A stretch of 37,854 nt of DNA from Acidobacteriota bacterium (GTDB lineage Bacteria > Actinomycetota > Thermoleophilia > Gaiellales > Gaiellaceae), in contig JAGWRZ010000135.1 of the NCBI GenBank assembly GCA_028876365.1, positions 1 through 37,854 of the forward strand, written 5' to 3'. Each line of letters opens with the position of its first letter. The first letter of the stretch is position 1. The notes beneath the pieces are model-generated. The model searched no databases and had not been told where the DNA came from. It was given only the letters and a program-made list of their open reading frames with translations. This document shows, piece by piece, positions 1-37,854 of this stretch. Position numbers and translations under genes: made by a program.

Positions 1-1146
1 CACGTAGTTCACCGGACGATCCGCGCGGCCCTGGAACGCGCCGTTCAGCGCGGCGACCGTCAGCAGGCGCGTGTCGTAGTGCGCGAGCCCGCCGTAGGCG
101 GTGATCGTGATCTCGTCCGCGTGGCCCTCGGCGAGGTCGAGCGCGAGCCTGCCGAGCTTCGCCGCGAGCGGGACGTACGGGCCGAGCACCTCCAGGTCCT
201 CGGCGCCGACCACCGGGATGTTGACGGCGTTCGTGACGAGCCCGCCCTCGAGCGCGGCGGCGACCTGCTCGGCGACGATCACGCCGGCGCGGTCCTGCGC
301 CTCGTCGGTGGACGCCGCGAGGTGCGGCGTGACGACGACGTTGTCGAGCTCGAGCAGCGGGCCGGCGTACGGCTCGGACGAGAACACATCGAGCGCGGCG
401 CCCGCGACCTTGCCGGAACGAAGCGCGTCGACGAGCGCGGCCTCGTCGACGAGCTGGCCGCGTGCCGCGTTGACGATGCGCACGCCGTCGCGCATGCGCG
501 CGAACGCGGACGCGTCGATCGCCCGGCGCGTCTCGTCGGTGAGCGGGAGGTGCAGGGTCACGAACTCCGCCGCGTGGTAGACGTCGTCCATCGTCTCGCC
601 CCGCTCCGCCCCGAGCTCGCGGAACCGCTCGGCGGCGACGTACGGGTCATAGGCGACGACGCGCATGCCGAGACCGAGGGCTCGGCGCGCGACCTGCTGG
701 CCGATCCGGCCGAAACCGAGGACGCCGAGCGTCTTGCCGGCGAGCTCGATCCCGCCGTGGGCCTTCCGTTCCCAGCGTCCCTGCTTCAGCGCCGCGTGCG
801 CCTGCGGGATGTTCCGGGCGAGCGCAACGAGCAGCCCGATCGTGTGCTCGGCCGCGGACACCACGGTCGACTCGGGCGCGTTCGCCACGACGATCCCGCG
901 GCGCGTCGCCGCCTCGACGTCGACGTTGTCGACGCCGACGCCCGCGCGACCGATCACCTTGAGGTTCGTCGCGCGCTCGATGACGTCGGCCGTGAGCTTC
1001 GTCGCCGAGCGGACGACGATCGCGTCGTACCGGCCGACGATCTCCTCGAGCGGCGACTCGAGATCGACGTCGACGTCGAAGCGCTCGCGCAGGAGGTCGA
1101 CGCCGGCGTCGGCGATCGCCTCGCGCACGAGCACCTTGGCGCTCAC
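1..1146 (-). CDS. serA: D-3-phosphoglycerate dehydrogenase, C-terminal part off the left edge
   Basis: Catalyses the NAD-dependent oxidation of 3-phosphoglycerate to 3-phosphohydroxypyruvate, the first step of serine synthesis. The frame stays open to the window edge, giving 382 codons; a full long-form SerA is about 525 aa, so the end of the intervening domain and the ACT domain are missing. The GTG start (1144-1146) lies 7 nt after the stop of the upstream aminotransferase. Visible motifs are the nucleotide-binding GVLGFGRIGQ at residues 141-150, the catalytic Arg in NAARG (about 229), Glu in DVFSSEP (about 258) and His in TPHLAAST (about 275). The sequence beyond about residue 305 (GGLVTNAVNIPVV) is the start of the serine-binding intervening domain found in actinobacterial long SerA. 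The neighbour supplies a plausible transaminase for the next step. Identification is firm. Confidence 0.96.
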   Translation of the reverse strand, partial: MSAKVLVREAIADAGVDLLRERFDVDVDLESPLEEIVGRYDAIVVRSATKLTADVIERATNLKVIGRAGVGVDNVDVEAATRRGIVVANAPESTVVSAAEHTIGLLVALARNIPQAHAALKQGRWERKAHGGIELAGKTLGVLGFGRIGQQVARRALGLGMRVVAYDPYVAAERFRELGAERGETMDDVYHAAEFVTLHLPLTDETRRAIDASAFARMRDGVRIVNAARGQLVDEAALVDALRSGKVAGAALDVFSSEPYAGPLLELDNVVVTPHLAASTDEAQDRAGVIVAEQVAAALEGGLVTNAVNIPVVGAEDLEVLGPYVPLAAKLGRLALDLAEGHADEITITAYGGLAHYDTRLLTVAALNGAFQGRADRPVNYV

Positions 1147-1153
1147 GCGCGGC

Positions 1154-2284
1154 TCACGCGACCTGTGTGTGCTCGTATGCCTCGAGCGCCGCGGTGACGG
1201 CGACGCCGCGTTCCACGTCGAGGCCGAGGTCGGCCGCGACGATCTCGATCGCCGCGAGCGCAGTCGTGATGTCGAAGACGTCGAACCAGCCGATGTGGCC
1301 GATGCGGAGGATCTTCCCCTTGAGGTCCCCCTGCCCGCCGGCGAGCGTGATCCCGAATCGGGTACGGACGCCGGAGATGATCTCGGCCGCCTCCGCCGCG
1401 CGAACGGCGGTGACGACCGCGCTCCGGTCCTCGTCCGGCGAGAAGAGCTCGAGGCCCATCGCCTTGACGCCGGCGCGTGCGGCCCGCCCGAGGCGCACGT
1501 GCCGGTCGAATGCCGCCTCGAGCCCCTCGTCGAGGAGGATGCCGAGTGCGACGTCGAGCGCCGCGACGAGCGAGACGGGCGGGGTGAACGGGGCGTCGAG
1601 CGCGCGCTGCGCCTTGCGCGTGCGCTCCCAGTCGAAGTAGAAGCGGGGCGTCGAGCCGCACGCGGCCGCCGCCGCCTCCGAGACGGAGGCGAGGCCGAGG
1701 CCGGGCGGCGTCATCAACGCCTTCTGCGAGCCGGAGACGACGACGTCGAGCCCCCACGCATCGGTCTCGCACGGGACGGCGCCGAGGCTCGAGACCGCGT
1801 CGACGACGACGAGGGCGCCGGCCTCCTTCGCCGCCGCGGCCATCGCCTGCACGTCGGCGACGACGCCGGTCGACGTCTCGGACTGCACGACCCACACCGC
1901 CTTCGCCTCGCGTTCGGCGAGCCGAGACCGGACGTCGTCGGGGTCGGGGGTCTCCCCCCACGCATACTCGAGACGGTCGACCTCCGCGCCGTAGGCGGAC
2001 GTCATCGCGATCCAGCGCTCGCCGAAGCTGCCCGCGGAGACGACGAGGTGGCGCTCGCCCGGCGAGACGAGGTTCACGACCGCGGACTCGAACGCCCCCG
2101 TTCCCGACGAGGCGAACAGGAGCACATCCGACTCGGTGCGGCACACCTCGCGCAGCCGCGCGAGGCAACGCTCGTACACGGGCCGGAAGTCGGGGCTGCG
2201 GTGGTGCACGACGGGCGCGCCCATCGCAGCGAGAACCTCGGGCGGGACGGGCGTCGGCCCCGGCGTGAGGAGGTACCGCTTCAT
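1154..2284 (-). CDS. Class-V PLP aminotransferase (alanine/serine-glyoxylate type), probable phosphoserine aminotransferase role
   Basis: A 376-aa fold-type I, class V aminotransferase. The N-terminus LLTPGPTPVPPEV is the family signature, VVQSETSTG (about 132-140) and VDAVSSLG (161-168) line the cofactor pocket, and SGSQKAL holds the PLP lysine at K188. It resembles alanine-glyoxylate or serine-glyoxylate aminotransferases (AGXT-like) more than classical SerC. Because it is directly followed by serA with a 7-nt gap, in the same operon, the likely job is transamination of 3-phosphohydroxypyruvate to phosphoserine. That role is inferred from context; a glyoxylate aminotransferase role cannot be excluded. 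The ATG start has a TAGGGT -10-like box ending 6 nt upstream and no Shine-Dalgarno, so the mRNA may be leaderless. Confidence 0.9.
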   Translation of the reverse strand: MKRYLLTPGPTPVPPEVLAAMGAPVVHHRSPDFRPVYERCLARLREVCRTESDVLLFASSGTGAFESAVVNLVSPGERHLVVSAGSFGERWIAMTSAYGAEVDRLEYAWGETPDPDDVRSRLAEREAKAVWVVQSETSTGVVADVQAMAAAAKEAGALVVVDAVSSLGAVPCETDAWGLDVVVSGSQKALMTPPGLGLASVSEAAAAACGSTPRFYFDWERTRKAQRALDAPFTPPVSLVAALDVALGILLDEGLEAAFDRHVRLGRAARAGVKAMGLELFSPDEDRSAVVTAVRAAEAAEIISGVRTRFGITLAGGQGDLKGKILRIGHIGWFDVFDITTALAAIEIVAADLGLDVERGVAVTAALEAYEHTQVA

Positions 2285-2290
2285 CCCTCG

Positions 2291-2305
2291 ACCCTAGCTT
2301 AGGGT
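2291..2305 (-). promoter_or_regulatory. -10 box within a 6-bp inverted repeat ahead of the serine operon
   Basis: On the minus strand TAGGGT (2296-2291) ends 6 nt before the ATG at 2284, the spacing expected of a leaderless promoter. The same bases are one arm of a perfect inverted repeat ACCCTA-gct-TAGGGT (2291-2305), so a regulator bound here would cover the -10 box. No convincing -35 hexamer is visible. Confidence 0.45.
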
Positions 2306-2382
2306 CCTGTCGTGGCTCCCGGCGAAGACCGCACAATCGCCCATGCGGCGCGTCGAGCGCGGCGCTTCTCCCCGGTGCGCGC

Positions 2383-3033
2383 GTGAACGCGCTCCTCGCG
2401 TTCGCCGCCGCGTTGATCGCGCTTCGCCTGGCGGGAAAGCTGTTCGCGCGTCGCGCGCAACCGCACATGCTCGTGTGGGCCTCGTCGCTCGGCGCGTACG
2501 CGGTCGCGGCGGCCGCGATCGCGTGGGGCGAGGCGGCCCAGTGGGACGGGCGCGCGTTCCGCGTCTACTACGCCACCGGCGCGCTCCTGACCGCGCCTCT
2601 CCTCGGCCTCGGGTCGCTCGGGCTCGCGGGCTTCCGCCGCGCGAACGCCGCCGCGCTCGCCTACGGCGGTCTCGCCATCGGCATCTCGCTCGCCGTGCCC
2701 GTTCACGGGCTCTTCGCCGCGCACGGCATCCCCCCCGCGCAGGACCACCTCGCGTTCGTTCCGGCGCGCCTTCTCGCGATCGTCGCCAACGTGCTCGGAA
2801 CGGCGGCCGTGGTCGCCGTCGCCCTTCGCTCGTTCCGCCGCAGGCCGCTCGGCAACGGCCTCGTCGTCCTCGGGGTGGCCGCCGCCGCGGCCGGAAGCGG
2901 CCTCGCCGGCCTCGGCGCCGGCGGCGCCGCCGTGGGGATCGCGATCGGCGCAGCCCTCCTGTACAGCGGCTTCGTGGCCCCGGCGCGCTCCCGCGAAGGT
3001 TTATTCACACGGTCTTTACGAAATCGCGTCTAG
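2383..3033 (+). CDS. Hypothetical polytopic membrane protein
   Basis: A 216-aa protein not assigned to a named family. It is strongly hydrophobic, with about six or seven predicted membrane spans: residues 1-16, about 28-48, 60-85, 92-110, 126-148 and two in 165-205. Loops are short and Arg-rich (FARRAQ, RSFRRR), and the C-terminal tail is basic (RSLRNRV). The GTG start at 2383 is the first good start; no clear ribosome site precedes it. It diverges from the serine operon with about 100 nt between the two starts. The base composition is typical coding for the region (GC-rich third positions), so it is probably real, but no function can be offered. Confidence 0.75.
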   Translation: MNALLAFAAALIALRLAGKLFARRAQPHMLVWASSLGAYAVAAAAIAWGEAAQWDGRAFRVYYATGALLTAPLLGLGSLGLAGFRRANAAALAYGGLAIGISLAVPVHGLFAAHGIPPAQDHLAFVPARLLAIVANVLGTAAVVAVALRSFRRRPLGNGLVVLGVAAAAAGSGLAGLGAGGAAVGIAIGAALLYSGFVAPARSREGLFTRSLRNRV

Positions 3034-3134
3034 GTTGACCTGACGCATAGCCGCGCCGAGTGGTGATTCCCCGTGCGGCGGGGTGCACCAGCCCACTCGG
3101 CCTACGACGTGCAAACGACCTCGGGGAGGAACCT
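3031..3134 (+). promoter_or_regulatory. Structured 5' leader of the Rpf-like gene
   Basis: A possible -10 box TAGGTT (3031-3036) precedes a leader of about 90 nt. The leader holds a nested hairpin: outer arms CCGAGTGG and CCACTCGG (perfect 8 bp, about 3056-3103) enclose a second stem CCCCG-tgcgg-CGGGG. It ends in a strong Shine-Dalgarno GGGGAGGA before the TTG start at 3135. Genes for Rpf and related wall hydrolases in Actinomycetota are often under c-di-AMP (ydaO-type) riboswitches, but this leader is short and I could not match it to that consensus, so it is left as an unclassified structured leader. Confidence 0.4.
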
Positions 3135-3695
3135 TTGCGGCGATTACTCCTGGCTTCGGCCGTGCTGTTCCTGTTCTGCGTGTCCGCGGCCCTCGGCGCC
3201 GAAGGGCCGGACGGAGGCAACGGGAAGCGGACGGCGCACGCGGGCCGCGGAGCGGCCCTGCGCTACCTGGAGGGCGAGCTCCGCGGGTACGAGCGGCAGA
3301 CGTGGTACTGGCAGAAGCTCACGGGCTCGCCCATCAGCCAGACCGCCGGCCGGACCCTGGCGGCGATGGCCGTCTCCGATCTCCAGCAGACGGTTCGGGT
3401 GTGGGAGGAGCGGGAGGCGAGGGCCCACCGCGTCGCCCAGCATCCACCGCACATGTCCGAGTGGATGTGCATCCACCACTACGAGGGAGCCTGGAACGAC
3501 GCCGGCGGCCCGTACTGGGGCGGCCTGCAGATGAGCCTCACCTTTCAGCAGCGCTACGGCGGCTGGATCTATGCGAAGAAGGGAACGGCCGACCACTGGA
3601 CCCCGCTCGAGCAGATCTGGACGGCGGAGAAGGCCCTCAAGACCAGGGGTTTTTGGCCCTGGCCGAACACGGCGAGGTTCTGCGGCCTGATCTGA
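3135..3695 (+). CDS. Secreted Rpf-like transglycosylase (resuscitation-promoting-factor fold)
   Basis: A 186-aa secreted protein. Residues 1-22 form a signal peptide (RRLLLASAVLFLF ... ALG|AEG). A charged helical linker follows (about 38-100), then an Rpf/lysozyme-like domain (about 109-186). In it CIHHYEGAW provides the catalytic glutamate (E117), followed by the family pattern PYWGGLQMSLTFQ and a closing WPWPNTARFCGLI; Cys112 and Cys183 probably form the domain disulphide. The enzyme would cleave peptidoglycan glycan strands outside the membrane during growth or exit from dormancy. The TTG start is chosen because GGGGAGGA sits 5 nt upstream and it opens directly on the signal peptide; other in-frame starts up to 3060 would spoil it. 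A structured leader precedes it. Confidence 0.88.
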   Translation: MRRLLLASAVLFLFCVSAALGAEGPDGGNGKRTAHAGRGAALRYLEGELRGYERQTWYWQKLTGSPISQTAGRTLAAMAVSDLQQTVRVWEEREARAHRVAQHPPHMSEWMCIHHYEGAWNDAGGPYWGGLQMSLTFQQRYGGWIYAKKGTADHWTPLEQIWTAEKALKTRGFWPWPNTARFCGLI

Positions 3696-3707
3696 CGTCA
3701 GCATGAC

Positions 3708-3737
3708 TTGACAATGACATCACTCTGATGTCATACT
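3708..3737 (+). promoter_or_regulatory. Promoter with embedded perfect operator for the RHH operon
   Basis: TTGACA (3708-3713) and CATACT (3732-3737) are 18 nt apart. CATACT ends 6 nt before the ATG at 3744, so transcription should start at or near the start codon (leaderless). Between and into the boxes lies a perfect inverted repeat: ATGACATCA (3714-3722), spacer ctc, TGATGTCAT (3726-3734). A related 8-bp palindrome TGACGTCA sits just upstream (3693-3700). A dimeric ribbon-helix-helix protein bound here would block RNA polymerase; the first gene of the operon encodes just such a protein. Confidence 0.8.
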
Positions 3738-3743
3738 GCCGTC

Positions 3744-4208
3744 ATGCAGATCGACGGCTACGTCCAGGCACTCCGAGAAGACCTCGCCCGGATCGCGGCG
3801 GTCGGCGACGCGTCGACCGCCCGCGCCGCCGAGCTCCTCTCGGTCGCGCTCGAGTCGGCCGTCGGGAGGCGCCTGCTCGAGGCGCTCTCCGAGGCCGCCC
3901 TCGAGCTGAACAGCCAGCTCGAGGAGGGACGGGTCGAGATCCGGTTCGCCGGAACCGACCCGGAGCTCGTCTACGTCGCAGACGACGAGGCCGCCGGCCC
4001 GGCGCCGGACCAGGCCGAGGAGGCGTTCACCGCCCGTATCACGCTGCGGCTGCCCGAGAGCCTGAAGACGCGGCTCGATGCGGCCGCCTCCCTCCACGGC
4101 GTGTCCGTGAACACGTGGCTCGTCCAGGTGCTCCAGCGCCAGCTCGAGTCGCGCACCCCGTCCGGCGGCGGCAACCGCCGCCGGCTGACCGGCTACGGCC
4201 GGAGCTGA
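3744..4208 (+). CDS. Ribbon-helix-helix (Arc/HicB-type) DNA-binding protein, probable autorepressor
   Basis: A 154-aa protein in two parts. The N-terminal part (1-90) is helical and acidic with a short beta segment (GRVEIRFAG). The C-terminal part is a ribbon-helix-helix domain: strand FTARITLRLP (95-104), helix ESLKTRLDAAASLHG (105-119) and helix SVNTWLVQVLQRQLE (121-135), ending in a basic tail (NRRRLTGYGRS). This matches the HicB/CopG/Arc family. No HicA-like toxin is adjacent, so it is better read as a regulator of its own operon (mini-gene, DUF4097 protein, two MFS transporters) than as an antitoxin. Its promoter contains a perfect inverted repeat, the expected type of RHH binding site. 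The ATG start is supported by the promoter placement. Confidence 0.85.
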   Translation: MQIDGYVQALREDLARIAAVGDASTARAAELLSVALESAVGRRLLEALSEAALELNSQLEEGRVEIRFAGTDPELVYVADDEAAGPAPDQAEEAFTARITLRLPESLKTRLDAAASLHGVSVNTWLVQVLQRQLESRTPSGGGNRRRLTGYGRS

Positions 4209-4220
4209 AAGGAGCCGGAG

Positions 4221-4301
4221 ATGTCGATCCTCCATCCCACGCCGCCGCCCACCGTCCGCATCCACTGGATCTACGACGACCCGTCCGATTGCGATGACTG
4301 A
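4221..4301 (+). CDS. 26-residue mini-protein gene, translationally coupled to the DUF4097 gene
   Basis: An ATG at 4221 follows a strong Shine-Dalgarno (AAAGGAG, 4208-4214) and opens a 26-codon frame ending in TGA at 4299-4301. The product is Pro-rich at the start (HPTPPPT), with an aromatic centre (IHWIY) and an acidic end (DDPSDCDD). Its stop region overlaps the start of the next gene (ATG at 4294) by 8 nt, and that gene has no ribosome site of its own. Translation of the mini-gene could therefore serve to load ribosomes onto the DUF4097 gene; whether the peptide itself does anything is unknown. Confidence 0.55.
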   Translation: MSILHPTPPPTVRIHWIYDDPSDCDD

Positions 4302-5052
4302 GCGGACCTTCCACACGCCGGAGCCGGTGACGCTCGAGGTGAAGGTCCCCGCCGGCGAGATCCTGGTGGAGACCGTCGACGGCGACGAGTCCTCCGTCGT
4401 CCTCGAGGGGCCGGACAAGCTCCTGGAGCAGACGCGCGTCGAGCTCTTCGGCAACCGCCTGGCGGTGGAGCTCGAGGTCAAGGGCCCGTTCGGGCTCACG
4501 ATCCAGATCGGCGACTGGAGCTTCGGCCGTGGAGGCCTTCGCGTCCGGGCCCGCGTGCCGCACGGAAGCTCGGCCGGCCTCGCCACCGCGTCCGCCGACA
4601 TGCGCATGCGGGGCACCTACGGGGCGCTCGACGTGAAGTCCGCGTCGGGGGACCTCGTCGTCGAGGGCGACGTCCACGAGGACGCGACGATCAAGACCGT
4701 GAGCGGGGACGTGCGCCTTCGGTCCGTCGGCGGCGAGCTGCGCGTGCAGACGGTGTCGGGCGACCTCCTCGCGGAGGCGGCCGGCGGCGACGTGACGACG
4801 AAGGCCGTCTCGGGCGACATCCGCATCGAGTCCGCACGCAGCGGGCACGTGACGGCGCAGTCGGTGTCCGGCGACATCGAGATCGGGGTCGCGCCGGGAA
4901 CGAACATCGACGTCGACGCCGGCTCGGTCTCGGGCGACCTCGCCTCGGAAGTGCCCCTGGCGAGCGAGGCAGGCGCGGTCGGCGACGGCCCGGTGCTCGT
5001 CGTGCGGGGGAAGACCGTCAGCGGCGACGTCAAGGTGTTCCGCGCGGTATGA
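4294..5052 (+). CDS. DUF4097-family beta-strand repeat protein
   Basis: A 252-aa protein without signal peptide or membrane span. The first 100 residues form beta-rich turns; from about residue 108 onward a repeat of about 20 residues built on (V/A)SGD recurs seven times (SASGDLVVEG, TVSGDVRLRS, TVSGDLLAEA, AVSGDIRIES, SVSGDIEIGV, SVSGDLASEV, TVSGDVKVF). This is the DUF4097 / putative adhesin-like beta-helix pattern. The family has no established biochemical function; members often sit beside regulators and membrane proteins. Here it lies between a ribbon-helix-helix regulator and two MFS transporters, and its stop overlaps the next start by 4 nt (ATGA). Being leaderless for export, it probably acts in the cytoplasm or is held at the membrane by partners. 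Confidence 0.85.
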   Translation: MTERTFHTPEPVTLEVKVPAGEILVETVDGDESSVVLEGPDKLLEQTRVELFGNRLAVELEVKGPFGLTIQIGDWSFGRGGLRVRARVPHGSSAGLATASADMRMRGTYGALDVKSASGDLVVEGDVHEDATIKTVSGDVRLRSVGGELRVQTVSGDLLAEAAGGDVTTKAVSGDIRIESARSGHVTAQSVSGDIEIGVAPGTNIDVDAGSVSGDLASEVPLASEAGAVGDGPVLVVRGKTVSGDVKVFRAV

Positions 5053-6251
5053 GGCAGCTGCTCCGCCGCCGCGACGTCCGCCTGCTGCTCGCCGGCCAGT
5101 CGCTCTCCATGTTCGGCGACTGGGCGATGATCATCGCGCTCGGCATCTGGGCACGGGTGCTCACCGGCTCGAACGCGGAGGCCGGCCTCGTCTTCCTCTG
5201 CCTCGGGGTGACCGGGCTGATCGCGCCGCTCGGCGGGCTCCTCGTCGACCGGATGGCGAAGCGCCCGTTGATGATCGCGACGCATCTCGCGCTCGCCGCG
5301 GCGATGTGCCTGCTGCTCCTCGTGCACACGCGCGCCGAGCTCTGGCTCCTGTACCTCGTCACCGTTCTCTACGGGCTCGGCGGCGACGTCTTCGGCGCCG
5401 CGCGCTCGTCGATGCTCAAGGCGATGGTGCCGGACGCGCAGCTCGCCGAAGCGAACGGGATCCTGCAGTCGGTGCGCGAAGGGCTGCGGATCATCGCGCC
5501 CGTCACGGGCGCCGGCATCTTCGCGGCTTTCGGCGGTCACGTCGTCGCGCTCGTCGACGCGGCGACGTTCGTCTGCTCCGCCGCGACGCTCGTCGCGCTT
5601 CCGTTCGCTGAGCCTGCGCTCGCACGGCGCGAGCAGCACGTCGTCCGCGAGGCGTCGGCCGGGCTCGCGTTCATCGCGCGCAACCGCGTGCTGCGCGAGC
5701 TGAGCATCGGCGTATGCCTCGCTCTGCTCGTCGTCGGCTTCTCCGAGACGCTCGTCTTCGCCATCGTCACGAAGGGAGTGCACCGCTCGCCCGCGTTCAT
5801 CGGCGTCCTCGAGACGTTCCAGGGCGTGGGCGCGATCGCCGGCGGCCTCACCGCCGCCGCGCTCATGCGTCGCCTCGGCGACGTTCGCCTCGCCGGCCTC
5901 GGGCTCGCCACCTTCGGGATCGCGTGCTTCGGCCTCCTCGTCCCGCGCCTTGCCGCCGTCCTCCCCTCCGGGGTCGTCGTCGGGGTCGGGATCGCGTGGG
6001 CGATCGTCGCCCTGGCGACCGCGTACCAGCGACGCAGCCCGCAGGTCATTCAGGGCCGCGTGGCCGCCGCCTCCAACATGCTGTTCAGCGTGCCGCAGAC
6101 GGCGTCGATCGCCCTCGGGGCACTGCTCATCACGGTCATCGACTACCGCCTGGAGATCGTCATCATGGCTCTCGTGACGCTGGCGGCCGCCGTGTACCTC
6201 TCCACGCGTACCGAGAACGAGAGCCTCGTCGCTGATCCCGCTCAGGCGTAA
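5049..6251 (+). CDS. MFS transporter (first of a tandem pair)
   Basis: A 400-aa major facilitator superfamily protein of the MFS_3/enterobactin-exporter-like group. RRRDVRLLLAGQSLSMFGDW opens the first span. The conserved loop between spans 2 and 3 reads GGLLVDRMAKRPLM (about 58-71), and about 12 hydrophobic spans follow in two halves separated by the loop ARREQHVVREASAG (about 195-208). Substrate cannot be deduced; relatives export small lipophilic molecules. The ATG overlaps the DUF4097 stop by 4 nt, so it is translated as part of the RHH-regulated operon. It is complete and ends where the second MFS gene begins. Confidence 0.9.
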   Translation: MRQLLRRRDVRLLLAGQSLSMFGDWAMIIALGIWARVLTGSNAEAGLVFLCLGVTGLIAPLGGLLVDRMAKRPLMIATHLALAAAMCLLLLVHTRAELWLLYLVTVLYGLGGDVFGAARSSMLKAMVPDAQLAEANGILQSVREGLRIIAPVTGAGIFAAFGGHVVALVDAATFVCSAATLVALPFAEPALARREQHVVREASAGLAFIARNRVLRELSIGVCLALLVVGFSETLVFAIVTKGVHRSPAFIGVLETFQGVGAIAGGLTAAALMRRLGDVRLAGLGLATFGIACFGLLVPRLAAVLPSGVVVGVGIAWAIVALATAYQRRSPQVIQGRVAAASNMLFSVPQTASIALGALLITVIDYRLEIVIMALVTLAAAVYLSTRTENESLVADPAQA

Positions 6252-7482
6252 CCGCGACTTCATCCTGCTCCAGTCGGGGCAGGTGCTGTCGACGATCGGG
6301 TCGGAGTCGACCGCGATCGCCTATCCCCTGCTCGTGCTCGCCGTGACGCACTCGCCGGCGAAGGCGGGTGTCGTCGGCTTCCTCCGCATCCTGCCCTGGG
6401 CCCTGTTCGGCTTCGCCGCAGGCGTCGTGACGGATCGCCTGCCGCGCAAGCGCGTGATGATCACGGGAGACATCGTGCGCGTCCTCCTGATGGCAAGCGT
6501 CGTCGCCGCCGTCGCGCTCGGCCACATCACGTTCGTGCAGATCCTCCTCGTCGCGTTCGTCGAGGGCTCCATGTACGTGTTCTTCAACATCGCCGAGATC
6601 GGCGCGCTGCGCTCGGTCGTGCCGCCGCAGCAGCTGCCGACCGCGGCCGCGGCGGAGCAGGCGCGCTACTCGACCGTCACGCTCGTCGCGCCGACGCTCG
6701 GCGGCGCTCTCTTCGGCGTCGGCCGCATGTTCCCGTTCCTCGCCGGCGCGATCTCGCCCGGGTTCTCGCTCGGCTCGCTGCTCGCGATCCGGACGCCGTT
6801 CGAGCGCGAGCGGACGGCGGACGACGCGCCGTGGCGCACGCAGCTCGCGGAGGGATTCCGCTTCCTCTGGGCGCGCCCCTTCCTGCGCACGTGCGCGCTC
6901 CTCTTCACGTGGACGAACCTCGCCTTCGAGGGGATCGTGCTCGCCTTCATCGTCATCGCCCGGCGGCAGGGCCTCTCGAGCACCGAGATCGGGCTGCTCA
7001 TCGCGGCCTTCGGCGCGTGCTCGCTCGTCGGGTCGGCGGCGTCGCCGTGGATCCAGAAGCGGCTGTCGATGCGCGCGATCGTCGTTTCCTCGCTCTGGCT
7101 CCAGGTTGCGACGATCGGGTTCGTCGTCGATCCGAGCGTGTACGTGCTGATCGCGTGCTCCGTGCCGATGGCCCTCTTCTTCCCGACGGTCAACGCCGTC
7201 GTCATCGGCTACCGCGTTGCGGTGACGCCGGAGCGGCTGACGGGCCGCGTGAACTCGGTCGCGCGCACGATCGCGCTCTGCGGAGCGCCGCTCGGGCCCC
7301 TCGCCGCCGGCCTCATGCTCGGCGCGCTCTCGGCCCGCGAGACGATCGCCGTCCTGACGGGGATCCTCGCCGTGCTCGCCGTGCTCGCCTCGCTGCTCCC
7401 GTCGATCCGCAACGCGCCGACACTCGACGAGCTCGCGACGCTCCCGCTCACCGAGCCAGTCGTTCCCGAAGCAGTCGGTTGA
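6232..7482 (+). CDS. MFS transporter (second of a tandem pair), start uncertain
   Basis: A second 12-span MFS protein of about 400-416 aa. It keeps the loop 2/3 motif [14 protein letters not shown] and a central loop with [10 protein letters not shown]. The first standard start codon is GTG at 6283, but the frame encodes the typical family N-terminus [17 protein letters not shown] just upstream of it, with CTG at 6232 the only plausible initiator there. I therefore place the start at 6232, overlapping the previous gene by 20 nt; with GTG 6283 the protein would be 399 aa and lose the conserved lead into span 1. The pair could be two related exporters or a heterodimer. Its last 35 nt overlap the convergent gatB. 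Confidence 0.85.
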
Positions 7483-8839
7483 CGACCTTCGGGTCGGCCT
7501 TTCCGCCGGTCTCCTTCATCACCTGCCCGACGAAGAAGCCGAGCACGCCCTCCTTGCCGCCGCGGTAGGTCTCCACCTGACCGGGGTTCGCGGCGAGGAC
7601 GGCGTCGACGAGCGGCGCCAGCGCCGCCTCGTCGCCGACCGCGGCGTCGGAGAGGTAGTCGTCCGCGGTGATCGAGGCGGTCGCCGCCGCGGCGAAGGCA
7701 CGGTCGAGCGCCTCGCGCGTGAGGTTCGCGCCGAGGACGGCCGCGAGCGCGGGCGCGTTCTCCGGCAGGAAGTCTCCCCTGTTCATCGCGACGTTCGCCG
7801 CGGCGCGCCATTCGACGCCCGCCGCCGCGAGCAGCTCGGCCTTGCGCTCGTTCCCCGTCGAGACGAGCTCGGACGCGAGCGGAAAGCCGACGAGGGGCTC
7901 CAGCCGGCGGATGCGCGCACCCGGCAGCTCCGGCAGAGCGCCGCCCAGCCGCTCGACCATCTCCGCCGGCGGCTCGACCGGCACGAGGTCCGGCTCGGGA
8001 AAGTAGCGGTAGTCGTCGGCTTCCTCCTTCGAGCGGTGCACGGTCAGCCGGTCGGTGTCGGCGTCGTAGTCGTACGTCGACTGCACGACCTCCTCCCCCG
8101 CCTCGTGCGCCGCGACCTGCTGCCGCACCGCCGCCTCGATCGCACGGCCGATGAACGTGAACGAGTTCATGTTCTTGATCTCCCAGCGCGGGCGGAGCCC
8201 GTCCTCGCCGCGCCTCCGGACCGAGACGTTCACGTCGGCGCGCAGCGTCCCTTTCTCCATCTCCGCGTCGCTGACTCCCAGCTCGACGATCGTCTGGCGC
8301 AGCAGCCGCATGTAGCGGAGCGCCTCGTCGGCGGAGTGCATGTCGGGCTCGCTGACGATCTCGAGGAGGGGCGTGCCGCTGCGGTTGAAGTCGACGAGCG
8401 AGGCGGTCGCACCCACGGAGCGCCCGGTCGCGCCGCCCGCGTGGACGGTCTTCGCCGCGTCCTCCTCGAGATGCGCGCGCACGATGCCGACGATCTCCTC
8501 ACCGTCCTCCGTCGGGATGACGAGCCGTCCGCGGCCGCACAACGGCGACTCGTACTGGCTGATCTGGTAGCCCTTCGGGAGGTCGGGGTAGAAGTAGTTC
8601 TTCCGCGCGAACACCGCGCGCTTCGCGATGGCGCACTCGAGCGCCAGGCCGAGCTTGATCGTCAGCTCGATCGCACGCTCGTTCGGGACGGGAAGCGCGC
8701 CCGGATGCGCGAGGCACACCGGGCACGTGCGCGAGTTCTCGTGCGCCCCGTAGTCGAGCTCGCATCGGCAGAACATCTTCGTCCGGGTCTTCAGGTGCGC
8801 GTGCACCTCGAGCCCGATGACGGGCTGCCAGTCAGACAT
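7448..8839 (-). CDS. gatB: Asp-tRNA(Asn)/Glu-tRNA(Gln) amidotransferase subunit B
   Basis: A 463-aa GatB, full length for actinobacterial members. It opens with the family signature [21 protein letters not shown]. The cysteines of the zinc-binding patch (MFCRC near residue 20 and CPVC near 39) are present, as is the ATP-binding core ([16 protein letters not shown], about 85-100). The C-terminal YqeY-like tail ends [12 protein letters not shown]. GatB recognises and phosphorylates misacylated Asp-tRNA(Asn) or Glu-tRNA(Gln) for amidation with ammonia from GatA. The start ATG overlaps by 8 nt the stop of a small unknown gene placed between gatA and gatB, so the whole operon is translationally coupled. 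Confidence 0.98.
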
Positions 8840-9080
8840 CGAGCCTGCCCTTCGCCTCGCGCAGGGCGTCTTCGATGTCCTCGCGCACCCGGACCATGCC
8901 GAGGCGATGCTCGAGGGCGCCGTGCGTCTCGATCAGCCACAACTCTCGCTCGCCCGCCTCGAGCTGGAGCTTCACGTCACCGAGGAGGACGGCGCGCGAG
9001 CCGTCGAGCACACGCGGCTGTGCGCCGAAGACGCGCTCGACCGCCGGAACGAAGTCGGCCGCGGGGTCCTCGAATCTCAC
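8832..9080 (-). CDS. Unknown 82-residue protein inserted between gatA and gatB
   Basis: A small complete frame of 82 codons with GTG start at 9080 overlapping the gatA stop by 4 nt (GTGA) and with its TGA overlapping the gatB start by 8 nt. The product is soluble and acidic. It has alternating strands and helices: [53 protein letters not shown], then the helix [18 protein letters not shown]. No cysteines or membrane segments. I do not recognise the family. The position, locked by overlaps on both sides in an essential operon, suggests co-translation with GatA and GatB. A structural or regulatory partner of the amidotransferase is a reasonable guess, no more. Confidence 0.8.
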
Positions 9081-10483
9081 CGCAATCGCTCCGGGACGAC
9101 GTCGAAGCCGATCGCCTGCTCGAGCGCGTGCCCGACGCGGAAGAGCATGTTCTCCGCGAATTGCGGGCCGATCAGCTGGAGCCCGACCGGGAGGCCGTCG
9201 GAGAGGCCGCAGGGGATGTTCAGCCCCGGCAGGCCGGCCATGCACGAGGGGATCGTCAGCAGGTCGGATGCGTACATCGCGAGCGGGTCGGCCGTTCGTC
9301 CGCCGAGCGCGAACGCGACCGACGGCGAGGTCGGCGTGACGAGCAGGTCGAAGCGCTCGAACGCCTCGGCGTGCTCGCGCGCGATCACCGTGCGCACCTT
9401 CTGCGCCTGGCCGTAGTACGCGTCGTAGTAGCCGGCGGAGAGCGCGTACGTCCCGACGAGGATGCGGCGCTTCGGCTCGTCGCCGAATCCCTCGTCGCGC
9501 GTGTTCTCGTACATCGCGAGCCGGTCCTCCGCATGGGGCGAGCGGTGGCCGTAGCGCACCCCGTCGTACCGGGCGAGGTTCGACGACGCCTCCGCCGGCG
9601 CGATCAGGTAGTAGCAGGGAAGCCCGAAGTCGACGGAGCGCGGCAGCGAGCACTCCCCCACCTCCGCGCCGAGGTCGCGGCACAGCGCGATCGCGCGCTC
9701 GACCGCGTGGCGCACGCCCGGCTCGATCGCCTCGTGCTCGTTCAGCTCGACCGGGACGCCGACGCGGACGCCCTTCAGGTCGTCGCGGTGCGGAAGCTCG
9801 ACCGGCGGAGACTCGACCGTCGTCGTGTCGCATGGATCGCGGCCCGCGATGATCGAGTACAGGTACGCGCAGTCGCGGACGTTCTTCGCCACCGGGCCCA
9901 CCTGGTCGAGGCTGGACGCGAACGCGACGATGCCGTAGCGCGAGACGGTCCCGTACGTCGGGCGCAGGCCGACGTTGCCGCACAGCGCCGACGGCTGCTT
10001 GATCGAGCCGCCGGTGTCGGAGCCGAGCGCCCAGGGGGCGAGGCCCGCCGACACCGCCGCGGCGGAGCCGCCGCCGGAGCCGCCGGGGACGCGCGCGGGA
10101 TCCCACGGGTTGCGGGACGGGCCGTACGCCGAGTTCTCGGTCGACGACCCCATCGCGAACTCGTCCGTGTTCGTCTTTCCGAGCACGCGCAGCCCGTGCT
10201 CCTTGCAGCGGGCGACGACCGTCGCGTCGTACACCGGGACGTATCCCCGGAGGATCTTCGAGCCCGCCGTCGTCGGGATCCCCCTCGTGCCGATGACGTC
10301 CTTCAGGGCGATGGGGATGCCGTCGCCGCCGGAGTCCTCGCACACGTGCAGGTAGCAGTGGAGCTCCGGGTCGCGCTCGCCGATGGCCTCGAGGTAGGCG
10401 GCGAAGAGCTCCGGCCCGGAGACCTCCCTGCGGTCGAGGAGCTCTTTCGCCCCTTCGGCGGTCAGCCTCAGCGTGTCGATCAC
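9077..10483 (-). CDS. gatA: Asp-tRNA(Asn)/Glu-tRNA(Gln) amidotransferase subunit A
   Basis: A 468-aa amidase-signature glutaminase that releases ammonia from glutamine for the GatCAB complex. The Ser-cisSer-Lys triad is complete: K61 in IALKDVIGT, S136 in VPGGSGGGS and the nucleophile S160 in LGSDTGGSIK. GKTNTDEFAMG (102-112) is the usual family block. The GTG start at 10483 overlaps the gatC stop by 4 nt and begins IDTLRLTAEGAKELL, as in homologues; upstream in-frame starts would run through gatC. The stop overlaps the 82-aa gene downstream. An Arg usual after GGSI is Lys here (GSIK), a conservative change. Confidence 0.98.
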   Translation of the reverse strand: MIDTLRLTAEGAKELLDRREVSGPELFAAYLEAIGERDPELHCYLHVCEDSGGDGIPIALKDVIGTRGIPTTAGSKILRGYVPVYDATVVARCKEHGLRVLGKTNTDEFAMGSSTENSAYGPSRNPWDPARVPGGSGGGSAAAVSAGLAPWALGSDTGGSIKQPSALCGNVGLRPTYGTVSRYGIVAFASSLDQVGPVAKNVRDCAYLYSIIAGRDPCDTTTVESPPVELPHRDDLKGVRVGVPVELNEHEAIEPGVRHAVERAIALCRDLGAEVGECSLPRSVDFGLPCYYLIAPAEASSNLARYDGVRYGHRSPHAEDRLAMYENTRDEGFGDEPKRRILVGTYALSAGYYDAYYGQAQKVRTVIAREHAEAFERFDLLVTPTSPSVAFALGGRTADPLAMYASDLLTIPSCMAGLPGLNIPCGLSDGLPVGLQLIGPQFAENMLFRVGHALEQAIGFDVVPERLR

Positions 10484-10770
10484 GAGCCACCCGGTGGCAC
10501 GCGGAAGAAGTCCCCCTCGCGGTCGGGCGCGTTGCGGAGGGCATCCTCGACGGAAAGCGACGTGCGCGGCTCGTCCGCCTCCCACGCGTTGACGACCTCG
10601 AGCGGATGGGAGGTCGCCGGGACGTCGCGGAGGTCGAGCTCGGAGACCTTCGAGACGGCGGCGAGGATGTCGTTCAGCTGCAGCTCGAGCCGCGCGAGCT
10701 CGTCCTCGCGCAGCTGGAGGCGCGCCAGGTGGGCGACGTGGAGCAGGAGATCGCGGGAGATTTCGGCCAT
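10480..10770 (-). CDS. gatC: Asp-tRNA(Asn)/Glu-tRNA(Gln) amidotransferase subunit C
   Basis: A 96-aa GatC of normal size. The helical N-terminus ISRDLLLHVAHLARLQLREDEL and the C-terminal LRNAPDREGDFFRVP are family signatures; the latter threads between GatA and GatB to hold the complex together. It is first in gatC-gatA-orf82-gatB. The ATG is preceded by AAGGA about 10 nt upstream, so unlike several other operon leaders here it has a conventional ribosome site. It lies only about 25 nt downstream of the terminator of the cold-shock gene, so either its promoter is in or near that hairpin or it depends on read-through. Confidence 0.97.
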   Translation of the reverse strand: MAEISRDLLLHVAHLARLQLREDELARLELQLNDILAAVSKVSELDLRDVPATSHPLEVVNAWEADEPRTSLSVEDALRNAPDREGDFFRVPPGGS

Positions 10771-10795
10771 CGCGTTTTGATCCTTCCAGAAACGA

Positions 10796-10819
10796 AGAGG
10801 GCCCCTGTCGGGGCCCTCT
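10796..10819 (-). terminator. Intrinsic terminator of the cold-shock gene
   Basis: Perfect 10-bp stem AGAGGGCCCC / GGGGCCCTCT with a 4-nt loop (tgtc on the plus strand), followed on the minus strand by TCGTTTCT. It lies 23 nt after the cold-shock stop and about 25 nt before gatC. It should end most cold-shock transcripts and set the balance of any read-through into the gat operon. Confidence 0.85.
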
Positions 10820-10841
10820 CAAGTCTGAGTCCGACAGGGTT

Positions 10842-11042
10842 CTAGATCGCCTGGACGTTCGCGGCCTGCGCGCCCTTGGGGCCCTGCACAACCTCGAACG
10901 ACACGCGCTGGCCTTCGGTCAGCGACTTGTAGCCGTCCATCGCGATCGCCGAGAAGTGGACAAAGACGTCATCGCCGCCTTCGCGCTCGATGAAGCCGTA
11001 GCCCTTCTCGTTCGAGAACCACTTCACGGTGCCCTCAGCCAA
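10842..11042 (-). CDS. cspA: Cold-shock domain protein (CspA type)
   Basis: A 66-aa single cold-shock domain, an OB-fold that binds single-stranded RNA and DNA and melts mRNA structure. RNP1 is KGYGFIE (residues 13-19) and RNP2 is VFVHFS (26-31); the protein opens [11 protein letters not shown] and ends [11 protein letters not shown], as usual. The TTG start at 11042 follows GGGAGGA with a 4-5 nt spacer; extending upstream would add non-homologous residues. It has its own promoter inside the end of folD, a 5' leader of about 53 nt and its own terminator, so it is a monocistronic unit between folD and the gat operon. Confidence 0.97.
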
Positions 11043-11101
11043 CTGTTCCTCCCTACCGACAACTCCGACGGCACAGCCGCCGACCGACGTCAAGCGCGCC
11101 G

Positions 11102-11129
11102 ATCTTAGCTCAGTGGGCGGGATTCGCAA
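11102..11129 (-). promoter_or_regulatory. Promoter of the cold-shock gene
   Basis: On the minus strand TTGCGA (11129-11124) and TAAGAT (11107-11102) are separated by 16 nt. Transcription would begin near 11095 and give a 5' leader of about 53 nt with GGGAGGA before the TTG start. The -35 lies within the last codons of folD. Confidence 0.6.
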
Positions 11130-11964
11130 GCATTCCGCGCCGGGCGCGGGCGGCGGCGACCGTGTTCTGGAGGACCATCGCGATCGTCATCGGCCCCACG
11201 CCTCCGGGCACGGGCGTGAGGTGGCCGGCGACGCCGGCGACCGCGGGGTCGACGTCCCCGAGGAGGCCGGCCTCCGTCCGGGAGAGCCCGACGTCGATCA
11301 CGGCCGCCCCCGGCTTGACCATCTCGGCCCCGACCATGTGCGGCCGGCCGACGGCGGCGACGAGGACGTCCGCTTCGCGCGTGTGCCGCGCCAGGTCGCG
11401 CGTGCGCGAGTGACAGGTCGTCACGGTCGCGTTCGCGGCCAGGAGGAGCTGCGCCATCGGCTTCCCGACGATGACGGAGCGGCCGATGACGACGGCGTTC
11501 GCGCCGGCGAGGGGGATCGCGTACTCCTCGAGCATCCGCATGACGCCGAGCGGCGTCCCCGGCACGAGCGCCGGCCGGCCGAGGTAGAGGCGGCCCGCGT
11601 TCTCGGGATGGATCCCGTCGATGTCCTTCGCCGGGTCGATCGCCTCGATCGCCGTCCACTCGTCGATGTGGCCGGGGAGCGGCAGCTGGACGAGGAGGCC
11701 GTCGACGGCGTCGTCGGCGTTCAGGTCGGCGATCAGGGCGAGGACGTCGTCCTGGCTCGTGCCCGCGGGGACGCGGTGGTCGATCGCCTCGATGCCCGCC
11801 GCGGCCGCCGCCTTCTGCTTCAGGTCGATGTAGACGTGGGAGGCGGGATCGTCGCCGACGAGGACGGTCGCGATGCCGACGTGGTCGAGCTCGGCGACCG
11901 ACGCGGCCACCTCCGTGCGCACTTTCGCGGCGAGCGCCTTCCCGTCGATGATGGTCGCGGTCAC
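11110..11964 (-). CDS. folD: Bifunctional methylenetetrahydrofolate dehydrogenase / methenyltetrahydrofolate cyclohydrolase
   Basis: A 284-aa FolD of standard length that interconverts 5,10-methylene- and 10-formyl-tetrahydrofolate with NADP. Motifs are the catalytic lysine K49 in [20 protein letters not shown] (about 112-121), the nucleotide loop [15 protein letters not shown] (about 164-178) and [19 protein letters not shown] near the C-terminus. The GTG start at 11964 is preceded by TAAGCT ending 6 nt upstream, so it may be leaderless. It diverges from an HMG-CoA reductase gene with only 23 nt between the two starts, and the cold-shock gene follows. Confidence 0.98.
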
Positions 11965-11970
11965 CGCGCG

Positions 11971-11980
11971 AGCTTATCCT
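11971..11980. promoter_or_regulatory. Overlapping divergent -10 boxes of folD and the HMG-CoA reductase
   Basis: The ten bases AGCTTATCCT hold two -10 boxes. On the minus strand TAAGCT (11976-11971) ends 6 nt before the folD GTG. On the plus strand TATCCT (11975-11980) ends 7 nt before the HMG-CoA reductase ATG at 11988. They share two base pairs, so polymerase bound for one gene should exclude the other, and both messages would be leaderless. Confidence 0.6.
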
Positions 11981-11987
11981 GCTCCCG

Positions 11988-13172
11988 ATGCGCCTCCCGA
12001 GGAAGAACGATCCTGCGTCGATCGCCGCGCGCCGCGAGGCGCTCGGCCTCGAGGGCGACGCCGATCTGAGCGCGTACGCGAAGGCGGCCGAGTCGGTCGT
12101 CGGCGTCGTCGAGATCCCCGTCTCGGTCGCGCAGCTCCGGATCGCGATCGGGCAGTACGCGCTCTCCGACAGCGGCGAGGTGGTCGAGGCCGGACGCGAG
12201 CTCGAGGACGTCGTCGTCCCGCTCGCGCACACGGAGGGCAGCCTCACCGCGTCGCTCCAGCGCGGCGCGCGTGCGGTCGAGGAGTCGGGCGGCTTCCGCA
12301 CGCACGTGCTCTTCGACCGGATCACGCGCGCGTCGTGCTTCGTCTGCCGCGACACGGGCGACGCGATCGCGCTCGCGGCGTGGATCGAGACACGCGTCGG
12401 CGAGATGCGCGACTGGCTGCTCGCGGCCGAGATACCGGAGCTGTCCCGCCATGCGGTGCTGCGCGAGGTGAAGACGCATGTGGTCGGACCGATGTGCCAC
12501 GTGCTCTGGCGGTTCACGACGGGCGACGCGGTCGGCGCGAACATGATGACGCGCAACGCGTACGCGCTGAACATGGCGTTCGTCGGCCCGCAGTCGCCCG
12601 TCGCGATCGAGCGGTCGATGCTCGAGGCGAACATGGGCGGCGACAAGAAGCCGTCGTACGAGTACTTCCAGTCCGGGCACGGCAAGACGGTGATCGCCGA
12701 GGCGACGCTCACAGACGACGCGATCCGGCGCGTGCTGCGGACGACGGCGGAGGATCTGGCCGAGCTCGCGTGGGCCGGGACGAACGGCGCGGTCGCGTCG
12801 GGGATGCAGTCGGTCGCGTTCACTCCCGCGTCGGCGATCGCCGCGGTGTTCGCGGCGACGGGCCAGGACCTCGGCATGGTCGGGACGAGCTCGATGGCGC
12901 ACGGGACGGCGCGCCGCGTCGAGGGCGGGCTGCACGTCTCGATCCGGTTCCCCGGGCTCGAGGTCGGGACGATCGGCGGCGGGACGACGCTCCCGTCCGC
13001 GCGGGGATGGCTCGAGCTGATGGGTTGCGCGGGCGCCGGGCGTGTGTACCGCTTCGCGCAGATCGTCGCCGCGGCGGCGATGGCGCTCGAGATCTCGGCC
13101 TCGGCCGCGATGGCGACCGCGGGGTCGGAGAACTTCTTCCGCGCCCACTTCGAGCGCGGCGGACTTCGGTGA
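11988..13172 (+). CDS. Hydroxymethylglutaryl-CoA reductase, class I-like
   Basis: A 394-aa soluble HMG-CoA reductase, which in other organisms makes mevalonate from HMG-CoA. All four catalytic residues of class I enzymes can be placed: Glu83 (PLAHTEGSL), Lys220 (GGDKKPSYE), Asp294 (GQDLGMVG) and His387 (FRAHFERG). TGDAVGANMMT (178-188) matches the NADP-binding DAMGMN motif, and LEVGTIGGGTTLP (324-336) the signature near the C-terminus. No membrane domain is present. No other mevalonate-pathway gene is in the window, and most Actinomycetota make isoprenoids by the MEP route, so whether it serves isoprenoid synthesis is open. It diverges from folD with a shared leaderless-type promoter region, and palindromic repeats follow the stop. 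Confidence 0.9.
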   Translation: MRLPRKNDPASIAARREALGLEGDADLSAYAKAAESVVGVVEIPVSVAQLRIAIGQYALSDSGEVVEAGRELEDVVVPLAHTEGSLTASLQRGARAVEESGGFRTHVLFDRITRASCFVCRDTGDAIALAAWIETRVGEMRDWLLAAEIPELSRHAVLREVKTHVVGPMCHVLWRFTTGDAVGANMMTRNAYALNMAFVGPQSPVAIERSMLEANMGGDKKPSYEYFQSGHGKTVIAEATLTDDAIRRVLRTTAEDLAELAWAGTNGAVASGMQSVAFTPASAIAAVFAATGQDLGMVGTSSMAHGTARRVEGGLHVSIRFPGLEVGTIGGGTTLPSARGWLELMGCAGAGRVYRFAQIVAAAAMALEISASAAMATAGSENFFRAHFERGGLR

Positions 13173-13232
13173 CACCGGCGTAACGGGGACTGTCCCCCGG
13201 TGCAGCGCTTTCACCCCACCGGACATGTCCGG
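13167..13232. repeat. Cluster of three perfect palindromes (REP-like)
   Basis: Three palindromes follow one another at the end of the HMG-CoA reductase gene: CGGTG-a-CACCG (13167-13177, spanning the stop codon), GGGGAC-t-GTCCCC (13185-13197) and CCGGACATGTCCGG (13219-13232). The last two share a GGAC...GTCC core. This arrangement looks like a repetitive extragenic palindromic element. It has no T-run, so it is a poor intrinsic terminator, although it could stabilise the 3' end of the mRNA. Confidence 0.5.
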
Positions 13233-13354
13233 AGCCCGGGCGTGGTACGGCGACGCCCCGAGGTGCGCACCGCGCCCCGCGGCCGCCGCCGCGCCCGCGC
13301 CGCCGCACCGCCGCGCCGCGTGACGAACGACCGATCGGGCAACGTATCCCGCAC

Positions 13355-13723
13355 ATGATCGTCCTCGTCGCAGCCGCCGCGATCCAATGCCGGGCACGCA
13401 GCATCGGCCCCGGCGCCCTCGGCCGCGGCGGCGCCGCCGGCGTCGCCTGCATGCTCGCCGCCTACCGCCGCGACTGCCGCGCCGCCGACTACACCCTCTC
13501 GTCCTTCGGCGTCGACACCGTCCGGACGGAGACCTTCACGATGCTGCGCGGCGCGAACGCCTGCACGATCCGCGTGACCGACAGCTTCCGCGTCGTCCCG
13601 CGGCCGCCGCGCGTCCTGCGCCGCCTCCTCTGCGCGCGCCTCCGCACGACCTCGACGGGCGGCGTCGTCGCGGACCGCTGCACGCCGGCGGCGACCGTCT
13701 CGCTGACGACCCTCGGCCCCTAG
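13355..13723 (+). CDS. Hypothetical small cysteine-containing protein
   Basis: A 122-aa protein without a recognised family. It starts with a short hydrophobic stretch (IVLVAAAAI) followed by Cys12, and has about six cysteines spread along its length and many Arg. The hydrophobic start is too short for a confident signal peptide but export is possible. Its codons are GC-rich at third positions, as in neighbouring genes. The stop TAG shares bases with the stop of the convergent ferritin-like gene (CTAG at 13720-13723), which supports this frame being real. About 180 nt upstream hold the palindromic cluster and a GC-rich stretch without other genes. Confidence 0.55.
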   Translation: MIVLVAAAAIQCRARSIGPGALGRGGAAGVACMLAAYRRDCRAADYTLSSFGVDTVRTETFTMLRGANACTIRVTDSFRVVPRPPRVLRRLLCARLRTTSTGGVVADRCTPAATVSLTTLGP

Positions 13724-14526
13724 AACGGGAGCGCGACGTCGCGGACGTCGAGCCCGAGGCTCGCCGCCAGACGGACGCCGTGATTCAGCTCCATCTTCAG
13801 GCGCTCGCGGTCGCGCGCCTCCATCAGCTGCCCGATCATCTCGCGCGCCTTCGGGCGCCAGAGCGCATGCGCCGCGAACTCCGGCAGCATCCGGTTCGCC
13901 GCGTCGATCAGCTGCTGCTTGATCGTCGGCGGCGCGCGCTCGAGCAGGATCCGCTCGTACGCCATCCCCGACCCGTGGTGGATGCCGTCGTCGACCGCGA
14001 GCCGGTTGCAGATGTCCTCGAGGATCGTCCCGCGCGACGAGCGCGCGATCAGCCGGAAGCGCGGGATGATGAGCCGCTCGAAGAACACCTGCATGAGGAA
14101 GACCTTCTCCTCGAGCGAGTCGGCCTCGAGGAACATGTGGCCGAGGCGGTCGAGATGCGGGTCGCGCTCGCCCTCCCCCCCGACCCGGCCGATGAGCTTC
14201 AGCCACGCCTCGGTGTGGCGCGACTCGTCCTGCACCATCGTCGAGTAGTAGAGCCGCGCCTCCGGATCGGGCGCCGCATTCAGGAGCTGCGCGGCCATCT
14301 CGCAGGCGATGATGTCCGCCTGCAGCTGCTGCATGACGACCGAGCGCCAGACGTCGCGCCGGCGCGCCATCCGCTGCGGGGAGCCCTTGCCCTCCGGCAC
14401 CGGCGGCCGCTCGTTCCACGGGACGTCGCGCACCTGCCACTCCTGGTGCTTCGCGAGCTCGTAGAAGCGGAGGACGCCCGCGTACGCGGCGCGCCCCACG
14501 AGCTCCTCGACCGGTTCCGCGCTCAC
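13720..14526 (-). CDS. Ferritin-like diiron protein
   Basis: A 268-aa helical protein of the ferritin-like superfamily. Metal ligands of a diiron centre can be proposed: Glu76 (ACEMAAQ), Glu101 and His104 (QDESRHTEAW), Glu150 (VFFERLI), and Asp180 with His184 (VDDGIHHG). The layout of an early Glu, an ExxH, a second Glu and a D/ExxxH is that of ribonucleotide-reductase-R2-like or N-oxygenase-like diiron oxidases rather than iron storage. Substrate unknown. The GTG start has TAAGGT ending 7 nt upstream, giving a leaderless-type promoter, and the gene diverges from an ABM-domain gene with 29 nt between starts. The pairing with an oxygen-linked ABM protein suggests a shared oxidative function, which is inference. 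Confidence 0.75.
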   Translation of the reverse strand: MSAEPVEELVGRAAYAGVLRFYELAKHQEWQVRDVPWNERPPVPEGKGSPQRMARRRDVWRSVVMQQLQADIIACEMAAQLLNAAPDPEARLYYSTMVQDESRHTEAWLKLIGRVGGEGERDPHLDRLGHMFLEADSLEEKVFLMQVFFERLIIPRFRLIARSSRGTILEDICNRLAVDDGIHHGSGMAYERILLERAPPTIKQQLIDAANRMLPEFAAHALWRPKAREMIGQLMEARDRERLKMELNHGVRLAASLGLDVRDVALPF

Positions 14527-14533
14527 GGCGGGG

Positions 14534-14549
14534 ACCTTAACGCCAGAAT
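14534..14549. promoter_or_regulatory. Divergent leaderless-type -10 boxes
   Basis: On the minus strand TAAGGT (14539-14534) ends 7 nt before the GTG of the ferritin-like gene. On the plus strand CAGAAT (14544-14549) ends 6 nt before the GTG at 14556. No Shine-Dalgarno precedes either start. The plus-strand box is the weaker match. Confidence 0.4.
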
Positions 14550-14555
14550 CCGGAT

Positions 14556-14873
14556 GTGATCGCCCTGGTCTTCAGCTACGACGTGCGCGACGCCGGCGCG
14601 TTCGAGCGGGCCTACGGCCCGAACGGCGACTGGGCGCGGTTCTTCCGGTCCGGCCGCGGGTACATCGGCACCGAGCTCCTCCGAGACGTGGAGACGCCCG
14701 GCCGCTACCTCGTCGTCGACCGCTGGGAGAGCGCCGAGGCCTACAACGCCTTCGCCTCCGACCACCGCGAGGAGTACATGCGCCGCGTCGACGACACCCG
14801 CTTCCACTACGACCAGGAGCTGCGGCTCGGCACCTTCGTCTCGGTCTGGGAGGACGACTCGACCGAGGGATGA
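14556..14873 (+). CDS. ABM-domain protein (antibiotic biosynthesis monooxygenase-like, dimeric alpha/beta barrel)
   Basis: A 105-aa protein with the pattern of the ABM ferredoxin-like fold: strand MIALVFSYDVR, helix AGAFERAYGPNGDWARFF, strand GYIGTELLRD, strand RYLVVDRWES, then the helix AEAYNAFASDHREEYMRRVD and an extra C-terminal strand LGTFVSVW. This family includes cofactor-independent monooxygenases, haem-degrading enzymes and proteins of unknown role; no haem-binding residue is diagnosable. The GTG at 14556 is the first start and probably leaderless. It diverges from the diiron protein. The specific reaction is unknown. Confidence 0.75.
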   Translation: MIALVFSYDVRDAGAFERAYGPNGDWARFFRSGRGYIGTELLRDVETPGRYLVVDRWESAEAYNAFASDHREEYMRRVDDTRFHYDQELRLGTFVSVWEDDSTEG

Positions 14874-14938
14874 GGCGCGGCGGCCGCGGAGCCGATCATC
14901 CCGCCCGGAGCCCGACACTGCGGCAGGGAGAGTGCCGC

Positions 14939-15208
14939 ATGGTCAAGCAGGTCGTCTTCATCGCAGCCCTCGTCGCCGCCGCGATGTTCGCGGTGAAAGA
15001 CCACCGCATCCTGCAGTCCGCGGGGCTGACCGGGTCGTGTGTCGTCGTCGAGACGGCCGCGAACGGCCAGCAGGTCGAGGCCTGCACGTCCGGGAAGCTC
15101 GAGGGCGCGCCCAACCTGAGCGGGAACGGCTGCACCGACGCCGGCCCGTATGCGGGCCGCGAGTACTGGCGCTGCCCGGCGCCGGTCGCCTCCGCACCCG
15201 CTCCGTAG
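14939..15208 (+). CDS. Small secreted protein, unknown function
   Basis: An 89-aa protein with an N-terminal hydrophobic segment (VVFIAALVAAAMFAV, residues 5-19) that could be a signal peptide or anchor. A short exported part follows, with four cysteines (GSCVVVE, EACTSG, NGCTDA, WRCPAP) that could form two disulphides. The ATG at 14939 is supported by GGGAG 7-9 nt upstream. It ends PAPVASAPAP. No family recognised. It sits between the ABM gene and the MoxR operon in the same direction, 65 nt after the former. Confidence 0.65.
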   Translation: MVKQVVFIAALVAAAMFAVKDHRILQSAGLTGSCVVVETAANGQQVEACTSGKLEGAPNLSGNGCTDAGPYAGREYWRCPAPVASAPAP

Positions 15209-15278
15209 GCTGCCTAAACAAATCCGGCCGAAAACAGTCTCAGTAGCCAAGAGTAGGCTTCCGACCGGGAGGTTGTCC

Positions 15279-16283
15279 GTGGCTGCCGAGGATCTGGGAC
15301 GGGCGAACGAGATCGCCGAGCGCCTGCTCGACAACATCGAGACGGTCGTCCACGGCAAGCGGGAGCAGATCAAGCTCGTCGTGGCCGCTCTGATGTGCAG
15401 CGGCCACGCGCTGCTCGAGGACGTCCCCGGGACGGCGAAGACGGTCCTCGCGCGCGCGATCGCAGGCTCGATCGACGGCGCCGTGGCCTCGCGCATCCAG
15501 TGCACGCCCGACCTCCAGCCGACGGACGTGACCGGCCTCTCGATCTTCAACCAGCTCGACCGCGACTTCGAGTTCCGCCCCGGTCCCGTGTTCGCGAACG
15601 TCGTCCTCGTCGACGAGATCAACCGTGCGATGCCGAAGACGCAGTCGGCGCTGCTCGAGGCGATGGCCGAGCAGCAGGTGACGGTCGACGGCGAGACGCG
15701 CCGCCTCGACGACCCGTTCCTCGTCATGGCGACGCAGAACCCGATCGAGTACGAGGGGACGTTCCCGCTTCCCGAGGCGCAGCTCGACCGCTTCTTCGTG
15801 AAGACGACGCTCGGCTACCCGGATGCGGACTTCGAGGCGCGCATCGTCGAGGAGCAGCTCGGCGGACATCCGCTCGGACGCCTCGCGCCCGTCGTCGGCC
15901 TGGAGGAGATCGTGACGCTGCGCGACGCCGTCGCACAGGTCTTCCTGCACGAGGCGGTCGCGCGCTGGATCGTCGAGCTCGTGCGCGCGACGCGCGAGAT
16001 CGAGATCGTCGCGATCGGGAGCTCGGTCCGCGGCACTCTCGCGCTCAACCGGGCCGCGCGCGCCTGGGCGGTGCTGCACGCGCGGCGCTACGTCACGCCC
16101 GACGACGTCGAGCGGCTGTTCGTCCCGGTGCTGATGCACCGCCTCCTCTTCCGACCGAGCTTCCTCGCCGAGATCAGGGATCACGGGTGGGAGGCGGCGA
16201 GCGCCGACGTCCGCCGGCGATGCCTCACGATCGCGCCGAAGCCGGGCTTCGACATCGACCTCGACGTGCCGGCGGCCGTGTGA
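15279..16283 (+). CDS. MoxR-family AAA+ ATPase
   Basis: A 334-aa MoxR ATPase, a chaperone-like AAA+ protein that typically works with vWA-domain partners to activate or assemble proteins. The Walker A is EDVPGTAKT (about 47-55), with Ala where a second Gly is common; the Walker B is VLVDEIN (about 109-115). The sensor region is MATQNPIEYEGTFPLPEAQLDRF, and a C-terminal lid domain follows. The GTG at 15279 is chosen because GGGAGG ends 6 nt upstream; TTG at 15273 is an in-frame alternative. A -10-like TAGGCT (15254-15259) could give a short leader. It heads a six-gene operon with DUF58, two vWA proteins and two membrane proteins. The stop lies in a small hairpin before the DUF58 start. Confidence 0.93.
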   Translation: MAAEDLGRANEIAERLLDNIETVVHGKREQIKLVVAALMCSGHALLEDVPGTAKTVLARAIAGSIDGAVASRIQCTPDLQPTDVTGLSIFNQLDRDFEFRPGPVFANVVLVDEINRAMPKTQSALLEAMAEQQVTVDGETRRLDDPFLVMATQNPIEYEGTFPLPEAQLDRFFVKTTLGYPDADFEARIVEEQLGGHPLGRLAPVVGLEEIVTLRDAVAQVFLHEAVARWIVELVRATREIEIVAIGSSVRGTLALNRAARAWAVLHARRYVTPDDVERLFVPVLMHRLLFRPSFLAEIRDHGWEAASADVRRRCLTIAPKPGFDIDLDVPAAV

Positions 16284-16297
16284 CGGCGTGACGCCGT
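16283..16297 (+). other. Small hairpin over the DUF58 start
   Basis: ACGGCG-tga-CGCCGT forms a perfect 6-bp stem spanning the end of the moxR-like stop and the first bases of the GTG start at 16296. It could dampen initiation of the DUF58 protein unless ribosomes finishing the upstream gene open it. Functional meaning is inferred. Confidence 0.3.
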
Positions 16298-17201
16298 GAC
16301 CGCCGCGGTCTTCCCGCTCATCCCGCGCCGGCGCGTCGTCGGCCTCGCGTTCGGAGGCGTGCGCAGCGTGCGCCGCGGCATCGGCTCGGACGTCGCCAGC
16401 ACGCGTCCGTACCGCCCGGGCGACGACGTCGCCTGGATGGACTGGGCCGCGTCCGCGAAGCTGTCGGCGGCGCGCGGCGAGGACGAGTTCATCGTCCGCG
16501 AGCGCTACGCCGACGAGGCGCCGCGTGTCGTCGTCGTCTGCGACCGGCGGCCGTCGATGGGGATCCGGAGCTCGGCGTTCCGCACGCTCGACAAGCCGGG
16601 CGCGATCCTCGCCGCGCTCGACCTGATCGGGACGAGCGCGCACGCGGCGCGCAGCCTCACCGGCTACGTCGACCACGCGTACGGCGGCCCGTTCTGGCGG
16701 CCGCCGCGAAGCGAGCGGCTCGCGGAGCCCGGGACGTTCGAGCGCCCCTTCGGCGCGCCCGAGGACGCGGTCGCGCGCGGGCTCGCGTTCCTCGGCGAGC
16801 ACCGCCGCGAGCTGCCGACGCAGGCGTTCGTCTTCGTCCTCTCCGACTTCCTCGTGCCGCCGGACATGGATGCATGGCAGCGGGCGCTCGAGCACCAGTG
16901 GGAGCTCGTCCCCGTCGTGCTGCAGGACCCGGTGTGGGAGAGCTCGTTCCCCCCGGTCGGCGGGATCACGATCCCGTACGCCCAGGCCGGGAGCGGGCGC
17001 GTCGTCCCCGTGTACGTGACCGACGCGGAGGCGACGCGCATCCGCGAAGACAACGAGGCGCGACGCGACGCGCTCGTACGCGACTTCCGCTCGCTCGGCA
17101 TCGAGCCGGTGGACGCGGGCTCGCACGACTACGCCGATCTGCTGTCGTCGTTTCTGCGTTGGGCCGACGTGCGCCAGATGTGGCGCGGAGCCGTCGCATG
17201 A
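16296..17201 (+). CDS. DUF58-domain protein
   Basis: A 301-aa protein with the DUF58 hallmark RPYRPGDDVAWMDW (37-50), followed by a degenerate vWA-like half: VVVVCDRRPSMG (about 78-89) takes the place of a MIDAS strand, and FVFVLSDFLVPPD (about 175-187) matches a later strand. Such proteins are standard partners of MoxR ATPases and are thought to be bound or remodelled by them. There are no membrane spans, unlike many DUF58 proteins, so it is probably cytoplasmic. The GTG start is 13 nt after the MoxR stop. Its own stop overlaps the next ATG by 4 nt. Confidence 0.88.
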   Translation: MTAAVFPLIPRRRVVGLAFGGVRSVRRGIGSDVASTRPYRPGDDVAWMDWAASAKLSAARGEDEFIVRERYADEAPRVVVVCDRRPSMGIRSSAFRTLDKPGAILAALDLIGTSAHAARSLTGYVDHAYGGPFWRPPRSERLAEPGTFERPFGAPEDAVARGLAFLGEHRRELPTQAFVFVLSDFLVPPDMDAWQRALEHQWELVPVVLQDPVWESSFPPVGGITIPYAQAGSGRVVPVYVTDAEATRIREDNEARRDALVRDFRSLGIEPVDAGSHDYADLLSSFLRWADVRQMWRGAVA

Positions 17202-18181
17202 AGGCGGTGCTCGCGGCGTTCGCCGGCGCGCTCGTCCTCGCGGGCGGCGCTCTCGGAGCGTCGGGGCCGCCGAGCTCGACGCCGTCCCCGTCCCAGTCCC
17301 CGTTCCCGATCCAGTCCGGGCTCCCCTTCCACGCATCCGGCTCGGTCATCGGGGAGGGGACGCCGCTCAAGGCGTACGCGAACATCGTCCCGACGGTGCA
17401 TCTGTTCGGCGACACGCTGCAGGCGAAGCTCGCGGTCGTGGCCGACACGCGGTGGGTCGACCCGGCGCGCCTTCGCGTCACCGCCGGCTTCGCGCCGTAC
17501 ACCACGGTCGCTGCGCCGACCGTGCTGCGCATCCACGTCGGTCGCTTCGAGCAGCTGACCTGGACGTGGGAGCTGCGCTGCCTGACCGCGAAGTGCGTCC
17601 CGGTCTCCCCGCCGAGCGAGACGCTGCACGTCTTCCGGTTTCCGTCCGCGCACATCGAGTACCTGAAGGCGAACGGCGCGAAGGACTTCGGGATCGACGC
17701 GACGTGGCCTGCGGTCGAAGTCCTCTCCCAGGTGAGCCCCGGTGTGGAGTCGGCGCTGCTCGACAACCGGAGGTACGACTGGCAGTACAGCCTGACGCCG
17801 GTGGTGGCGCCGACGTTCCGGATGTCCCCGATGCTCCTCTTCTGGCTCGCGCTCGGCCTCGCCGGTGCGGCCGCGCTCGGGTCGCTCTACGCCGGCGCCC
17901 GCTGGTATCGGGTCCTGCGCCCGCGTGCTGCGGCCGTGGATGCGGGACCGAGGCCGGCGCTCGACCGTGCGCTCGCGCTCCTCGCATGGGCGCACGAGCA
18001 CGGAGACGAGACGCTGCAGCGGAAGGCGTTCGAGCGCGTCGCGAGCGAGCTCGGCGTCGTGCCGGCCGTCGACGAGCTCTCGCAGGCGGCGCGCGAGCTC
18101 GCGTGGTCACCGGATGTGCCCGAGGACGAGGAGGTCGAGGCGTTCACCGAGGAAGCCCGCGAGAAGGGGCGCGGCGCGTGA
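17198..18181 (+). CDS. Membrane-anchored protein of the MoxR/vWA operon (BatD-like topology)
   Basis: A 327-aa protein with signal peptide (1-21), a Pro/Ser-rich linker (SSTPSPSQSPFP), and an exported beta-rich domain (about 45-205) with a Cys128/Cys133 pair. One transmembrane span (about 211-232, MLLFWLALGLAGAA) leads to an Arg-rich stop and an acidic helical cytoplasmic tail (about 250-327). The order signal peptide, beta domain, one span, cytosolic tail resembles the BatD/oxygen-tolerance type proteins of MoxR clusters, but sequence identity to them cannot be judged here. Start ATG overlaps the DUF58 stop (ATGA), and its stop overlaps the next GTG (GTGA). Probably an envelope sensor or scaffold for the vWA partners. 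Confidence 0.8.
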   Translation: MKAVLAAFAGALVLAGGALGASGPPSSTPSPSQSPFPIQSGLPFHASGSVIGEGTPLKAYANIVPTVHLFGDTLQAKLAVVADTRWVDPARLRVTAGFAPYTTVAAPTVLRIHVGRFEQLTWTWELRCLTAKCVPVSPPSETLHVFRFPSAHIEYLKANGAKDFGIDATWPAVEVLSQVSPGVESALLDNRRYDWQYSLTPVVAPTFRMSPMLLFWLALGLAGAAALGSLYAGARWYRVLRPRAAAVDAGPRPALDRALALLAWAHEHGDETLQRKAFERVASELGVVPAVDELSQAARELAWSPDVPEDEEVEAFTEEAREKGRGA

Positions 18182-19020
18182 GGCTTCCGACGCTGAACCG
18201 CACCGAGCCCGTCGAGCTCGCCCGCCTGCACACGCTGCGGGGCCCGATGGTGCGCACCTCGGCGGGACGCATTCTCCTCGCCGGCGCGCTCGCGGCGACG
18301 CTCGCGGGGATCGTCCTCCTCGCACGCTCTGCGGGCGCCGGCCGCGCGGCCGTGCTCCCGTCGGGCGCGACCACGGGGTGCGTCGCGCTCGACATGTCCG
18401 CGAGCATCTCCGGCCCCGTGTACGAGCGCGTGGCGACGACGCTCCGCGGCATCGTCAACGCGAACCAGGGGATCTGCCTCGTCATGTTCTCGGACACGGC
18501 GTACGAGCTCTTGCCGCCGAACTCGCCGCCCGGCGCGCTGCTCCAGTTCATCCCCTACTTCGTGCCGGTGCGCTTCTACGGCGGCTATCCCGTGTTCGCG
18601 CAGTCTCCCTGGGACCAGTTCAGCGGTGGGACGCGCATCTCGGCCGGCTTCGTCGCCGCCGACTCGGCGCTGAAGCGTGCGCACGTCAAGCACGGCGCCA
18701 TCCTCCTCATCAGCGACCTCGACGATTCCGTGGCCGACGAGCCGCAGCTCGACGCCGAGGCGCTCCAGCTCCGCAAGGAGCACATGCCGGTGCGCATCGT
18801 GCCGCTGTTCGCCGAGACGGCGAACAAGAACTACTTCGCCGGGCTCTTCGGCTCCAGGGCATTCGTCAACCCGGCGGCGTTTCGCCACAGCGCGCACAAG
18901 AGCGTGCAGCTGGTCGCGGCTGCGGCGCCGTGGGGGCTGCTGTCGCTCGGCGTCGTCCTCGTCATCCTGCTCGTCGGCAACGAACGGTGGAACGCCCGCC
19001 TCGAGGTGCAGCCCGCATGA
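18178..19020 (+). CDS. vWA-domain membrane protein (first)
   Basis: A 280-aa protein with one span near the N-terminus (about 31-50), a von Willebrand A domain (about 65-235) and a second span near the C-terminus (WGLLSLGVVLVILLVG). The metal-ion-dependent adhesion site begins LDMSAS (71-76), the DxSxS pattern, with SGGTRISAG supplying the Thr and LLISDLDDS the later Asp. The domain should lie outside the membrane if both spans cross. The GTG overlaps the preceding stop by 4 nt. It resembles BatA/BatB-type proteins that pair with MoxR ATPases. Confidence 0.85.
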   Translation: MRLPTLNRTEPVELARLHTLRGPMVRTSAGRILLAGALAATLAGIVLLARSAGAGRAAVLPSGATTGCVALDMSASISGPVYERVATTLRGIVNANQGICLVMFSDTAYELLPPNSPPGALLQFIPYFVPVRFYGGYPVFAQSPWDQFSGGTRISAGFVAADSALKRAHVKHGAILLISDLDDSVADEPQLDAEALQLRKEHMPVRIVPLFAETANKNYFAGLFGSRAFVNPAAFRHSAHKSVQLVAAAAPWGLLSLGVVLVILLVGNERWNARLEVQPA

Positions 19021-19655
19021 GCGCCCTCCGCCGACACCGGCTGGGCGTCGCGATGCTCGCCCTCGCCGGGCTCGCCGCGCTCCTCGTCCTCTTCGCGCTC
19101 GACGCGCGCACGTGGCAGACCTCGGTGCGGCGGGACGACATGCGCTTTCGCGCGCTGCTCGACCACAACGATCTGTGGAGGCCGGCGACCATTCTCCCCG
19201 GCGACCCGGCCGGCCGGGTCCTCCAGACGAGCGACACGATCGCGTGGCGGCACGCGCTCCAGTCGTTCTGGTACACGCACATCGGCGCGAACCCGCAGGC
19301 GCAGGCCGATCTGCCGACGCTGCGGGCGCGGGCGCAGGCGCAGCTCCTCGAGCTGACGACGAACGCGGCGACGGCGGAGGAGCGCTCCGATGCGGCGAAC
19401 CTCCTCGGCGTGCTCGTGATCACGACCCCGATCTCGGCAGGAAGCCAGACGGCACAGATCCAGGTGCTGAAGCAGTCGATCCAGTACTTCACACAGGCGG
19501 TGGAGCTCGACTCGGCCGACACCGACGCGAAGCAGAACCTCGAGCTCGTCCTGCGCGTGACGCGCCCCGGGAAAGGCCCCCTCGGGCGCGACGCGCACGC
19601 GGGCTTCGGGTTCGGCCGCGGCCACGGCACCTCGCTCATCGGCAACGGCTACTGA
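19017..19655 (+). CDS. Membrane-anchored helical protein of the MoxR/vWA operon
   Basis: A 212-aa protein with an N-terminal anchor (about 10-28) and an exported mainly helical domain (about 60-185). The segment SIQYFTQAVELDSADTDAK followed by QNLELVLRVT has the look of a TPR helix pair, as in BatC/BatE-like proteins of similar clusters. The C-terminal tail is Gly-rich (GFGFGRGHGTS). The ATG overlaps the preceding stop (ATGA); the stop overlaps the next ATG by one base (TGATG). Function is inferred only from position. Confidence 0.75.
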   Translation: MSALRRHRLGVAMLALAGLAALLVLFALDARTWQTSVRRDDMRFRALLDHNDLWRPATILPGDPAGRVLQTSDTIAWRHALQSFWYTHIGANPQAQADLPTLRARAQAQLLELTTNAATAEERSDAANLLGVLVITTPISAGSQTAQIQVLKQSIQYFTQAVELDSADTDAKQNLELVLRVTRPGKGPLGRDAHAGFGFGRGHGTSLIGNGY

Positions 19656-20629
19656 TGCTGCTCGGCATCTTCGGCGTCACCTTCCTCACGCCGGCCGACA
19701 CGGTCTTCGTGGTCGCCGCGGTCGCGCCGCTCGTGGCGCTCCTCGCGACCGAGCGACGTGCGGCGCGAGTTCGCGCCGTGCTCGGGCTGCGCGCGCCGGG
19801 AAGGCGCACCGTCGCGCAGACGGCGTCGGCGCTCGTCGCTCTGCCCGCGCTCGTCGCGGTCGCGGCGGCGCAGCCGGTCGTCGTCCGTCAGCAGCTCGTG
19901 CGGGAGCGCGGCGACGCGCAGGCGTTCTTCGTCATCGACACCTCCGAGTCGATGGAGGCGTCCTCGGGCCCGCACGGCCCGACGCGGATGGCGCGCGCAA
20001 AACGCCTCGCGGCGCGACTCCAGCTCGCGCTCGGCGACGTCCCCGTCGGGCTCGCGACGATGACCGACCGCGTCCTCCCGGACGTGATGCCGACGACCGA
20101 TTCCGCGCTCTTCGACCGGACGCTCGCGCAGTCCGTCGGGATCAACCGGCCTCCGCCGACGCTGGCGTACAGGCGCGACCGCGCGACGAACCTCCAGGCG
20201 CTCATCCCGGTCGTCAACTCGCACTTCTTCTCGGACGCGGCGAGGCGGCGCCTGCTCGTCGTCTTCACCGACGGGGAGGCCTCCCGCGACCTCGAGCTGT
20301 ACGGGCTCAGCATCGGCCACACGCTGCAGCCCGTGTTCGTGCACGTCTGGAGGCGCGGCGAGCGGATCTATCGCCACGGCCGGCCCGACCCCTTCTACGT
20401 CGCCGACCCGACGAGCGCGGCGCTGCTGCGCCGCGCCGCGGAGCTCGGCGGCGGGGCCGTCTTCGGCGAGAACCAGTTCGGCGCGCTCGTGCAGCGGGCG
20501 CATGAGGCGCTCGGCACGGGCAAGGCGGAGTCGCATGTGAGCGCATACGCGCGGATCGCCCTCGCGCCGTGGGTCGCGCTCGCCGGCGTGTTGCCGCTCG
20601 GCTTCCTCTTCTATCGACGTAATCTGTAG
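19655..20629 (+). CDS. vWA-domain membrane protein (second)
   Basis: A 324-aa protein with two N-terminal spans (about 5-31 and 55-73), a von Willebrand A domain (about 90-290) and a C-terminal span (WVALAGVLPLGFLFY) with a basic end. The MIDAS is VIDTSESM (93-100), the full DxSxS; RATNLQALI supplies the Thr and VVFTDGEAS the Asp loop. The domain layout is that of BatA/BatB. It closes the six-gene operon. The promoter-like TAATCT for the cyclophilin downstream lies inside its last codons. Confidence 0.87.
   Translation: MLLGIFGVTFLTPADTVFVVAAVAPLVALLATERRAARVRAVLGLRAPGRRTVAQTASALVALPALVAVAAAQPVVVRQQLVRERGDAQAFFVIDTSESMEASSGPHGPTRMARAKRLAARLQLALGDVPVGLATMTDRVLPDVMPTTDSALFDRTLAQSVGINRPPPTLAYRRDRATNLQALIPVVNSHFFSDAARRRLLVVFTDGEASRDLELYGLSIGHTLQPVFVHVWRRGERIYRHGRPDPFYVADPTSAALLRRAAELGGGAVFGENQFGALVQRAHEALGTGKAESHVSAYARIALAPWVALAGVLPLGFLFYRRNL
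20620..20625 (+). promoter_or_regulatory. -10 box of the cyclophilin gene inside the preceding stop region
   Basis: TAATCT ends 6 nt before the ATG at 20632 and includes codons just before the TAG of the vWA gene. This would give the cyclophilin a leaderless transcript of its own. GTAGGG between box and start could also act as a weak ribosome site for read-through mRNA. Confidence 0.4.
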
Positions 20630-20631
20630 GG

Positions 20632-21210
20632 ATGCTTCACGCCCCTCCCCCGATCCTGCTGAAGCCGGCCGCGCTGCACGCGCAGGCGCCCGCGAGCTTC
20701 GACGTCTCCTTCACGACGACGAAAGGGACGTTCGTCGTATCGGTGCACAGGGCCTGGGCGCCGCGCGGCGCGGACCGCTTCTACAACCTCGTCAAGGCGG
20801 GCTTCTACAACGGGAACGAGTTCTTCCGCGTCGTCGAGGGCTTCGTCGTCCAGTTCGGGATCAGCGGCGACCCGAAGGTGTCGAGCGCCTGGCAGAACGC
20901 GAACATCCGCGACGATCCGGTGAAGACGTCGAACACGGTCGGAACGCTGACATTCGCGGACGCGGGGCCGAACACCCGCACGACCCAGCTCTTCATCAAC
21001 CTCGCGAACAACGGTCCGAGCCTGGACAGCCAGGGCTTCGCGCCGTTCGGGAAGGTGACGAAGGGGTTGGCGGTCGTGAAGAAGCTGTACGGCGGCTACG
21101 GCGAGGCTCCGTCGAACGCGCAGCCCGAGATCGCCTCTCAGGGGAACACGTTCCTGAAGAAGAGATTCCCGAAGCTCGACTCCATCCTGCGGGCTCGATT
21201 GGTGAAGTGA
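20632..21210 (+). CDS. Peptidyl-prolyl cis-trans isomerase, cyclophilin type
   Basis: A 192-aa cyclophilin that speeds proline isomerisation. The core runs from about residue 24 (DVSFTTTKGTFVV). The catalytic arginine is in FFRVVEGFVVQFG, RTTQLFINLANN carries the Gln and Phe of the active site, and FAPFGKVTKGLAVV follows. The Trp of cyclosporin-sensitive forms is not present (SLDSQGF region), as in many bacterial members. There is no signal peptide, so it should be cytoplasmic, although the first 22 residues (Pro/Ala-rich) are extra to the fold. The tail FLKKRFPKLDSILRARLVK is basic. Confidence 0.92.
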   Translation: MLHAPPPILLKPAALHAQAPASFDVSFTTTKGTFVVSVHRAWAPRGADRFYNLVKAGFYNGNEFFRVVEGFVVQFGISGDPKVSSAWQNANIRDDPVKTSNTVGTLTFADAGPNTRTTQLFINLANNGPSLDSQGFAPFGKVTKGLAVVKKLYGGYGEAPSNAQPEIASQGNTFLKKRFPKLDSILRARLVK

Positions 21211-21374
21211 TGCAGCCGACCTCCATCGCCTCGCACGTCTGACGGCTCGACAACGCCGAACGTGTTTCGGCGGCGCTCCGGCGAGGCGCGATCCTTGCCA
21301 ATTCCCGCGTAAGGGAAGAGAATCCCTCGCTCGTGGGCCCCGGCCATTTCACCGACAGGGTAAGGAGGTCGTTC

Positions 21375-21806
21375 ATGAGGGTCCTGCTGTCGCTGCTCGT
21401 CGTCGCCGCGGCGATGAGCCAGGCTGCCGGCGCAGGCGCGGCGCCGAGTCGATCGGCCGATCTCTGCAGCGTCGCCAAGAGCGTGCGCGCGTCGATCACG
21501 AAGTCCGGCGCCTCCATCACGCCGAGCTCGACCACCTCGATCACGTCGCTCGAGGCTTCCCTCAAGAGCACGTACACGCATATCAAGGCGGCGGAGTCGG
21601 TCGCGCTCGCGAACTCCCCCGGCTCGCTCAAGCCGCACTTCGAGCGTGTGTTCGCCTTCGACAACCAGGTCTACGCCGAGCTGTCGGCGGCGCACTGGAA
21701 CATCCTCGCGTTCGCGAAGAACGCAAAGTCGCTCGAGGCCGGGGCGTTGAAGATCAAGCCCGACCTGCTCGCGATCGAGGCGTACTTCGCGAAGTGCAAG
21801 GCGTAG
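21375..21806 (+). CDS. Small secreted helical protein, unknown function
   Basis: A 143-aa protein with a clear signal peptide (RVLLSLLVVAAAMSQAAGAGA|AP). A mature domain of about 120 residues is predicted largely helical (SLEASLKSTYTHIKAAES, HFERVFAFDNQVYAEL, DLLAIEAYFAKCKA), with Cys34 (DLCSVAK) and a Cys near the end probably linked. The ATG at 21375 is fixed by a textbook Shine-Dalgarno (AAGGAGGT, about 6 nt upstream). No family recognised. The 164 nt before it contain a short GCCGAA/TTCGGC hairpin and no other gene. Confidence 0.75.
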   Translation: MRVLLSLLVVAAAMSQAAGAGAAPSRSADLCSVAKSVRASITKSGASITPSSTTSITSLEASLKSTYTHIKAAESVALANSPGSLKPHFERVFAFDNQVYAELSAAHWNILAFAKNAKSLEAGALKIKPDLLAIEAYFAKCKA

Positions 21807-21838
21807 ACGGCTGACCGCTCGCCGCCACGGATAGGTCT

Positions 21839-21879
21839 CGAGCCAGAGGGAGACGCCGCAGTTTGCTCCCTCTGGCTCG
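21839..21879 (+). terminator. Perfect 14-bp hairpin, probable terminator without T-run
   Basis: Arms CGAGCCAGAGGGAG (21839-21852) and CTCCCTCTGGCTCG (21866-21879) pair perfectly around a 13-nt loop, 33 nt after the stop of the secreted helical protein. The bases after it (CTTGGACAG) are not T-rich, so termination may depend on the stem alone or on Rho; it could also be a regulator site or RNA-stability element. Confidence 0.5.
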
Positions 21880-22007
21880 CTTGGACAGACCCGACGATCC
21901 GCCGAAGCCCCGGCCGCAAACGGTGCTTCGAACAGTTCGGATACTGAGTCGGTCGCGGATGAGAAGAGATGCGGCGCCGTGTGGGTTCGGTATGAGCGCT
22001 TCCGGCG

Positions 22008-22013
22008 TAGACT
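22008..22013 (+). promoter_or_regulatory. -10 box for the 65-residue protein gene
   Basis: TAGACT ends 7 nt before GTG at 22021, and no Shine-Dalgarno is visible, which fits a leaderless transcript. The -35 region (around 21986) is weak. Confidence 0.4.
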
Positions 22014-22020
22014 CCGGCCG

Positions 22021-22218
22021 GTGGCCGAGTTCACGTGGGATGTTCATCTTCCGGGCGAGGACCTCCCGCGCCGGGTGACGACGGACTTCCTGCTGAGCGA
22101 GGGCGAGGAGCTGGCCGTCGGTGGACGGACATGGACGATCGAGCGCGTCGACACCGACCGATCGATCGACGAACCGACGGGGATCGTCACGGTGATCCCG
22201 CCGCACGAACCGCACTGA
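22021..22218 (+). CDS. Small hypothetical protein (65 residues)
   Basis: A 65-aa protein, acidic and predicted mostly beta: FTWDVHLPGED, RRVTTDFLLSEGEEL, VGGRTWTIERVDTD, GIVTVIPPHEPH. The pattern suggests a small barrel-like fold but no family is recognised. The start is taken at GTG 22021 because a -10 box sits 7 nt before it; a GTG at 21979 would give 79 aa with an Arg-rich N-terminus and is less likely. It ends just before tRNA-Cys on the other strand. Confidence 0.6.
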   Translation: MAEFTWDVHLPGEDLPRRVTTDFLLSEGEELAVGGRTWTIERVDTDRSIDEPTGIVTVIPPHEPH

Positions 22219-22220
22219 AG

Positions 22221-22291
22221 AGGCGCCTACCGGAGTCGAACCGGTGTACCAGGTTTTGCAGACCTGTGCCTAACCACTCGGCCAAGGCGCC
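22221..22291 (-). tRNA. trnC: tRNA-Cys (anticodon GCA)
   Basis: On the minus strand the arms fold as a cloverleaf: acceptor GGCGCCT / AGGCGCC, anticodon stem CAGGT / ACCTG around the loop CTGCAAA (anticodon GCA), T-arm CCGG-TTCGACT-CCGG. The discriminator base is T, as expected for tRNA-Cys. The length is 71 nt and CCA is not encoded. Confidence 0.96.
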
Positions 22292-22315
22292 CGACGGCGC
22301 CCATCGTACCCGGGG

Positions 22316-23965
22316 TCACCCGACGACTTCCTCGAGGAACGCCGCCGCGCGCGCGAACGCGTCGATCCGGTTCGGGAGCTTCGCGATCGAGTGCCCCTCG
22401 TCCGGGTAGACGACGAGCTCGCAGCGCACGCCTTTCTCGCGCAGCACGCGCGCGATCTCCTCCGACTCCGAGAGCGGCACGCGCGGGTCGTTCGCGCCGT
22501 GCTGGATGAAGAGCGGCGCGCGCATCCGGTCGACATGGGTGATCGGCGAGGCCTCCACGAGGAAGTCGCGGTCCCGCTCCAGCGACCCGTACTCGCGCTC
22601 GCGCACGGCCCGCCGGTAGGGCGACGTGTTCTCGAGGAAGGTGACGAAGCTCGAGATGCCGACCGACTCGATCCCCGCCGCCCACAAATCCGGCTGGAAC
22701 GCGAGCGCCGCGAGCACCATGTAGCCGCCGTACGAGCGGCCGTACACGACCGCGCGCGAGGCGTCGATCTCGGAACGCGCGGCGAGCCACCCGTGGAGCG
22801 CGCGCAGATCCTCGACCGAGTCGAGGCGCAGGCGCACGTCGTCGAGATGCTCGTACCGCTTCCCGTACCCGGTCGAGCCGCGGACGTTCGGCACCGCCAC
22901 CGCGTACCCGCGCGACACGAGGTACTGCGCGAGCGGGACGTAGTTCACGTGCCACTCCGGCACCCATTGCGCCTCCGGGCCGCCGTGCACCATGACGACG
23001 ACCGGGAACGGCCCGGCGCCCTCCGGCGTGAACGTGAACACGGGAATCGACTCGCCGTCGAAGCTCGCGAAGCGATGGAGCTCCGGCTCGACGAGGCCGG
23101 CGGGCGCCTCGTCGCCCGTCACCTTTTCGAGCCTGCCGCTCCGGAGGTCGTACAGCCACACGCCCTTCGGCTGCGTCGGCGACGAGAAGGCGTAGGCGAG
23201 GCGCGACCCGTCCGCGGAGAAGACGGGCGACTCGACGACGCCGCGCCCCGGCAGCTGCACCTCCTCGCCCGCGATCGTCAGGCGCGAGTACCCATCCGCG
23301 TTCTCGACGATCAGGAGCGCGCGGCCCGCGGGATCGCCGTAGCAGGTGAGGTCCCACTGCGACTCGACGGCGCCGACGGCGAGGGTGTCGCGCCCCTCGT
23401 TCGTCGCCCACATGAGCTCGTTCCCGCGGAAGAGCGGCGTCGCGTGCTCGACGGCGCCCTCGTGCGGCGTCAGATGCGTCACCTCGCCGGTGTCGACATC
23501 GCACAGGAACAGGTCGTTGTCGCCGCTGCGCTCGCCCATCCGCTCGGCGACGATCCGCCGCCCGTCCGGCGAGATCGCGGCCACCCCCACGTAGCCGCCG
23601 ATCGCGAAGACGCGCTCCTCCCCGCTCGCGAGATCACGCGCGACGACGTCGAAGTCGACGCCGTTCCGCCGGTTGGTCGCGTAGGCGAGCGTGCGGCCCG
23701 CCGAGTGAGGCGTGTCGTGCTTGTAGCGTTCGTCGACGACGAGCGGCTCGTCGCCGGCGTAGAGCTGCGTGCGCTCGTTACCGCCGGCGTCGCGCTCGAC
23801 GAGGATGCGCCCGTCGGGGAGGAACTGCCCGCCGACCTTCTCCTCGTCGAAGGTCACCCTGCGCATGCCCGGCCAGACGAACAGCTGGTCCGACCCGGGC
23901 TCGTTCGACGCGATCAGGAGCTGCGACCCGTCCGGCGAGAAGGACAGCGGCCTCGCCTGCCGCAC
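22316..23965 (-). CDS. S9-family peptidase (prolyl oligopeptidase type)
   Basis: A 549-aa serine peptidase. A seven-bladed-propeller-like N-terminal part (about 1-310) has repeated SPDG motifs (LSFSPDGSQLL, AAISPDGRRIV, FSADGSRLAY). The alpha/beta-hydrolase part (about 320-549) carries the triad Ser411 (GRSYGGYM), Asp493 (GANDPRV) and His525 (PDEGHSIAK). These enzymes cut short peptides after Pro or acyl-peptides, usually in the cytoplasm; no signal peptide is seen. The only usable start is GTG at 23965, 20 nt after the LLM gene stop, with no Shine-Dalgarno. The frame encodes a sensible few residues upstream of it (RALLEV), so the true start may be unusual. It is last in the leftward operon; its link to pyrimidine metabolism is unclear. 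Confidence 0.9.
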   Translation of the reverse strand: MRQARPLSFSPDGSQLLIASNEPGSDQLFVWPGMRRVTFDEEKVGGQFLPDGRILVERDAGGNERTQLYAGDEPLVVDERYKHDTPHSAGRTLAYATNRRNGVDFDVVARDLASGEERVFAIGGYVGVAAISPDGRRIVAERMGERSGDNDLFLCDVDTGEVTHLTPHEGAVEHATPLFRGNELMWATNEGRDTLAVGAVESQWDLTCYGDPAGRALLIVENADGYSRLTIAGEEVQLPGRGVVESPVFSADGSRLAYAFSSPTQPKGVWLYDLRSGRLEKVTGDEAPAGLVEPELHRFASFDGESIPVFTFTPEGAGPFPVVVMVHGGPEAQWVPEWHVNYVPLAQYLVSRGYAVAVPNVRGSTGYGKRYEHLDDVRLRLDSVEDLRALHGWLAARSEIDASRAVVYGRSYGGYMVLAALAFQPDLWAAGIESVGISSFVTFLENTSPYRRAVREREYGSLERDRDFLVEASPITHVDRMRAPLFIQHGANDPRVPLSESEEIARVLREKGVRCELVVYPDEGHSIAKLPNRIDAFARAAAFLEEVVG

Positions 23966-23985
23966 TTCGAGAAGAGCGCGAAGAT

Positions 23986-25005
23986 CTACGCCGCGACTCC
24001 CGAGAACGACGGGATGACATCGTCGCCGTACGCCTGCAGCGTCTCCTCCTGCCCGTGCGTCATGAGATAGATGTTGAACTGATCGACGCCGACCGCCTCG
24101 AGCGAGCGGAGCTTCTCCTTGATCTGCTCGACGTTGCCGATGACGCAGAAGCGGTCGCAGATCTCGTCGGTGACGAACTCGCCGTGCTTGGCGCCCACGC
24201 GGGAGTGCTCGTCGTAGTCGTAGAACTTGCGCGCCTGCACGTAGTCGGTGAGCGCCTTCGGCACCGCGCTCCCATCGGTGCCGTACCGCTCGATGAGATC
24301 CATCACGTGATTCGACACCATCGCCGGGAACCAGCGCACCTGGTCGCGCGCGTCGGCGAGATCGTCGGTCACGTGGCTCGGCGCGCCGACGATGCATTTG
24401 AGCTGCGACGGGTCGCGGCCCGCCTCCTCGGCCGCCCGCCGCGCCGTCTCCATGATCCACGTGATGATCTCCGGATCGGCGAGCTGGATGATGACGCCGT
24501 CGCCGACGCGCCCCGCCACCCCGAGCGCCTTCGGCCCGTAGCCCGCGACCCACATCGGGATCGGCGGGAGCTCCGGCCGCACCCACTTCAGCTGCAGCTT
24601 CTTGTCGTTCCAGACCACCTCGCGCCCGTTCATGAACTCGTGGATCATCGCGAGCGAGCGCTCGAACTCCGCGACCTTCATCGGCTGACGCCCGATGTAG
24701 CGCACGGCCGAGTCGCCGCGGCCGACGCCCATCACCATGCGGCCGTTCGAGAGGTCGTGCAGCGTCGCGTACGCGCTCGCGAGGACCGTCGGGTCGCGCG
24801 TCGCCGGGTTCGTGACGAAATGGCCGAGCTTGATCTTCGACGTCTCGTGCGCCGCGACCGCGAGCGTCGGGATCGACTCCTGCCAGAGAACGTGCGAGTC
24901 GTACGTCCACGCATGCTCGAAGCCGTGCTTCTCGGCGAGCTGGATGAGCTCGAGCCAGCGCGTCCACGGCGGATCGGGAAGGACGGTGACGCCGAAGGTG
25001 ATCAT
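23986..25005 (-). CDS. LLM-class F420-dependent oxidoreductase
   Basis: A 339-aa luciferase-like monooxygenase-fold enzyme of the kind that uses coenzyme F420. It has the opening MITFGVTVLPD, HVLWQESIPTLAVAAHE, IKLGHFVTNPATRDP, GRMVMGVGRGDSAVR and PPIPMWVAGYGPKALGV, close in style to methylene-tetrahydromethanopterin reductase (Mer). From memory it resembles the actinobacterial branch of the group catalogued as TIGR03842, whose reaction is not established. The ATG at 25005 overlaps the MFS stop by 4 nt (ATGA). It is in the same operon as an N-carbamoyl amidase and near dihydropyrimidinase, so a role in reducing a pyrimidine ring, or oxidising its product, is a fair hypothesis. Confidence 0.88.
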   Translation of the reverse strand: MITFGVTVLPDPPWTRWLELIQLAEKHGFEHAWTYDSHVLWQESIPTLAVAAHETSKIKLGHFVTNPATRDPTVLASAYATLHDLSNGRMVMGVGRGDSAVRYIGRQPMKVAEFERSLAMIHEFMNGREVVWNDKKLQLKWVRPELPPIPMWVAGYGPKALGVAGRVGDGVIIQLADPEIITWIMETARRAAEEAGRDPSQLKCIVGAPSHVTDDLADARDQVRWFPAMVSNHVMDLIERYGTDGSAVPKALTDYVQARKFYDYDEHSRVGAKHGEFVTDEICDRFCVIGNVEQIKEKLRSLEAVGVDQFNIYLMTHGQEETLQAYGDDVIPSFSGVAA

Positions 25006-26033
25006 GCCTTCGCAACATACCGCGGCGTCGCGATCGACGCGAGCGCGGCGAGGACGCCGACGACGACGAAACCGATGCGGCCGTCGCCGGGGAGCGCGAA
25101 CGTGAGCCCGACGAGGGGCGTTCCGGCGACGACGACGAGCGAGGCCCACGCGTTGACGAACCCGACCGCGGCGCCCGGCTCGTCCGGCCGCACTGCAGCG
25201 GCGCCCGTGAACGCCATCGCGAAGGGGACGCCGGCGGCGAGGCCGATGATCGCGCAGACCGCAAACGCCGCGGCGATCGGCAGCGGCAGCGCCAGCGCGA
25301 CCGCGCCGGCGCCGCCGGCGACGAGGCTCACGGCGACCCAGCGCGAGGCGTCGGCACGCCGGAGCAACGCGCCGCCGGCCGCGCGCGTGAAAAAGCCGAG
25401 AAGCAGGGTCAGCGACCCCGCCGCCGAGGAGACCGCCTTCGAGTGGCCGTGATGCTCGAGGAGCGTCACCACCCAGTTGCCGACGATGACGCTGAACCCG
25501 AACGACATGGCATGGATCGCGGCGAGACGATAGAGGCGGCGGTCGCGGAAGAAGCCCGTGTCGATCCGCTCGCCCGCGTGCCGCCTCGTGCGCGCCGCCG
25601 GCGGCGCGAGCGCCAGGACGACGGCCGCGAGCGCGACGACGGCGATCGCGGTCGCGTACGGCGCGCGGAAGCCGGCGAGCGCCGGGACGATGGCGAGCGC
25701 GATGCCGGGCGCGAGCACCGAGCCGCCGCCGTACACGCCCTGCAGGAACGGCGAGCCGCCGCGGGCGCGGATGTAGTCGCTGCCGGAGACGAAGGCGAGC
25801 CCGGTCCCGAAGCCGACCACCGCCCGGCCCGCGAACGCCAGGCCGATGGACGCGGTCGGCAGTGAGATCGCGTTGCCGGCCGCGATCGCGGCCAGCCCGG
25901 CGAACGCCGTCGGTCGCGCGCCGAAACGGTCGGCGGTGCGCCCTCCGGGGATCTGCATCGCCATGTGCACGAGGAACTGCGTCGTCGTCAGCAGGCCGAC
26001 GGTCGCGAGCCCGACCCCGTACGCGTGCGACAT
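25002..26033 (-). CDS. MFS transporter, N-terminus uncertain
   Basis: A major facilitator of 343 aa when counted from ATG 26033; it contains MQIPGGRTADRFGARP (loop 2/3), a central loop with ARTRRHAGERID, and about 11 spans. The frame continues open upstream and encodes what looks like the missing first span (RLAAAGGIGVGIAVGWNIAAI), yet there is no ATG, GTG or TTG between 26033 and the in-frame stop at 26234. Either translation begins at a rare codon just after the acidic gene (near 26108), or a one-base error or frameshift is present. Substrate unknown; in this operon a pyrimidine, hydantoin or breakdown product is plausible. Its stop overlaps the LLM start. Confidence 0.82.
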   Translation of the reverse strand: MSHAYGVGLATVGLLTTTQFLVHMAMQIPGGRTADRFGARPTAFAGLAAIAAGNAISLPTASIGLAFAGRAVVGFGTGLAFVSGSDYIRARGGSPFLQGVYGGGSVLAPGIALAIVPALAGFRAPYATAIAVVALAAVVLALAPPAARTRRHAGERIDTGFFRDRRLYRLAAIHAMSFGFSVIVGNWVVTLLEHHGHSKAVSSAAGSLTLLLGFFTRAAGGALLRRADASRWVAVSLVAGGAGAVALALPLPIAAAFAVCAIIGLAAGVPFAMAFTGAAAVRPDEPGAAVGFVNAWASLVVVAGTPLVGLTFALPGDGRIGFVVVGVLAALASIATPRYVAKA

Positions 26034-26115
26034 GCGCGTCGCGACCGCGCCGATGGCGGCGATGTTCCAGCCGACCGCGATGCCGACGCCGATGCCGCCG
26101 GCGGCGGCGAGGCGG

Positions 26116-26235
26116 CTATTCGCCGAAGTCGGCGTCGTCGTCGGCGTCGTCGTCGTCGAGCTCGAGCTCGTCGGCCTCGTCGTCGTCCGCGCCGACCAGA
26201 TCTTCGTCGTCCGGCTCGGGAAACAGATCGCTCAC
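26116..26235 (-). CDS. 39-residue extremely acidic protein
   Basis: A GTG at 26235 follows AGAGGAG 5 nt upstream and 10 nt after the stop of the F420 enzyme gene, and opens a 39-codon frame ending TAG (26118-26116). The product begins SDLFPEPDDEDLVG and then is almost only Asp and Glu with Ala and Leu (about 21 of 39 residues acidic), ending DADFGE. No Lys or Arg. It is too acidic for a normal globular protein and could be a disordered partner, a metal or cation binder, or a leader for the MFS gene that follows. Family unknown. Confidence 0.6.
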   Translation of the reverse strand: MSDLFPEPDDEDLVGADDDEADELELDDDDADDDADFGE

Positions 26236-26245
26236 CGTTCTCCTC

Positions 26246-26656
26246 TCAGCGTTCCAGGACGACGACCGGGATCTCCCGGTCCGTCTTCGTCTGGTACTCG
26301 TCGTAGTGGCGCCACATGCGGTTCATCTGCGTCCAAAGCCGCTCCCGCTCCTCGCCCTCGGCGACGCGCGGGTGGGCGTGGAACCTCTCGCCCTTGATCT
26401 GCACCTCCACGTGCGGGTTCTCGAGCATGTTCCGGTACCAGCCGGGATGCTCGGGCGCGCCGCCCTTCGAGGCGACGACGACGGGGTTGCCGCCGTCGTC
26501 CAGGTCGAAGATCAGCGGCGTCGTCGTCGGCTTTCCCGTCTTTCTCCCGTAGGTCGTCAGCAGGAGGACGGTCGAGCCTTCGCGCCAGACGTATCCCTCT
26601 TCGCCGTCGGTCTCGCGGTAGCGGTCGACGTGCTCCTGCCCGAAGAGCGTCGTCAT
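26246..26656 (-). CDS. Deazaflavin (F420)-dependent nitroreductase-family protein (DDN type)
   Basis: A 136-aa split-beta-barrel protein of the DDN/FDR family, which binds F420 and reduces quinones, nitro-compounds or enones. Motifs are VLLLTTYGRKTGKPTTTPL (about 32-50), VVVASKGGAPEHPGWYRNM (about 62-80) and the C-terminal part with EREIPVVVLE-like end (DREIPVVVLER). The ATG at 26656 overlaps the amidase stop by 4 nt (ATGA), so it is translated together with it. Two F420-type enzymes in one operon with amidase and transport genes suggest a redox step fed by F420H2. Its substrate is unknown. Confidence 0.9.
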   Translation of the reverse strand: MTTLFGQEHVDRYRETDGEEGYVWREGSTVLLLTTYGRKTGKPTTTPLIFDLDDGGNPVVVASKGGAPEHPGWYRNMLENPHVEVQIKGERFHAHPRVAEGEERERLWTQMNRMWRHYDEYQTKTDREIPVVVLER

Positions 26657-27882
26657 CGCGCCAGCACCTTCGAGGCGAGCCGATCGAGCGCTTCCACCGA
26701 CATCGTCAAGTGCTCCTCCTTCGTGTCCTCGAGCTTCGTGTGAGACAAGCCGCGCAGCGACTGAACGAAGATCATGACGGTCGGCACTCCCGCGCGCGCC
26801 ACCTCGGCGGCATCGTGCAGGGGCCCGCTCGGGAGCCGATGCGAGACGCCGGCGACCTCCCGGATCGACTCGTCGGCGAGCTCGATGAGCGCGTCGTCGA
26901 AGAGGATCGGCCGGATGTTCCAGATGCGCTCCCATGCGACGTCGATGTCCTCCTCGGCGGCGAAGCGCCGCGACGCCGCCTCGGCCTCGCTCAGCATCCC
27001 GGCGAGTCGATCCGCGTCGAGGTGGCGCTGGTCGAGCAGGCACTCCGCCGTCTCGACCACGGAGGTGACGATGCCCGGCTTGGTGACGACGCCGCCCATC
27101 GTGCAGACGGCGCCGCCGCCTGCCCGCTTCGCGATCTCGCGCAGCTCGAGCTCGAGCTTGGCGGCGCCGGCGAGCGCGTCGCGGCGCTTGTCCATCGGCG
27201 TCGAGCCGGCGTGCGCCGCCTGGCCCGTGAACGTGATCTGGTGGCGCTCGACGCCGAACGTCCCGAGAACGACGCCGAGCGGGAGCCCGAGCGACTCGAG
27301 CACCGGCCCCTGCTCGATGTGCAACTCGAGATAGGCGGTGGCCCCCTCGAGCTGCGCCCGCGCGGCGGGGGCCTCGTCGAGGTCGACGCCGTGCTCGGCG
27401 AGCGCGTCGGGGAGGGCGATCCCGTTCGCGTCCCGGCGCTGCCGCAGCTCCTGCTGGTCGGCCATCGAGCCCGAGGCGGCAGAGGAGCCGAAGAGCGAGC
27501 GCCCGAAGCGCGCACCCTCCTCGTCCGCCCAGTTGACGACGCGGACGGTCAGCGGCGGCCGGCCGTCCGCCGCGATCCGCCGCAGCACCTCGACCGCCGC
27601 CATCACGTTGAGAGAGCCGTCGAGCCAGCCGCCGTTCGGCACCGAGTCGATGTGCCCGCCGAGCAGCAGCGCCCGGTCGGAGTCGCCGTCGAGCGTGAAC
27701 CACTGGTTGCCCGCCTCGTCGATCTCCTCGCGCGCAGCCGTGCCCGCGACCTTCCCGCGCAGCCACGCGCGCGCCCGCTCCCAGGTGTCCGTCCAGGCGA
27801 CGCGCTGCGCACCGTTGTCGTCTCCCGTGAGCTCGCGCAGCTCCTTCAGCTCGGCGACCGTGCGTGCAGGATCGAGAGGCAC
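26653..27882 (-). CDS. M20-family N-carbamoyl-amino-acid hydrolase (beta-ureidopropionase / allantoate amidohydrolase type)
   Basis: A 409-aa metal-dependent hydrolase of the hydantoinase/carbamoylase family. Metal ligands are visible in LLGGHIDSVPNGGWLDG (His about 76, Asp about 87), WADEEGARFG (Glu pair about 122), LELHIEQG (His about 190) and SGPLHDAAE near the C-terminus. The family removes the carbamoyl group from N-carbamoyl-beta-alanine, N-carbamoyl-amino acids or allantoate. Next to dihydropyrimidinase, N-carbamoyl-beta-alanine (from uracil) or N-carbamoyl-3-aminoisobutyrate (from thymine) is the best guess. The GTG start has TAGGAT ending 6 nt upstream. It heads the leftward operon and diverges from the ABC importer with 32 nt between the starts. 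Confidence 0.92.
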   Translation of the reverse strand: MPLDPARTVAELKELRELTGDDNGAQRVAWTDTWERARAWLRGKVAGTAAREEIDEAGNQWFTLDGDSDRALLLGGHIDSVPNGGWLDGSLNVMAAVEVLRRIAADGRPPLTVRVVNWADEEGARFGRSLFGSSAASGSMADQQELRQRRDANGIALPDALAEHGVDLDEAPAARAQLEGATAYLELHIEQGPVLESLGLPLGVVLGTFGVERHQITFTGQAAHAGSTPMDKRRDALAGAAKLELELREIAKRAGGGAVCTMGGVVTKPGIVTSVVETAECLLDQRHLDADRLAGMLSEAEAASRRFAAEEDIDVAWERIWNIRPILFDDALIELADESIREVAGVSHRLPSGPLHDAAEVARAGVPTVMIFVQSLRGLSHTKLEDTKEEHLTMSVEALDRLASKVLAR

Positions 27883-27888
27883 GCACCG

Positions 27889-27894
27889 ATCCTA
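27889..27894 (-). promoter_or_regulatory. -10 box of the leftward catabolic operon
   Basis: On the minus strand TAGGAT (27894-27889) ends 6 nt before the GTG at 27882, a leaderless-type arrangement. The 32-nt gap also serves the rightward importer operon (possible weak -10 TAAGAA, 27903-27908, 6 nt before the ATG at 27915), so one regulator could control both. Confidence 0.45.
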
Positions 27895-27914
27895 AACCGT
27901 GATAAGAACAAGCG

Positions 27915-28748
27915 ATGCTGCGTCGCACCGCCACCGTGGCCGCCGCCGTCCTCGCGCTCGCAGGGTTCTGGGAGCTCTACCGCTGGGTCTGGACGACGGC
28001 GAACTGGGGCTGGCCCTTCCACGTCGACAACACGTCCATGCCGCACCTCTGGACGATCTTCGAGGCGTTCGGGCAGCCGACGCAGGTGAACCAGCCCGCT
28101 CTCGCGACGATCCTCTTCCACAAGTCGCTCTTCACGGGGAAGGAGGCGCTCGTCGGCTTCGCCATCGGCGCGCTCGTCGGCTTCGCCATCGGGATCGTCC
28201 TCGCGCACTCGCGGCTGCTCCAGCGCGGCTTCCTGCCGTACATCGTCGCGAGCCAGACGGTGCCGATCCTCGCGATCGCGCCCATGGTCGTCGTCTGGGT
28301 CAACCCGAAGCTTCCCGGGCCGCTCCAGGGCTGGGGCGCTGTCGCCGTCATCGCGTCCTACCTCACCTTCTTCCCGGTGACGATCAACACCCTCCGCGGC
28401 CTCCGCTCGGCCGACCCGCGCGCGCTCGAGCTCATGCGCACGTATGCGGCGAGCCGCTGGACGGTGCTGTGGAAGCTGCGCGTCCCCGCCTCGCTCCCGT
28501 ACGTGTTCGCCGCGCTGAAGCTCGCCGCGACCGCCAGCGTCGTGGGCGCGATCATCGGCGAGCTGCCGTCCGGCCTGCAGGACGGGCTCGGCGGCGCCAT
28601 CATCAACTTCAACCAGTACTACTCGTTCGAGCCGCAGGAGCTGTGGGCGACGAACGTCGTCGCCGCCCTGCTCGGGATCGTCTTCTTCGTCTGCGTCGTC
28701 GTCGCGGAGAAGCTCGTCGTCCGCCGAGCCCCGGAGAACGTCGCGTGA
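27915..28748 (+). CDS. ABC transporter permease (pyrimidine/NMT1-type importer), first
   Basis: A 277-aa BPD_transp_1-type inner membrane permease with about six spans. It has the ATPase-contact EAA loop (NTLRGLRSADPRALELM ... RVPASLPYVFAALKLA, about 160-205). It matches permeases of taurine/nitrate/thiamine-precursor importers that pair with NMT1/THI5-like binding proteins. The ATG at 27915 is the first start; there is no strong ribosome site. The stop overlaps the ATPase GTG by 4 nt. It leads the operon permease-ATPase-permease-binding protein-dihydropyrimidinase. Confidence 0.93.
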   Translation: MLRRTATVAAAVLALAGFWELYRWVWTTANWGWPFHVDNTSMPHLWTIFEAFGQPTQVNQPALATILFHKSLFTGKEALVGFAIGALVGFAIGIVLAHSRLLQRGFLPYIVASQTVPILAIAPMVVVWVNPKLPGPLQGWGAVAVIASYLTFFPVTINTLRGLRSADPRALELMRTYAASRWTVLWKLRVPASLPYVFAALKLAATASVVGAIIGELPSGLQDGLGGAIINFNQYYSFEPQELWATNVVAALLGIVFFVCVVVAEKLVVRRAPENVA

Positions 28749-29548
28749 GCGTCGTCGAGATCAAAGGCGTGACGAAGACGTTCGCGCAGGGCAACGTCAC
28801 CGCGCTCGAGGACATCGACCTCGAGCTCGAGCCGGGAGAGTTCGTCTCCCTCATCGGCCCGTCCGGCTGCGGCAAGTCGACGCTCCTGCGCGTCATCGGC
28901 GACCTGACGCCGCCGACGTCGGGCTCGGTCACCGTCAACGGCAAGCCCGCGCGGCAGGCGCGCAACGACGGCGACTACGGGATCGTCTTCCAGGACGCCG
29001 TCCTCTTCGACTGGCGCACCGTGGCGAAGAACATCGCGCTGCCGCTCGAGATGCTCGGCTGGGACCGCGACAGGCGGAAGGCCCGCGTCGAGACCATGCT
29101 CGACCTCGTCGAGCTGCGCGGCTTCGCCGACCACCACCCGTGGCAGCTCTCCGGCGGCATGCAGCAGCGGGTCTCGATCGCGCGCGCGCTCGCGTTCGAG
29201 CCGGCGCTCCTGCTCATGGACGAGCCGTTCGGCGCGCTCGACGAGATGACGCGCGAGCGGCTGAACCTCGAGCTCCTCTCCATCTGGGAGAAGCTCGGCT
29301 CGACCGTCGTCTTCGTCACGCACTCGATCTCGGAGGCCGTCTTCCTCTCGACCCGCGTCGTCGTCATGAGCCCGCGGCCCGGCCGCATCGCCGGCCACGT
29401 CGCGATCGATCTTCCGTTTCCCCGCACGGTCGAGACCCGCGAGGACCCGCGCTTCTTCGAGCTCGTCACGAAGGTGCGCGAGCTGCTGCGCCGCCGCGGC
29501 GAGCACCTGCTGCCCGAGGAGGAGGAGCTGCTTGAAGCGGATCGGTGA
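28745..29548 (+). CDS. ABC transporter ATP-binding protein
   Basis: A 267-aa ATPase of the nitrate/taurine/thiamine-precursor importer class. Walker A is GPSGCGKST (38-46), Q-loop VFQDAVLF (81-88), signature LSGGMQQR (135-142), Walker B LLLMDEPFGALD (155-166) and H-loop VFVTHSISEA. It drives the two permeases on either side. The GTG overlaps the first permease stop (GTGA), and the second permease begins 17 nt before its own stop, so the three are translated in step. Confidence 0.97.
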   Translation: MSVVEIKGVTKTFAQGNVTALEDIDLELEPGEFVSLIGPSGCGKSTLLRVIGDLTPPTSGSVTVNGKPARQARNDGDYGIVFQDAVLFDWRTVAKNIALPLEMLGWDRDRRKARVETMLDLVELRGFADHHPWQLSGGMQQRVSIARALAFEPALLLMDEPFGALDEMTRERLNLELLSIWEKLGSTVVFVTHSISEAVFLSTRVVVMSPRPGRIAGHVAIDLPFPRTVETREDPRFFELVTKVRELLRRRGEHLLPEEEELLEADR

Positions 29549-30299
29549 GTGGGTCCCGGCGCTCGTCGTCTTCGCCGTCGTCATCGCCGCCTGGGAGGGC
29601 GCCATCTCGGCCTTCCACATTCAGCAGTTCCTCCTGCCGCGGCCGAGCGACATCGTCAAGACGTTCTGGACCGCGCGGCACTCGCTGTGGCCGGCCGGCT
29701 GGTACACGTTCAAGGAGGCGCTCGGCGGCTTCGCCATCGGCTCCGGGCTCGGCATCGTCTTCGCCACCCTCGTCGGCCGCTTCAAGAACGTGGGCACGGC
29801 GGTCATGCCGATCGCGATCGCCGCCAACGCCGTGCCGATCATCGCCTTCGCGCCGATCTTCGGCGCCTGGTTCGGCGAGGTCTCCCCGCACTCGAAGATG
29901 GCGATCGCGGCGGTCCTCTGCTTCCTCCCGGTGATGGTCAACACCCTGCGCGGCCTCCAGAGCGCGAGCCCGCGCCAGATCGAGCTGATGCGCTCGTACG
30001 CCGCCTCCGAGCTCGAGATCTGGCGCCGCGTGCGGGTGCCGACGGCGCTGCCTTTCGTCTTCACGGCGCTCAAGGTCGCGAGCGTGCTCGCGATGATCGG
30101 GGCGATCGTCGGCGAGTACTTCGGCGGCGCGTTCAACGCCCTCGGCGTCCTCATCAACAACGGCGCCCAGATCTTCGACTTCGTCACCGCGTGGGCGGGG
30201 ATCCTCGTCGCCTCGCTCCTCGGCCTCGCGCTCTACGGCGCGGTCGCGGGGGCGGAGCGGCTCGTCGTCCGCTGGGCACCTGACATGCGGGACGCGTAG
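29532..30299 (+). CDS. ABC transporter permease, second
   Basis: A 255-aa permease similar in design to the first: about six spans and an EAA loop (NTLRGLQSASPRQIELM ... RVPTALPFVFTALKVA). Having two different permeases means the importer probably works as a heterodimer. The TTG at 29532 follows GAGGAGGAG and overlaps the ATPase gene end by 17 nt; the first residues KRIGEWVPALVVF lead directly into span 1. Confidence 0.93.
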   Translation: MKRIGEWVPALVVFAVVIAAWEGAISAFHIQQFLLPRPSDIVKTFWTARHSLWPAGWYTFKEALGGFAIGSGLGIVFATLVGRFKNVGTAVMPIAIAANAVPIIAFAPIFGAWFGEVSPHSKMAIAAVLCFLPVMVNTLRGLQSASPRQIELMRSYAASELEIWRRVRVPTALPFVFTALKVASVLAMIGAIVGEYFGGAFNALGVLINNGAQIFDFVTAWAGILVASLLGLALYGAVAGAERLVVRWAPDMRDA

Positions 30300-30349
30300 T
30301 TGTAGAAATCACCCAGAGGCAAATGCAGGCACGGGAAAGGGAGGGTTGC

Positions 30350-31423
30350 ATGAGGAAGTGGGTCGTAGGGGCGCTCGTCGCCGCGGCCGTCGCGGCCATG
30401 GCGAGCACGGCGTCCGCGAAGCCGGCGCTGACGAAGGTCACGCTCCAGCTCAAGTGGGTGCCGCAGGCGCAGTTCGCCGGCTACTACGCGGCGCAGGATC
30501 TCGGCTACTACAAGGCCGCGGGCCTCGATGTCACTCTGCTGAACGGCGGGCCGAACATCACGCCGGAAGTCGTCGTCGCCTCCGGTCACGCCCAGATCGG
30601 CGTCGACTGGCTGCCGAGCCTGCTCGCGGCGCGCGACAAGGGGACGCAGCTCGTGAACATCGCGCAGGTGTTCGCGCGGTCCGGCATGACGCAGCTGACA
30701 TGGAAGTCGTCCGGCATCACGAAGATCTCCCAGATGCGCGGCAAGAAGGTCGCCAACTGGCTCGGCGGCAATCAGTGGGAGCTCTTCGCAGCGCTGACGA
30801 AGGCGGGGATCAATCCCAACAACCCCAAGGACGTCACAATCGTCCAGCAGCCGTTCGACATGAACCTGTTCCTCAAGCACCAGGTCGACTCGGCCTCGGC
30901 GATGACGTACAACGAGCTCGCGCAGGTCTACGAGAGCGGCGTCAAGCCGTCGCAGATCAACGTCATCAAGATGCAGGACGCCGGGACGGGCATGCTCGAG
31001 GACGGGATGTTCTCCACCGCGTCGTGGTTGAAGTCCCCCGCGAACCAGGCGACCGCCGCGAAGGTGATCGGCGCGTCGCTCGCGGGCTGGATCTACTGCC
31101 GTGATCACGTCGCCGCATGCGTCGGCTTCACGCTCAAGGCCGGCCCGACGCTCGGCAAGGCGCACCAGACGTGGATGATGAACCAGATCAACGAGCTCAT
31201 CTGGCCGAACACGAGCGGCATCGGGATCATGAATGCGGCCGACTTCAATCGCACCGCGGCGATCGCGAAGCAGTTCGGCGTCATCAAGAAGGCGCCGTCG
31301 GCCGGGGCGTACCGCACCGACCTCGCGAAGGAGGCGGTCGCAGGCCTGAAGAAGCAGGGCATGGACGTCTACGGCAAGGGGTACAAGCCGCTCACCGTGA
31401 AGATCGTTCCGGGCGGCAAGTGA
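30350..31423 (+). CDS. ABC substrate-binding protein, NMT1/THI5-like (pyrimidine-type ligand)
   Basis: A 357-aa periplasmic-type binding protein. The signal peptide is about 1-23 (RKWVVGALVAAAVAAMASTASA|KP). The mature start VTLQLKWVPQAQFAGYYAA and QDLGYYKAAGLDVTLLNGG are the NMT1/THI5 family hallmark; relatives bind thiamine pyrimidines, riboflavin or other heterocycles. There is no lipobox cysteine after the signal peptide, unusual for a Gram-positive importer. The ATG is supported by GGGAGGG upstream. Located directly before dihydropyrimidinase (one-base overlap), it likely binds uracil, thymine, dihydropyrimidines or hydantoins. Confidence 0.92.
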   Translation: MRKWVVGALVAAAVAAMASTASAKPALTKVTLQLKWVPQAQFAGYYAAQDLGYYKAAGLDVTLLNGGPNITPEVVVASGHAQIGVDWLPSLLAARDKGTQLVNIAQVFARSGMTQLTWKSSGITKISQMRGKKVANWLGGNQWELFAALTKAGINPNNPKDVTIVQQPFDMNLFLKHQVDSASAMTYNELAQVYESGVKPSQINVIKMQDAGTGMLEDGMFSTASWLKSPANQATAAKVIGASLAGWIYCRDHVAACVGFTLKAGPTLGKAHQTWMMNQINELIWPNTSGIGIMNAADFNRTAAIAKQFGVIKKAPSAGAYRTDLAKEAVAGLKKQGMDVYGKGYKPLTVKIVPGGK

Positions 31424-32835
31424 TGTCGACGCTGATCAGAGGAGGCCTGGTCGTGACGGCGGCGGACTCCACCGTCGCGGACGTCCTCGTCGACGACGAG
31501 CGCATCTCCCTGATCGGCGAGAACCTCGACGTGCAGGCGGATCGGGTGATCGACGCGGCCGGGAAGTACGTGCTTCCCGGCTGCGTCGACCCGCATACGC
31601 ATCTCGACATGCCGTTCGGCGGGACGGTGACGATCGACGACGTCGAGTCGGGCCAGACCTCGGCCGCCTTCGGCGGCACCACCTGCCACGTCGACTTCGT
31701 CATCCAGGGAAAGGGCCAGACGTTCGCGCAGGCCCTGGACGACTGGCGCGCGAAGGCGCACGGCAGGCAGGTGATCGACATGGGCTATCACATGGCGGTC
31801 ACCGATCTCGAGGACGGAGGCACGCTCGAGGAGCTGGCGGGGCTCCCGGGCCAGGGCATCACCTCGTACAAGCTCTTCATGGCCTACAAGGGCGCGCTCA
31901 TGGTCGACGACGAGACGCTCTACCGCACGATGGAGGTTGCGGCGAAGACCGGTGCGCTCGTGATGGTGCACGCCGAGAACGGGGACGTGATCGACGTGCT
32001 CGTGCGCGAGGCGCTCGCGGCCGGCCACACCGAGCCGCTCCACCACGCGTTGACGCGGCCGCCGGAGGCGGAGGGCGAGGCGACCAACCGCGCCATCCAG
32101 CTCGCGCATCTCGCCGGCGCGCCGCTCTACGTCGTGCACGTCACGTGCAAGCAGGCGGTCGATCCGATCGCCGCCGCGCGCGAGAAGGGCTGGGACGTCT
32201 GGGGCGAGACGTGCACCCAGTACTTCTTCAACTCGCTCGACGACATCGCGAAGCCGAACTTCGAGGGCGCGAAGTACGTCTACTCGCCTCCGGTGCGCGA
32301 CAAGTCGAACTGGGACGTCCTGTGGAACGCGGTGCGCACCGACGCGCTGTCGGCGATCTCGACCGATCACTGCGCGTTCCTCTTCGACGGGCAGAAGACG
32401 CTCGGCAAGGACGACTTCTCGAAGATCCCGAACGGCGGCCCCGGCCTCGAGAACCGCCTGCAGATGATCCACGAGTTCGGCGTCCGCGCCGGGCGCATCT
32501 CCCTGAATCGCATGGTCGAGCTGCTCGCCACGAATCCCGCGAAGCTCTTCGGGCTCTATCCGCGCAAGGGCACGGTCGCGGTGGGATCCGACGCGGACCT
32601 CGTCGTCTTCGATCCCGAGAAGAAGGTGACGATCTCGGCGAAGACGCACCACTCGAAGTCCGACTACAACCTGTTCGAGGGGACGGCGGTGACCGGGTCG
32701 CCGGAGATCGTCATGCTGCGCGGTCACATCCTCGTCGAGAACGACGATCTGGTCGCCTCGCCCGGCGTGGGCAGATTCGTCGCGCGCGCCCGTTTCGGCG
32801 AGGAGCTGGCGCCTGCGCGCGTCGCCGTCGCGTAG
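31423..32835 (+). CDS. hydA: Dihydropyrimidinase (D-hydantoinase)
   Basis: A 470-aa amidohydrolase that opens the ring of dihydrouracil, dihydrothymine or hydantoins to the N-carbamoyl acid. All binuclear-zinc ligands fall at the classic positions: His58 and His60 (PHTHLD), carboxylated Lys150 (ITSYKLFMAYKG), His183 (VHAENG), His239 (VVHVTC) and Asp315 (STDHC). Tyr155 and Ser288 (YSPP), which position the substrate, are present too. The enzyme should therefore be active. Its ATG overlaps the binding protein stop by one base, closing the importer operon. The product is the substrate for the M20 amidase encoded divergently. Confidence 0.97.
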   Translation: MSTLIRGGLVVTAADSTVADVLVDDERISLIGENLDVQADRVIDAAGKYVLPGCVDPHTHLDMPFGGTVTIDDVESGQTSAAFGGTTCHVDFVIQGKGQTFAQALDDWRAKAHGRQVIDMGYHMAVTDLEDGGTLEELAGLPGQGITSYKLFMAYKGALMVDDETLYRTMEVAAKTGALVMVHAENGDVIDVLVREALAAGHTEPLHHALTRPPEAEGEATNRAIQLAHLAGAPLYVVHVTCKQAVDPIAAAREKGWDVWGETCTQYFFNSLDDIAKPNFEGAKYVYSPPVRDKSNWDVLWNAVRTDALSAISTDHCAFLFDGQKTLGKDDFSKIPNGGPGLENRLQMIHEFGVRAGRISLNRMVELLATNPAKLFGLYPRKGTVAVGSDADLVVFDPEKKVTISAKTHHSKSDYNLFEGTAVTGSPEIVMLRGHILVENDDLVASPGVGRFVARARFGEELAPARVAVA

Positions 32836-32888
32836 CTGACAGGAGGCCGCGATTCGGCCGCGAAAGCGGTCGAAAGTGGCCGATTTAC

Positions 32889-32916
32889 GTTCACTGAACA
32901 CAACCTCCGCTACGGT
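32889..32916 (+). promoter_or_regulatory. Possible promoter and operator of the GH25 gene
   Basis: A palindrome GTTCA-c-TGAAC (32889-32899) lies upstream of a -10-like TACGGT (32911-32916), which ends 10 nt before the ATG at 32927. A GGCCG/CGGCC hairpin after the hydA stop (about 32846-32861) may end the importer transcript. All are weak signals. Confidence 0.3.
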
Positions 32917-32926
32917 CGGGGCGGGC

Positions 32927-34975
32927 ATGGGGGTCCGTCTCGCCGTAGCAGCAGCGCTTGCCGCGCTCTTCGCCGCGCCGGCCGGAGCTGCGACCTACGC
33001 GAGCGGGGTCGACGTCTCCCACTACCAGGGCCTGATCAGCTGGACGCAGGTCGCGAGCAAGGCGTATCGCTTCACCTTCCAGAAGGCGACCGAAGGGACG
33101 ACGTTCGTCGACGCGACGTATCCCGTGAATCGCGCCGGAGCCGAAGGGATGGGCATGCGCTTCGGCGCGTACCACTTCGCACGGCCGGCCGGGACCGGGC
33201 CGGCGACGATCGTCTCGAGCGCGATCGCGCAGGCCGACTTCTTCGTCTCGATCGCGCAACCGCAGCCGGGCGAGCTGCCCCCGGTGCTCGACCTCGAGGT
33301 GACGGGCGGGCTCGGGTCGGCTGCGCTCGCGCAGTGGGCGCAAGCATGGCTCGACGAGGTGAAGGCGCGCACCGGAGTCAGCGGCTTCGTGTACGCCTCG
33401 CCGAACTTCTGGAAGGACAGGGTCGCGAACTCGGCCGCCTTCGCGCTCGCGGGCTACCGCCTGTGGGTCGCGCACTGGACGACGAACGGGTCGCCGACCG
33501 TCCCCGCCGGCAACTGGGGCGGCCTCGGATGGACCTTCTGGCAGTGGACGGACTGTGCGAGCGTTCCCGGCATCCTCAAGTGCGTCGACGGCGACCGGTA
33601 TGCGGGGCCCGACCCGGGGCCGATCGCGATCGCGCCGTATCCCACCGGCGCGCCGGCGCCGAGCATCCCGCCGACGATCGTTGGGACCGTGAGGACCGGC
33701 ATGCAGCTGACGGCGGTGCCCGGCTCGTGGAGCGGCGGCAAGCCGGTGACGTTCGCCTACCAGTGGCAGCGCTGCGACGCGGCCGGCGGCACGTGCACGC
33801 CGATCACCGGCGCGACGAACGAGACGTACGACCCGGGCGCGGACGACATCGGCCACGCCCTCGTCGTCACCGTCACGGCACAGAGCTCCGGCGGGGGCGC
33901 CGCCGCCTCGTCCGCGCCGACCGTGGCGGTCGGGTCGACGACGGGCGGCTCGGCGACGCGGCCGGTCGCGACGACGGCGCCGAGCGTCGCGGGCGAAGAC
34001 GTCGCCGGGCAGCAGCTCACCTCCTCCGTCGGAACGTGGACGGGCTCCCCGACCTCGTTCGCGTATCAGTGGCGGCGCTGCGACGCGACCGGCGCGAACT
34101 GCGCCGCGATCACGACGGCGACGCAGTCGGCGTACACGCTCACGCCGGGCGACATCGGCTCGACGCTCTCCCTCGTCGTGACGGCGACGAGCGCAGGCGG
34201 CTCGCAGACCGCGACGACGCCCGCCACCGGCATCGTGGCGGCCGCACCTGTTCCGGCTGCAGTCCCGGGCTCGCTGACGGCGGTCGCCGGGCAGGCGGGC
34301 GCGGTCGCGACGACCGACGGCCGCGCGCAGGTCACCTGGCAACCGGGCGCGGTGCCGGCGGGCGCGACCGTCGTCCTCATGCCGGGCGAGAAGCCGCCCG
34401 CGCTCCCCGGGACCGGCGTCTTCCTCGGGATCGGCGGGGCGACCGTCCTCCCCTGGCCGCTCGACCTCACCTACGCGACCGCGCCGCCCGCGGGCGCGGT
34501 GCTCGGCTACTCGGTCGACGGAAGGATCTGGCGGACGCCCGTCGCGCTCGCCGGCCCGACGCTTCCCGCCGGAGAGCTCGCCGGCGTCTACACCGATCCG
34601 GCGACGGGCGTCGTGCACGTGCTCGCCGATCAGGCGCTGCGCCTCGCCCAGTTCGCGGCCGGCCGCTGGGGCGACCCGTCCCTCGTGGCGCCCGGGCTCC
34701 CGACGGTCTACCGCAACGGGCCGCTGTCGGTGAGGCGGCTGCGCAGCGGCGTCGTGGTCATTCGGACGCGCGTCGCGGTGGCGTCCCAGGCGCATCTCTA
34801 CGTGGGGATCGCCGGCGGCTCGACGAGCCAGTCCGTCGTCCTCCGGCCCGGCAGCATCCCCATCGTCGTGCGGGTGCGCCTGAGGAAGCGGGGCGTGCAG
34901 GCCAAGCTGCGTGTGGCGGCGGTCGACCCGTTCGGACGGCACGCGGCGCTGCTTCTGCCGTTCACCGCCCCGTAG
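32927..34975 (+). CDS. Secreted GH25 lysozyme-like protein with Ig-like repeats
   Basis: A 682-aa exported protein. Signal peptide 1-21 (GVRLAVAAALAALFAAPAGA|A). The GH25 muramidase domain (about 24-225) has catalytic residues Asp29 (SGVDVSHYQG), Asp122 and Glu124 (PPVLDLEVTG), and FWQWTD. Two Ig-like repeats follow (about 246-335 and 350-432), each with YQW(Q/R)RCDA and a second Cys seven or so residues on, a pattern typical of Thermoleophilia surface proteins. A C-terminal beta-rich region (440-682) ends in a basic stretch. It should cut or bind peptidoglycan at the cell surface. The ATG at 32927 opens the signal peptide; a GTG at 32876 is possible but would add 17 non-signal residues. Confidence 0.9.
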   Translation: MGVRLAVAAALAALFAAPAGAATYASGVDVSHYQGLISWTQVASKAYRFTFQKATEGTTFVDATYPVNRAGAEGMGMRFGAYHFARPAGTGPATIVSSAIAQADFFVSIAQPQPGELPPVLDLEVTGGLGSAALAQWAQAWLDEVKARTGVSGFVYASPNFWKDRVANSAAFALAGYRLWVAHWTTNGSPTVPAGNWGGLGWTFWQWTDCASVPGILKCVDGDRYAGPDPGPIAIAPYPTGAPAPSIPPTIVGTVRTGMQLTAVPGSWSGGKPVTFAYQWQRCDAAGGTCTPITGATNETYDPGADDIGHALVVTVTAQSSGGGAAASSAPTVAVGSTTGGSATRPVATTAPSVAGEDVAGQQLTSSVGTWTGSPTSFAYQWRRCDATGANCAAITTATQSAYTLTPGDIGSTLSLVVTATSAGGSQTATTPATGIVAAAPVPAAVPGSLTAVAGQAGAVATTDGRAQVTWQPGAVPAGATVVLMPGEKPPALPGTGVFLGIGGATVLPWPLDLTYATAPPAGAVLGYSVDGRIWRTPVALAGPTLPAGELAGVYTDPATGVVHVLADQALRLAQFAAGRWGDPSLVAPGLPTVYRNGPLSVRRLRSGVVVIRTRVAVASQAHLYVGIAGGSTSQSVVLRPGSIPIVVRVRLRKRGVQAKLRVAAVDPFGRHAALLLPFTAP

Positions 34976-34997
34976 CGACAGGAAAGATAGGACCGTG

Positions 34998-36761
34998 ATG
35001 TTTCCTGCCCCGGTCCGGCGGGCCCGGGAGCGCATCCGCGCGACTCCGGCCGGCCTCGTCGCGCTCGCGCTCGCCGTCGGCGGCGGCGCGGGCGCAGGCG
35101 CGGTCGCGTTCCGCTACCTGATCCTCGCCTTCACCGAGCTCGCCACCGGCCACCGCGACTACAGCGCCTTCGCGCACCGCGAGTGGTTCCTGCTCGTGGT
35201 GCCGATCGTCGGCGGCCTCGTCTACGGGCCGCTCATCCCGCGGTTCGCGCGCGACGCGCGCGGCCACGGCGTCCCCGAGGTCATGTACGCAGTCGCCGAG
35301 AGCGGCGGCCGGATCCGTCCGCAGGTCGCGCTCGTGAAGTCGCTCGCCTCGGCGCTCTGCATCGGCACCGGCGGCTCGGTCGGACGGGAGGGGCCGATCG
35401 TGCAGATCGGGTCGGCTCTCGGATCGACGGTCGGCCGCATCGCCCGCGTCCCCGAGTCCCGTCTACGGATCCTCGTCGCCTGCGGCGCCGCCGGCGGCAT
35501 CTCGGCGACGTTCAACGCGCCGATCGCCGGCGTGTTCTTCGCGCTCGAGCTCATCTTGCGCGATTTCGAAGCGGAGTCGTTCGGGGTCGTCGTGCTCGCA
35601 TCGTTCGTCGCCGACATCATCGGGCGCGCCGCGTTCGGCTCGCATCCGTTCCTCGCGCTGCCCGGGTTCGAGCTCCGCTCCCCGTACGAGTATCCGCTGT
35701 ACGTCGGCCTCGGCATCGTCGCCGCCGTCGCCGGGATCGCGTTCATCAAGGTGCTGTACGGCGCAGAGGACATCGCCGACAGGCTGTGGCGCGGAAAGCC
35801 GGAGTGGCTCAGGCCGGCGGCCGGGGGCGTGCTCCTCGGCCTCGTGCTGCTCGCGGTGCCGCAGCTGTACGGCGTCGGCTATCCGCCGCTCGAGAAGGCG
35901 ATCGGCGGGAGCTACACCGTGAAGTTCCTCCTCCTGCTCCTCGTCGGGAAGATCATCGCGACGAGCCTGACGATCGCGATCGGCGGCTCGGGCGGCGTGT
36001 TCGCGCCGTCGCTCTTCATGGGCGCGATGCTCGGAAGCGCGTACGGCGCAGGGGTGCATGCGCTGCTTCCGACCATCACCGCGCCGGCGGGGACGTACGG
36101 CCTCGTCGGGATGGGCGCGGTCTTCGCCGGGGCGGCGCGGGCGCCGATCACCGCGGTGATCATCATCTTCGAGCTGACCGGCGACTACCGGATCATCCTG
36201 CCGCTCATGTTCGCGATCGCGCTCTCGGCGGGGATCTCGAACCTCCTCAGCGACGACACGATCTACACCCTCAAGCTGCGCCGCCGCGGCATCGACCTGA
36301 CGCGCGGGCGCGGTCCGAACCCGATGCAGATCCTCCGCGTCGTCGACGCGATGCAGCCCCTGCCGCCGCCGCTCGGGGCCGCGATGCGCGTGGACGAGGC
36401 GATCGAGCGTCTCGCCGGCGCAACGGCGGACGGATTGCCGGTCGTCGACGAAGCCGGAGCCTACGTCGGCACGCTCACCTCCCAGCAGCTGGAGGAATCG
36501 ATGCGCGAGAATGCGCTCGACTCGACGGTCGGCGAGCTCGCCCAGCCGCTGCAGCCGCTGTCGCCGATGCAGACGCTGGAGGACGCGCTCGCGGAGCTCC
36601 TACGGGCGCACTCCGGGATGCCCGTCGTCGGTGACGACGACGGCGCGCCCGTCGGCTGGATCACCCACGTCGACGTCCTCCGCGCGTATGCGCAGCTCAG
36701 CGCATCCGCGGAACGCCGGGGCCGTCCTCCCGCGTCGCGGAACCCCGTCACACCGCGGTGA
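34998..36761 (+). CDS. CLC-type chloride channel/transporter with C-terminal CBS pair
   Basis: A 587-aa membrane protein. CLC landmarks: GHGVPEV (89-95) where the selectivity loop GSGIP is usual, GSVGREGP (126-133) with gating Glu131, and GGVFAPS (332-338). The position equal to the proton glutamate of E. coli ClcA (Glu203) appears to be Leu185 in FFALELILRDF, so channel-like rather than antiport behaviour is possible. Two CBS domains (about 446-500 and 508-565) probably bind adenine nucleotides and control gating. The ATG has AGGAAAGATAGGA upstream and lies 22 nt after the GH25 stop, suggesting co-transcription. Confidence 0.92.
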   Translation: MFPAPVRRARERIRATPAGLVALALAVGGGAGAGAVAFRYLILAFTELATGHRDYSAFAHREWFLLVVPIVGGLVYGPLIPRFARDARGHGVPEVMYAVAESGGRIRPQVALVKSLASALCIGTGGSVGREGPIVQIGSALGSTVGRIARVPESRLRILVACGAAGGISATFNAPIAGVFFALELILRDFEAESFGVVVLASFVADIIGRAAFGSHPFLALPGFELRSPYEYPLYVGLGIVAAVAGIAFIKVLYGAEDIADRLWRGKPEWLRPAAGGVLLGLVLLAVPQLYGVGYPPLEKAIGGSYTVKFLLLLLVGKIIATSLTIAIGGSGGVFAPSLFMGAMLGSAYGAGVHALLPTITAPAGTYGLVGMGAVFAGAARAPITAVIIIFELTGDYRIILPLMFAIALSAGISNLLSDDTIYTLKLRRRGIDLTRGRGPNPMQILRVVDAMQPLPPPLGAAMRVDEAIERLAGATADGLPVVDEAGAYVGTLTSQQLEESMRENALDSTVGELAQPLQPLSPMQTLEDALAELLRAHSGMPVVGDDDGAPVGWITHVDVLRAYAQLSASAERRGRPPASRNPVTPR

Positions 36762-36785
36762 CCTCCACGTCGGGGTACCTGGTAC

Positions 36786-36813
36786 CGGTCGCCGCCATCC
36801 CGCATGGCGACCG
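36786..36813. terminator. Hairpin between the convergent CLC and mmsA genes
   Basis: CGGTC (36786-36790) pairs with GACCG (36809-36813), and GCCAT (36794-36798) with ATGGC (36804-36808) around the loop cccgc. The same bases can also form an uninterrupted 8-bp stem CGGTCGCC/GGCGACCG. It is placed midway between two convergent stops, fitting a two-way terminator, though no T-run follows. Confidence 0.5.
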
Positions 36814-36853
36814 AGGGGCCGGTAGCAGCTACACCGACTGAAGCGTCACGAGA

Positions 36854-37854
36854 TCAGCGCGTCTGGGGGAAGCCGAGATCGACCTTCGAGCTCGCGGGGT
36901 CGGGCCACCGGGAGGTGACCACCTTGCCGCGCGTGTAGAAGTCGATGCCCTCCGGCCCGTAGACGTGCCGGTCGCCGAAGAGCGATCCCTTCCAGCCGCC
37001 GAACGAGTAGTAGGCGACGGGGACGGGGATCGGCACGTTGATGCCGACCATCCCCACCTGCGCGTCGAACTGGAACTGCCGCGCCGCGCCGCCGTCGCGC
37101 GTGAAGATCGCCGTCCCGTTCCCGTACGGGCTCTCGTTGACGAGCCGCACCGCCTCGTCGTAGCTCGCGACCCGCGTCACCCCGAGCACCGGCCCGAAGA
37201 TCTCGTCGTCGTAGGCGCGCATGCCCGGCCTCAGGTCGTCGATGAGCGACGGCGCGAGGAAGAAGCCCTCCTCCGGCGCGCCCTCGCGCCCGTCGACGAG
37301 CACCGTGCCCTCGTCGAGGTAGGACGCCACCTTGTCCCGGTGCTCGCGCGTGATGAGCGGCCCCATTTCGCTGGACGGATCCATCCCGTCGCCGACCCTC
37401 ACGTTCGGGATGCGCTCCTTGATCGCCGCGATGAGCGGGTCCGCGGCCGAGCCGACGGCGACGAGCATCGACACCGCCATGCACCGCTCCCCGGCGGAGC
37501 CGTAGGCGGCCGACACCGCCGCGTCCGCGGCCATGTCGATGTCCGCGTCCGGCAGCACGATCATGTGGTTCTTCGCGCCCCCGAGCGCCTGGCAGCGCTT
37601 CCCCGTCGCGGTCGCCTTCTCGTACACGTAGCGCGCGATCGGCGTCGAGCCGACGAACGAGACCGCCGCGATGTCGCGATGCTCCAGCACCGCGTCGACC
37701 GCGACCTTGTCGCCGTGCACGACGTTGAAGACGCCGTCCGGCAGCCCCGCCTCCTTCAGCAGCTCCGCCGTCCACACCGACGCGGACGGATCCTTCTCGG
37801 AGGGCTTCAGCACGAACGTGTTGCCGCACGCGATCGCCGGCGCCCACATCCACA
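36854..37854 (-). CDS. mmsA: CoA-acylating methylmalonate-semialdehyde dehydrogenase, N-terminal part off the right edge
   Basis: The C-terminal 333 or so residues of an aldehyde dehydrogenase of the MmsA type (full length about 490-500 aa). The frame is open to the edge. Visible are WAPAIACGNTFVLKPSEKDP (cofactor region), VSFVGSTPIARYVY, GGAKNHMIVLPDAD (the MMSDH-type block) and the catalytic Cys in AGERCMAVSMLV, then EIFGPVLGV and the C-terminal YSFGGWKGSLFGD. These enzymes turn methylmalonate or malonate semialdehyde plus CoA and NAD into propionyl- or acetyl-CoA. They are the last step of valine and of reductive pyrimidine (beta-alanine, 3-aminoisobutyrate) breakdown. That fits the dihydropyrimidinase and amidase nearby; the needed aminotransferase may lie beyond the edge. 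Confidence 0.95.
   Translation of the reverse strand, partial: WMWAPAIACGNTFVLKPSEKDPSASVWTAELLKEAGLPDGVFNVVHGDKVAVDAVLEHRDIAAVSFVGSTPIARYVYEKATATGKRCQALGGAKNHMIVLPDADIDMAADAAVSAAYGSAGERCMAVSMLVAVGSAADPLIAAIKERIPNVRVGDGMDPSSEMGPLITREHRDKVASYLDEGTVLVDGREGAPEEGFFLAPSLIDDLRPGMRAYDDEIFGPVLGVTRVASYDEAVRLVNESPYGNGTAIFTRDGGAARQFQFDAQVGMVGINVPIPVPVAYYSFGGWKGSLFGDRHVYGPEGIDFYTRGKVVTSRWPDPASSKVDLGFPQTR

What the first reader, a model, noticed from the sequence alone, without database searches (positions are those of the whole stretch)
3693..3744. Perfect operator nested inside a leaderless promoter of an RHH-regulator operon
Seen: TTGACA and CATACT 18 nt apart, with a perfect 9-bp inverted repeat (ATGACATCA-ctc-TGATGTCAT) filling the spacer and overlapping the -10, a related TGACGTCA palindrome just upstream, and the ATG 6 nt after the -10. 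The first gene encodes a ribbon-helix-helix protein. Inference: tight autorepression of an operon that also encodes a DUF4097 protein and two MFS exporters, perhaps lifted by the exported ligand or by a DUF4097-linked signal.
Basis: partly seen in the sequence, partly recalled or inferred. Interest (0 to 1): 0.55.

Follow-up and report, generated by a model that had tools for sequence, protein, structure and literature searches.

The report
Self-repressor operator array with recognition code
A bacterial regulator gene seems to carry, inside its own promoter, a row of short DNA boxes spaced one helical turn apart, and across many relatives the box sequence changes together with one amino acid in the regulator's DNA-reading strand, which would make it a clear natural example of a protein-DNA recognition code.

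Summary
In detail: TTGACA (3708-3713), CATACT (3732-3737), a perfect inverted repeat between them (3714-3734), ATG 6 nt after the -10. But the inverted repeat is not the unit. It is two of five in-phase 8-bp positions exactly 11 bp apart (3693, 3704, 3715, 3726, 3737); the -35 sits in the weak second slot. Four of the five such sites in the 2.6-Mb genome are this array.

Of 229 promoters of related RHH genes, 205 carry adjacent TGNYRNCA boxes at 11-bp spacing. A Toastrack/DUF4097 gene lies downstream in 215 of 222 loci.

Box positions 3/6 follow RHH residue 100: Thr with TGAYRTCA, Asn with TGGYRCCA. All 46 Asn promoters have a core G fraction of at least 0.5, all 113 Thr promoters at most 0.5; GC content does not explain it; 5 of 5 mixed families agree. 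Independent switches are few.

Best reading: an autorepressor whose dimers occupy neighbouring boxes over a leaderless promoter of an RHH-Toastrack-exporter operon. The kind is known (MetJ, Arc, ParR); my searches found no report of this operator or its code. Binding, repression and inducer are untested.

The parts
3693..3700 (.). box -3, TGACGTCA, perfect octamer; its TGA is also the stop codon of the upstream ORF 3060-3695
3704..3711 (.). in-phase slot -2, TGACTTGA, degenerate, shared with the -35 hexamer
   Evidence: in relatives this slot is mostly not a box (13 of 205 with 3 or 4 of the TG..CA letters)
3708..3713 (+). -35 hexamer TTGACA
3732..3737 (+). -10 hexamer CATACT; predicted start of transcription at about 3744
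   Evidence: start site inferred
3737..3744 (.). box +1, TGCCGTCA, one mismatch; its last base is the A of the start codon
3744..4208 (+). regulator, 154 aa: N-terminal helical plus beta-hairpin domain (1-80) and C-terminal RHH domain; DNA-reading strand R98-I-T100-L-R102
4221..4301 (+). 26-codon ORF after an AAAGGAG motif; in several relatives the ORF at this place is a second RHH-like domain; overlaps the start of DUF4097
4294..5052 (+). Toastrack (DUF4097) protein, 252 aa
5049..6251 (+). MFS transporter 1
6283..7482 (+). MFS transporter 2

Best explanation
The stretch 3693-3744 is the operator of the RHH protein encoded right behind it. One RHH dimer binds each 8-bp palindrome-like box (consensus TGAYRTCA) by putting its two-stranded sheet into the major groove; boxes 11 bp apart put neighbouring dimers on the same face of the DNA, so that they can bind side by side from the -35 region to the start codon and keep RNA polymerase off a promoter of leaderless layout. 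The protein thus limits its own synthesis and that of the Toastrack and exporter genes behind it. Residue 100 in the middle of the reading strand sets base pair 3/6 of the box: Thr (also Ser or Ala with Ala97) with A-T, Asn with G-C. Shown here: sequence, register, conservation, operon context, covariation. Inferred: binding, one dimer per box, side-by-side occupancy, repression, leaderless mRNA, and that residue 100 causes the difference.
For: Array: 205 of 229 promoters have two adjacent TGNYRNCA boxes at 11-bp spacing with score 9 or more of 10, 181 with the full score; shuffled promoters (4,580) reach 9 in 0.2% and 10 in none; full-score counts at other spacings of 8-23 bp are 0-22, except 89 at 22 bp, twice the period. 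The slot three turns up, mostly outside the pair used to set the register, has 3 or 4 of the TG..CA letters in 59 of 205, against 1.8% at off-phase places. Layout: the upstream box of the pair starts 18 nt before the start codon in 125 of 205; a Shine-Dalgarno-like 4-mer lies at -18..-4 in 2 of 205. Locality: exact two-box patterns in 9 Asn-type and 12 further genomes give 15 sites, 13 of them at the RHH gene (positions compared); another lies before a lone Toastrack gene in G582. Protein: R98 and R102 are Arg in 242 of 242 relatives while position 100 is T 133, N 58, S 48, A 3; the profile aligns position 100 with Asn11 of Arc, and Arc Gln9, Asn11 and Arg13 contact bases (PMC12645479, passages). 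Covariation: mean G fraction in boxes 12 nt or more upstream of the start is 0.88 for N (46), 0.13 for T (113), 0.26 for S (42), 0 for A (2); all N at 0.5 or more, all T at 0.5 or less; it holds in the GC bands that hold both, spacer GC does not differ (0.35 against 0.37), and 5 of 5 families that hold both agree.
Against: No binding, footprint, expression or transcript-end data. 24 of 229 promoters lack the pair in the first 70 nt; 14 of these have one within -400..+150, found in a wider search after the fact, and 10 do not (several had under 255 nt upstream). At the looser threshold of 9, spacings 8 and 14 also score (103 and 90 of 229) and 22 scores 142. Phylogenetic independence is thin: at least 6 changes to or from Asn on a tree of short proteins, only 1 pair on supported branches, no significance possible; box class changes at least 19 times, so it also moves without residue 100. 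Residue 97 matters too: Ser97 goes with mixed boxes (mean G fraction 0.30 with Thr100, 0.46 with Ser100). 5 of 5 families is p = 0.06 two-sided. The structure model is of a monomer, pTM 0.46, and the reading strand is not formed in it.
Confidence: 0.83

Rival explanations
1. The boxes are the site of another regulator of the same cell, and the RHH gene is merely its best conserved target.
For: No binding data exist. G721 has a two-box site away from the RHH gene with no Toastrack or RHH hit in the 3.5 kb fetched around it.
Against: The box sequence follows a residue of the RHH reading strand; 13 of 15 exact sites in 21 genomes lie at the RHH gene; in the window's genome the array stands alone; autoregulation by overlapping boxes is usual for RHH proteins (recalled; also passages in PMC5016525).
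Confidence: 0.07
2. The operator is a single inverted repeat read by one RHH tetramer; the other in-phase boxes are remnants.
For: In the window only boxes 3715 and 3726 are a perfect adjacent pair, and box 3693 borrows its TGA from a stop codon.
Against: In many relatives the perfect pair is another one: boxes 0 and +1 in a direct order; slot -3 is enriched over off-phase places (59 of 205 against 1.8%); some relatives show three boxes in a row, for example L262, L245 and L073.
Confidence: 0.15
3. The link of box and residue 100 is descent or base composition, not recognition.
For: Few supported independent switches; GC has a weak effect of its own (t 2.6).
Against: Asn and Thr promoters differ alike in the GC bands that hold both (0.62-0.66: 0.75 and 0.10, with one Asn promoter; 0.66-0.70: 0.92 and 0.06; 0.70-0.76: 0.89 and 0.17); the 3-nt spacers do not differ; 5 of 5 mixed families agree.
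Confidence: 0.15
4. It is a HicAB toxin-antitoxin locus, as NCBI's name 'toxin-antitoxin system HicB family antitoxin' for relatives suggests.
For: Pfam HicB matches the RHH part; plasmid-borne relatives carry the name.
Against: No HicA match in the window's genome (draft, 89.5% complete); the neighbour in 215 of 222 loci is a Toastrack gene.
Confidence: 0.03

Closest known systems
Arc repressor of phage P22
   Same: RHH reading strand aligned residue for residue: Gln9-Asn11-Arg13 against Arg98-Thr/Asn100-Arg102 (contacts from passages of PMC12645479); two dimers in two adjacent major grooves of one operator; Arc RHH is a partial structural match (TM 0.67 by its length, but Foldseek E 1.1).
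   Different: Arc is a 53-residue protein with a 21-bp operator; here there is an extra N-terminal domain and an array of up to five in-phase positions in a chromosomal promoter.
MetJ of E. coli
   Same: 8-bp palindromic boxes, one RHH dimer each, in tandem, autorepression; the MetJ box AGACGTCT shares the core GACGTC (recalled, no call).
   Different: MetJ boxes abut every 8 bp (recalled); here 11 bp. MetJ has a known regulon and co-repressor; here the site is nearly always at the gene itself.
ParR of type II plasmid partition
   Same: RHH dimers each bind one repeat of a tandem array around the promoter of their own operon and repress it (passages of PMC5016525).
   Different: ParR works with a ParM filament in DNA segregation; here the partners are Toastrack and transporter genes.
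AmrZ of Pseudomonas aeruginosa
   Same: Three reading-strand residues Lys18-Val20-Arg22 set specificity, and the middle one chooses the base (passages of PMC3325190); profile match E 0.021.
   Different: AmrZ recognises GGC half-sites and also activates.
RHH-Toastrack-transporter operons of Actinobacteria
   Same: The gene association is in print: an operon in Actinobacteria with an RHH factor beside a Toastrack protein and ABC transporter genes, proposed to link membrane-stress sensing, transcription and transport (passages of PMC11237479).
   Different: The passages that I saw give no operator, no autoregulation and no recognition residues; the window's operon has MFS instead of ABC exporters.

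Membership tests
RHH (Arc/MetJ/HicB-type) DNA-binding proteins | RHH domain with alternating base-contact residues on a short strand | tested here: met
   Pfam HicB 32.6 bits, cut-off 21; alignment to Arc and AtaR; R98 and R102 Arg in 242 of 242
RHH (Arc/MetJ/HicB-type) DNA-binding proteins | dimer with an intermolecular two-stranded sheet | not testable with these tools
   only a monomer was modelled
autoregulatory RHH operons with tandem boxes (MetJ/ParR-like way of working) | repeated boxes in one helical register over the gene's own promoter | tested here: met
autoregulatory RHH operons with tandem boxes (MetJ/ParR-like way of working) | the protein binds the boxes and represses | not testable with these tools
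   no binding or expression data
HicAB toxin-antitoxin | hicA toxin gene beside hicB | tested here: not met
   no PF07927 match in the draft genome; the neighbour is a Toastrack gene in 215 of 222 loci
HicAB toxin-antitoxin | N-terminal HicB-type domain before the RHH part (recalled) | tested here: inconclusive
   no Pfam match to residues 1-80 at E 0.1; the listed PDB fold matches with RHH names cover the RHH part only
RHH-Toastrack-transporter operon of PMC11237479 | RHH gene followed by Toastrack and transporter genes | tested here: met
   window; Toastrack in 19 of 19 longer loci and a match to the window's MFS proteins in 13 of 19; ABC genes in Streptomyces cadmiisoli
leaderless transcripts | transcription starts at the start codon | not testable with these tools
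   layout only: -10 ends 6 nt before the ATG

The most novel reading that the evidence does not exclude
The operon is a membrane-stress module in which RHH dimers coat the promoter box by box and the Toastrack protein, placed under the membrane, pulls the repressor off when the envelope is disturbed, releasing exporters; and across the phylum one residue (100, with help from 97) has switched operator letters, giving a family of naturally orthogonal repressor-operator pairs readable from sequence alone.
Probability: 0.25. Interest if true: 0.75.

Novelty: new variant of a known kind. Interest (0 to 1): 0.56.

Why it matters
Few regulator families offer one operator architecture kept over a whole phylum with a clean, testable switch between protein residue and base pair. 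If right, a single substitution (T100N or its reverse) should move binding from TGAYRTCA to TGGYRCCA, which would help read RHH operators from sequence. It also says that many genes named 'HicB family antitoxin' in Actinomycetota are more likely autorepressors of Toastrack-exporter operons than antitoxins, and it gives a handle (the derepressed strain) on what the Toastrack proteins sense.

Tried and rejected
Rejected: a single inverted repeat as the unit (other in-phase pairs are perfect in relatives); HicAB; GC drift as the cause of the TGA/TGG difference; a wide regulon (13 of 15 exact sites lie at the RHH gene).

Led nowhere: the tree-based test of covariation had too few supported switches; Foldseek gave no match at E 0.001 or better and nothing useful for the N-terminal domain; a paper search for the box letters gave 323 papers, of which 15 were listed, none on a bacterial regulator by title; searches for DUF4097 with HicB, for HicB with leaderless and actinobacteria, and for MetJ contacts gave nothing of use.

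Rows dropped before counts: of 242 loci with an RHH hit, 13 were left out for identical promoter-and-start sequence or under 75 nt upstream, leaving 229; 24 more scored under 9, leaving 205; 2 more had no full core box, leaving 203 for the core counts. Left out before that: L001, L032-L034 and L259 (copies of other loci) and L036-L054 (longer copies). Genomes were drawn samples; rows beyond the listed tables were not seen. Of the matches not all were fetched. A few start codons were mis-set by my script (for example L061 and L062, boxes at -69).

Full report
What is there. The finding's letters are all present and far beyond chance. Reading the region in 11-bp steps shows what the inverted repeat belongs to: TGACGTCA 3693, TGACTTGA 3704, TGACATCA 3715, TGATGTCA 3726, TGCCGTCA 3737. 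A scan of the whole draft genome for two boxes with up to 2 mismatches returns five sites: four are successive steps of this array and one lies within long open reading frames elsewhere. The reversed control pattern gave none.

The gene row. The regulator (3744-4208) has a C-terminal RHH domain and an N-terminal domain of two helices and a beta hairpin. Behind it come a 26-codon ORF (4221-4301), a Toastrack (DUF4097) gene, and two MFS genes. In 19 longer loci of relatives a Toastrack gene follows in 19 and a match to the window's MFS proteins is present in 13. In a named Streptomyces plasmid the order is RHH (annotated as HicB family antitoxin), DUF4097, ABC ATPase, permease, with boxes TGGCGCCA and TGGTGCCA 11 bp apart and an Asn at position 100.

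Spread. Searches of drawn genome samples found relatives in 34 of 61 near relatives, 70 of 396 of the phylum at E 0.001 (many of these are weak matches to the RHH part only), 138 of 394 of the class of G083 at E 1e-10 and 67 of 299 of the window's class at E 1e-10. Named relatives are labelled Actinomycetota or Solirubrobacterales and Streptomyces, Streptantibioticus, Embleya, Nonomuraea and Tsukamurella.

The array in relatives. I scored adjacent octamers for TG, CA and a pyrimidine-purine centre, leaving positions 3 and 6 free. Of 229 promoters, 205 reach 9 of 10 and 181 reach 10 at 11-bp spacing; full-score counts at other spacings of 8-23 bp are 0-22, except 89 at 22 bp; at the looser threshold spacings 8, 14 and 22 also rise, to 103, 90 and 142. 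Shuffled promoters reach 9 in 0.2% and 10 in none of 4,580. The slot at -3, mostly outside the pair that set the register, is enriched (59 of 205, off-phase 1.8%); slot -2, where the -35 lies, is not a box in most (13 of 205). Of the 24 that failed, 14 have a pair further off, within -400..+150, and 10 have none.

Layout. The upstream box of the pair begins 18 nt before the start codon in 125 of 205. A Shine-Dalgarno-like 4-mer at -18..-4 is present in 2 of 205 RHH starts and at 181 of 215 Toastrack starts; in the second count the start was chosen among candidates with such a motif where one existed, so that figure leans upward. This is a leaderless layout; no transcript end was seen.

The code. 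Arg98 and Arg102 are Arg in 242 of 242 relatives and position 100 is Thr 133, Asn 58, Ser 48, Ala 3. Half-sites read TGA in 365 of 446 for Thr, 118 of 168 for Ser and 7 of 7 for Ala, and TGG in 140 of 180 for Asn. In boxes at least 12 nt upstream of the start the mean G fraction is 0.88 for Asn (46 promoters), 0.13 for Thr (113), 0.26 for Ser (42) and 0 for Ala (2); no Asn promoter lies under 0.5 and no Thr promoter over 0.5. The two Ala100 promoters with an array, both of one family, have TGATATCA boxes; the third Ala100 locus has no array. Residue 97 adds to it: Ser97 goes with mixed boxes (t 9.3 in a regression that also holds Asn100, t 25.9, and GC, t 2.6; R2 0.80, not corrected for descent). 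L063 is worth a look: by eye its N- and C-termini resemble the Asn type, but it has Thr and a TGACGTCA box.

Limits of the code. On a tree of these short proteins, built without the strand's columns, Asn changes at least 6 times and the box class at least 19 times; only one independent pair lies on supported branches. Five of five families that hold both kinds agree, p = 0.06 two-sided. So the association is strong, composition does not explain it (spacer GC 0.35 against 0.37), but descent is only partly ruled out.

Locality. In 9 genomes of two genera with Asn-type proteins the exact pattern gives 7 sites, 6 at the RHH gene; in 12 further genomes the Thr-type pattern gives 8 sites, 7 at the RHH gene. 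The seventh Asn-type site (G582) stands before a Toastrack gene that has no RHH gene within the 3.5 kb fetched, which fits a regulator whose business is Toastrack genes. Three of the 9 and six of the 12 genomes gave no exact site; of the 12, G181 had no match to the protein and G138 only a weak one.

Mechanism. RHH dimers recognise short palindromes with two strands in the major groove. The profile aligns residue 100 with Asn11 of Arc, one of three base-contacting residues of Arc; in AmrZ the middle residue chooses the base. Arg98 or Arg102 would read the invariant G of TG/CA, and residue 100 the next base pair; this assignment is inference. Eleven base pairs is about one turn, so that neighbouring dimers share a face and could touch; in ParR such dimers coat repeats around their own promoter and repress it. 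I infer the same here: occupancy from the -35 to the start codon blocks transcription. What lifts it is unknown. The Toastrack neighbour, kept in 215 of 222 loci, is the best candidate for the partner, and Toastrack proteins have been proposed to build sub-membrane signalling complexes.

What is new. The gene association is in print. In the papers searched (open-licence full texts only) I found no description of this operator or of the residue-100 switch. The way of working is that of known tandem-box RHH autorepressors; hence a new variant of a known kind.

Noticed in passing
window 4221-4301; L006, L016, L025, L028: A small ORF sits between the RHH and DUF4097 genes. In the window's genus it often carries HW[IV]Y[DE]DPSG-like letters; in L006, L016, L025 and L028 the ORF at this place is a second RHH-like domain, so it may be a decayed tandem copy.
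   Followed up: partly
L268 (G582), site at about 1544: A TGGYRCCA pair lies before a lone Toastrack gene far from the RHH gene, a likely second target of the regulator.
   Followed up: partly
window 3060-3695: The upstream ORF has a weak, sub-cut-off match to transglycosylase/resuscitation-factor models; its stop codon TGA is part of box 3693, so the array begins inside this gene's end.
   Followed up: no
L269 (G721), site at about 1559: A TGACATCA pair lies away from the RHH gene with no RHH or Toastrack hit in the 3.5 kb fetched.
   Followed up: no
L073, L078, L080, L081, L257, L258: In distant relatives the array stands about 120-300 nt before the RHH start, often with three boxes in a row, as if another short gene or leader lay between.
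   Followed up: no
L169, L179, L187, L204, L233, L244: Proteins with Arg-Thr-Thr-Leu-Arg in the reading strand go with asymmetric boxes TGACACCA/TGGTGTCA, a possible third letter of the code.
   Followed up: no
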